The notes beneath the pieces were generated by a model. It saw only the letters and a list, made by a program, of their open reading frames with translations, was not told where the DNA came from and did not search any database. Positions 1 through 39,892 of a DNA stretch of 39,892 nucleotides are shown piece after piece. The position numbers and the translations under genes were made by a program. The stretch's first letter is position 1, and the number at the start of each line of letters is the position of its first letter. Source of the stretch: a virus; the IMG/VR virus record IMGVR_UViG_3300042293_000369, positions 1 to 39,892 of that record, one strand, 5' to 3'.

Positions 1-265
1 TCATACTTTTATTAGCTATCATAGCCGTCTTCATTTCCTTCACTTCCATCGTGTTTACCTTAATCTTTTTAGCCATCGCTACAAAGTATTTAGATAACCG
101 TTCAGCCTTTAGCATAGATTCCTTAGATATAAGCAATGATGCCTCAGTTGGCTTCTCGGTCATATAGCAATCAAGAGAATGGATTAACAATGCGAAACGT
201 GGGATATAAGACTTTTGCTTAGGCAACATTGACTTCATATATTCGTTCTCCTCATCAGAGTTTTG
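1..265. repeat. Terminal direct repeat, left copy (circular assembly overlap)
   Basis: Positions 1-265 align without gaps to 39628-39892. The first 119 bases are identical, then 12 substitutions follow. Nine of the 12 are silent in the primase-helicase frame. The simplest reading is that the window is a linearised circle whose two ends come from slightly different variants. Confidence 0.9.
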
Positions 266-2140
266 AACAGATGTAATCTCATTGAAGATACGCTTCCATT
301 CAATACGAGCATCATCCGATAAACGTGCGATATAAGGGTCTATTTCCATATCAAGGTTATAGTTTACCACCCTACGCTTATAATGGTCATAAAACGCTTG
401 TATTGCATTCGTATACCACTCCACCGCATCATACGGCATCTCGTTATCGTTATAGTGTTCTACTTCCAACTCAGGGAATGTAAGTAGCATCCTGTCAACG
501 AATCCATTATCCTTGTTCTCATCGGTATAGAAGGTATTGAGTATCGAAGGTTGTATACCACCAAGTACAGGAATCAATGGACGTTCAACAAATGAACCAA
601 CCCTTGACATACGATTAAACGATACAGGCGAACCTGACCAAGTACTCAACCAAAACTCCAAATCAGAACCCTCACGATACTTATTCATATCCTTGAACCA
701 ACCATTCAACTCATCCTTGAACACACCGACTGCGTTCTTCGATTGCTCGTGTAAGTCAACAAGAGCCTCAAGAGTGATGTCATTAGCTATGAACTGCGTC
801 TTGACTGGCTTGGGAACATCCTCTACTTGCTTCTTCTCAGCTTCACTTGACTTGGAGTATACGGCATACTTCTCAGCGTGTTTAAGGTAAGACTTAATCT
901 CTTTGGAGTTAATCTTCATCAATGGATGGATGATGTTCTTAATACTCGGTGTCTTACCAAGTCCTGCCTTACCAACGACCGCTATCCATACGTTGGCAGT
1001 CTCAACCCATCCACGTTTAACTTCGATGTGTATAGAGTTCCCAACTACAATAGATGTCACCCATAACATAGAACAACCCATATAATCAATGCTACTATCA
1101 AGGGTGTTGTTGCACTCAATCATATAGTTCTGAATAGGTGCAGGGAAGATGTCAATAGGGAACTTCAAGTCATCAGTATTGATACTTGTCTTGATGCGAT
1201 TCTCAGGTAATGGTTTCACGATCCGTGAGCCGAATCCCTTAGAGTATAACTCCTTACCTGCAACACTCATATTACCATTGTGGTACTTGTATGCGTATGC
1301 GATAAAAGGAGTAATAAGTTTCTCGTTTGGATAGATAGTTCCAGTTGAGAATAGAAACATACAACCACTATCCTTGTACACATATCCTGATTGTGAAGAT
1401 TCTGCTCCGTGTCGAAGGATAATATCGTGCTTGGATAACTTACGCACTATCTTGAAGTCCTCACCAATGATGTCATAGATTGAAGTCTTCTCGTTATAGT
1501 CTTGCCACGGAGTAATGTTACTTGCATCGTACTCCTTAGCTACCTTCTTATCAGGTTGCAGTTGTTCGAATTGGTCAACGTAGTTGTAAGTACGGCAGAT
1601 TGACCACAAGATGCGTCTATCTCTCTCGCTAATCGTTTGGATTGATAGATAGTCTAACTTAGAGATTTGATTGTCGTAAACAACCACATAGCCACCAATA
1701 CCACGAGATTCAATAATGCACTCTTTATGTCCTTTGAGTTTGGCTATCTTAGAGTTACCTTGAATAGTATCGCACTTGTAAAGGATATGGTATCCCTGAT
1801 TCTTAGTCTTGTAGATGACGAACTTGCGATGAAAGTCATCAATGTTATCTTTAAGGTAGGAATGTAGTTCGTGCCAAAATTCCTCTTGCTCAGGAAGTGT
1901 TGGAAATACTTTTAAGTCAACATCTATAACTTCAAGGTTGTTATATCCTGTAAGGATGCCTATTATCTCAGTTTTAGCTGATGTTGTTTCGCCATTATAT
2001 GCCTTAGCCATCTCAGGCTTCGTGATAGGAGTTGTTTGATACTCCTTCCAAGTGTGCATATTAGGTTTCTTGTTCGCAGATGCAGTTATAAGGCTAAACC
2101 CTGTGTCAAGTAATCTATAACATCTATCTAATGTAATCAT
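1..2140 (-). CDS. Primase-helicase (AEP prim-pol plus DUF3987-like helicase), 3' end beyond window edge
   Basis: This gene makes a large replication protein that probably primes and unwinds phage DNA. Translated from the ATG at 2140 it is open for 713 codons to the left edge. Residues 1-170 look like an archaeo-eukaryotic primase: an acidic DVD at 73-75, GYH at 116-118 and RGIGGYVVVY near 146-155. The helicase part has a Walker A, GKAGLGKT, at 390-397, in the DUF3987 style. The missing C-terminus is present at 39503-39892, because the window ends overlap. The joined protein would be 754 residues and ends in a helix-turn-helix. It is the last gene of the replication operon and lies beside the putative origin. 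The primase-helicase call is firm; the exact family assignment is less so. Confidence 0.85.
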   Translation of the reverse strand, partial: MITLDRCYRLLDTGFSLITASANKKPNMHTWKEYQTTPITKPEMAKAYNGETTSAKTEIIGILTGYNNLEVIDVDLKVFPTLPEQEEFWHELHSYLKDNIDDFHRKFVIYKTKNQGYHILYKCDTIQGNSKIAKLKGHKECIIESRGIGGYVVVYDNQISKLDYLSIQTISERDRRILWSICRTYNYVDQFEQLQPDKKVAKEYDASNITPWQDYNEKTSIYDIIGEDFKIVRKLSKHDIILRHGAESSQSGYVYKDSGCMFLFSTGTIYPNEKLITPFIAYAYKYHNGNMSVAGKELYSKGFGSRIVKPLPENRIKTSINTDDLKFPIDIFPAPIQNYMIECNNTLDSSIDYMGCSMLWVTSIVVGNSIHIEVKRGWVETANVWIAVVGKAGLGKTPSIKNIIHPLMKINSKEIKSYLKHAEKYAVYSKSSEAEKKQVEDVPKPVKTQFIANDITLEALVDLHEQSKNAVGVFKDELNGWFKDMNKYREGSDLEFWLSTWSGSPVSFNRMSRVGSFVERPLIPVLGGIQPSILNTFYTDENKDNGFVDRMLLTFPELEVEHYNDNEMPYDAVEWYTNAIQAFYDHYKRRVVNYNLDMEIDPYIARLSDDARIEWKRIFNEITSVQNSDEENEYMKSMLPKQKSYIPRFALLIHSLDCYMTEKPTEASLLISKESMLKAERLSKYFVAMAKKIKVNTMEVKEMKTAMIANKSM

Positions 2141-2157
2141 ATTGTGTACGTTTTTTA

Positions 2158-2194
2158 TATACGTTAGTGAAAAAAATCAGGGAAGTAACGTATA
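2158..2194. promoter_or_regulatory. 9-bp inverted repeat upstream of the primase-helicase
   Basis: TATACGTTA (2158-2166) and TAACGTATA (2186-2194) are perfect inverted arms separated by 19 bases. They lie between the DUF3127 gene and the primase-helicase start at 2140. This could be an operator or an mRNA hairpin in the leader. A TACATTTG box (TAnnTTTG type) sits just upstream at 2228-2235 on the minus strand, with no clear -33 partner. Confidence 0.4.
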
Positions 2195-2246
2195 ACTTTT
2201 ACGGATTTGCCGTCCAACCTGATTGTGCAAATGTAAGAGATTAATA

Positions 2247-2609
2247 TTAGAAAGGAAGAGAATCCCCTAATGGATCACTCGGTTGCATCACTTCCGCTTG
2301 AACTGTCTCAATGTGTTGACCGCTACCTTTCGCCTCTATGCGCCAAGCCTCAAGCGAATTGAAATAGGATGTCTTGCCATCCTTTTCCCAAGATTTGCCA
2401 CGAATATTGAAGTGGATGGTAACCTGTTGCCCAGTTTGAAACTTGTCCAACAAAGGACATTTGTCTTGCGTCAATTGGAATTGAAGATACTGCGGATACT
2501 CGCCATCCGTTTGCAAGATGAACTCACGCTTTGTGAACTTGTCCGATACTTGTACGGCATCTCGTTTGATAAGCAGTCTGCCATCTGCTGTGTACTTTTC
2601 TGTACTCAT
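2247..2609 (-). CDS. DUF3127 single-stranded-DNA-binding-like protein
   Basis: The 120-aa product resembles DUF3127, a small OB-fold-like family common in Bacteroidota and their phages. Visible family features are KREFILQTDGEYPQ (residues 27-40), a central VTIHFNIRG strand and a SLEAWRIEAKG strand. The C-terminus ends DSLPF, like the acidic tip by which SSB proteins recruit partners. It probably coats single-stranded DNA during replication or recombination. It lies directly upstream of the primase-helicase, in the operon that also carries the exonuclease and annealing protein. Family assignment is from the motif pattern; ssDNA binding is inferred. Confidence 0.7.
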   Translation of the reverse strand: MSTEKYTADGRLLIKRDAVQVSDKFTKREFILQTDGEYPQYLQFQLTQDKCPLLDKFQTGQQVTIHFNIRGKSWEKDGKTSYFNSLEAWRIEAKGSGQHIETVQAEVMQPSDPLGDSLPF

Positions 2610-2693
2610 TGTATATGTGTTGCTGAATCACAGCTTGTTTATGTTGTTATGTGTTTGTTTTGCGATATGTTAGGAGAAATGCCAAGCGACACC

Positions 2694-2897
2694 CTAAACC
2701 TTTGGCGACTTTTTAAGGAACTCAATTTCTTCTTTAATATCCATCATAGAATTATATTCTAATTCGACTTTTAAAGAGTTGATGATTTTCCCTGCTGTGT
2801 TGGCTAATTCCTTGCCAACATTCAAACCCATTTTACCAGCTTTCATTTTAGTGTAATTATCACTAAGGCTTGTTCTTAATTCTGTGATGTTTTGCAT
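2694..2897 (-). CDS. Small conserved phage protein, unknown function
   Basis: The 67-aa helical product has the pattern NITELRTSLSDNY, then MGLNVGKELANTAGKIINS, a layout I recognise from small early proteins of many phages but cannot tie to a function. It contains no Cys or transmembrane segment. The start at 2897 overlaps the end of the upstream zinc-finger gene by 22 nt. It belongs to the replication operon. Confidence 0.65.
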   Translation of the reverse strand: MQNITELRTSLSDNYTKMKAGKMGLNVGKELANTAGKIINSLKVELEYNSMMDIKEEIEFLKKSPKV

Positions 2898-3481
2898 AAT
2901 CTTTGTGTTTTAATTATTAATCTTTGTGTTTCTATTAATTCAGGATATTGTCTTATAAATTCCGCTTTTTTACCTATTCTTTTTGATAGAGTATAAATAA
3001 CGTAGCAGTCTTTTAATTCTTCACGCATCTTTTTATCTGTTGCGTTTTGCCATTTTCTTACTTTGTCTTTTGGTTGTGGATTGTCTTTATTATATTGAAG
3101 TCTATGTTCTTTATTTTTTATGTCCCAATCTTTTTTCCATTGTTTTACTTTATCTGCATTTTCTTTTTTGTAACATTTTTTATATTCAGTAACATATTCT
3201 TTATTTTTTTCTTCCCATTCCTTTTTTTTAATAGTGCTATAACCTTCATTTTTTTCATTCCATTTTTTACAAACAGAATATCTACATTTTCTGCATTGGC
3301 TGTGATACCTTTGTTTTTTTGTTCCGTCTTTTCTTTTATGTCCAAAAACAATAGGGAAATCATTTATGCTTTTTTCAATATTACATTTTGAACAACACTT
3401 GAAAGGCACTTCTGCTAACATCGGTTTTGCAAAAGCAAGGGCTTCGGTGGTGGTATCAACATTTGTATTTCTATCAATCAT
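2876..3481 (-). CDS. Zinc-finger protein resembling the N-terminus of endonuclease VII/HNH proteins
   Basis: The 201-aa product has two Cys pairs, CSKC near residues 30-33 and CRKC near 83-86, a likely zinc-binding knuckle. A lysine-rich helical stretch follows with repeated W..KNKE units. Phage and giant-virus recombination endonuclease VII/HNH proteins often begin this way, but I see no HNH or endonuclease VII catalytic block here. It may be a DNA-binding remnant or a family without nuclease activity. It is much more AT- and lysine-rich than its neighbours (long T runs at 3120-3350), which suggests separate ancestry. Confidence 0.6.
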   Translation of the reverse strand: MIDRNTNVDTTTEALAFAKPMLAEVPFKCCSKCNIEKSINDFPIVFGHKRKDGTKKQRYHSQCRKCRYSVCKKWNEKNEGYSTIKKKEWEEKNKEYVTEYKKCYKKENADKVKQWKKDWDIKNKEHRLQYNKDNPQPKDKVRKWQNATDKKMREELKDCYVIYTLSKRIGKKAEFIRQYPELIETQRLIIKTQRLCKTSQN

Positions 3482-3539
3482 TTGTGCTAATTTTAAAGTT
3501 TAGTGTTTCTAATCCCTTGCCTTCGCAAAGCCGTAGCCG

Positions 3540-3905
3540 TTACCTGCACTTTACCACTTCAAACCTACTGATGATACACGCATCCCCACTATACCTCCTA
3601 CGAGGCTCATACAACGATGTTTCCAAGTTTGGAGCATTATGTCTTAGCAAGGTAACAAATCTCTCGTAAAGAGCATCTTGTGTGTCTTTCATATTATTCA
3701 CAACTTTAATCGAATTAATGATAGTTGTGTGGTCACGATACGAAAGGAATCTACCAATCTCGGAAAGGTTGTAACCATTCTCGTAAGCTATGAAACAAAA
3801 CAAATGTCTTGCCGTTGCAATGTCCAAAGTTCCACGACCACTATCTTGAATCTTCTTGATGGGAATGTTAAGTCCTGTTGCGATGTCTATTAGTATTCTA
3901 TCCAT
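3540..3905 (-). CDS. DnaA domain IV-like DNA-binding protein
   Basis: The 121-aa product matches the C-terminal DNA-binding domain of bacterial DnaA without the ATPase. Residues 32-69 read as an ARHLFCFIAYENG helix followed by LSEIGRFLSYRDHTT, close to the DnaA signature (IGxxFxxRDHTTV) that contacts the DnaA box. A stand-alone domain of this kind could mark or compete for the phage origin. A perfect DnaA box lies at 39218-39226. The start at 3905 overlaps the stop of the HTH gene upstream by 8 nt (ATGGATAG), suggesting coupled translation. Confidence 0.75.
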   Translation of the reverse strand: MDRILIDIATGLNIPIKKIQDSGRGTLDIATARHLFCFIAYENGYNLSEIGRFLSYRDHTTIINSIKVVNNMKDTQDALYERFVTLLRHNAPNLETSLYEPRRRYSGDACIISRFEVVKCR

Positions 3906-4320
3906 TGTTCGAAGTGTTTAATCCGTAATCAGATAGTGATGGATGCACCCATTGGAAGTCAATCATATCAGGTGCAAGTGGTTTGTTATCAATAAGCAAT
4001 GCTTTCTCCTTCTTAGCTTTAAGTTTTGCACCAAATCCTGACTTCACTTTGATCCCACGATATCCAATGTAATGCCTTATTTGGTGTTCAGTTATCTTAT
4101 AATAATCCGCCCATTCAAGTGCGGTTTTTTCCATTCCGTGTTCCATAATGTATTCAAACACTATGGGTGTTTTTCGATAACCTGAATCCTTGCCCTTCAA
4201 TCCATTTCGGTAAAAGAACTGGTGCATTGTTCGATACGTTACGTTCGCAAGTTTTGCCCATTCTTTGTAGGTGTACTTGGTTGGTGTTGCTTTGATTTGT
4301 TCAACTATTTGTATGTCCAT
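3898..4320 (-). CDS. Helix-turn-helix DNA-binding protein
   Basis: The 140-aa product shows two helix-turn-helix-like segments: TYKEWAKLANVTYRTMHQFF near residues 17-36 and EKTALEWADYYKITEHQIRHY near 63-83. Both resemble the 'whether the cell should recognise position' helices of phage regulators. A basic stretch (GAKLKAKKEKA) follows. It is a candidate regulator or origin-binding protein for the repeats at 39245-39503 and 7713-7741, but its target is unknown. It sits in the replication operon just upstream of the DnaA-like gene. Confidence 0.55.
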   Translation of the reverse strand: MDIQIVEQIKATPTKYTYKEWAKLANVTYRTMHQFFYRNGLKGKDSGYRKTPIVFEYIMEHGMEKTALEWADYYKITEHQIRHYIGYRGIKVKSGFGAKLKAKKEKALLIDNKPLAPDMIDFQWVHPSLSDYGLNTSNNG

Positions 4321-4402
4321 TTTGTATGTTTTTTAATGTGTTATTTAATATGTAATAACTTGCGCTACTAAGCAATGAGGCACTGCTTGTAGCTGACAGT
4401 TA

Positions 4403-4705
4403 TCACTCCAAATATATCACCAACTTATCTTCATTGCTTTCTTCCTCATCAATTTCAAACACTCCAAGTGGTACATTTTGCGATATGGCAATATGAAATA
4501 ACCGATGGTCACGAGATGACTTTGGTACACACACTCTATATGTCTTTCCTTGATAGTCAATCGTTGGTCTTGTGATGGTCAACACACCATTCCGATACGT
4601 TGTAAGCACCTCAATAGTATGCTGAAAAAAAGGATGTTGCGATGCTACACGATAGCTATGTTGATTAGTGCTATACACTATCTTGATGCAGTTAGGAGGT
4701 GTCAT
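4403..4705 (-). CDS. Hypothetical protein
   Basis: I do not recognise this 100-aa product. It is beta-rich with an acidic tail (EIDEEESNEDK) and no Cys cluster or membrane segment. Its start overlaps the stop of the exonuclease gene by 4 nt (ATGA), so it is made with the recombination genes. An untranslated gap of about 80 nt follows before the HTH gene. Confidence 0.65.
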   Translation of the reverse strand: MTPPNCIKIVYSTNQHSYRVASQHPFFQHTIEVLTTYRNGVLTITRPTIDYQGKTYRVCVPKSSRDHRLFHIAISQNVPLGVFEIDEEESNEDKLVIYLE

Positions 4706-5394
4706 AGTGATAACGTATTATAGTATTCTCTTGCCTTAATAATCTTGCCTTGCAACTTCTCCATCAACACGGCATCATAGTCAAAGTTAAACACTTTGAT
4801 ACGCTTTTCAATAGGTAGTTCAAGTATGATGTCATTGTTACGTTGGATCTGCTGACATTGAGCAATATAATCTTCGTTCTCATAGTTACGTCCAAACTTC
4901 CACGCAAGACGTTCACATTCGGCTATAACCATCTCCTTCGTATTAGGTACAAGCGCATATATCAACCGATACTTGTGAACTCCTGTTAACTTCATATAAC
5001 ATTGCGCTTGGACTTCATACATTGTAGTTGGTTCGGCTTCAAAAAACGTCCTTAATGACCACGAAGTCTTAATATCTTCCACCGCATCCGTGAGGATGAT
5101 GTCAGGTGTACCAATGATGAACTCATCTTGTAACTTTTCACGATTCTTGGTTCTAAAAGCACCGCCAAGCACATCTTGAACTAACTGCATAGAATCTTGT
5201 TCCATTGCCAAGCCTTTGTCCATATATTCGTTGTTGACGAACTCACGATATCCGTACTCTTCGTATAGCCACATTAATTCGACCATTGTCTTAGCCGTTG
5301 CCGACAAGTTACCTGCGTCCTTATCCGCTTTCAGTTTCGGTTCAGTTAGTAATGCACCTGCAGAACTACATCTTAATAGTAATCGCTTATCCAT
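4702..5394 (-). CDS. YqaJ-like PD-(D/E)XK exonuclease
   Basis: The 230-aa product looks like a phage recombination exonuclease that resects double-stranded DNA ends. The catalytic core is visible: E65, GTPD with D98, DIK with D107 and K109, and the QxxxY motif Q129-Y133 that is typical of this nuclease class. Length fits YqaJ/lambda-exonuclease-type proteins. It is co-directional with the annealing protein upstream (8-nt overlap), the classic exonuclease-annealase pair for single-strand-annealing recombination. Catalytic residues are seen; processivity and polarity are family knowledge. Confidence 0.8.
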   Translation of the reverse strand: MDKRLLLRCSSAGALLTEPKLKADKDAGNLSATAKTMVELMWLYEEYGYREFVNNEYMDKGLAMEQDSMQLVQDVLGGAFRTKNREKLQDEFIIGTPDIILTDAVEDIKTSWSLRTFFEAEPTTMYEVQAQCYMKLTGVHKYRLIYALVPNTKEMVIAECERLAWKFGRNYENEDYIAQCQQIQRNNDIILELPIEKRIKVFNFDYDAVLMEKLQGKIIKAREYYNTLSL

Positions 5395-6073
5395 TTAGTA
5401 ACGCCTCCTTCGTATAATATTGTGAAGTTAATCCAAGTGTTTGAGCAACATCACGAACGGATGTTAAGTCTGTAATATTCAAGCATTGTTCGATGAACTT
5501 TGATACTCGCTCCTTCTCTTTAGCATCGTTAATCTTATCGTATGATAGCAACTCCGTATCACCTGTAAACGCTATCACATCCTTGCGGTTCAAGTTCGCA
5601 CCAAACAAGTCACCGAAGTGGTCACAAGCATCTTTAATAGCGATTGTCTTTGCGATTGGTAGTGCCATCATTACCGCACCTTTCCCCACGTTAGACATAT
5701 CCATTTGCAACGAACCGCTACCTGCTTTCGTTTGTAGTTCCTGCGCCCCCACACCATCGTGGAATTCCATCGTATTTGTGGCAGGATTCAAGTAATGCAC
5801 TCTAACCGTTACCTCAACCGCATTCATCAGCATACCAGTCTTCAAGACCTCAATGGAATACTTTTTAAAGCATCTACGAAGCAAGTATTCGACCTTATCA
5901 ATCGGCAGGTAGTTATATCCCTTGATGAATGGATGTTGCTTAACCCAAGCACTCGGAGGCGGTGTAGCAAGTACCACGTTGAGTTGCTCAAGTGGTATTG
6001 CTACATCAAGTTGTTTGAATAGCGAGGTGATAGTCGGCTTAGTTGCCTTGACTAAGTTAGTGTTATTAGTCAT
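5387..6073 (-). CDS. Rad52-like single-strand annealing protein (putative)
   Basis: The 228-aa product most likely anneals single-stranded DNA in phage recombination. Evidence is the FIKGYNYLPIDKVEYLLRRC block (residues 49-68), a pattern seen in Rad52/22-type phage annealases, followed by beta strands and a glycine-rich segment. The gene sits directly before the YqaJ-like exonuclease with an 8-nt ATGGATAA overlap. RecT or Erf-type families are alternatives, because these annealases are very divergent. The function rests about equally on motif and context. Confidence 0.6.
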   Translation of the reverse strand: MTNNTNLVKATKPTITSLFKQLDVAIPLEQLNVVLATPPPSAWVKQHPFIKGYNYLPIDKVEYLLRRCFKKYSIEVLKTGMLMNAVEVTVRVHYLNPATNTMEFHDGVGAQELQTKAGSGSLQMDMSNVGKGAVMMALPIAKTIAIKDACDHFGDLFGANLNRKDVIAFTGDTELLSYDKINDAKEKERVSKFIEQCLNITDLTSVRDVAQTLGLTSQYYTKEALLNG

Positions 6074-6410
6074 TGTTACCTCCTTCTCTTTCGCCTACGA
6101 AGTCACTACTTTCGTGAACATCGTCTTCACGTTCACGTTGTTTTTCAACTTCGGTCATTGATGATAATGTTTGCCAAGCAAGTGACTTAGCTTTTGCGAT
6201 AACTTGTTCAGCAGTAATAATCGCATCAATAAATTCATCTTGTGTTGATGGCTTATATCCTTGTTCAAGATGCCAATCTAATCCAATAATACTTACTTCA
6301 ATTGATTGTAAATTTACTACGTCAATAGCTTCTTTTTCATTAAGCCATAGTTGTTGGATTACACCGCTTTGCGATTGTAAGAACATTGGGAATTTGTGTT
6401 GTGTTTCCAT
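6066..6410 (-). CDS. Hypothetical protein
   Basis: I do not recognise this 114-aa product. The N-terminal half is a probable mixed alpha/beta fold, and the C-terminal 30 residues are highly charged and probably disordered (EVEKQREREDD). Its stop overlaps the start of the annealing-protein gene by 8 nt (ATGACTAA), so the two are probably co-translated. It may be an accessory of the recombination module. Confidence 0.65.
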   Translation of the reverse strand: METQHKFPMFLQSQSGVIQQLWLNEKEAIDVVNLQSIEVSIIGLDWHLEQGYKPSTQDEFIDAIITAEQVIAKAKSLAWQTLSSMTEVEKQREREDDVHESSDFVGEREGGNND

Positions 6411-6474
6411 TGTGTATATATAATTTTTGTAAAAGTAATTAATTTTTTAATACGAAATCATCGTTAACTAAAGA

Positions 6475-6753
6475 CTAACATACGTCAGTCGGTTGAGGTT
6501 CGTGATATTCCAAATCACCCTTAGAACCTTGTTCATCGTCCAATCGTACCCAGTCTTCAGATAGTGCTACCTTGGATGCAGTCCATTGGCGATGTCCGTT
6601 TTTCAACTTCCAATAAGCTACCAAGTCATCGTGTGTCTTTTCATCGGTAATAAGTCGGTTGATGATGAAGTCAATAACGCTATCCATTTGTTCGGTAGTA
6701 ATGCAGGAATCAATCCACGCAGATACGATGTTATAATGTGTTGATGGTGTCAT
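6475..6753 (-). CDS. Hypothetical protein
   Basis: The 92-aa product is not recognised. It is acidic and helical, with an aromatic-rich middle (VAYWKLKNGHRQW). The start overlaps the upstream gene by 4 nt (ATGA), and a 64-nt AT-rich gap follows its stop. Confidence 0.6.
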   Translation of the reverse strand: MTPSTHYNIVSAWIDSCITTEQMDSVIDFIINRLITDEKTHDDLVAYWKLKNGHRQWTASKVALSEDWVRLDDEQGSKGDLEYHEPQPTDVC

Positions 6754-6977
6754 TTGTTCAATGGTTTAAAAGTGTAAATTAATGCTCTTCCAATGCTATC
6801 GGTGTAGGTCATACTATCCGCCATATTCTTATGAAATTCCTCCAAGTACATTCCCATTTCGTGAGGTTGTACTCCATTCTCTTCTCCTGTTAGTTCGGCA
6901 ATAGCTTCTATTCGTGATATGTCTTTGTTCTTTGCCATATCAATAACAAGTGGATGATTGATGTGTAGGTTAGTCAT
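6750..6977 (-). CDS. Hypothetical protein
   Basis: The 75-aa product is not recognised. It contains an MAKNKDISRIEAIAELTG segment that could be a short helix-turn-helix, but this is weak. It overlaps both neighbours (8 nt upstream as ATGACTAA, 4 nt downstream), placing it firmly in the early operon. Confidence 0.6.
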   Translation of the reverse strand: MTNLHINHPLVIDMAKNKDISRIEAIAELTGEENGVQPHEMGMYLEEFHKNMADSMTYTDSIGRALIYTFKPLNK

Positions 6978-7230
6978 TGCACACCTCCTCTTCTACTATG
7001 CCGTCATTGAAGTGACCAAGATATGCCATACCATCGCGTCTATGTTTATTGTAAGCAAACATAAGGTCATATACTACTGAATAATTTTTACATATTAGTT
7101 CAACATTATTCCACATATGAGGACTTGTTGCTGAAGTTGTTATACAATCTGACTTTATTACTTTAACAAACTCAATAGGCTTCTTTTTTTCTATCGGTGT
7201 TGCCCCTCCGATGATTGTTACTTTAGTCAT
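6970..7230 (-). CDS. Hypothetical protein
   Basis: The 86-aa product is not recognised. It begins MTKVTIIGGATPIEKKKPIE, with a short hydrophobic strand and glycine pair, but is too short for a nucleotide-binding fold. Its start overlaps the stop of the 47-aa gene upstream by 8 nt (ATGACTAA). Confidence 0.6.
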   Translation of the reverse strand: MTKVTIIGGATPIEKKKPIEFVKVIKSDCITTSATSPHMWNNVELICKNYSVVYDLMFAYNKHRRDGMAYLGHFNDGIVEEEVCND

Positions 7231-7366
7231 TTTTAATTAAGTGTTTAGTTAATAATTCTTTTTCGGTCTTGCGGATAACTTTCTTATCCTTTTCGTTTGC
7301 CACTCGGACGAATACGCCCATAAGTGGTGTTTTGTACTTTGGCTTTGCGCCTGTTTTTTTTGCCAT
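7223..7366 (-). CDS. Small basic protein (47 aa)
   Basis: This short frame from the ATG at 7366 to the stop at 7223 encodes a lysine-rich 47-aa protein (MAKKTGAKPKYKTPLMGVFV at its start, ending TKHLIKND). It is supported by the 8-nt ATGACTAA overlap with the next gene, a junction style repeated through this operon. Its high charge suggests nucleic-acid binding, but no family is recognised. Confidence 0.55.
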   Translation of the reverse strand: MAKKTGAKPKYKTPLMGVFVRVANEKDKKVIRKTEKELLTKHLIKND

Positions 7367-7409
7367 TGTATTTTGTGCGTGTAAGATGCGTCCCCTTTTG
7401 AGATGTTAT

Positions 7410-7571
7410 TTATATTAATTTAATTAAAAAATCTCTTCTTTTTTTTAATTCATTTACCCAAATTAAATAATCAGCATCAGTAATATTATTCATTTTTATT
7501 ACTTTATCAATTTGTGTAATTTTTAAATTTAAAGCTCTCCACTCTTCTCTTAATTTATAATTTGTATTCAT
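7410..7571 (-). CDS. Small protein (53 aa), first gene of the replication operon
   Basis: The frame from the ATG at 7571 to the stop at 7410 encodes 53 residues, mostly helical and basic (ITDADYLIWVNELKKRR near the C-terminus). It lies about 20 nt downstream of the best promoter in the window (7591-7623), so it is probably the first gene of the early operon. Function is unknown. Confidence 0.5.
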   Translation of the reverse strand: MNTNYKLREEWRALNLKITQIDKVIKMNNITDADYLIWVNELKKRRDFLIKLI

Positions 7572-7590
7572 TGTGTAGTAGTTTAGAAAG

Positions 7591-7623
7591 CAAATATAAT
7601 ATTATATATTCCATACTACCAAA
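7591..7623 (-). promoter_or_regulatory. Bacteroidota-type promoter for the replication operon
   Basis: On the minus strand, TTTG (7620-7623) is followed after 21 bases by TATATTTG (7591-7598). This matches the Bacteroidota consensus TTTG-N19-21-TAnnTTTG. Transcription should start near 7585 and enter the 53-aa gene at 7571. The spacer is almost pure A/T. Confidence 0.65.
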
Positions 7624-7712
7624 TCTTTTTTTCAAATTTCGCTGAAACTCAATGATACCAACGGAAGAAATTTTTTAAGAATGTATAAATAATCTGAAAT
7701 AATTGGATTATC

Positions 7713-7741
7713 TGTCGCAAATATCTCACAAATTTGCGACA
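7713..7741. promoter_or_regulatory. Inverted repeat sharing the origin heptamer
   Basis: TGTCGCAAAT (7713-7722) and ATTTGCGACA (7732-7741) are perfect 10-bp inverted arms with a 9-base spacer. They contain TGTCGCA and TGCGACA, the core of the octamer repeated eleven times at 39245-39503. The site lies about 90 bp upstream of the replication promoter, so it may be an operator bound by the same protein as the origin. Confidence 0.55.
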
Positions 7742-7762
7742 AGATACACCCCAAAAGCAAGT

Positions 7763-7782
7763 CACCTCGTAGAAACGAGGTG
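7763..7782. terminator. Strong hairpin between operons, probable terminator
   Basis: CACCTCGT (7763-7770), loop AGAA, then ACGAGGTG (7775-7782) form an 8-bp perfect stem that can extend by a few pairs. It lies 33 nt past the stop of the 34-aa gene at 7815. The downstream T-run on the minus strand is short, so termination strength is uncertain. Confidence 0.55.
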
Positions 7783-7814
7783 GCTCTTAAAATACACATA
7801 TGAAAACAATCTTA

Positions 7815-7919
7815 CTACCTACTCAATAACTCACGCATCAACTTGCGTAATCGTTCGGCTTCAGCTTCAATCAACAATAATCTCTTCATCACCTTTGCTC
7901 GTTTCTCTTCGTTAGTCAT
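7815..7919 (-). CDS. Small helical protein (34 aa)
   Basis: The frame from the ATG at 7919 to the stop at 7815 encodes a 34-aa amphipathic, charged helix (LLLIEAEAERLRKLMRELL), possibly a coiled coil. Its start overlaps the upstream stop by 8 nt (ATGACTAA), the same junction used elsewhere in this genome, which supports it being real. Function is unknown. Confidence 0.5.
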   Translation of the reverse strand: MTNEEKRAKVMKRLLLIEAEAERLRKLMRELLSR

Positions 7920-8154
7920 CGGCACTTGGGTCAAATAATTCACTATACATCTCATCAACGCACATATCAATAATCTTAAAACAACGAGTAAGGATGCGAT
8001 TCTTCATTGCTCTACCATCTGAGGTCATTGGATCGAGTTCTTGGACTGCCGATATTGCCCAATAGCTATTGGTGATGTACTCACTATTGGTTGTGAACTC
8101 AACGATTGCATCAGCAAATAATTCTTCTTCTTTTTCTTTTTCTTCCTTTGCCAT
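7912..8154 (-). CDS. Hypothetical acidic protein
   Basis: The 80-aa product starts with a highly charged Lys/Glu stretch and continues as helices (MKNRILTRCFKIIDMCVDEM), ending FDPSADD. It is not recognised. It starts 2 nt after the metallophosphoesterase stop, so it shares its transcript. Confidence 0.6.
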   Translation of the reverse strand: MAKEEKEKEEELFADAIVEFTTNSEYITNSYWAISAVQELDPMTSDGRAMKNRILTRCFKIIDMCVDEMYSELFDPSADD

Positions 8155-8156
8155 AG

Positions 8157-9311
8157 TTAAAATAAATGTGTGATTCTACTGACTTGTCCGTGTTGTTTGT
8201 GATGCAAAAATCCTTCAACTGCTTTGATACTCAAGTACCCATTACGATGATGCCAACTATCCGTGCCACTTGGCGAACGTAATGATTCAACAGTTACTCC
8301 TGCATAATCTTTGGATGACTTATGATGGATATGATGCGTATAGATGTATCTATGTTTCGTTTCTGCCCATTCTCTGGTATACTCAAGTGCCATAAGCAAT
8401 GGAAGGTCTTGTTGTTTCGCACCATCTCCGTGCGTTGTACCTATCAAGTTATTATGGTATTGATATGCCTTGCGATGTGCTATCGAACAATCGAAAGTTA
8501 TGTTTGTGCAATCTTTAAAATAAGTTTGAATAATCTGCGCCAAGAAGAATCCATTAGTATAATCGTGGTTTGATGGATTAAACGTAAAATGAACATCGGC
8601 AACCGATAACAATAATTCCAAGACATCGGTGTACAACTTCTTGGCTATCATAAAATTATCATACCACATCCCATCGGTATCTTGTTGCGTAAGTGATGTA
8701 GTCGAAGACTTGGCATTATCAACGTGCAATATATCGTTACCACCAATGAAAAGTATCTTGTCAATGTTATACGCAGACACCTTACTTAAAATGCCGTTAA
8801 CCCCCTCTAAAACTCGTTTAACCGCTATCTGAGAGTTATAATCTTCGCCAGTTTCAAACGCTGAACATAATTTACCGATATGAATGTCAGCAGGATCAAT
8901 AACTAACAAGTGACCATCCTTGCAAATCTCACGTTTTATCTTTGTGAATGTTGGTCGGTAGGCTTGTAAATCGGCAATCAATTCAGAGCGAAGTGTCTCA
9001 ACTCGTTGCACTTCTTGTGGAACATAATTCGGATTCTTAACTTGTATTGATGCGCCTTCATCCTTTAGCCACATTGTCTTAGCATCCATTATTGATACAC
9101 CAAGCCGATTCGCAGCTTCGTAGATTCCTTCTTGAATATCGGCAATGCGTCTTCCGTGTCTTGAGATATATCTACCTAACTCTTTAACATCATTGTTTTC
9201 TTTACTATTTGCTTTAACATTCAAGATGGTTTGCGCTATCTCTACTCCTGTTTTCTCCTCTGAATATATCTGCTTAATAACGTCATTGTACTTAATCCAC
9301 TTCGATGTCAT
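8157..9311 (-). CDS. Calcineurin-like metallophosphoesterase
   Basis: The 384-aa product carries the metal-binding motifs of the metallophosphoesterase superfamily in order: DIH at 142-144, GGND at 190-193, NHD at 248-250, then GTTHGD and a histidine-rich HHIHH. Such enzymes in tailed phages are usually annotated as phosphoesterases or DNA nucleases of the Mre11/SbcD type. The N-terminal 80 residues may hold a helix-turn-helix (IYSEEKTGVEIAQTIL), which would fit a DNA substrate. It is first in a short operon that begins just after the lysis genes. The substrate is not known. Confidence 0.8.
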   Translation of the reverse strand: MTSKWIKYNDVIKQIYSEEKTGVEIAQTILNVKANSKENNDVKELGRYISRHGRRIADIQEGIYEAANRLGVSIMDAKTMWLKDEGASIQVKNPNYVPQEVQRVETLRSELIADLQAYRPTFTKIKREICKDGHLLVIDPADIHIGKLCSAFETGEDYNSQIAVKRVLEGVNGILSKVSAYNIDKILFIGGNDILHVDNAKSSTTSLTQQDTDGMWYDNFMIAKKLYTDVLELLLSVADVHFTFNPSNHDYTNGFFLAQIIQTYFKDCTNITFDCSIAHRKAYQYHNNLIGTTHGDGAKQQDLPLLMALEYTREWAETKHRYIYTHHIHHKSSKDYAGVTVESLRSPSGTDSWHHRNGYLSIKAVEGFLHHKQHGQVSRITHLF

Positions 9312-9330
9312 TTGTGTATTTTAAAGTGAA

Positions 9331-9356
9331 AAGGGTGACGAATATACGCCACCCTT
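9331..9356. terminator. Hairpin at the end of the late operon
   Basis: AAGGGTG (9331-9337) pairs with CACCCTT (9350-9356). It lies just past the holin stop at 9368 and before the metallophosphoesterase start at 9311, so it probably ends the long late transcript. There is no long T-run. Confidence 0.55.
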
Positions 9357-9367
9357 ATAAGTCATTA

Positions 9368-9583
9368 CTACTTGTTTCCGTAAGCCGTGTACGCTGGGTT
9401 TATCCAATTAATCAGCACAGGCAAGTTAGCCACTATTCCTGCCGTCAATAACTTTTTAACCATAACCATATCAAATGAGAATAAATCGTGACCATTGCTT
9501 AACTCAACAAGCCACAATGATAGGATAATAGTTGCGAATCCTTTTACGAATGTTCCAAACGGAGTTGTTAATGCTTTTTTCAT
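9368..9583 (-). CDS. Putative holin
   Basis: The 71-aa product has two hydrophobic segments (FVKGFATIILSLWLVEL near residues 12-28 and LLTAGIVANLPVLINWI near 45-61), a positively charged N-terminus and a short polar tail. Size, topology and its place next to the endolysin fit a holin that would permeabilise the inner membrane. Its start overlaps the upstream 59-aa gene by 4 nt (ATGA). It is the last gene of the late operon. Confidence 0.65.
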   Translation of the reverse strand: MKKALTTPFGTFVKGFATIILSLWLVELSNGHDLFSFDMVMVKKLLTAGIVANLPVLINWINPAYTAYGNK

Positions 9584-9759
9584 TTTTTTGTTATTTTAAT
9601 AAATGGCAATATTACCAAAAGTCCTTTTACAATACCTCTCCAAAGTTTACCTCCGAAAGTTCTTGATGGTGTTGATGCAAGTTGATTAGCGACTATCGAA
9701 GCCTCATTGACTATAATGTCTTTTCCTTCTTGCGTAATGTTTACTTTAATGTCTGACAT
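9580..9759 (-). CDS. Small protein with C-terminal membrane segment (59 aa)
   Basis: The frame from the ATG at 9759 to the TGA at 9580 encodes 59 residues. The first 40 are soluble and resemble a short beta-alpha segment; residues 43-56 (GIVKGLLVILPFIK) are hydrophobic. It sits between endolysin and holin with a 4-nt overlap to the holin, so it may be a lysis accessory. No family is recognised. Confidence 0.55.
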   Translation of the reverse strand: MSDIKVNITQEGKDIIVNEASIVANQLASTPSRTFGGKLWRGIVKGLLVILPFIKITKK

Positions 9760-9763
9760 ATCT

Positions 9764-10225
9764 TTAAGTTGTTGATGATGTTGTTGTGAAATACAAATCT
9801 GCTTCTGCCTTGCGCCTACGAGTTAACCCTTTCTCAAATGATGAACCCTTATTAACCCACTTCATAAACTCCGTACGAATCGTGGCATCTGATGGATTCG
9901 CATTTACCTTCTTGAGTAGCGTTGACTTGTCAAGATTACCTAACCCAAGATTATAACTAAACGATACCAACGCATCGAACATACCTTGAGTTAGAACACT
10001 TCGTACTCGCTTGTTTACTCCATACTCAAAGCTAAGTAATATCGTAGCGAATAACTCATCAGCACGTTGCTGAGTAAGTACATCACCCTTCTTTACTCGG
10101 ATGCCGTTCTCGTATTGCGTATTGCCCCAACCGATTGTCCAAATAGCCTTACTATCTTGATACGCTTGTAAGCGACAAGATTCAAAGGTTTGGATTAGTT
10201 TAATTCCGACTTGTGATACTTTCAT
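9764..10225 (-). CDS. Endolysin, T4-type lysozyme (GH24)
   Basis: The 153-aa product is a muramidase that cleaves the MurNAc-GlcNAc bond of peptidoglycan. The catalytic triad is visible with exact T4-lysozyme spacing: E15, D24 and T30 within FESCRLQAYQDSKAIWTIG. The WGNT and FDALVSFSYNLG motifs of the family are also present, and its length is typical. No signal peptide or SAR anchor is visible, so it should need the holin to reach the wall. It overlaps the upstream membrane-protein gene by 1 nt. Confidence 0.9.
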   Translation of the reverse strand: MKVSQVGIKLIQTFESCRLQAYQDSKAIWTIGWGNTQYENGIRVKKGDVLTQQRADELFATILLSFEYGVNKRVRSVLTQGMFDALVSFSYNLGLGNLDKSTLLKKVNANPSDATIRTEFMKWVNKGSSFEKGLTRRRKAEADLYFTTTSSTT

Positions 10226-10566
10226 TACTTACGGATTGCTTTAACTCTTCTACCTATATGCTCTTGATACAACTCACCTTCCTTGAAGTCTTTAATCTCT
10301 TCGATGATACACTCCATCACTTTAGCCGACCTATCCATCATCAAAGATTGTCTATCAATGCTACGAGTATTGGTTTCAATGATTCCATACATCTTTACTC
10401 TATCTTCTTCCATAATACGCTTCACTTCCGCACGAAGTGAATCAAGTTCATTCATTGTACGTTCGGTAAACTTATCGTATCGTTTCCATAGTATGTAACC
10501 ACAAAAAGCTAACACACCTACAAGTGCGCTTTGCTTTAACATCTCTTCTATCAGTTTTGTTTCCAT
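10225..10566 (-). CDS. Membrane-anchored coiled-coil protein of the lysis region
   Basis: The 113-aa product has one N-terminal membrane segment (SALVGVLAFCGYILW, residues 13-27) and then a long charged helix with MNELDSLRAEVKRIMEEDRV. The layout resembles BhlA/UviB-type holin-like proteins and also an inner-membrane spanin. It sits immediately upstream of the endolysin. No lipobox partner gene is apparent, so a second holin or regulator of lysis is as likely as a spanin. Confidence 0.5.
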   Translation of the reverse strand: METKLIEEMLKQSALVGVLAFCGYILWKRYDKFTERTMNELDSLRAEVKRIMEEDRVKMYGIIETNTRSIDRQSLMMDRSAKVMECIIEEIKDFKEGELYQEHIGRRVKAIRK

Positions 10567-10748
10567 TGCTTTATATCAACTTTTGCTTTTATTTTATTAT
10601 TCAAGGTTAGGTGTTCCATCAATCCAAATACCATCTCCGCTTTACTCTCCACATCATCTCCAAGTATGGCATCGGCTTCAATATAAGCAATGTATAACTG
10701 CTTCAAATCTTCGTAAGTGCCAGTCCAAGTGAGAGTGATTAGGTTCAT
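10551..10748 (-). CDS. Hypothetical protein
   Basis: The 65-aa acidic product (LKQLYIAYIEADAILGDDVE in its first half) is not recognised. It overlaps the start of the membrane coiled-coil gene by 16 nt and follows the LamG-like gene by 3 nt, so it belongs to the tail-end/lysis part of the late operon. Confidence 0.55.
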   Translation of the reverse strand: MNLITLTWTGTYEDLKQLYIAYIEADAILGDDVESKAEMVFGLMEHLTLNNKIKAKVDIKQWKQN

Positions 10749-10751
10749 TGG

Positions 10752-11495
10752 TTATTGTCCGCTTTGTTTAATTTTGTTATACTCCTCAACATATATGTTC
10801 TTAACTTCAGTAGGTGTCAAAGGTCTATTGTAAAGTTCAACAAATTTGATGTTACTATTTCCTAAAAAAGTTGTGCCACTTACACCTATTCCTAAAACTT
10901 GATTTGTTGGATTTAATAAAGTAGTAGGTATAGTTCCTGTCATTGTGCCTACTACATTTTTACCATTAACATATAACTTAACTCTATTTGATGCTATTGC
11001 TTGTGTGCCATCATATACTCCTACAAAATGCCTCCATATCATTGGTGATGTATATGGAGTTACTGCATCTGCCATTAAATTATTTACAGCAGGAGAAGAT
11101 ATTATATTCATTTGAAAAACTCCAGATGCCCCTGTATTTTGAACATTCCAAATAGGAAGATTTGTTGAAACATTATAAGTTGCAATAAGACAAGGTGATG
11201 TAGTCGTATTCCTTTTACCCCAAAATGATATGGTAAACATATTGGTAAGCGACTTTACCGCTAATTGATTACTTGCCGTATATGCAGATGAAGTGCCATT
11301 ACAATATGCTGACGCATTGACAATATATGGATTACCTTGACCTACTAACTTATCACCTCCTTTCATATCAAGTAATACATTACCTGTTTGTTGTGTCATA
11401 GGATAATAAGCCACAAGCGAAGAACGATTGAGCATAGATACACCAAACGAACTCAAAACCACCGCTAATAATATTACCGCAAATCCCCTTATCAT
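10752..11495 (-). CDS. LamG/concanavalin-like domain protein with N-terminal anchor
   Basis: I chose the start at 11495 because it forms an ATGA overlap with the upstream stop at 11492; an ATG at 11525 would add ten residues. The 247-aa product has an N-terminal hydrophobic helix (FAVILLAVVLSSFGVSML) and then a beta-sandwich resembling the LamG-3 family, with KSLTNMFTISFWGKR, WRHFVGVYDG and KLYVNGKNV strands. Such domains bind sugars, so it may decorate the tail or the host envelope. The end (IKFVELYNRPLTPTEVKNIY) is typical of LamG-3 proteins. Confidence 0.7.
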   Translation of the reverse strand: MIRGFAVILLAVVLSSFGVSMLNRSSLVAYYPMTQQTGNVLLDMKGGDKLVGQGNPYIVNASAYCNGTSSAYTASNQLAVKSLTNMFTISFWGKRNTTTSPCLIATYNVSTNLPIWNVQNTGASGVFQMNIISSPAVNNLMADAVTPYTSPMIWRHFVGVYDGTQAIASNRVKLYVNGKNVVGTMTGTIPTTLLNPTNQVLGIGVSGTTFLGNSNIKFVELYNRPLTPTEVKNIYVEEYNKIKQSGQ

Positions 11496-11932
11496 AACGA
11501 ATTTATTTGAGGTGAAAGTTGCCAAATATTGTCAATGTATGATTCGCCAAGTGTTGAATCATACACTTCTAAATTAGCCACAAAAATAGAAATCTTTGAT
11601 GTTAAATCATTGAATCTATTTACTAAAGTTGTTCTAATTTGAGTCTTAGTAGTTGTTGGTGTAATTGATTCTTCTTGTATAATGTAAGCATATTTTTTAC
11701 CTGCAATAGAATCTATCCTTGTGATGTTATATTTGTTCGCATAAGACATTACAATTCTATCACATTGAGCAGAACTTCCAAGTGGATTGGGAATGGCTAT
11801 GCGATAACCTGCCCTTACAACACAATATCCTTGAGATTGATATCTATCAATAGATAATACTCTAATTGTCTCAACTTGTCCGAATGATGTAAATGAAGCC
11901 AACATCAAGGCTATGAATAATAGTTTTTTCAT
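11492..11932 (-). CDS. Exported protein of the tail-fibre region, unknown function
   Basis: The 146-aa product begins with a clear Sec signal peptide (KKLLFIALMLASFTSFG, likely cleaved before or near Q19). The remainder is not recognised; it has an SIDRYQSQGYCVVRAGYRIA strand region and a polar C-terminus. It shares a 1-nt junction with the repeat protein upstream, which also has a signal peptide. A secreted or periplasmic role in the infected cell seems more likely than a cytoplasmic one. Confidence 0.6.
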   Translation of the reverse strand: MKKLLFIALMLASFTSFGQVETIRVLSIDRYQSQGYCVVRAGYRIAIPNPLGSSAQCDRIVMSYANKYNITRIDSIAGKKYAYIIQEESITPTTTKTQIRTTLVNRFNDLTSKISIFVANLEVYDSTLGESYIDNIWQLSPQINSL

Positions 11933-13800
11933 TATCGTTGTACTTTGTTTATAGGTGAATAATTGACTACGTTACCACTTGCAGATACGGCTGCACCCGA
12001 AAAATTTACTATGATGATACTAAACCCATCAGGCATTACATTACCGAAAGCATTACTTAGTAAAAAGTTATCTTGACAAACTTGATTCTGAGTAGTATAA
12101 CTCAATACACCAAGCAATCGTAAGTTATTAGGTGATGCAATTGTACTTGCCCCTTGTGCGCCTGTTGGTAATGTAGTTGTACCTTGTGATGCTGCATACC
12201 AGTTCGTTCCATCAAAATAAAATGGACAAATATATACATACACCGCTTTATCATTTGCAGGTGCGGTGTTTGCCATCGTTAGTTTAACATTAATCTTGTA
12301 ATTAACTGCTTTGCGAACATTGTTACGAACCGAATCCGATTGCCATCCAACCGTTGCACTTGAAGCAAGACTATTCAAATTTGTAACTGTCATACTTGTT
12401 GCTGACCACGTTGAATCAAAGATAGTTGTTGCACCTGCGGTAGCGGTTATAGTTCCTGAGATAGCCACCGTATCCGTTGATGCTTTAAGTCTTGTGAATG
12501 ATATAGGTTGTGTTACCCCACTACCATCAACTAATAACCTAGTTGATGTCACAGTTAACCCTGATGGTAGTTTTGAATTTGTGTTTGATGTATTTGTAGC
12601 CGTATTTGCAAGATTAGTGGAATCAACTGCATCTAAACTTGTTGTCCCACCACTACCGCCACTTCCAAACCCATTAGTTGCAAAAACCCTAATACTATCA
12701 GGACTATAAATAGCAAGTCTACTTCCAGCAGTTGATAACCCTGATGGCACTTTGCTGTTTAAAGCGGATAGAGTTGTTTCAGTTGACGCACCTGTTGGAA
12801 GTGATATAGTACCGCTTACGTTATTTACATTCCAAGTACCTGACTGAGTAGCATCAACCGTTAATGCGCCTGATGGGTTAACTTTTACATCAAAATATCC
12901 ACCACCACCGCCTGTTGACAAGCCGTGCATAACCGCATTCACAACTAATCCTGTATCTGTCGATACTACTTGAGTACCTAATGTTTTCTTAACCACACCT
13001 GATATGGTTGTGTTAACATTACCTGATAATGATACAGGTTGTGTAGCAGGGAAGTTGCTAATTTGCATAGTACCTCTATACTTTGTCGAATCAGTAGCCG
13101 ATGGTATTGTATTTACACTAAAAGCTGTATTATCTGATGCTATTGTTACTCGTTGTGAACCTGTACCTGTTACCCCATTGCCCATTAATGGAGTTATACC
13201 ATTTATCTGAGATATATTACTACTTGCATTAGATGGAGGCGTTGTAGTTATAGTTCCACTTATAGGTTGTGTTGTTTGCCAAAATGTACCACTTACGGCT
13301 TGTGTAGCAGGAAAATTGCTAATCTTCATAGTACTTCTTTGTGTAGCACTATCCAATGTTGCCGTAACGCTTCCACTTACCGCTTGTGTTGCAGGGAAGT
13401 TACTTACCTTGATAGTTGTTCTACTTAATGTACTACTATCGTTAGTGATGGTTGGATTAACCAATAACTTAACACCAAGTCTGCTATCCGTAGTACTATC
13501 GTGTCCACTTACTTTTATTGTACTACGTTGCGTAGCACTATCCAATGTGGTAGTCACCCCTGTACCTAACTTGGCAAGGTTAACCGAATCTTGATACATA
13601 CGTTTGTAGATGCTATCTGACTTTAACTTCATAGCTGATAGGTAAACACGAGATGCACTATCTGATACTTTCAATGCAACCGAATCTAGCATCACAGTCC
13701 CTGTAAGTCCGCTATTCTTCTTGCCAGTTATCTGACCTCCGTTTTGTGCTATTGCACTTGTTGTTAGTAGCACTAATAGTGCCGTAATGATTCTTCTCAT
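11932..13800 (-). CDS. Repeat-containing tail appendage/adhesin-like protein with signal peptide
   Basis: The 622-aa product starts with a signal peptide (RRIITALLVLLTTSAIAQ). Residues 80-270 hold repeats built on SNFPATQ(A/P)VSG and LDSATQRST(I/M)K, with NGVTGTGSQRVTIASDNTAF near 208-227. These low-complexity beta repeats are typical of phage fibre-like proteins. A glycine/serine linker lies near 370-395, and the last 140 residues look like a globular beta domain (AVYVYICPFYFDGTNWY). It probably forms a fibre or adhesin with a C-terminal binding tip. A signal peptide on such a protein is unusual. Confidence 0.6.
   Translation of the reverse strand: MRRIITALLVLLTTSAIAQNGGQITGKKNSGLTGTVMLDSVALKVSDSASRVYLSAMKLKSDSIYKRMYQDSVNLAKLGTGVTTTLDSATQRSTIKVSGHDSTTDSRLGVKLLVNPTITNDSSTLSRTTIKVSNFPATQAVSGSVTATLDSATQRSTMKISNFPATQAVSGTFWQTTQPISGTITTTPPSNASSNISQINGITPLMGNGVTGTGSQRVTIASDNTAFSVNTIPSATDSTKYRGTMQISNFPATQPVSLSGNVNTTISGVVKKTLGTQVVSTDTGLVVNAVMHGLSTGGGGGYFDVKVNPSGALTVDATQSGTWNVNNVSGTISLPTGASTETTLSALNSKVPSGLSTAGSRLAIYSPDSIRVFATNGFGSGGSGGTTSLDAVDSTNLANTATNTSNTNSKLPSGLTVTSTRLLVDGSGVTQPISFTRLKASTDTVAISGTITATAGATTIFDSTWSATSMTVTNLNSLASSATVGWQSDSVRNNVRKAVNYKINVKLTMANTAPANDKAVYVYICPFYFDGTNWYAASQGTTTLPTGAQGASTIASPNNLRLLGVLSYTTQNQVCQDNFLLSNAFGNVMPDGFSIIIVNFSGAAVSASGNVVNYSPINKVQR
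13023..13420 (-). repeat. Imperfect DNA repeats encoding SNFPATQxVSG units
   Basis: Near-identical stretches of about 30-40 nt (containing GTGTAGCAGG and AAGTTGCTAA or a close variant) occur near 13030-13070, 13295-13335 and 13385-13420. They encode the repeated SNFPATQ unit of the appendage protein and could recombine to change its length. Confidence 0.55.
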
Positions 13801-13801
13801 A

Positions 13802-14401
13802 TTATTGTGTTCTTATTAATTTACTTGCTATTTTAGTATATACAGTTGTCCATTGACCAAGTATTTCAGTTATCACGTTTGAACCACCTGAATCATATAC
13901 CGTACCTCCTGTAAACGATAGATGAAAGGTATCATAATTTTCCTCAATGATAAACATTACTTGAGTTGTTATGCTACCTATGTTAACCGTTCTATTGGCA
14001 GACAAAACACCTGATGGCAAATAATATCTTGTATCGTTAGCTGCTGTAAAGTTGGAATTAGTTATAGTTACATCAGTCCAAGATGAACCACCACCACTTG
14101 ACATTGTAAATAGCAATGACCAAGCACCTGATTGTTGTTCGTATACTGCTCCATTTGAAGTACGGATATAGTAATCGTGGTCATTGTATAATGTTGATGG
14201 TACAGTTGTTCCGTTGTATATTCTTGAACCATCAATGGCAAGATATTGTAACGTAGTCCAATCATCAGTTGCGTTACCAATCTTCATCTTGGCAGCAGGT
14301 GAGGCATCCGTTTCGACACCTAACTCACCATCGGCAAGTGTTGGATTCGCAGAAGTCCAATTAGCACCTAAGTCTCTTCGTATTTGTATTATGTTAGCCA
14401 T
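13802..14401 (-). CDS. Tail fibre-like protein
   Basis: The 199-aa product begins with the common fibre N-terminal module: IQIRRDLGANWTSANPTLAD, GELGVETD, then KIGNATDDWTTLQYL. It continues with beta strands and a glycine/serine linker (MSSGGGSSW near residue 104). The N-terminal module typically attaches a fibre to the tail tip, and the C-terminus may trimerise. It lies between the tail-tip genes and the adhesin-like gene and starts 1 nt inside the upstream stop. No variable-repeat or reverse transcriptase indicative of a diversity-generating system was seen. Confidence 0.65.
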   Translation of the reverse strand: MANIIQIRRDLGANWTSANPTLADGELGVETDASPAAKMKIGNATDDWTTLQYLAIDGSRIYNGTTVPSTLYNDHDYYIRTSNGAVYEQQSGAWSLLFTMSSGGGSSWTDVTITNSNFTAANDTRYYLPSGVLSANRTVNIGSITTQVMFIIEENYDTFHLSFTGGTVYDSGGSNVITEILGQWTTVYTKIASKLIRTQ

Positions 14402-14622
14402 TATGCGTTACCTCCATCTATTTTTTGTGTTATTAAATATCTGCTATTCGCATCGCCTCCATCAATATCGTTATTACTTACATACGTCATAAAATCTTCT
14501 TTGCTTATACTCATATCGTCTCCGTTATTAGCTTTCATAAGTATGTTATACTCATCTTCAACGGTTGTTACTTGTAACCTATTGCTATAACGCTTTCTAT
14601 TTCCTATTGGTAGTAGTGCCAT
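14401..14622 (-). CDS. Small protein of the tail-tip module
   Basis: The 73-aa product is basic at the start (PIGNRKRYSNRLQ) and acidic later (EDEYNILMKANNGDDMSISK). It is not recognised. It is joined by 1-nt overlaps to the tail protein upstream and the fibre gene downstream, so it is probably a minor tail component or a fibre assembly factor. Confidence 0.6.
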   Translation of the reverse strand: MALLPIGNRKRYSNRLQVTTVEDEYNILMKANNGDDMSISKEDFMTYVSNNDIDGGDANSRYLITQKIDGGNA

Positions 14623-16316
14623 TAGTCGGTAGTTAAAGTTGTTATGAGTGATTTAATAGTAGACTTAAACAAGTTAATGCCCTGTGTATTACTTGGAGGT
14701 GCAGATGGTGTTTGACCATTCAAATATATTATACAAGTTGAGTGAAGTCTTGTCCTTGCATCGTAGAGGTTCATTATGATACTATCTATCATAGATGAAG
14801 ATAATGATAAGTCATTGAATAGTAAACGCTTTAAACTTGTCATATACTTGAATAAGTTTCCGATAGTATTTGTACTAATAATTGATGACATTGATAAATC
14901 AGTACAACCTATTGCTAAATCTCCATCAACTTCAGTAATTTTTATTGTACTACTTGTTGTATCGTATGTTTTAATATTACTTCCAAATATAAAAACATCT
15001 TTTACATTATTGAATCCAAAACTTTTAGTTATTGTTGTTATAGATGTAAATACTGCCAATGCAGTTTTATTAATTGATGCAGAACCATCTGAATACGCAA
15101 CTGCATAAAAGTTGCTACTTGCAGGTGCTGATAAATCTATTGTAAAATCTCCAGTCCCAACGCATCTGAATCTAATTCCGTAAGCTAACGTATTAACCGT
15201 TGTAAGTGTTGTTGTGTTTATGCTTGTAGTTATAGAGTTAAGTACAAACACAAGTTTATTGTTATAATCTTCTGCCCAATAACCATAAGTAAGCAAGTAC
15301 GTTGCGTTCAAGTAGTCTAAGAAATTACGCTTACCTTTGAACATACGTCTTACGTCAACTGATGCGTTATTAATTGTCATAGTCTCAATCCAAAAGTAAT
15401 CCGTCTGAGGCATTGCTCCGACTACATAAGACTTCTTTTGAACTATATCCAATGTTGCCGTATTGTATCTTTCTCGTAACTTGATAGTATACATATTCAA
15501 AGGCTTACCTGCTTCCTTCTTAGACTCTAATTTAGCCCCTTCTGCTCTTGTGTAAGCAATACCATCAATCATAAGAGTATCGGTCAACAAGGCACGTTCT
15601 ATGATGTCTGCGTACCATTGTGGAATACCTTTACTACCACCAAGTGTTAACTCAAACGTGCGATACGGAATGCCTGATACCATCTCTACATTCATAGGTT
15701 GGTCTTCGTATACATTGAACTTACTTTCGTTAGTTACATCAGTAATACATCCGTGAACTCGTATTTGTGGTATGTAAGCGGAAGTAGGGTATATAACCGA
15801 TTGGTCATTGAACGAGTTGTAATAATCTATTCTAACCGTCTTGATGTGAACTTGCTTAACGTAGAATGGTTCAAATACAATACAAGTTTTTTCGTTGGAT
15901 AAAGGATGATGATATACCGATAAGAAGTATTTGCCCTCGTTGATATTCCACAATGGAAGTGTAATGGTGTATAAGGTGTTACTACCGACTACCATAGAAC
16001 CTACCGAAATCTGAACACCTGTATCCGATCCATTGCTATCAAGTAATCTAACGTGGTCATAATAGCCTGATGTATTGTCGCTACCTATCCATTGAACTCT
16101 AATAGTATCTGATTGCTGAAATGGTTGAACGTAAGGTTGTTTCTGCTCATATTCCTTTAGAGTTCGATAGTACCAATCGGAATCTATGTTACGATAATTG
16201 TAAGCAGAATTGAAGGCTTGATATAATACAGTTCCTGATGGGTCTGCATTCAGTTTATCACTTTGCCATATTGCCCTAAGTGGATTGAGTAAAGGTATTT
16301 CAAATATGTTTGCCAT
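14622..16316 (-). CDS. Tail protein downstream of the tape measure region, unknown family
   Basis: The 564-aa product is mostly beta strand, with no known family recognised. N-terminal residues 1-160 include VQWIGSDNTSGYYDHVRLLD and a strand-rich segment like a tail-tip or carbohydrate-binding module. The last 170 residues show spaced leucines and IKITEVDGDLAIGC, a repeat-like stretch. It begins 1 nt after the 745-aa tail gene and precedes the fibres, the position of distal tail/tail-tip proteins. Confidence 0.6.
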   Translation of the reverse strand: MANIFEIPLLNPLRAIWQSDKLNADPSGTVLYQAFNSAYNYRNIDSDWYYRTLKEYEQKQPYVQPFQQSDTIRVQWIGSDNTSGYYDHVRLLDSNGSDTGVQISVGSMVVGSNTLYTITLPLWNINEGKYFLSVYHHPLSNEKTCIVFEPFYVKQVHIKTVRIDYYNSFNDQSVIYPTSAYIPQIRVHGCITDVTNESKFNVYEDQPMNVEMVSGIPYRTFELTLGGSKGIPQWYADIIERALLTDTLMIDGIAYTRAEGAKLESKKEAGKPLNMYTIKLRERYNTATLDIVQKKSYVVGAMPQTDYFWIETMTINNASVDVRRMFKGKRNFLDYLNATYLLTYGYWAEDYNNKLVFVLNSITTSINTTTLTTVNTLAYGIRFRCVGTGDFTIDLSAPASSNFYAVAYSDGSASINKTALAVFTSITTITKSFGFNNVKDVFIFGSNIKTYDTTSSTIKITEVDGDLAIGCTDLSMSSIISTNTIGNLFKYMTSLKRLLFNDLSLSSSMIDSIIMNLYDARTRLHSTCIIYLNGQTPSAPPSNTQGINLFKSTIKSLITTLTTD

Positions 16317-18554
16317 CTATCGTATTAAGTTCGTTAAAGTTGTGTTTGGTGCTGCTAACAATTTGAACTGTGTTGTACCTCTTATTACTGGTTTACTTTT
16401 CGCTGATATTATGAACCCTGCATATTGATTATCCAAGTATGTAAAGGTAACATAACTATAAGGATTATCCTCTATTAAATTGTACAAATTTATGACTTCC
16501 TTTGTTTCAAATTCAAAGATTATAGGCTTGAATAACAAATCCTCATCAGGGCATAAATCACTAATTAGAACCGCACCACCTTCATTGAAGTCTAATACTC
16601 CATTTGTATAGGTAATCATCTTCAAGTTACCAACATTATTCATTCCGCTTAATTGGAAGTTAAGCGAATTTGCATCATTAAGTTTTAACAATGAACGGAA
16701 GTAAGCACCATTTCTAAATAGAGAACGCTGAGGTGAGAAAAGTATGTTGTATGCAGTTTCAGGTGAGAAGATATTTTGTATCTCCCAAGTACCTGCTACT
16801 ATCGGTGTTCTGTATAGAAGGTAATAAGGTGTTGAAACATACCCAGTTCCTGATACATACCTATTAAAATTACCGCTACTATCTTCATTTTTATGAATGG
16901 CAAATACATCATTGTCGGTTGAACTATCTGCCAAAGTTTTACTTTCAAGATTAACCCTTACAAACTCAATGCCATACATATCACAACGAATAGGGCTAAT
17001 ATAATCAGCAGTAGCATTAATTCTAACTAATGGACTAAGACGGACAGTTTCAGTATTAAACTCATCTTTACCATTTGTTATTTCAGTATCGTTTGCACCA
17101 CGTTGGTCGTACGATTGTTTTTTATCTCCGATTTTTAAGTTTACAAATGCCTCAGATGTAAATGGAGTTATTTTAAGATTTTTTACACTTCCAATATTAC
17201 CATACCCTGCACCTTGAGAATTTATAAACACATTTGATTTATCTTGTAAATGGCAAGTATTTGTAGTTTTATCATAATAAAATGCTACTCCAAACTTTGT
17301 ATTTAGAAACTTGAATAGTTCAGAAAATGATATTTTTAATTTGCTACCACCTAAATTTCTAATAGCATCACCTGATGTAATTACTATTTGATTTGGGAAT
17401 TGAGATTCAATAGTATGGTCAATAAAAGTAGGAGTTTGGTCAGGTTGACCTAAACTATTTTCTCCTATTTCATCAATAAGATATTGCATTACATCAACTG
17501 CCTTTAAAGTTTGGATATATGATGGTTCGTATCTATTTACAAAATATGCAGTAACTTCTTCATAATTGCTTGTAAGTTGATAATCAGTTCCTGATATTAA
17601 GAATGCAGCAGCTACTGGTTGCCACATTCTATATGTAACTTCTATTCTTCTATTTGGAGATAATGTATAAGGCAATTGTATTGTACCTATATATGTATAG
17701 GTTAAATTAGGTGCGTGAAGATAAGTGCTATTTAAAATGTATGTATTTGATACAAATGTATTTGTAGATATTACAACTTCTCTAAATTGAATCCAAAAAT
17801 AACTTGAAGCTGCAACTGAATTATCTAAGTGTATTGTAATTGAATAATCATATACAAAATCAATGTCTTGTGATATGTTACTATTATTTGCCAATAATAT
17901 AAAAGGAGAATTACCACTTAATAAGTGGTCATATTGTTGCAAATACAAATTAGTTCCTTCGTGGTCATACGAAACTAATGAAGGATTATAATAACCATTT
18001 ATACTTGTATTTGGTAATCCTGCCCAAGATAATTTTGCTTGAAGATTTAATCCATCGCTATAAACAAACTTTACATCAGTATTACCATCAATAGCAAACT
18101 CGTAAGGTGTATCTTCTCTTGCCTTTAACTTTGCAGGGAAACCGCTTTCCATTATTGGTACAACAACGTAATCAAACTCATCAGTAGCTTTAGACAAATC
18201 CAAATCTCCAATAAAAAATGTTTCGTAATCGAATACCGCAGTATCACTATTAAACTTTTCTACAAGCAACTCGCACTTAGCTTCGATGCCATAAGTATAT
18301 TGTAAGTAACGAAGTATCAATGCGCCATCCTTGTGAAACTTTAAAGGTGTTGCGTATGATGTAAACATTCCGTAGTAAGTAAACCCACGTTCCCAACCAA
18401 CTTCATATTCTTGCCATCCTTCAGGCGCACGAGCAAGTTCAGTTTTAGCACTTGTATTATCTACGGTAGTACCTGTTACATAATAGTATTCGTATGCTGA
18501 TGCAGATATATCATAATACCTTAGATAATGTCTATATGGTTTAGGTTGCGCCAT
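16317..18554 (-). CDS. Large tail-tip/hub protein (putative)
   Basis: The 745-aa product follows the tape measure gene directly (1-nt overlap), where siphoviruses encode the distal tail or hub protein. Seen in the sequence: an N-terminal segment rich in Tyr and Trp (PEGWQEYEVGWERGFTYYG), long beta-rich regions, and FKFLNTKFGVAFYYDKTTN near the middle, which is reminiscent of hub domains. The C-terminus (YSYVTFTYLDNQYAGFIISA) resembles a baseplate-hub closing strand. I would call it a tail hub; the exact family is uncertain. Confidence 0.6.
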   Translation of the reverse strand: MAQPKPYRHYLRYYDISASAYEYYYVTGTTVDNTSAKTELARAPEGWQEYEVGWERGFTYYGMFTSYATPLKFHKDGALILRYLQYTYGIEAKCELLVEKFNSDTAVFDYETFFIGDLDLSKATDEFDYVVVPIMESGFPAKLKAREDTPYEFAIDGNTDVKFVYSDGLNLQAKLSWAGLPNTSINGYYNPSLVSYDHEGTNLYLQQYDHLLSGNSPFILLANNSNISQDIDFVYDYSITIHLDNSVAASSYFWIQFREVVISTNTFVSNTYILNSTYLHAPNLTYTYIGTIQLPYTLSPNRRIEVTYRMWQPVAAAFLISGTDYQLTSNYEEVTAYFVNRYEPSYIQTLKAVDVMQYLIDEIGENSLGQPDQTPTFIDHTIESQFPNQIVITSGDAIRNLGGSKLKISFSELFKFLNTKFGVAFYYDKTTNTCHLQDKSNVFINSQGAGYGNIGSVKNLKITPFTSEAFVNLKIGDKKQSYDQRGANDTEITNGKDEFNTETVRLSPLVRINATADYISPIRCDMYGIEFVRVNLESKTLADSSTDNDVFAIHKNEDSSGNFNRYVSGTGYVSTPYYLLYRTPIVAGTWEIQNIFSPETAYNILFSPQRSLFRNGAYFRSLLKLNDANSLNFQLSGMNNVGNLKMITYTNGVLDFNEGGAVLISDLCPDEDLLFKPIIFEFETKEVINLYNLIEDNPYSYVTFTYLDNQYAGFIISAKSKPVIRGTTQFKLLAAPNTTLTNLIR

Positions 18555-21067
18555 TATCTTATGTTTGCTTGTTTATATGATTCAAATGCACCCAATCCGT
18601 TATATGTTGCAGTTAGGTTTTTAGATTTCATTATCTCCTTGAGTTCTTTAATCTCATTAGTATTGCGTTCAAACTCATCTATCAATGCCATTTGTAACTT
18701 ATCAGTAGTAACAGTTCCTTGTTTTGCAAGTGCTACATACGCTGAGTTCTTTATCAATTCGTTATGAGGTATTACATCCGCACCTTGTGGGATATATGCA
18801 AGACTTGGTGTTGATGGTGTAAGTGTTACTTTACCATCAGTAGTTACGATTGCCTCTTGTCCTATCTCACCAACGATAGCGTGTTCTGCTTTACCACCTT
18901 TACGACCTTTAGCATATTGTGGAAGTGGTGTTGCTATAACTCTGGCTATTTGTGTTGCACCAGCTAATCCTGCGGCTAATGCCCTAAATGCTTTAGTGTA
19001 TGGGTCTCCTTCTCCCCAAGCATCCATAATTGCTAACGCAGTACGACTTATAATTTGCGCTATGTCTATTTGTTTTTGCATTACTGCTTGTTTCCTTAAT
19101 GCAGTAACTCTATCTCTATCGTTTTGCTTTTTTTGAGCTTCATTTTGAGCGTTTAATTTTGCAGTAGCTTTTGCCTTATTTGCTTCTGACATTCCTGATT
19201 GCTCAATAAATTTAAGTTCATTTTTGTATGATTCGGCTAATGCTTTATCCTTTGCATCTATGGCAGCTAATTGTTTACTAGTTGCAATATCTGATATAGA
19301 ACCAATTAATTCAATAGTATTCATTACAGCCTCTACCGTTGCTTGTATTCTACCCATTTTCCTCTTCCACTCATCTTCCCTTTCCTTATCTTCCTTTGCA
19401 AGCATTCTTGCTTGTGCGTCTAATTGATCTTGTACATATTTTGTGTAATCATCCTCTCCTTTTTCTAAATTTTTTATTCTTTTTAATCCTGATTGCAATT
19501 TCGCCCAATCAGCCTTACCTGTAGCTGTTACTGATTCGTCTAATAATTTAAGAAGTTCATCATACATTTTTTTTGACTCGCCTGTCAACTTTGCATTAAA
19601 TTGTGCTTCTGATAAAGATTCTTCTTTAGTAAGTCCTTTTCTGTGATTATAATAACTTTCTGCTATTGTAGCACGTTCATCATAATATTTTTCATCACTA
19701 ATTTTACCTAAATTATGGGATTCTTCTAATAAATTTAATTCTTCTTCATATTGCTTTTTAATGTCATCAATACGATTAACTGGTTTAGTAGCGGTTGGTG
19801 TTGTTGGGTCTTTAATAGGAGTAAAATTAAATTTATTTTTTTTTGCTAATTCCGCCGCTTCTTCTTGTTTTTTTCTAAATAAAAGTGTAAATTCATCAAT
19901 ACTAACTCCAGTTTTAATTTTTAATCTATCTAAATATTCTGTTAAGTCTTTTTCTGCTTCACTACCAAATAGTCTTTGAATTATAGGAACTAAAGATAGT
20001 TGTTGAGCCGTTTTTCCAAATCCACTCATTTTATTAAAATCTCGCATATAGCCTTCAATGCGAGATGTCATTTTATCCATAAAGCTAACTTCATTTCCAA
20101 CTTGATTTAACTCAGAAGTTTTTTGTATTGCTTTATTAAGGGCTGCTTGTGCTTCTTCTTTTAAGGATACCATTTTTATATAATTTGGTAATCCGTCAAT
20201 TGATAAATTTTCTAATTGATTCCAAGTGCTTAAATGACCAGTAGTTTTACCTAATGTTTCATTATATTCTTTTAAAACTGAATCTTTACTAATTAAACCT
20301 TTATTTGCAAGGTCTATATTTTCTTTTAAAGTATAAACATTTTCAATAGCTGATTTATATCCTGAACCACTAAATGCTTCTTTAAATATTTCTTGTGACT
20401 TTGATATTTTACTATTAAATATGTCTAATTTTTCTGCTACAAACATTATAGCCTCACCTGCCAAATTAAATATACCTGCAATACCAAGACCAGGCAATAT
20501 GTAAGCTAACTGCCTAATACCACCCCATATCTTAGATAACGCAGAACCATAGTTACCTACGTTACGTTGCATATTACCAAGTCCTGCATCTAAATCTTTC
20601 AATGACTTATTCGCCATTGCAATATCGGCTTGTAATCCCTTACCGATTGCCCCACTACGCATCTCAGCACTCAAAGCCTTATACTTAGCAATGAGCAATG
20701 ACATATTAGCTTGGAGTTCATTGTAACTACCTTTGGAGGCATTCGCTGATTGTGCGTCTAACCTATTAGCAGCCGTTTGTTGCTTAGTTAATTGTTGTAG
20801 TTGTATGTACTCCTTACCTGCATCTTCATTAGCCTTAATCAAGGCTTTAAGTGCCTTCTCTTGCTCATTAATAGCGGTTGTATTACTCTTTAGTCCACCA
20901 CTACCACCACTACCTGCTTTATTCAAAGCATCATTCATTAAGTTAACCGCAGTAACTGATTCCTTGAAGGTAGTTAATAACGTACCCATCTTAGCGGTAG
21001 CGTCATCAATCTGCTTAATCGCTTCCTGCCCAATTATTTCATCTATACTGCCGTTAGCGTTTGCCAT
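18554..21067 (-). CDS. Tape measure protein
   Basis: The 837-aa product sets tail length and may help DNA cross the host envelope. The N-terminal 180 residues are coiled coil (INEQEKALKALIKANEDAG). A hydrophobic stretch follows near 185-220 (LAYILPGLGIAGIFNLAGEA), then more coiled coil. The C-terminus has the Gly-rich GKAEHAIVGEIGQEAIV and LAYIPQGADVIPHNE segment seen in many tape measures. At about 0.15 nm per residue the tail would be roughly 125 nm. The gene follows the chaperone-like genes and precedes the tail-tip genes, as in siphoviruses. Confidence 0.9.
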   Translation of the reverse strand: MANANGSIDEIIGQEAIKQIDDATAKMGTLLTTFKESVTAVNLMNDALNKAGSGGSGGLKSNTTAINEQEKALKALIKANEDAGKEYIQLQQLTKQQTAANRLDAQSANASKGSYNELQANMSLLIAKYKALSAEMRSGAIGKGLQADIAMANKSLKDLDAGLGNMQRNVGNYGSALSKIWGGIRQLAYILPGLGIAGIFNLAGEAIMFVAEKLDIFNSKISKSQEIFKEAFSGSGYKSAIENVYTLKENIDLANKGLISKDSVLKEYNETLGKTTGHLSTWNQLENLSIDGLPNYIKMVSLKEEAQAALNKAIQKTSELNQVGNEVSFMDKMTSRIEGYMRDFNKMSGFGKTAQQLSLVPIIQRLFGSEAEKDLTEYLDRLKIKTGVSIDEFTLLFRKKQEEAAELAKKNKFNFTPIKDPTTPTATKPVNRIDDIKKQYEEELNLLEESHNLGKISDEKYYDERATIAESYYNHRKGLTKEESLSEAQFNAKLTGESKKMYDELLKLLDESVTATGKADWAKLQSGLKRIKNLEKGEDDYTKYVQDQLDAQARMLAKEDKEREDEWKRKMGRIQATVEAVMNTIELIGSISDIATSKQLAAIDAKDKALAESYKNELKFIEQSGMSEANKAKATAKLNAQNEAQKKQNDRDRVTALRKQAVMQKQIDIAQIISRTALAIMDAWGEGDPYTKAFRALAAGLAGATQIARVIATPLPQYAKGRKGGKAEHAIVGEIGQEAIVTTDGKVTLTPSTPSLAYIPQGADVIPHNELIKNSAYVALAKQGTVTTDKLQMALIDEFERNTNEIKELKEIMKSKNLTATYNGLGAFESYKQANIR

Positions 21068-21209
21068 CTTCTTCTAATTGGTTAAAATAGTCCGTTAAAA
21101 AGTCTTCATCTTCCTTCCTTTGCAAATATATGTCAAGCATCTTATTATACAACCAAGAGGTTGCAAATGTGAAAATAATACCACCTATGAAACAAACTGC
21201 GTACATCAT
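21054..21209 (-). CDS. Small membrane protein (51 aa) before the tape measure gene
   Basis: The frame from the ATG at 21209 to the stop at 21054 encodes 51 residues. The N-terminal half is hydrophobic (YAVCFIGGIIFTFATSWLY) and the rest is acidic. The start forms an ATGA overlap with the upstream gene's stop, and the end overlaps the tape measure start by 14 nt. The double overlap supports it as a real gene. The role is unknown. Confidence 0.55.
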   Translation of the reverse strand: MMYAVCFIGGIIFTFATSWLYNKMLDIYLQRKEDEDFLTDYFNQLEEDGKR

Positions 21210-21826
21210 ATATTTTGCTTATTTAATTGTTCTGCGTATTGCTTGTATTTGACTACATAAGCACAATACATTCGTAAAGATATATCATCCGTTACGGACA
21301 TCTTGAATGCCGTTGAAATCTCAACCAACATTGAGTAAAAATAATCTCTTGTGTAACTTCCTTTAGTCTTTGGTAATGCGTTCTGCAAAACTTGTAAGTC
21401 CACCGATTCTAACTTCAAGTGCGGTTCAATCTGCATTATCAACTTCTCTATGTTCTCATCAGAAAACTCCAATGCTTGTGTAGGATACTCAAAGGACATA
21501 AGCAAGTCAAACATATCCTTGCTCCTTGTCATTAGTAACATCTCAATAGTCTTAGCGGTAACGATAACCCTTGAACGTAGCGTTACTATCTCCTTGTTCT
21601 GATCCATTGATTGTTCTAACTGCCTACCACCAATAGATTCGCAGAACTCAATGTAAATATCTTCAAAGTTATCAATATCTTCGGTATTGCCATCTACGAT
21701 TGCATCAATGAATACTCGTAGTGGCATATCAATAGAGTTATAGAGGCGTGTAATATTCAACGGCTTTATAACCTCGCTTTTGCGCTGTTTCCAAATCCGT
21801 TGTATAATACTTTTTATCTTCCTCAT
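21206..21826 (-). CDS. Tail assembly chaperone-like protein
   Basis: The 206-aa helical product lies just before the tape measure, the position of tail assembly chaperones. It has a basic start (MRKIKSIIQRIWKQRKSE) and a mostly helical body (MPLRVFIDAIVDGNTEDID, then KQYAEQLNKQN at the end). Its first 89 nt overlap the 68-aa gene upstream in another frame. In many siphoviruses a frameshift joins two chaperone forms here; I see no canonical slippery site, so two overlapping genes is the simpler reading. A later start at 21727 is possible. Confidence 0.55.
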   Translation of the reverse strand: MRKIKSIIQRIWKQRKSEVIKPLNITRLYNSIDMPLRVFIDAIVDGNTEDIDNFEDIYIEFCESIGGRQLEQSMDQNKEIVTLRSRVIVTAKTIEMLLMTRSKDMFDLLMSFEYPTQALEFSDENIEKLIMQIEPHLKLESVDLQVLQNALPKTKGSYTRDYFYSMLVEISTAFKMSVTDDISLRMYCAYVVKYKQYAEQLNKQNI

Positions 21827-21944
21827 CGAAATATACTACTATTGTTTTGTTTTCATTTATTGCTCGTTGTTTAGCCAATTTACCATACGTTGGTAACTTA
21901 GCCTTCTCTCTCTCACACGGCAAACATATCTTATCTTTAGCCAT
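21738..21944 (-). CDS. Small protein upstream of the chaperone-like gene
   Basis: The 68-aa product has a CLPC pair (KICLPCEREKAKLP) and then a strand-rich end (TIVVYFDEEDKKYYTT). No family is recognised. Its last 89 nt are also coding in the next gene's frame, an unusually long overlap for this genome. It starts 8 nt before the stop of the preceding gene. Confidence 0.55.
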   Translation of the reverse strand: MAKDKICLPCEREKAKLPTYGKLAKQRAINENKTIVVYFDEEDKKYYTTDLETAQKRGYKAVEYYTPL

Positions 21945-22371
21945 TTACTTGCCGTCTTACTCTTTTCATAAAGGCATCAAAGAATACACCATTTCTATAC
22001 TCATCTAAGTTCTCCTTGTTCAATCCGAATGCGTTAGGATACCAACCAAGTAACTTTGCCGTCTTGCCATCCGTACTCTTGATGACGTAGTTCTTAGCCG
22101 ATATATCCATAAACATTCCTGCTTGAAAAGAACCAGTTAGGTACAAGTCAACATTACCATCTGCTCGTGGATTCATCTTAAACTTCTTATCTGCGTACCA
22201 AGGTAATGCGTATTCGCCCATTGCTTGTCCATCATTGCCTTCACCACTTAACATCTGCTCCTTATTGTAATCCAAGAACTCTTTTTGAGTATCTCTCATA
22301 GAATCCATACCACATATATCAAGGTCTTTTTGCAACCCTTTAAATCGTTGGTATTTCTCTTGAATTGTCAT
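21937..22371 (-). CDS. Neck/tail-completion-like protein
   Basis: I place the start at 22371 (MTIQEKYQRF) because the ATG at 22392 lies in the loop of a hairpin (22380-22405). The 144-aa product has MNPRADGNVDLYLTGSFQAG in its centre and FGLNKENLDEY near the end, a pattern seen in short neck or tail-completion proteins of Bacteroidota phages. It lies between the tail tube and the chaperone-like genes. The role is inferred from position and pattern. Confidence 0.5.
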   Translation of the reverse strand: MTIQEKYQRFKGLQKDLDICGMDSMRDTQKEFLDYNKEQMLSGEGNDGQAMGEYALPWYADKKFKMNPRADGNVDLYLTGSFQAGMFMDISAKNYVIKSTDGKTAKLLGWYPNAFGLNKENLDEYRNGVFFDAFMKRVRRQVNG

Positions 22372-22379
22372 AAGGTAAT

Positions 22380-22405
22380 GGAGGGTACGCATTACCGCAC
22401 CCTCC
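22380..22405. other. Intercistronic hairpin after the 64-aa gene
   Basis: GGAGGGT (22380-22386) pairs with ACCCTCC (22399-22405) across a 12-nt loop. It starts 7 nt past the stop of the upstream gene and ends 8 nt before the chosen start at 22371. It may be an mRNA stability or attenuation element. Confidence 0.4.
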
Positions 22406-22412
22406 GTATTTG

Positions 22413-22607
22413 TTATTTGTTTTTACCTTTAGGTTTGTCAGCAGTTTCGCTTGTCGCAATAGAATATATATTACGCATCCATTCCTCAGTTACTCCCCAA
22501 CATTCAGCATAAGGCTGTTTATTAAGAAATTCATTGACATCCGAGCAATCGGTTATCCATTTAATAGGAATATTTATGTTGTCCATTAAAATTGAATCTG
22601 TTGCCAT
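22413..22607 (-). CDS. Small protein after the tail tube gene
   Basis: The 64-aa product is acidic with two Cys and Trp-rich helices (ECWGVTEEWMRNIYSIA) and a basic tail (KPKGKNK). It is not recognised. It starts 1 nt inside the tail tube stop, so it is translated with it; a minor tail or assembly role is plausible. Confidence 0.6.
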   Translation of the reverse strand: MATDSILMDNINIPIKWITDCSDVNEFLNKQPYAECWGVTEEWMRNIYSIATSETADKPKGKNK

Positions 22608-23605
22608 TATGCTCCGAATGTTGTAGTTAATGATGTATTACCAAAACCTGAAACTCCACCTGTTCCTAAAGCTGTTACACTTGGTGAGTTAATAGTAATT
22701 TCCTGACCAGAAGTAGGGATAGTAGTAGATATTGTCAACGTAAGTATCTTAGTTGTAGTACTATAAGAGAATGCTGTATTGCTTGATGCTATAACAGTAT
22801 TTGCTGAGTTATTAGTAACTACCCAATTCGATGCAGCAATAGCTACCAATGAAGCACCATATGTATCTCCTAAATCTACTGCGCCACCATCGGTAGTAAC
22901 TCTGAATCTAACAATACCTGTTGCTGCTGAACCTGCCGTATGTAATTTGAACTCTAAGTTACGCAAACCTACGATGTTATTAACCTTTTGTGAAGTAGGT
23001 AATACATAGTAAGCCATTGATTGCATCAACTCGTTAGCATCAGAGAATATCAATCCGATCTTGTGTGTTGTAACACCATCAGCAGATAACTTAGGCAAAG
23101 GACAGATAATCAAGTCAAGGCTAAGACCTTGAAGTACGTTACCAAGAGTATTATCATCAGGTGTAGTTCCGATTACCGCATTCGCAGTCTTATCGAATAA
23201 CAATACATCGTATGAATCTTGATGTCCTTCAAAAGTAGTAAGCATAACATCGTAGTTCATACCACCATTCTTATACTCCCACTCAAAGTAGAACTTACCT
23301 TTCTTACCAAGAATCATTGAGCCATATCCTGTTGAAGTAGTAGTCGTTTCCGTACTCTTATCTTCAATGTTTATGAACTTACCGATTGGGTAACCTCTTA
23401 ATGATTCAGTAGGGTTTTGCGCTGAACCTGCTACTGATGAACCATTCAAGACTGAGAATAAAGTCTGAACGTGCGTTTGTGTGAACTTAGTCCCTTTTGG
23501 GATAAGCATAAATTTTTCAATAGTTCCAAAGTCGAAGGAACATTGAGGAATCCCTGTATTGCTATTCGCAGTATTACAAGCGATTATGTTTGTGTATGTT
23601 GGCAT
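22607..23605 (-). CDS. Major tail tube protein with C-terminal Ig-like domain
   Basis: The 332-aa product is probably the tail tube subunit. Residues 1-240 are beta-rich (KGKFYFEWEYKNGGMNYDV, then VGLRNLEFKLH), as in tail tubes. The last 85 residues (ASNWVVTNNSANTVIASSN and SGQEITINSPSVTALGTGG) look like an added Ig-like surface domain, common on tail tubes. It follows the connector genes and precedes the chaperone and tape measure genes. The call rests on position and fold pattern rather than strong sequence motifs. Confidence 0.65.
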   Translation of the reverse strand: MPTYTNIIACNTANSNTGIPQCSFDFGTIEKFMLIPKGTKFTQTHVQTLFSVLNGSSVAGSAQNPTESLRGYPIGKFINIEDKSTETTTTSTGYGSMILGKKGKFYFEWEYKNGGMNYDVMLTTFEGHQDSYDVLLFDKTANAVIGTTPDDNTLGNVLQGLSLDLIICPLPKLSADGVTTHKIGLIFSDANELMQSMAYYVLPTSQKVNNIVGLRNLEFKLHTAGSAATGIVRFRVTTDGGAVDLGDTYGASLVAIAASNWVVTNNSANTVIASSNTAFSYSTTTKILTLTISTTIPTSGQEITINSPSVTALGTGGVSGFGNTSLTTTFGA

Positions 23606-23610
23606 AATTT

Positions 23611-24801
23611 TTAATTTGTTTTATAAAATGATTGTGAATTTAAATATTGATCGTCAACCAAAACGGTATAAGTTATATCCGTAGGAGATAATGGTTTTTC
23701 TTGATTAATTGTTGTTGTTATTTGCGTTGTGTCTAATACATAAGGTGCAAAGAATTGTTGGTATTGTAAGTTACCGCCATTTGATGTCAATTCAATTTGT
23801 TGTATGTTTTTTTCAGAATAAATAAATTTATGAGTAACATCAAATGGGTAATCGCTATAATCTACTCCTGATACAATAAAGTTATTTAAATAATGCTTAA
23901 CAAATGTGGTGCATTTAACGGCATTGCCACTTTTAACGTAGAATCCGAAATATAATGTACTTCTTGTTGTACCATCATCTGAAACAACGTATCCATAGTA
24001 ATTTCCATCTTCTAAACTTACAGTTTGAAACAAGACAGCCGACCCACCCTCTTCTATCTTTTTGTTACCCATATCTGCTTGAGATGAAATAGGATAATAC
24101 AAGTAATAACTTGGAGTAGGAACTACACCATTGATGTATTGTGCATTATTTAGAGTTACACCTATTGTATAATTAGTAACCGAAATACTTAACTCCGCTA
24201 CGTTATTCAAGTATGTCAACTGAACTGGAGGGCCATAGTTAAACCCAACACAACGTGATGGCACAACCCCTAACTTCAATCCGCTTATAATAATACCATC
24301 AACGCAATCAGGAAGTAAGTACTTAGTATTACCTTGTGTTCCATCAACTCCTAAGTGCATATTATCAGTTTTGGTATGCTCAATAGATATACCATAACCT
24401 AAGAAGTAAGGCGATTCAGCAAGTACCGACATCAACTCAGCATAGATAGGATATAATATTGGTGTGTAATTATCTACTTCTCTGTCCTCACTCTCTTTCG
24501 TGGGTGTAGATGGAGTTACAATCACCAATGTTAATGATACTTCAACAAGGTCGGTGTTAGCTTTATACTTCTCATCAAAGTTGCGTAATAATGCAACAAG
24601 AGGATACTTTTCTTGGCTAAATGAACCAATCTGAGATTCCTTACTCAACCTTTCCATTAACTTAATCCAAGTTTCACATTTAAATGATACTCTTGAAATG
24701 TCAAGTGATGCTTCATCTATTAAGTTAGTTTGTACCTCGCTAACAATCGCCTTCATAATTGAAGGTATAGATATAGGAAGTGAAGTATAGGTTGCTCCCA
24801 T
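23611..24801 (-). CDS. Tail-terminator/neck-region protein (putative)
   Basis: The 396-aa product lies between the connector and the tail tube, the usual position of a tail terminator or head-tail joining protein. Residues 1-170 (KCETWIKLMERLSKESQIGS, DLVEVSLTLVIVTP) could be a terminator-like domain. The remaining 220 residues are beta-rich and contain a Gly/Ser motif before a second domain. It starts 1 nt inside the connector stop. No family is recognised with confidence. Confidence 0.5.
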   Translation of the reverse strand: MGATYTSLPISIPSIMKAIVSEVQTNLIDEASLDISRVSFKCETWIKLMERLSKESQIGSFSQEKYPLVALLRNFDEKYKANTDLVEVSLTLVIVTPSTPTKESEDREVDNYTPILYPIYAELMSVLAESPYFLGYGISIEHTKTDNMHLGVDGTQGNTKYLLPDCVDGIIISGLKLGVVPSRCVGFNYGPPVQLTYLNNVAELSISVTNYTIGVTLNNAQYINGVVPTPSYYLYYPISSQADMGNKKIEEGGSAVLFQTVSLEDGNYYGYVVSDDGTTRSTLYFGFYVKSGNAVKCTTFVKHYLNNFIVSGVDYSDYPFDVTHKFIYSEKNIQQIELTSNGGNLQYQQFFAPYVLDTTQITTTINQEKPLSPTDITYTVLVDDQYLNSQSFYKTN

Positions 24802-25361
24802 TAGATGCCGAATGTATTAATCTTTCTATATAAGTTTACGAACTCTTGAGACCTTGCATAATAATCGTTGCCTATCCAAGATGGATATATGTCTTGATTA
24901 GCGTATAAGAATCCGTATAGCTTGATATTAAAATCAACCATCTCATTCCAAGCACTACACATTGGAATCTCAGGAGAGACACGAGTAGCGTTTTCCGCTA
25001 CCGTGTTCACCTGACCAATTCCTGTTGTTTGTTGTGCGTTGTTTTTCAACAACTGATAATAAATATAATTCGCTATGGGATTCGTACCAACCGATGCAAA
25101 ACCATACCATTTCTCCGTGCGACCAGTCCAAACATCAGTATAGGTAACCCCATCTCTGATATTCTTGTAGATAGTCGTATTAGTTAATAAACCATTCTCA
25201 AATAAATCATATAGTTCATAGCCAAGAATATATTGCAAATACTCAGGCTCATATTTATTAATGAACGCAGTAGCTTTTGCACCTTCTACGGTTGCTTGTG
25301 AAGTTACATTAGGTAAATAAATATTACCTGCGAAATGATTTAATTGAGTTATTTGGCTCAT
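24801..25361 (-). CDS. Head-tail connector, DUF6712-like
   Basis: The 186-aa product resembles DUF6712, a connector family of Bacteroidota phages. Typical features are FINKYEPEYLQYILGYELYD (residues 33-52), an IANYIYYQLLKN helix and a C-terminal Arg/Lys-rich helix. It probably binds beneath the portal to join head and tail. Position agrees, between the capsid genes and the tail tube. Its start overlaps the lipoprotein gene stop by 1 nt. Confidence 0.65.
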   Translation of the reverse strand: MSQITQLNHFAGNIYLPNVTSQATVEGAKATAFINKYEPEYLQYILGYELYDLFENGLLTNTTIYKNIRDGVTYTDVWTGRTEKWYGFASVGTNPIANYIYYQLLKNNAQQTTGIGQVNTVAENATRVSPEIPMCSAWNEMVDFNIKLYGFLYANQDIYPSWIGNDYYARSQEFVNLYRKINTFGI

Positions 25362-25894
25362 TAGTGAGTAAAAGGTATTAATTTAAGTGTATGAATTCTA
25401 ACTGTTTGAGTACCTGAACCAACAAATTTAATTCTATAATAAAGTAATCTTGTGCATTGACTACCTTTTGTTACACCATAAACAAATTTAGTTGCTCCTG
25501 AAGTAGATGCTACATTAAATTGAACGGCAGAAGTAGTAGGTGTGATAGACAAACTATCAGAATTATAACCATCAACCCCCATTGCATTTGAATTAATTGG
25601 ATACCAGTTTACCCCATCCATAGACCCTTCTTGAATTGCGGTAACTGTAGCAGGAGTTCCTGTTAAATTAAGCAATGTAAAATAAGCCTTGTATGAACTA
25701 CTTGTATACTTATTTAAATCACCTACTCTTGAGGTGAAATAAGTAGTACCAGTATTGGTAATTGTATCTGCTGAATTACTACTTGTATTAGCAGGTAATA
25801 TAGCAGAAGGTGCTTTATACAATGTAATTTGCGCTTGTGTGTCGTTGCAACTGAAGAGCGCAGCCATCAGTAATATGATTCCTATTTTTTTCAT
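25361..25894 (-). CDS. Exported lipoprotein-like protein inside the head module
   Basis: The 177-aa product starts with a signal peptide whose h-region IIGIILLMAALF-like core is followed by LFSC, a candidate lipobox with Cys16. A type I cleavage after TQAQ would be the alternative. The rest is a beta-rich domain (YKAYFTLLNLTGTPATV, LYYRIKFVGSGTQTVRI) resembling a small virion or decoration domain. It is translated between the capsid neighbour and the connector. Why a structural-operon protein would be exported is not clear; superinfection exclusion is one possibility. Confidence 0.55.
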   Translation of the reverse strand: MKKIGIILLMAALFSCNDTQAQITLYKAPSAILPANTSSNSADTITNTGTTYFTSRVGDLNKYTSSSYKAYFTLLNLTGTPATVTAIQEGSMDGVNWYPINSNAMGVDGYNSDSLSITPTTSAVQFNVASTSGATKFVYGVTKGSQCTRLLYYRIKFVGSGTQTVRIHTLKLIPFTH

Positions 25895-26134
25895 TTATTT
25901 GTTTTTTAAAGAGGCAAAACCTTTAGTAATTAAAATAGTAGCTATGTCGGATGACACCTTATACTCCTTATCCTTGACAAGTCCACCTAAACCTAATCCG
26001 ATGATTGTTTGGTCTCCTTTTAAGATAGGTAGTTCGACAACCATAGGTTGCTCAACCATAGGTTGCTCTTCAACGATAGGAGTATCCAATACATCCAATT
26101 CTTCTATTACTTTATTTACTTTAGGTTTTGCCAT
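25895..26134 (-). CDS. Small protein downstream of the major capsid gene
   Basis: The 79-aa product has an acidic, repetitive N-terminus (VEEQPMVEQPMV) and a compact C-terminal domain (GLGLGGLVKDKEYKVSSDIA). No family is recognised. Short proteins of this kind often follow the capsid gene in Bacteroidota phages and may be head-completion or decoration proteins. It lies 11 nt after the capsid stop. Confidence 0.6.
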   Translation of the reverse strand: MAKPKVNKVIEELDVLDTPIVEEQPMVEQPMVVELPILKGDQTIIGLGLGGLVKDKEYKVSSDIATILITKGFASLKNK

Positions 26135-26145
26135 TGTTAGTTAAT

Positions 26146-27474
26146 TTATGCGATTGAAGTTAAAGCTGCGATAGCTGTTGCGAAATCACCTTGTATCAAG
26201 TTACTTATATCGTTAGCAGATGCAAACTGAACAAGACGTGCCTCAACGATAAGTGTCATCAAGTTATTGATTGGATCATCACCTGATGGAGTTAAACGGA
26301 TGTTCAAGTTCTCTCTGAACAATACATTCAACACTTTCATATCACCACCAACATAACTACCTGCGGTAACGGCAGGAGTAGCAAATACGTTCATACCTGC
26401 AATAACCAAGTTACGACCCATACCACCAATAGACCAATCCATATACTCCTTATATAATGGTTCACCTGTTGATGATTTCAATCCGAAGATTTTGTTCAAT
26501 GTATCAGGGTGAACGAAGATTGCGTTAGGTGTACCAAAAGCTAAACCAACTTGATTTGCTACTGCGTGGATAACATCAATTTCATTAGCGGAAGGAATAG
26601 TATTAGCTAAACTACCTGCCGAGAATGCAGCTGCCCATTGTGTAGCACCTTTGATTTGTGGAGTTGTACCTGTACCTGAGAATAATTGATTTTCAATAAC
26701 AACACTAACACGCTTCAACATTGCATTTTGAATGTAACTTGTCAATTGTGGCAAGTCAGCCAACATCTCGGTAGTAACTTTAGAGTGTACTGCAATCTTT
26801 TCTACTTTCTGAGTTTTTTCAACATAAAGAACAGAAATCTGAGTTTTTGCTACGTTTTCACCAATCATTACAGGTGTAACACCATCATCGCCAGTTTCCT
26901 CAATCCACATTGCATAACGTGTATTGATTGTACCTGTTGTAACTGATTGTAGATACTGCTCTGGTCTACGTCTGATAGCTGAAATAATACCAGTATTTTG
27001 CGTCAAGCTACCATAAGTACCTGTTGACAAGATAGTGTTAGCTTCTTGAATAACAACCGCAGCCTTAACTTCAAACTCTAAATCTTGACCTTTACGAAGA
27101 CCGCCTTGTGAACGTACTTCTTCAAGTGTAGATGATTGTGCTTCCAATGCTGCTTTCAAAGATTCTCCAAAAGTAGCAGGTTCTGCGTTAGGAACTAACT
27201 TACTTGCTTCGATACGGCTAATAGCCAATCCTTGCGCTTGTAATGTCTTAGCCATAGCTTTGATAGTCTCTTGCTCTTTAAGTTGCGCAAGGGCATCTTC
27301 TAAGGCTTTAGCGGTAGCTTCTTCGTTCTCCGAAGTTTGTTTAGCTAATGCTGAATCAATTTGAGACTTTACTGTTCTCATCAGGGTCTTTTCAGTTTCA
27401 GGCAAATCTTTAATGCTTTCTTCAAACTGGGCTAGTATAGCAGCGTCTTGTGCTGCCTTTTCTACTTTTGTCAT
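26146..27474 (-). CDS. Major capsid protein (HK97 fold) with scaffolding delta domain
   Basis: The 442-aa product forms the capsid shell. Residues 1-110 are a charged coiled-coil delta domain (KTLMRTVKSQIDSALAKQ) that acts as internal scaffold and is removed by the protease. The HK97 fold follows, with the E-loop region (RRPEQYLQSVTTGTINTRYA), the long spine-helix segment and a C-terminal strand (LNIRLTPSGDDPINNLMTLI). It sits immediately downstream of the protease and the portal. Clear by length, domain order and synteny. Confidence 0.9.
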   Translation of the reverse strand: MTKVEKAAQDAAILAQFEESIKDLPETEKTLMRTVKSQIDSALAKQTSENEEATAKALEDALAQLKEQETIKAMAKTLQAQGLAISRIEASKLVPNAEPATFGESLKAALEAQSSTLEEVRSQGGLRKGQDLEFEVKAAVVIQEANTILSTGTYGSLTQNTGIISAIRRRPEQYLQSVTTGTINTRYAMWIEETGDDGVTPVMIGENVAKTQISVLYVEKTQKVEKIAVHSKVTTEMLADLPQLTSYIQNAMLKRVSVVIENQLFSGTGTTPQIKGATQWAAAFSAGSLANTIPSANEIDVIHAVANQVGLAFGTPNAIFVHPDTLNKIFGLKSSTGEPLYKEYMDWSIGGMGRNLVIAGMNVFATPAVTAGSYVGGDMKVLNVLFRENLNIRLTPSGDDPINNLMTLIVEARLVQFASANDISNLIQGDFATAIAALTSIA

Positions 27475-27475
27475 T

Positions 27476-28303
27476 TTAAATGAATTTAATTTTTGAATAA
27501 TCTTTGTTTCGTTCCGTTTGAGTGACCGTAGTCGGCTCTATAATAGTCTGAGTGACTTTAGTCGGCTCAGTATATATTCGTGTTGCATCGTTACTACCAC
27601 CTGCAATAACCATACTTCCTTCCTTGTGTATCTTCAACTCTTCTACACCAAAGAAGTATCCTTGTCCCTTCACTACATCGGCATTGGCAATCTCGCCTAT
27701 GCGACTATCGTAGTACCTCTTGTTCTCTGCATACATCTTATCCATTGAATCTATACCCATCTGCACCTTAACGTACTGCATACGGATACTATTCTCTAAC
27801 TCGGGATCGGATTCAATCATATCTAACGCTAACTGATTCGTAATCTTAGCCTTGTCTATGGCAAAGACTAACGCTTCCGTCTGCCCTTCATACTCCTTAC
27901 CTACAATAGACCAATCAACAGGTTCAACCATCATTTCTACGTTCTTCTTCGATGCAATGATGCCTGATAGTGATAGGTTATGGTCGGCACAATAATAAAC
28001 TTTACCTTGTTGCTCCTTAACCGTCTTAGTGAAACAACCATCGAAGTGAACGTCATCGTGGCTATCCATATACCTTGTAGTACTGATGATAGGATAGATA
28101 TAGTTCTCCTTAGTGGCGAATCCTATACCCTTAGTAGCTTCCTTAGTGTTGTGAGACTTACCAATCGTAGTAGACTTATCACAACCCTTGTATACGTTAG
28201 CCGTCTTGAACTCAATGATGTCCATCTCGGAATCCTTCAATGCCTTAAACAACTCCTCTTTGGAAGTGAACGTGCGTGATGGGAAATAATGTGACTTAAT
28301 CAT
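27476..28303 (-). CDS. Prohead maturation protease (HK97 family)
   Basis: The 275-aa product lies between portal and capsid and probably cuts the capsid delta domain during head maturation. The likely catalytic His is in YCADHNLSLSG (near residue 103), and the Ser of ENSIRMQYVKVQMG is the candidate nucleophile, spaced as in this serine-protease family. The C-terminal 40 residues contain an imperfect Thr-rich repeat (PTKVTQTIIEPTTVTQTE). Family by position plus motifs. Confidence 0.75.
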   Translation of the reverse strand: MIKSHYFPSRTFTSKEELFKALKDSEMDIIEFKTANVYKGCDKSTTIGKSHNTKEATKGIGFATKENYIYPIISTTRYMDSHDDVHFDGCFTKTVKEQQGKVYYCADHNLSLSGIIASKKNVEMMVEPVDWSIVGKEYEGQTEALVFAIDKAKITNQLALDMIESDPELENSIRMQYVKVQMGIDSMDKMYAENKRYYDSRIGEIANADVVKGQGYFFGVEELKIHKEGSMVIAGGSNDATRIYTEPTKVTQTIIEPTTVTQTERNKDYSKIKFI

Positions 28304-28315
28304 TTTAATATCGTT

Positions 28316-29797
28316 TTATGCTCCTTGAGTGCTTTGAGTTTGAGTTCCGCTAGACGTTTGATTTCCTGTAACTGTTGCTTCGTTAGTGGCTGTTCCGCTA
28401 CCTTGCGTTGTTGTGTTGTTTGTTCCATTGCTTGTGTTGTTAAAGAACTCAGGATAGTCTTGTCGTATCTGCCAAGCATACATATCGCTATATGGCTCTG
28501 ATACTTCGTGATACCCTATACTTACTAAGAATTGGTTATAAGTAATACCATTAGAGTTAAACTCCAATGTCGCTGCTTCGATGTTTAACTTCCTTACCTC
28601 TGCTCTTGCCTTGATGTCATCTTGTAAGGCTGCAACGTGGTCGAAACAAGTCACATACTCAACACCATTGATGTCACCATACAAACACTCGTTAAACTGA
28701 GTGTCCATATTCTTACTCTCAGGGATGATGAAGTTCTGATACAATGTCTTACCTGCACTTGCACCATTAGTGAACGTAGTACCCTTATCCTTACCAAACA
28801 AGTCAAACGGATAACCCATACCATCGCATAGGATGGCAGCGTTAGCGGTTCGTAACTCAACCATCTGCAACTCACTAACTGGATACATCATATGTTCCCA
28901 CTTCAACGTAGCATCCGTGATGATAGTATCTTCTTGCCCATCACTTGTACCATAAGACTTGAACGCACGATGTAACTCTCTACGTTCCTTGCTACCAATC
29001 GGTAACGTACTGATGGTATCTCTTGCTTGATTCGCTAAGATACCCAATGGTTTAGAGATGATACGACCTTCCGTCTTGTATGACTTGATGATGTTGTTGA
29101 TAGGGAACTGCAACGATGATACCCTTGAGCAAGGTAGGTAACTATTATCTCTTAGAGGTGTTGTATCCGTGAAGATGTATACGTCCTCCTTCTTGATGGT
29201 GTACTTCACGTTATCTCTACGCAAGGTAACCGATTCAATGAGGTTGCTGATGTTATCCGTGTACATCATATTACCCTTCTTGAACTTAATCTCCGTTGAG
29301 TGTGGAGGAAGTACCCATAGTGCGCTTATCTCAGTACCAAACTCATACCCTTCAGGGATAATACGCAAGACAGGACAATAACCAAATGCCATTATGTAGA
29401 ACTTCAACTGCGCCCTAAACGCTTCTCCATTCTGCAATACATTAGGATGTTCCATCAACGTCTGCCAACGCTTATCTTGACCTTTAACCTTGTTGCGTGT
29501 TGACTTAGATAACACCTCTACGATACCATTAACGTATGCGTTAGACTTGCTATGTAAGATTGCTCCGATCTGAGGACAATCCGTAACCGCTTTAATAATT
29601 TCTTGGTCTGATGATACGCTGAAGATGTTATCCGTAAGGTTCATATAGTCAGGAAAACTAAATTCGCCTGGTCTTATACCCTCATCCAATCTTCCATAGA
29701 ATGGAGACAATCCTGAAACTGTCTTTAATGCAGAATCACCTCCAAATATTGAAGGTACTATACTCCTAATCTTTGTTAACAAACTAGACTTAGCCAA
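28316..29797 (-). CDS. Portal protein
   Basis: The 493-aa product is the portal through which DNA enters the capsid. Size and context are typical, directly after the terminase and before the protease. Visible portal features are SNAYVNGIVEVL, a WVLPPHSTEIKF strand, NNIIKSYKTEGRIISKPLGI (spine region) and DLFGKDKGTTFTNGASAGKT. The C-terminal 35 residues are a Gln/Thr/Gly/Ser tail of low complexity. The portal family is clear, but which subfamily is not. Confidence 0.85.
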   Translation of the reverse strand: MAKSSLLTKIRSIVPSIFGGDSALKTVSGLSPFYGRLDEGIRPGEFSFPDYMNLTDNIFSVSSDQEIIKAVTDCPQIGAILHSKSNAYVNGIVEVLSKSTRNKVKGQDKRWQTLMEHPNVLQNGEAFRAQLKFYIMAFGYCPVLRIIPEGYEFGTEISALWVLPPHSTEIKFKKGNMMYTDNISNLIESVTLRRDNVKYTIKKEDVYIFTDTTPLRDNSYLPCSRVSSLQFPINNIIKSYKTEGRIISKPLGILANQARDTISTLPIGSKERRELHRAFKSYGTSDGQEDTIITDATLKWEHMMYPVSELQMVELRTANAAILCDGMGYPFDLFGKDKGTTFTNGASAGKTLYQNFIIPESKNMDTQFNECLYGDINGVEYVTCFDHVAALQDDIKARAEVRKLNIEAATLEFNSNGITYNQFLVSIGYHEVSEPYSDMYAWQIRQDYPEFFNNTSNGTNNTTTQGSGTATNEATVTGNQTSSGTQTQSTQGA

Positions 29798-29893
29798 CCT
29801 TTTCGTTTGAACCTATATTCCTCGTGGCTGATTTACATCGCTACTTTGCGGATATAGGCTGGTTAATTTCTATGAGTTCGTCTCATTTCTTTG

Positions 29894-29922
29894 CAAATAT
29901 ACGAAATATTTACGTCAACAAA
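29894..29922 (-). promoter_or_regulatory. Candidate promoter upstream of the portal gene
   Basis: On the minus strand TTTG (29919-29922) is followed after 17 nt by TATATTTG (29894-29901). This is close to the Bacteroidota consensus but 2 nt short in spacing. It could add transcripts for the portal and head genes about 95 nt downstream. Confidence 0.4.
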
Positions 29923-29930
29923 TGTTTTTT

Positions 29931-30026
29931 TTACAATATTGATAAAATATAATAGAAAGATACAAGTATTAATCCTAATACTGCTAATCCTACCATTACA
30001 TCTACCTTTGGTTCATCTATATGCAT
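29931..30026 (-). CDS. Small membrane protein (31 aa) between terminase and portal
   Basis: The frame from the ATG at 30026 to the stop at 29931 encodes MHIDEPKVDV followed by one membrane helix (VGLAVLGLILVSFYYILSI). It is short and supported only by its coherent topology and position. The role is unknown. Confidence 0.4.
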   Translation of the reverse strand: MHIDEPKVDVMVGLAVLGLILVSFYYILSIL

Positions 30027-30085
30027 AGTTTATATTTTTCTTCCTTATCAATAGTTAACTCCTTCACCACATCTGCCGACCTTCC

Positions 30086-32224
30086 TTAAAACCAATATCC
30101 GTGTACTTGTATCATATATCTAACACAATCTATGCAGTTATGGACTAAAACTCCATTAGCAAAATATTCGTGTTCTTCTTCAATCATTAAATCGTATACA
30201 TTATCAAGATATTTTTCTCCTTGCTCTAAGCGCACGAGCCTTGCAGTTTTGATGGCAGTATTTTGTGATTCCTGTGGTTCTTGAAGTATATTCTTTACCG
30301 CATTGATGACAGTTGTATTTTTTATACTCTGCTTTATCCCAAGCCATTTTAGCAATTTTTCTATGAAAATCAAGTCCTGCTTCTGTGCCGTGCCATTTGT
30401 TTGCAAACTCTCTGGCGTAATCCATTCTTGCCCTAAGTTCTTCTTTATCCCTTGATGACATATGTTGAGACAAATGCTTACTCGCTTCAATACATTCCAA
30501 ATTGGATATATTATTATTTTGCTGATTGCCATCAAGATGATGTATATGATAACCTTTAGGTATTTTGCCATTAAAGAATTTCCAAACTTCGGTATGAAGT
30601 CTTGAGCAACCCTTTGAAAAATACTTTTCTCCCTTGTACAAGTAGTATGTTTTTCCATTAAATACTTGGTAAGGTATAGTTCCATACCCTCCTTCAATGA
30701 TGCAATCTCTATCCATCCTATTGATGTCTTTATCTTGTGATTGTATGTGCATATAATCTCTGTTTTACTCTTATCCTCAAAGATAAGACTATACTTGCAT
30801 ACCTCCTTGCGTCCATTGTCAAACTTATGCACAACTTGATGCCATCCGCTACTCGTAAGTACCAAGTCCCCTTGCACCATACTTTGTATTGGCATCATAC
30901 CATAAGGTGTTGTAATGAGTGTACTACCTACGAAGCAATGGTTATGAGCATCAATCGGCTTCCCACTTGGCTTCCCATCCTTATCTACCGCCCATACATA
31001 CTGCGAGAACTCAGCAATGAGGTTCGGTGAGTCACTCGTAACGTGAATCTTCATACTTAGTAGCTTATCTATACCACCCTTGATACTCTTGTTAGGTGCA
31101 GGTCTCATATTCCTAAACCCAAGTGATGCGTTAGGATACCTCTCCCTATCTTCCTCACTCAAGTACTTCGATATACCGAACCGCAACTCACGGATGGTAT
31201 CAGGCTCGGCACAGTCAGCTACGATGAGTGTATCTTCCAACATACCTATCTCATCCAACTTCTTACCCAACTCTACCAACGCAAGTGGCTCGTAGTTCAA
31301 CTCCTTTAGGTAAACGTGGTCTCCCTTCACCTTCATCCACACGGTTGCAGCAGGACTTGCCGTACCGAAGTCTTGCCCATAGCACTCCGCATAGTCCAAC
31401 TCCAAGAACTCTTCAGGTGTGATGATGTCATAGTTCTTGAATATCTGACCCTTCAACCCTGTCGTAGAGTAACCCTTGATACTAGTCAAGTAGTGATGTA
31501 GGTTATACAAGTGCGAGTCAGGGTCACCATACGCTTCATACTGCCGAACAGTCTTATCTGGCAGGAACGTATTATCCTTGTAGTTACATTGTATCGTTAC
31601 CAATCCGTGTACATCCTTAGGCATCAGCTTGAAGTACCCACTTCTCTCCGTATCCGTTAACTGAGGTTCATCCTCTTCGGTGATAGGTATAGCGTTGAAG
31701 TACCTTCGCACGATCCAATGGTAGATGTCAGGTGTGTTCATAATAAAGATGATGTACGACCCACGCTTCCTGATACTGTCCGAGAACGTGTTGAACTTAT
31801 CCTCATCTCTTATATCTTCGCCCTCCTCTATACACGCTATGTCTACGTTCGATACCGACTTCATATTCGCCTTCTTGTCTAACGTACTCGCCCTAAACCC
31901 CTTAGTGAACACCGCCATCTCGCCAGTCTTGTTGTTCTTGATACCATTCTCCAACCTTGAGAACTGCTTATCCAACACCGACTGCTTGTTAGCCGTATCC
32001 CATCTAAGTAGTACCTCGTTCAAGATACTCTCCTTAATTCCTTCCTTCTCATCACGCAACACTTGACAACGCTTACCCTTGATAGCTGCGGAATAGGCTA
32101 TAAACTTGGACACTTCATAAGTCTTACCGCCACCACGACCACCGATACAAACTACTATCTCGGTATCTTCAGCTAACTCATACAAAGGTGCAAACTTGGG
32201 AGTTCTCTTAACTATTACGTCCAT
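30086..32224 (-). CDS. Large terminase subunit containing an intein
   Basis: The 712-aa precursor is the phage packaging motor and nuclease. ATPase motifs: Walker A GGRGGGKT at 28-35, Walker B ending in E133-E134, and coupling motif FIMNTP at 160-165. Nuclease residues: D285 (GQDFG), D337 (VADC) and D699 (CIDCVRY). An intein interrupts the gene between H429 and C697 (DAHNH, then CIDCVRY). Spliced, the protein would be 445 aa, a normal terminase length. Without splicing, the last acidic residue would be separated from the rest of the nuclease core. A TACATTTG box lies 5 nt before the start (32229-32236). Confidence 0.9.
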   Translation of the reverse strand: MDVIVKRTPKFAPLYELAEDTEIVVCIGGRGGGKTYEVSKFIAYSAAIKGKRCQVLRDEKEGIKESILNEVLLRWDTANKQSVLDKQFSRLENGIKNNKTGEMAVFTKGFRASTLDKKANMKSVSNVDIACIEEGEDIRDEDKFNTFSDSIRKRGSYIIFIMNTPDIYHWIVRRYFNAIPITEEDEPQLTDTERSGYFKLMPKDVHGLVTIQCNYKDNTFLPDKTVRQYEAYGDPDSHLYNLHHYLTSIKGYSTTGLKGQIFKNYDIITPEEFLELDYAECYGQDFGTASPAATVWMKVKGDHVYLKELNYEPLALVELGKKLDEIGMLEDTLIVADCAEPDTIRELRFGISKYLSEEDRERYPNASLGFRNMRPAPNKSIKGGIDKLLSMKIHVTSDSPNLIAEFSQYVWAVDKDGKPSGKPIDAHNHCFVGSTLITTPYGMMPIQSMVQGDLVLTSSGWHQVVHKFDNGRKEVCKYSLIFEDKSKTEIICTYNHKIKTSIGWIEIASLKEGMELYLTKYLMEKHTTCTREKSIFQRVAQDFIPKFGNSLMAKYLKVIIYIILMAISKIIIYPIWNVLKRVSICLNICHQGIKKNLGQEWITPESLQTNGTAQKQDLIFIEKLLKWLGIKQSIKNTTVINAVKNILQEPQESQNTAIKTARLVRLEQGEKYLDNVYDLMIEEEHEYFANGVLVHNCIDCVRYMIQVHGYWF
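30137..30937 (-). other. Intein (self-splicing protein element) in the large terminase
   Basis: The 267-residue element spans precursor residues 430-696. It starts at C430 (block A, CFVGSTLITTPYG), has the block B TxxH motif T493-H496 (TYNH) and block F (VYDLMIEEEHEYFANGVLVHN, split here as VYDLMIEEEHEY plus FANGVLVHN), and ends H695-N696 before the native C697. These are the residues for protein splicing: N-terminal Cys, block B Thr/His, terminal His-Asn and +1 Cys. The middle of the intein frame (about 520-672) has no recognisable domain, because the DNA there encodes an HNH endonuclease in a different frame. Confidence 0.88.
30204..30752 (-). CDS. HNH homing endonuclease nested out of frame in the terminase intein
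   Basis: The 182-aa ORF is read in the -1 frame relative to the terminase. It carries a full HNH motif: RLHTEVWKFFNG (51-62), GYHIHHLDGN (67-76) and ISNLECIEASKHLSQH (82-97). A zinc ribbon follows at the C-terminus (C148, C151, C166, C170). It occupies the slot between blocks B and F where an intein endonuclease normally lies in frame. The start could be 30752 or the later Met at 30716, because the first residues overlap block B. It probably cuts intein-free terminase genes to spread the element. Confidence 0.8.
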   Translation of the reverse strand: MHIQSQDKDINRMDRDCIIEGGYGTIPYQVFNGKTYYLYKGEKYFSKGCSRLHTEVWKFFNGKIPKGYHIHHLDGNQQNNNISNLECIEASKHLSQHMSSRDKEELRARMDYAREFANKWHGTEAGLDFHRKIAKMAWDKAEYKKYNCHQCGKEYTSRTTGITKYCHQNCKARALRARRKIS

Positions 32225-32618
32225 AATGCAAATGTACTATGTTATGTTGTTATGTTGTTATGTTATGGTAACAAGGTTATGTATGGTATGGGTATGGTAA
32301 ACATATTACGTTTTTTTATATATGTTCAAAATTTAGCATAAAAAGTAGGATAGGGGGATACCCCCACCCTCTTTTTCTTTTTACGTTGAACTTTTGCTTA
32401 TCCTAATTCAGTGTCCATAGTCCTATAATATTTATTATGTTAAGTAGAATTTTAGCCTATGCGTTTATTGTAATAGTATTACTATCATTTAAGATAGTAC
32501 AAACGCTCCCCTACCCTACCCTACCCTATGATATCAGTATCTTTAAGGTAGTTATAAATATAATATTCTAATTCCTTAAGGTAGTTTAGAGTAGTATTTA
32601 TATATATATATTAATACC
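32225..32618. other. Intergenic region between terminase genes, rich in short repeats
   Basis: No convincing gene lies in these 394 nt. Features seen: repeated GTTATG units at 32241-32280; a GGGGG-ATA-CCCCC hairpin at 32353-32365; an inverted repeat TACTATC/GATAGTA at 32480-32499; four tandem CCCTA units at 32509-32528; and two copies of TTAAGGTAGTT at 32543-32553 and 32576-32586, 33 bp apart. Position next to both terminase genes makes this a candidate packaging (pac/cos) or control region. Confidence 0.5.
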
Positions 32619-32936
32619 TTATTCAAACGATATATTTTCAATCACTACGTTAGCATTCACGTCTACCTGTGACCTGGTCAACTTCGGTTTATAGTACTCA
32701 ATAATCGCATTGAAAGCTACTATCTTATCCCTTGGTCCTAGTTGATTCATCGCCTCCATATAGTCCTCAACTCCTTTCGTGGTTAGCCATTCACCGAACT
32801 TCTCCCAACTGGTTAGACCTACCTTTTCAAGTACCTTAGTCTTATGGTGCTTAGTACCCTTAGCCTTTAGTCCTTTGTGACCTGGTTTAAAGGACGTTGA
32901 TACAGGTTCTCTCTTTCTTACTTTAGTCTCTGTCAT
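32619..32936 (-). CDS. Small terminase subunit (putative)
   Basis: The 105-aa product has a basic N-terminus (KVRKREPVSTSFKPGHKGLK) and a C-terminal helical part (RDKIVAFNAIIEYYKPKLTR) like the DNA-recognition/oligomerisation part of small terminases in Bacteroidota phages. It precedes the large terminase, though with a 394-nt repeat-rich gap. It is the first gene of the late operon: a strong terminator (32982-33007) lies upstream and a TACCTTTG box at 32959-32966. Assignment is mainly positional. Confidence 0.65.
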   Translation of the reverse strand: MTETKVRKREPVSTSFKPGHKGLKAKGTKHHKTKVLEKVGLTSWEKFGEWLTTKGVEDYMEAMNQLGPRDKIVAFNAIIEYYKPKLTRSQVDVNANVVIENISFE

Positions 32937-32958
32937 TTTCTGTCATAATTGATTTATG

Positions 32959-32966
32959 CAAAGGTA
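32959..32966 (-). promoter_or_regulatory. TAnnTTTG box upstream of the small terminase
   Basis: TACCTTTG on the minus strand fits the Bacteroidota -7 element and lies 23 nt before the small terminase start and just past the early terminator. No -33 TTTG is visible at normal spacing, so an activator may be needed if it is the late promoter. Confidence 0.35.
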
Positions 32967-32981
32967 GTGACATATAGGCAT

Positions 32982-33007
32982 AAAAAAAGCCCTCAATTAA
33001 GAGGGCT
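32982..33007 (-). terminator. Strong intrinsic terminator before the late operon
   Basis: On the minus strand AGCCCTC, a 6-nt loop and GAGGGCT are followed by a run of seven T (32982-32988). This is a textbook rho-independent terminator closing the 35090-33029 operon. Confidence 0.85.
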
Positions 33008-33028
33008 ATATATTCAATATTTATATAA

Positions 33029-33322
33029 TTACGGCATTCGATAAAATTCTATGTATGACAAATCAGCGGTAAATCTTACTCTTAATTGTTTACCTATTCC
33101 CCAATAAGCGCCACCCTTATCGTATGCTCCACATGGTGACATCGGAACTCTTTTATCATATATTTTTATTTGATTGCATTTATATATCTTATTTTTAGGT
33201 CCTGAAGTTATTGTATGCGGTGTATTTCCTATGTTCATTCTACCAATTGGAGCTCCGTATTTAGTTGATAACTTAGGTATTGTATTATATACATTATGTG
33301 GTGATAGTGTTATTGTTTTCAT
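33029..33322 (-). CDS. Conserved phage protein, unknown function
   Basis: The 97-aa product ends with CGAYDKGGAYWGIGKQLRVR and LSYIEFYR, a strongly patterned segment I recognise from small proteins of many environmental phages but without a known role. The N-terminus has basic and Pro residues. It is the last gene of the accessory operon, 22 nt before its terminator. Confidence 0.65.
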   Translation of the reverse strand: MKTITLSPHNVYNTIPKLSTKYGAPIGRMNIGNTPHTITSGPKNKIYKCNQIKIYDKRVPMSPCGAYDKGGAYWGIGKQLRVRFTADLSYIEFYRMP

Positions 33323-33343
33323 TTGTATTTATGTTTTTAAAGG

Positions 33344-33442
33344 TTAACCTAACAAGGCGATTAAATATGCGCCACAATATAAGATAAACGCATACATCAG
33401 AATTTGTACTGTAATGATTGAGTATATTAGTATTTTTTTCAT
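33344..33442 (-). CDS. Small membrane protein (32 aa)
   Basis: The frame from the ATG at 33442 to the stop at 33344 encodes one hydrophobic helix (ILIYSIITVQILMYAFILYC) of a 32-aa protein. Adjacent spacing to both neighbours is small. Support is moderate because of its length. Confidence 0.4.
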   Translation of the reverse strand: MKKILIYSIITVQILMYAFILYCGAYLIALLG

Positions 33443-33445
33443 AGT

Positions 33446-33757
33446 TTAGAATCTTTTTAAAATTACGTTCGCAATATCATTTTTTAAATTTCGCATTTCA
33501 CCGAATACAGAACTATTATAGTCGTATACATGGTATCCTTTATAGAATGCTGGATAAATTTCAGCAATACTTTTTCCATAGTCACACGGATATGCTGAAT
33601 CTATTTTATTTACTTGTTTTTCCTCCATTTGTAAAATACCTGTGCAAATGTCTCTCATAGTACTTTTGCCGTTTTTAATGTCTATTATGTGGCTGAATAA
33701 CTCTATTAATTCAGGCTGTAAATTCATATACTCGTTTATTTCGTTTATTGTTTGCAT
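33446..33757 (-). CDS. Hypothetical protein
   Basis: The 103-aa product is helical, acidic at the start (INEINEYMNLQPELIELFSH), with one Cys pair far apart. It is not recognised. It shares the accessory operon with the GP88-family gene and starts 2 nt before the stop of its upstream neighbour. Confidence 0.6.
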   Translation of the reverse strand: MQTINEINEYMNLQPELIELFSHIIDIKNGKSTMRDICTGILQMEEKQVNKIDSAYPCDYGKSIAEIYPAFYKGYHVYDYNSSVFGEMRNLKNDIANVILKRF

Positions 33758-33759
33758 TT

Positions 33760-33957
33760 TTATTTGTTTTTAGTGTTAATTAATAAGTTCAAAAAATGTT
33801 CCCTTACTTGCAAGTTAGTAACTGGAGCGGTAAATATATGGTGGTCCAAACATACTTTGCCCTCATATACTTTAGCCATTCGAATAAAGCCGTCCTGTGT
33901 GTGTTTTATAGGTGAAATCGTGACGTGATAGTTCCCGAACAGTTTTAATCGTTTCAT
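33760..33957 (-). CDS. Small basic protein (65 aa)
   Basis: The 65-aa product (KLFGNYHVTISPIKHTQDG, then LQVREHFLNLLINTKNK) is not recognised. It is basic and beta-to-alpha in pattern. It starts 2 nt before the GP88-family stop and belongs to the same transcript. Confidence 0.6.
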   Translation of the reverse strand: MKRLKLFGNYHVTISPIKHTQDGFIRMAKVYEGKVCLDHHIFTAPVTNLQVREHFLNLLINTKNK

Positions 33958-33959
33958 TG

Positions 33960-34667
33960 TTATATATTTTTAGAGTTTACTACGAAGCCTGATTTATCCT
34001 TTTTTGCCTGTCCTTTAGCTTTTAAGCCGATAACAACATTCACAGGATCAAAATAACGTAGATCGGTTTCATCACCGTTTATAACTTTATAACCGTTCCA
34101 GTCAATCGGCAATGCATCACTAAATACTACGGCTACATTTCCGCCCATATGTAAAACGTCTATAGCTTTCGTTTCGTTGATTTCTGAGCGGCTAAAGGTT
34201 AACTTGTAAGACGTGTTTAAGTATTTTTTAATGTGATTCGGGTTCTTAGTGTAATCATAAAATATAACATTTGGTAACTGTAGCAAGTCGATTCCTGTAT
34301 ACTTTTTTGATAGTTCGATGTGGTCAATGTCACTAGTGCCGTTCAAACGGATTGCTATCGTTCGATCTTGTTTGACAGCGATTGATGATATGTTTAATAT
34401 TTCATCTACTAGTCGAATGTAGAAATTAGATCGCTCATAAGCCCAAATTTTAGTTTTATTCAATCTCGCAGTTTGGACGTTTGAGAATGCTCCACGTCCT
34501 GCAGTATATAAGCAGGAAGATTTGCAGCCCTCAGATGCAAAAGGGCAAAGGTTGAAACCTTCGAGTTGAGTCGCAGGTGCTAAGTAGAGAATATAAGTCT
34601 CTATGTTGTTTTTGATTGTTTTAGCATTAGTGTTGCCCTTGCTAAGTAGTTTTGTAGTTTGTTTCAT
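33960..34667 (-). CDS. GP88-family phage protein
   Basis: The 235-aa product fits the GP88 family of tailed-phage proteins. The Cys-rich N-terminal motif is intact: LCPFASEGCKSSCLYTAGRG with C41, C48 and C52, followed by ARLNKTKIWAYE. The rest includes TIAIRLNGTSDIDHIELSKK and KLTFSRSEINETKA. The three Cys may bind metal, but the biochemical function of the family is not established as far as I know. It sits in the accessory operon between small genes. Confidence 0.75.
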   Translation of the reverse strand: MKQTTKLLSKGNTNAKTIKNNIETYILYLAPATQLEGFNLCPFASEGCKSSCLYTAGRGAFSNVQTARLNKTKIWAYERSNFYIRLVDEILNISSIAVKQDRTIAIRLNGTSDIDHIELSKKYTGIDLLQLPNVIFYDYTKNPNHIKKYLNTSYKLTFSRSEINETKAIDVLHMGGNVAVVFSDALPIDWNGYKVINGDETDLRYFDPVNVVIGLKAKGQAKKDKSGFVVNSKNI

Positions 34668-34686
34668 TTGTGTATAGTTTAAAGGT

Positions 34687-34851
34687 TTAAAGAATTGTGA
34701 TTTGATACCCTAGCGACTCGATTATTTTTAGATCGTAATTACTAAAAGTTTTTTTGTTTAATAAGTTAGCGAATTTCTGAGACGTTTCGCATACAGGGTA
34801 AATCAGCTCGTTTCCGTATACGTTTTTCGTTTTTAGTGTTATTTGTAGCAT
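34687..34851 (-). CDS. Small protein (54 aa)
   Basis: The frame from the ATG at 34851 to the stop at 34687 encodes 54 residues (MLQITLKTKNVYGNELIYPV, then FANLLNKKTFSNYDL). The strand-then-helix pattern looks like a folded small protein. It lies 20 nt before the GP88-family gene and starts 3 nt before the upstream stop. No function known. Confidence 0.5.
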   Translation of the reverse strand: MLQITLKTKNVYGNELIYPVCETSQKFANLLNKKTFSNYDLKIIESLGYQITIL

Positions 34852-34853
34852 TT

Positions 34854-35090
34854 TTATTTGTTTTTAGGGTTTAAGTGATATTTGCATAATGAGTCGCATT
34901 TGTAAGATGCATTGAGGCATTGCTTACCGTTCGATTTGATAGCCTTGCATCGTAGTGGTGCGGTGACCTTGTTGCAATCTCTGAATGTTACAGGTTTGGA
35001 AGATGCTGCTATAGTTAGCAACATAATGAAAAAAAGGATACCTATAAAGTAAGGTATGAACTGAATTGTTTTGTTTAACTTGTTTGTCAT
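34854..35090 (-). CDS. Membrane-anchored small zinc-motif protein
   Basis: The 78-aa product has one membrane helix (FIPYFIGILFFIMLLTIAA, residues 11-29) and a short Cys/His module RCKAIKSNGKQCLNA, then CKYH at the end. This resembles small CxxH zinc-binding elements of phage proteins (RCxAxTxxGxxCxN). It is the first gene of the accessory operon, transcribed away from the only plus-strand gene. Function is unknown. Confidence 0.6.
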   Translation of the reverse strand: MTNKLNKTIQFIPYFIGILFFIMLLTIAASSKPVTFRDCNKVTAPLRCKAIKSNGKQCLNASYKCDSLCKYHLNPKNK

Positions 35091-35237
35091 TGTGTTTTAG
35101 TTTTTCATCTTAGCGGAATTGCTTCGATAGTGCAATGATACATATCTATGCAATACAATGTACACTATTCGTATCTCATTAACATCACAATAACAAAGTG
35201 ATATATTTAACCTTATGTAAAACAGATAGTATATATA

Positions 35238-35267
35238 TACTTACTACTATGCTAGTAAGTACATTTG
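35238..35267 (+). promoter_or_regulatory. Palindromic operator overlapping a promoter-like box
   Basis: TACTTACTA (35238-35246) and TAGTAAGTA (35253-35261) are perfect 9-bp inverted arms with a 6-nt spacer. They overlap TACATTTG (35260-35267), a TAnnTTTG-type box 7 nt before the ATG at 35275. This layout suits a repressor-controlled, nearly leaderless promoter of the plus-strand gene. Confidence 0.5.
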
Positions 35268-35274
35268 TATTCCA

Positions 35275-35487
35275 ATGGCAAAGTACAAAGTTGAAAGTAA
35301 AAGAATGAATATTGAAATTCCTGTTAGTCACATTGACCAGGTGAAAAAAGTGATACACGATCATTTGAGTATGGAAGGATTGGCTAACAAGCCGTCACGC
35401 CATAAGGATATAAAGACAGTTAACAAGTACTTTCGTAATGGATCAATTTTAGTTTGTCCACATTGTGAAAATGAGATCGAATTATGA
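35275..35487 (+). CDS. Small protein, only plus-strand gene; possible regulator
   Basis: The 70-aa product has an amphipathic N-terminal half (PVSHIDQVKKVIHDHLSM), a basic middle (KPSRHKDIKTVNKYF) and a CPHC pair close to the end that might bind zinc. It is the only well-supported gene on the plus strand and diverges from the accessory operon. A palindromic site directly overlaps its promoter region, which suggests that it, or a partner, regulates this promoter. A regulator role is inferred from layout only. Confidence 0.6.
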   Translation: MAKYKVESKRMNIEIPVSHIDQVKKVIHDHLSMEGLANKPSRHKDIKTVNKYFRNGSILVCPHCENEIEL

Positions 35488-35576
35488 TTTTAGTTTTCTT
35501 AATGGCTTTTGATAATATTTTTTTTTAATTTTTTTTTTTTTTTTTTTTGACAATTATACATATTCTGCTACCTAAT

Positions 35577-35718
35577 TGCTCTTTGTGGTAAATTGCTCTT
35601 TGTGAAATGCTCTTTTAAGGCTCTAAATATCTTTCTAAGGTTATCTATTGCTCTTTGGTAGAAGTTGTCTTAAATCGCCTTTAAATGCTCTTTACGATGC
35701 TCTTTAGAGTTGCTCTCT
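35577..35718 (+). repeat. TGCTCTTT repeat array
   Basis: Exact TGCTCTTT occurs at 35577, 35594, 35608, 35649, 35686 and 35698, with a variant TGCTCTCT at 35711. All are in the same orientation. Start-to-start spacing is 12-41 nt, and most copies are preceded by A/T then T or A. No ORF explains the pattern. Confidence 0.75.
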
Positions 35719-35773
35719 GATATTACATCTCAAGTCTTTCGTTTTTAGTGGTTAGTTAGTGTTTAGAATGAGA

Positions 35774-35799
35774 AATGCCCCAACGATTATTGGGGCATT
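35774..35799. terminator. Perfect 10-bp hairpin, probable bidirectional terminator
   Basis: AATGCCCCAA (35774-35783) and TTGGGGCATT (35790-35799) form a perfect stem with a 6-nt loop. It lies between the plus-strand gene and the convergent minus operon ending at 35991, so it may stop transcripts from both sides. Confidence 0.7.
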
Positions 35800-35867
35800 C
35801 TTGTATAGATCATCGAACTGCTTATTTGACTATTTTCACTTTGTGTAGAACTGGAGATTATAGATTT

Positions 35868-35950
35868 TGAGAATTTTCACTTTTTTCACTTTTTTGGTAT
35901 AGAATATCATCATTGCCGATTTTCACTTTTTTCACTTTTTTCACTTTTTC
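35868..35950 (-). repeat. Tandem TTTTTTCAC 9-mers
   Basis: Two copies of TTTTTCAC (35868-35890) and three more at 35918-35940 share a 9-bp step, with two CTAC variants after. On the minus strand they read GTGAAAAAA. They lie just past the stop of the minus-strand gene at 35991. Confidence 0.6.
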
Positions 35951-35990
35951 TACTATTTCTACTTTCAGATATAGGATTCACTATTTCTAC

Positions 35991-36332
35991 TCAACTCGCA
36001 TTATTGACTTTAACTGTTCCTATTAGTTTAATCAAACATTCAAGTTCTGCTTCTTCGTAGGTATTAAATCCATTTATACTAAACCTCTCAAAATACCAAA
36101 TCCCATCTTTTACATTTATTAATATATGTAACTTATACTTCTTCCTAAACCATCTGAATGCTTGTTGATAAAGTGGTGCTTGAATCAATTTTGAAGGAAT
36201 AGTATAGTATGATTGTTCAAAATCTAAAAATTCAAAATATTCATCTTCATCATAAGTAGCAATACAAATTTCATCAAATCCCAGTTCTTTTAAAGCAACT
36301 GCTTGTTCGTAGGGTACAAATTCTTTTTTCAT
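35991..36332 (-). CDS. Conserved phage protein, unknown function
   Basis: The 113-aa product starts KKEFVPYEQAVALKELGFDE and has PLYQQAFRWFRKKYKLH in the middle and a TYEEAELECLIKLI end, a layout I recognise as widespread in phages of Bacteroidota without known function. It is the last gene of the methyltransferase operon. Confidence 0.7.
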   Translation of the reverse strand: MKKEFVPYEQAVALKELGFDEICIATYDEDEYFEFLDFEQSYYTIPSKLIQAPLYQQAFRWFRKKYKLHILINVKDGIWYFERFSINGFNTYEEAELECLIKLIGTVKVNNAS

Positions 36333-36333
36333 A

Positions 36334-36525
36334 TTATTTATTTTTAACTATCTTGTTTAACTGTTCCATAATCTCATTAGCGACATCTCCCCAAAACATA
36401 TCACATTTACCATCCTTAATTGGCGATTCCGTGAAGTACCATTGATTTGTTGCATCCGCAGGTGATGTATACCGCTTACATTGTTTTTTCATTGGGCAGT
36501 TGTTGCCCTTGCAGAGAGTGTCCAT
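36334..36525 (-). CDS. Small Cys-rich protein (63 aa)
   Basis: The 63-aa product starts with a Cys cluster (C5, C10, C16) and a later Cys in DGKCDMFWGD. The pattern fits a small metal-binding domain seen in phage accessory proteins. It overlaps the upstream stop by 1 nt and precedes the conserved gene by 1 nt. Confidence 0.6.
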   Translation of the reverse strand: MDTLCKGNNCPMKKQCKRYTSPADATNQWYFTESPIKDGKCDMFWGDVANEIMEQLNKIVKNK

Positions 36526-36875
36526 TATCCGTATGTTTCATTAAAGTATTGTTCTGCCGTCATATTGCCCTTACTTGTAACACCTAATACCCAAGAGTTC
36601 ATTATCTGATTCTTATTCATCTCTAACGCTACTTGCTTAGATTTAATATAATCGTGTTCGTGAATCCTAATGGTTACCATATTTGATTCATCAACTTTGA
36701 TATCGGATTCCAATGTTTCAATTAACCAGTTAACTGATGTTTTCTTATCTTCATCTAATGGACTACAATCACAAGTTGTTGTATGACCACAATAACACTT
36801 AATCTGATTAGGTTCTAATGCACCCTTCAATGACATATAGTTTTTGGCTCTTTCTTTAGCTTCATCGTTACTCAT
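36525..36875 (-). CDS. Hypothetical protein with CxC motifs
   Basis: The 116-aa product has IKCYCGHTTTCDCSPLD near residues 25-41 (two CxC pairs, possible metal site) and a helical C-terminal half ending AEQYFNETYG. It is not recognised. It starts 1 nt before the small membrane gene stop. Confidence 0.55.
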   Translation of the reverse strand: MSNDEAKERAKNYMSLKGALEPNQIKCYCGHTTTCDCSPLDEDKKTSVNWLIETLESDIKVDESNMVTIRIHEHDYIKSKQVALEMNKNQIMNSWVLGVTSKGNMTAEQYFNETYG

Positions 36876-36876
36876 C

Positions 36877-37050
36877 TTATTTATAATTTGAAAGAGTTAT
36901 CATTCCACTAACCCAAATTGATGTACAAGCATAAAAACATCTTACGCCAATGCTCCAATGATATGGGTTAAAATCCCACATACAAAATGACCATACGATA
37001 TAAAAAAATATCGTTAATAAAATAAATGTAATAGCTGTTTTCTTACTCAT
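36877..37050 (-). CDS. Small membrane protein (57 aa)
   Basis: The frame from the ATG at 37050 to the stop at 36877 encodes two hydrophobic stretches (AITFILLTIFFYIVWSFCMW and GVRCFYACTSIWVSGM). It looks like a small phage membrane protein, for example of superinfection type, but nothing specific is recognised. Confidence 0.5.
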   Translation of the reverse strand: MSKKTAITFILLTIFFYIVWSFCMWDFNPYHWSIGVRCFYACTSIWVSGMITLSNYK

Positions 37051-37065
37051 AATGTGTTATATAAT

Positions 37066-37248
37066 TTACTCTGTTACGTTTACGTTGTGTCCTTTATTAC
37101 TCATATACTCCTTAATCTTTCGCTTGGCATATTCATCAAAGTCTTGCATCTTACTCGCAGGTATTGTATAACTCTTGCTCTTAGTTGATGGCTCATTATA
37201 CATTGGTTTTCGACCTGCGTTACGTTCGTTGTGTATTGGTTTACTCAT
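37066..37248 (-). CDS. Small basic DNA-binding-like protein (60 aa)
   Basis: The 60-aa product contains NAGRKPMYNEPS (AT-hook-like GRKP) and a KSYTIPASKMQDFDEYAKRK segment that looks like a short ribbon-helix-helix. A TATATTTG box lies just upstream at 37269-37276 on the minus strand. A small repressor or DNA-bending role is plausible but unproven. Confidence 0.5.
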   Translation of the reverse strand: MSKPIHNERNAGRKPMYNEPSTKSKSYTIPASKMQDFDEYAKRKIKEYMSNKGHNVNVTE

Positions 37249-37290
37249 AGTATGTATGTTCTATTGTGCAAATATATGCAACTTAATTAA

Positions 37291-37800
37291 TTATTTATAC
37301 TTATTTATTAAGTTATCATAAAACCGAAAGAACTCTTCCATTGAATGAACAATCACATACACACCACCTGATGCCGTGATACTTTCTTGATACTTCTTTT
37401 GCGCTTCCGATTGCTTGTCTTTCATCTTAATCTCAATCTTTACCGATATACCTACCTTATGTCCACCTATCATAACTCCGATGGTTGAATGGATATCAGC
37501 CGTGCCTCGTGTTCCTTGACTTGGTGTGAAGGTAACACCTTGTGTACGATTTCCTATCTGTTGTCCTGTTAAGCCATCTATGACCTTGTTAACCCTTGCT
37601 TGACCTTGATTACTAACTCTCTCCGCTTGATGTCCTTCGTACTTGAGATAATCGCATACACAAGCCGTTAGTCCATTAGCCGTTGTATCAGTTCTGTCGT
37701 AATGGTCAAAGCTATCTTGTTGAGGTGTAATGCTTGGATACTTGGCTCTTGAGTATCGTTGTTTAGCTTGGATGATTCGTTGTTTTTCTTGTCTTGTCAT
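37291..37800 (-). CDS. VRR-NUC-like PD-(D/E)XK nuclease
   Basis: I chose the start at 37800 (MTRQEKQRI) because it forms a TAATG overlap with the methyltransferase stop; an ATG at 37845 would overlap it by 46 nt. The 169-aa product has the nuclease core GTRGTADIHS with an Asp, then IEIKMKD (ExK) and SEAQKKYQ, ending GGVYVIVHSMEEF, a VRR-NUC pattern. Such enzymes cut branched or flap DNA; pairing with a methyltransferase makes a restriction role possible too. Confidence 0.7.
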   Translation of the reverse strand: MTRQEKQRIIQAKQRYSRAKYPSITPQQDSFDHYDRTDTTANGLTACVCDYLKYEGHQAERVSNQGQARVNKVIDGLTGQQIGNRTQGVTFTPSQGTRGTADIHSTIGVMIGGHKVGISVKIEIKMKDKQSEAQKKYQESITASGGVYVIVHSMEEFFRFYDNLINKYK

Positions 37801-38984
37801 TATATGTGTTTGAATAGATATGATATTACTTCGATTGTCCAACAATTGCCAAGCATCTTGTAACGCTGACTATCACTAACTGGCATTAAATAATTGTCAT
37901 CTACCGTCTGCAAACGCATACACTCTTTTGGTGTAAGTCTACGGATGCGTGATGTATTAATTAAATTTGCACCATTCCAAATTGTAGTTAATGCAGGACT
38001 TATCCCATTAACATCGTAAATTCTATTTTGTTGATAAGGTTGTTTACCTCCGCTTTCAGTTGATGGGTTAAGTTGTTTTACTTCTCTAATCTCCACCGCA
38101 TTAGTATTGCCAGTATCTAAACAATATGTTTTGCCATCAGCTCTTGAAAGTTGCCCAGTACCTCCTTTGCCTGATGTCGATGATCTTGGCATCATATTGT
38201 GTACTATGTACTGTCCGTCAGTTGGTATTTTGCTATAACCTGCTATTAAACAATTATGCTTTTCTGACTCAAAGTTTAAATGTTTTACTTTTCTTTTGCT
38301 TTGTTGAATAGTATTAATTCTTTTCTCACTCAAAAAATACTTTTCATCAACCTGCGATTCCAATATATCCTTCAACAATATCCCTCTATCTTTTGGTTGC
38401 TCAATAATAGATTCCATATCGCCAAACAATCCACTTGGTTTCATACCCCAATTAATCCAATATATTCTCTTGCGATTCTGTGCGGATACTAACGCTGAGT
38501 TGATATGTATGCCACGAACACCGATTGCATTGCTCAATACTTTTTCCCATTTAGCACCCATCTCTACGTTTTCAAGTAGGAATAATACATTTGGATTCTT
38601 GACTCTCAATTCCTCAAGGATTCGCATATATTCCCAAAATAAGTATGACTGTCCTTCAAACTCATAACCCTCAGATTTAAGTTGTAGGTAATGCTCAAGA
38701 GTTAATATCTCTTGCTCATCTTTGGTAGACATCCCCTTGCGTTTACCTGCAAAACTGAATGATTGACAAGGTGATCCACCAAGTAGTATATCTATCTTTG
38801 GCAATTCTAATGCGTTAATATCAACTACACTTCCTAACTGAATTGTATCAGGATAGTTAGCCATTGTTACTTGAATTGCATATTTATCAATTTCCGATGC
38901 GTAATATGTATCAACATCTATCCCTGCACGTTCAAGTGCTTGATGCCCACACGACATCCCATCAAATAAGCTTAATACTTTCAT
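37800..38984 (-). CDS. DNA (cytosine-5) methyltransferase
   Basis: The 394-aa product transfers a methyl group from SAM to cytosine. Motifs in order: LSLFDGMSCGHQAL (I), GGSPCQSFS with catalytic C73 (IV), LFLLENVEM (VI), QNRKRIYW (VIII), RRLTPKECMRLQ (IX) and GNCWT (X). The region of about 200-330 is the target-recognition domain. All catalytic residues are intact. It would shield phage DNA from host restriction or mark it for packaging. The nuclease gene begins in a TAATG overlap with its stop. The recognition site cannot be read from sequence. Confidence 0.92.
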   Translation of the reverse strand: MKVLSLFDGMSCGHQALERAGIDVDTYYASEIDKYAIQVTMANYPDTIQLGSVVDINALELPKIDILLGGSPCQSFSFAGKRKGMSTKDEQEILTLEHYLQLKSEGYEFEGQSYLFWEYMRILEELRVKNPNVLFLLENVEMGAKWEKVLSNAIGVRGIHINSALVSAQNRKRIYWINWGMKPSGLFGDMESIIEQPKDRGILLKDILESQVDEKYFLSEKRINTIQQSKRKVKHLNFESEKHNCLIAGYSKIPTDGQYIVHNMMPRSSTSGKGGTGQLSRADGKTYCLDTGNTNAVEIREVKQLNPSTESGGKQPYQQNRIYDVNGISPALTTIWNGANLINTSRIRRLTPKECMRLQTVDDNYLMPVSDSQRYKMLGNCWTIEVISYLFKHI

Positions 38985-39193
38985 CTTTCTATTGTTAGTC
39001 CTAACTGGACTATAAGTTCTATAAGGTTTTCGTTTCGTTGCGACATTGCGTTAAGTGTTGTTGGTATCGTGTATTCACCTGTTCCGCTTCTAGGCGGTTC
39101 ATCTTGTCGGTCTTGAGTAAGATTAAATCCTTCCGTTGTGACAAGGTCAAATGTTCTCGTACTTGTAAGGATAATCGTTTTGCTTGTTGGCAT
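38981..39193 (-). CDS. Small protein before the methyltransferase (alternative frame 1)
   Basis: The 70-aa frame ends in an ATGA overlap with the methyltransferase start, which favours it. The C-terminus looks protein-like (NENLIELIVQLGLTIER). It competes with an overlapping 65-aa frame at 39019-39216; one or both may be real. Function unknown. Confidence 0.4.
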   Translation of the reverse strand: MPTSKTIILTSTRTFDLVTTEGFNLTQDRQDEPPRSGTGEYTIPTTLNAMSQRNENLIELIVQLGLTIER

Positions 39194-39216
39194 AGTTTGA
39201 GGATGTTTGAGTTCAT
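39019..39216 (-). CDS. Small basic helical protein (alternative frame 2)
   Basis: The 65-aa frame encodes a basic helical protein (LKLCQQAKRLSLQVREHL, then MNRLEAEQVNTRYQQHL). Its start is 1 nt past a perfect DnaA box at 39218-39226. It overlaps most of the 70-aa frame. One TGCGACAT copy (39039-39046) lies inside it. Confidence 0.4.
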   Translation of the reverse strand: MNSNILKLCQQAKRLSLQVREHLTLSQRKDLILLKTDKMNRLEAEQVNTRYQQHLTQCRNETKTL

Positions 39217-39503
39217 TTGTGGATAAGTTTATAAAGTTATCAACTGCGACATAGGTGCGACATTTTTAAGACCAATGTCGCAGTAAATGTCGCAGTAGTT
39301 TTTCAATGATACCAATGGTTTCAGAGCCTTACTGCGACATATGTCGCACTTTGCGTTTTCAAAATATTTTTTTACAAATTTCATTTTTGTAATCCTTTTT
39401 AGTAGGTGCGACATTCAAAATGTCGCAGTTGGTGTTAAATCGTTGATAGCATTGAGTTTGCAAGGAATATGAGGTGCGACATAGTGCGACATAACTGCGA
39501 CAT
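39217..39503. other. Putative replication origin: DnaA box, iterons and AT-rich segment
   Basis: The region has no convincing gene. It holds a perfect DnaA box (TTATCCACA on the minus strand, 39218-39226), eleven copies of the octamer TGCGACAT (seven forward at 39245, 39256, 39333, 39407, 39475, 39485, 39496; four reverse at 39275, 39287, 39341, 39420), and an AT-rich stretch at about 39361-39400 that could melt. Several copies are spaced 10-12 bp, one helical turn. It adjoins the primase-helicase gene. Confidence 0.65.
39245..39503. repeat. TGCGACAT iteron cluster (11 copies)
   Basis: Seven direct and four inverted copies of the octamer lie in 259 bp. Two copies abut to form a 16-bp palindrome (39333-39348). 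Others come in tandem at 10-12-bp steps (39475, 39485, 39496), on the same helix face, as expected for cooperative protein binding. Confidence 0.85.
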
Positions 39504-39892
39504 TATTTGCTCAATTCAGCAATATATCTCTGAATTTGCTTCCTTGATACATTCAACAACTCGGCAACTTCACTTCTATTCAACTCAGGGTTAAGTGTGT
39601 ATAACTCTTTGAATTTATCCTTTGTATTCATACTTTTATTAGCTATCATAGCCGTCTTCATTTCCTTCACTTCCATCGTGTTTACCTTAATCTTTTTAGC
39701 CATCGCTACAAAGTATTTAGATAACCGTTCAGCCTTTAGCATAGATGCCTTAGATATAAGCAAGGATGCCCCAGTTGGCTTCTCGGTCATATAACAATCA
39801 AGACAATGGATTAACAATGCGAAACGTGGGATGTATGACTTCTGCTTCGGCAACATTGACTTCATATACTCGTTTTCCTCATCAGAGTTCTG
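39503..39892 (-). CDS. C-terminal part of the primase-helicase, 5' end beyond window edge
   Basis: This reading frame enters from the right edge (beginning QNSDEENEY) and stops at 39503. Its first 88 codons repeat the end of the gene at 1-2140 with only three amino-acid differences (E to G, E to A and S to C). The last part, LNRSEVAELLNVSRKQIQRY, is a typical helix-turn-helix, so the protein probably binds DNA with its tail. An internal ATG at 39865 is not a real start, because the frame is continuous with the gene at the other window edge. The stop codon overlaps the last TGCGACAT repeat of the putative origin (39496-39503). Confidence 0.85.
   Translation of the reverse strand, partial: QNSDEENEYMKSMLPKQKSYIPRFALLIHCLDCYMTEKPTGASLLISKASMLKAERLSKYFVAMAKKIKVNTMEVKEMKTAMIANKSMNTKDKFKELYTLNPELNRSEVAELLNVSRKQIQRYIAELSK
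39628..39892. repeat. Terminal direct repeat, right copy
   Basis: This is the partner of 1-265 at a constant offset of 39,627. It implies a unit length of 39,627 bp. All differences lie in the half nearest the window end and are mostly third-position changes. Confidence 0.9.

Follow-up and report, generated by a model that had tools for sequence, protein, structure and literature searches.

An HNH endonuclease gene in an alternate reading frame of a phage terminase intein

Can an intein carry a homing endonuclease that is not fused to it? The question is raised by a phage terminase gene in which an intein and an HNH endonuclease are read from the same DNA in different frames. With such an arrangement, the two products can be separately made and regulated, and each can evolve alone. 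The locus lies in a window of 39,892 nt, which is the whole stretch of DNA analyzed here (IMG/VR virus record IMGVR_UViG_3300042293_000369, positions 1 to 39,892); all coordinates below refer to it unless a locus is named, and all features of the locus lie on the minus strand.

The terminase intein and its second reading frame

The large terminase (TerL) and its intein form one ORF of 712 aa (30086-32224) without internal stops. The TerL N-extein (429 aa, 30938..32224) comprises the ATPase domain together with the larger part of the RNase H-like nuclease domain, matches Pfam Terminase_3 (4.4e-21) and NCBIfam phage_term_2 (2.8e-24), and is 96-99% identical to its counterparts in sister contigs. 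It is followed by an intein of 267 aa (30137..30937) running from Cys1 to Asn267, with Cys+1 next to it, whose borders are given by invariant residues and by exact empty sites. The insertion point is a conserved motif of the TerL nuclease domain (NH|C...DxxRY), here between NH and CIDCVRY, and the intein itself has the ends C..HN. The short C-extein CIDCVRYMIQVHGYWF (30089..30136, with the stop codon at 30086-30088) consists of the residues that stand directly after NH in intein-free alleles. Between the terminase and portal genes lies a spacer (29798-30085) whose length and sequence differ between sister contigs that are 98% identical on either side of it. A terminator-like hairpin with a T-rich tail (32347-32370) precedes terL on its coding strand.

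The sequence-only reading had assigned the splicing blocks of the intein to the terminase frame, and there they are: C1, T64xxH67, H266-N267 and C+1 are all present and invariant or nearly so. Among them, C1, the block-B H67 and N267 are invariant in an alignment of 39 inteins, while the block-B motif TxxH (T64-H67, 30737..30748) is invariant in two alignments. Profile scores of the terminase ORF were 26.8 bits for intein_Cterm (TIGR01443), exceeding the cut-off of 15.6, and 31.2 bits for Intein_splicing, slightly below the cut-off of 35.8 (Pfam/NCBIfam). The AlphaFold model of the terminase-frame product is in agreement: a Hint fold predicted with confidence encloses a disordered loop. The N-terminal half of the predicted fold (residues 1-92, 30662..30937) and its C-terminal half (residues 226-267, IKTARL...NVYDL...HEYFANGVLVHN, 30137..30262, the part matched by TIGR01443) have a pLDDT of ~95, whereas residues 95-225 (30263..30655), encoded by the HNH core DNA in the terminase frame, are mostly below 50. 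The best Foldseek match of the intein model was the gp41-1 intein 6qaz (E 1.4e-7, TM for the target 0.79). The window intein is a single ORF and is thus unlike a fractured-gene split intein. An intron in place of an intein was considered and rejected: there was no Rfam match to a group I/II intron RNA core at the gathering threshold within 28000-33000, and the terminase frame is open throughout.

The earlier claim that a separate HNH homing endonuclease gene lies in the other frame of this intein was confirmed as to its architecture, which proved to be that of a large conserved family, and the coordinates given for it were right. The longest ORF of the HNH frame (182 aa, 30204..30752) is in the -1 frame relative to the terminase, and the terminase frame is open across it. 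The ORF matches Pfam HNH_3 with an E value of 8.5e-15, and in a profile search of the PDB its sole match was 1u3e, the homing enzyme I-HmuI (E 3.6e-4). The HNH core motif HIHHLDGNQQNNNISNLE (30492..30545) contains the invariant H60, N68, N72 and L73, followed by a C-terminal zinc ribbon CHQC...CHQNC (30243..30311) with the invariant C136, C139, C154 and C158, an invariance that is partly built in, since YCHQNC partly coincides with the search seed. The AlphaFold model of the HNH-frame product has a mean pLDDT of 89.5 with a zinc-ribbon-like C-terminus; VIA-align matched 73 of its residues to I-HmuI (Z 7.0), while Foldseek alone gave no significant match of this model to the PDB. The catalytic core, together with the sporadic distribution described below, argues for a homing endonuclease.

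The two frames meet at both ends of the overlap. The final zinc-ribbon codons double as a Hint strand, reading HQNCKAR in the HNH frame and IKTARL in the terminase frame, and the ATG at 30716 is contained in GGATGG, a Gly-Trp codon pair of the Hint region. This ATG is the likely start of the gene (170 aa, 30204..30716). The sequence-only reading had named 30752 or 30716 as the start; the latter is supported by a conserved Met, whereas the residues upstream of it, i.e., before Met13 of the longest ORF, are unconserved, which speaks against 30752.

Selection on the two frames and probable initiation of the HNH gene

It had been argued that two frames would seldom remain free of stops over this length by chance, and the shuffling results bear this out. 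With the HNH protein and its codon usage fixed and the synonymous codons shuffled, none of the 2000 shuffles of the window gene had a stop-free terminase frame (~4 stops expected, 0 seen); the third frame of the same gene has 21 stops. The intein frame had no stops in 41 of 41 non-redundant loci, with a summed log10 P of ~-103 that does not allow for relatedness. The +1 register is stop-poor anyway for K/N/E-rich proteins, with 2-4 stops expected in most loci, and the openness of L031, L082 and L083, each taken alone, is not significant. Synonymous shuffling led to the rejection of chance openness.

The homologues were also compared by their substitutions, with the changes between close pairs sorted by effect on each frame relative to opportunity. 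The dN/dS-like ratio was 0.24-0.43 for the HNH frame and 0.98-1.6 for the intein frame, values that rest on few double-synonymous sites and are uncorrected for multiple hits. In the middle of the overlap, the ratios were 0.28-0.35 and 0.92-1.45 (NN/NS), respectively, and the overlap ends that also code for Hint strands gave mixed signals. Purifying selection acts on the HNH protein, with a dN/dS of about 0.3, and the terminase-frame protein in the overlap is approximately neutral save for stop avoidance, the short Hint-fold ends excepted. It follows from the middle-segment ratios that the terminase frame is kept open without its sequence being preserved. The proposal of selection on both frames thus stood for the HNH and failed for the terminase-frame overlap, which is merely stop-free outside the Hint-fold ends. 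This makes the locus a clean natural example of gene overlap: all of the protein-level selection acts on one frame, and the other merely avoids stops.

These data also bear on whether the HNH might be a decayed or unexpressed fossil, or an artefact of assembly, which we regard as scarcely credible. Its frame is under purifying selection, its catalytic and zinc residues are invariant, and the layout recurs in many independent genomes; sequencing or assembly error was rejected because independent contigs and isolate genomes share this layout.

How the HNH is translated can be judged from its start region. In most loci, HNH-frame stops are located 2-15 codons upstream of the conserved Met. Of 95 nested HNH starts, 22 have a Shine-Dalgarno site of at least -7 kcal/mol strength before them, compared with 26 of 380 same-frame control ATGs (p 2.7e-5), an enrichment that stems from part of the nested set, the window HNH start having no such site. 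This is not odd, because the window phage is mostly without them: an SD-like leader (-4 or better) was found in 15% of its 33 genes. Its gene leaders, that of the HNH included, are A-rich (49% A in the leaders vs. 36% overall), and the two traits together point to a host of the Bacteroidota type. The closed HNH frame before the Met, the Shine-Dalgarno enrichment and the A-rich leaders make independent initiation the most economical reading.

If programmed frameshifting by ribosomes reading the terminase frame produced a TerL-HintN-HNH fusion, the HNH would be expected out of frame and downstream of Hint-N, and it is always found there. Such frameshifting is very improbable because both registers exist, so that a -1 shift would be needed in one class and a +1 shift in the other. 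Moreover, the upstream HNH-frame stops leave little room for it, and Shine-Dalgarno sites before many nested starts also speak for initiation at the HNH gene itself.

A sigma-70 scan near the HNH found no more sites than in shuffles. The extended -10-like sequence TGnTAnnnT lies closely upstream of 20 of 95 nested HNH starts (for example L033 2467-2490 and L111 2476-2499) vs. 6 of 380 controls, and of 9 of 10 starts in register 2; from its position, a transcript would be nearly leaderless. It is not claimed as a promoter: it overlaps the conserved D-x-I stretch of Hint, in which ATA is a common Ile codon, and its enrichment may be a coincidence.

Distribution and probable mobility of the nested layout

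A search of viral contigs seeded with the HNH returned 80 loci, and in all 80 the HNH lies wholly within a longer ORF of another frame. The same nested layout was found in three genomes of isolated phages, the third frame being stop-rich both there and in the 80 contig loci; isolates sharing it include Acinetobacter phage Highwayman, Tetrasphaera phage TJE1 and Rhodobacteraceae phage LS06-2018-MD07, the last with a complete genome. The TerL of the contigs sharing the layout ranges in identity from about 20 to 99%. Going by metagenomic titles, which are only as reliable as the underlying bins, the hosts include Bacteroides, Clostridia, Patescibacteria and archaea. Annotation pipelines call a single long terminase at such loci and overlook the endonuclease, as in Acinetobacter phage Highwayman.

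The set was enlarged by profile, and the Hint halves and the HNH were then scored with HMMs. Relative to the HNH, the Hint frame was HNH+1 in 122 loci, HNH+2 in 36 and HNH+0 in none; that is, where the two Hint halves shared a register (158 loci), an HNH fused in frame between them was found in 0. The layout falls outside the canonical definition of a bifunctional intein, in which the endonuclease is fused in frame. A nested HNH within an unbroken TerL-intein ORF was present in 154 loci, the window counted (120 in one register and 34 in the other), besides which there were 14 fractured and 15 free-standing loci and one cut by the contig end. These are counts of loci and not of independent events, and some contigs carry two locus identifiers; the non-redundant set used for trees had 88 + 10 nested members (98, window included), 13 fractured and 14 free-standing. 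The check for homologues with a broken terminase frame came out in favor of the overlap: most stay open, and the broken minority has, by its layout, fractured split inteins and not decayed ones.

Part of the HNH similarity (KYCHQNC, HHxDxN) is the search seed itself, a bias avoided by a second search using the Hint-N half alone. Here, 77 of 79 complete inteins contained a nested HNH, in a single register throughout. The remaining two, L226 and L264, are mini-inteins of ~130 residues without HNH at the same TerL site, and the part that they lack is the low-confidence segment of the window intein model.

The intein appears mobile, because near-identical phages have exact empty sites: L189, L190 and L195, with TerL 96-98% identical to that of the window, are without intein or HNH in the fetched region, have exact junctions and retain the Cys that serves as +1. 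L191-L193 are likewise free of both, with Leu at +1 (NH followed by LIDPMRY; L191 1922-1990, L192 1760-1828, L193 3835-3903). With Leu at this position, splicing through Cys would be impossible, and these alleles may be resistant ones.

Hint and HNH tend to be inherited together across dissimilar terminases. L038 and L086 have TerL 25% identical, Hint 74% and HNH 70%, and overall the pairwise Hint and HNH identities correlate moderately (0.60; partial correlation given TerL, 0.49). The HNH can also move without Hint, as follows from the window and L033, with HNH 48% and Hint 24% identical. On the HNH tree, both registers, fractured genes and free-standing genes beside TerL are intermixed, with at least 22 state changes, 3 of them between registers, on a tree in which many branches are weakly supported. 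The nested HNH of Acinetobacter phage Highwayman groups with a free-standing HNH upstream of the terminase of Acinetobacter phage BP10. From this pattern we infer an independent gene that was repeatedly captured, or released, the direction being unfixed by the tree.

Overall, we lean somewhat toward regarding two-frame inteins as a widespread class. In this class, the endonuclease would never be fused; it would always be a gene of its own in another frame, taken up more than once, and in both registers, from free-standing HNH genes next to the terminase, and the process could instead end in fractured split inteins. Absence of stops would be all that the overlap demands of the intein frame. Such loci provide a natural link between three kinds of element, the free-standing endonuclease, the split intein and the bifunctional intein, whose relationship is usually debated from the endpoints only.

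Another role for an HNH so closely tied to the terminase would be that of a packaging co-factor and not a homing enzyme, as proposed for HK97-like HNH proteins beside terminase; the HK97 HNH cooperates with its terminase (PMC10448857), and free-standing relatives of the window HNH also flank terminase genes. This role is quite unlikely for the window gene, given that the sister phages with 96-98% identical TerL have neither intein nor HNH in the fetched region, that its sporadic presence fits a mobile element, and that I-HmuI, a homing enzyme, is its best relative among solved structures.

Proposed mechanism and known systems

We hold it highly probable that this is a mobile terL intein whose homing endonuclease is a separate HNH gene in an alternate frame of the central loop. 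Translation in the terminase frame would yield TerL-N, Hint-N, an unstructured filler of ~130 residues, Hint-C and TerL-C, the filler being what the wrong frame of the HNH DNA encodes. The Hint domain would then splice the intein out and restore TerL, while a separate ribosome start at ATG 30716 would supply free HNH enzyme. The latter presumably cuts the intein-free terL of co-infecting phages at the conserved nuclease motif, and repair of the cut gene would copy intein and HNH together. The architecture, its conservation, the constraint on the HNH, the neutrality of the filler, the empty sites of sister phages and the co-inheritance of Hint and HNH across dissimilar TerLs are the parts of this scheme that the sequences show.

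The target of the enzyme could also be a different one. If the HNH were a selfish free-standing endonuclease parasitising the intein, it would target mini-inteins or Hint DNA and not intein-free terL, and the nested state would result from HNH homing into an intein. The HNH-less mini-inteins L226 and L264 at the same TerL site fit such a scenario, as do closely related free HNHs beside intein-less TerL (L089, L091, L122, L154, L157, L173) and the mixing of two registers and two Hint lineages on the HNH tree. However, intein-free alleles are devoid of Hint and HNH together, with exact junctions, the Hint and HNH identities remain correlated once TerL is controlled for, and HNH-less inteins are rare (2/79), so parasitism of the intein is a rather unlikely, though not negligible, explanation.

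The sequence-only reading knew of no close description, and this did not hold: out-of-frame HNH insertions have been published for phage DNA methylases, namely the ShiLan domain and the Pacc40 insertion (Arsenault, Gosselin, Gogarten 2025, PMC11855218). Of these, ShiLan, an out-of-frame HNH element without an intein, is the closest precedent in the literature consulted. As in the window, the HNH and a zinc-finger motif of ShiLan and Pacc40 lie in the other frame of an insertion that is open in the host-gene frame, with a patchy distribution and, for Pacc40, free-standing relatives nearby (PMC11855218). They differ in their host gene, and the terL-intein family is far larger and occurs in both registers; moreover, ShiLan has no detectable splicing domain, whereas the window HNH is surrounded by a complete Hint intein (PMC11855218). 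Mycobacteriophage TerL inteins also reside in the large terminase and carry active homing endonucleases; they are sited in the ATPase domain, in contrast to the window intein with its nuclease-domain site and out-of-frame endonuclease (Kelley et al. 2016, PMC5050341). I-HmuI (1U3E) resembles the window HNH in its core, by sequence profile and by fold. It is encoded in a phage group I intron, of which none was found here by Rfam, and the helical middle and zinc ribbon of the window HNH are unmatched to it.

A 2025 preprint by Gosselin, Arsenault and Gogarten (Actinobacteriophage Inteins, Non-Canonical Architecture) is cited beside the statement that actinobacteriophages often have overlapping frames. 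Judging by its title and this citation, it may describe out-of-frame endonucleases in inteins, which would lower the novelty of the architecture. Fractured genes, said to have been described by Dassa et al. in 2009, reportedly consist of a split intein whose halves flank a free-standing homing endonuclease, and gp41-1, the best structural match of the window intein, is a split intein of this kind. The window family shares with them a separate endonuclease gene between Hint-N and Hint-C and includes 14 fractured relatives itself; the window intein differs in being an uninterrupted ORF overlapped by the endonuclease in another frame. In the fractured relatives (L114, L124, L132, L138, L144, L149, L163, L168, L170, L171, L172, L174, L095 and L097), TerL-N with Hint-N, the HNH, and Hint-C (with or without TerL-C) are separate ORFs, and a strong Shine-Dalgarno often precedes the HNH. 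In addition to the HNH in its fractured terminase intein, L163 contains another HNH of the same family at 5255-5774.
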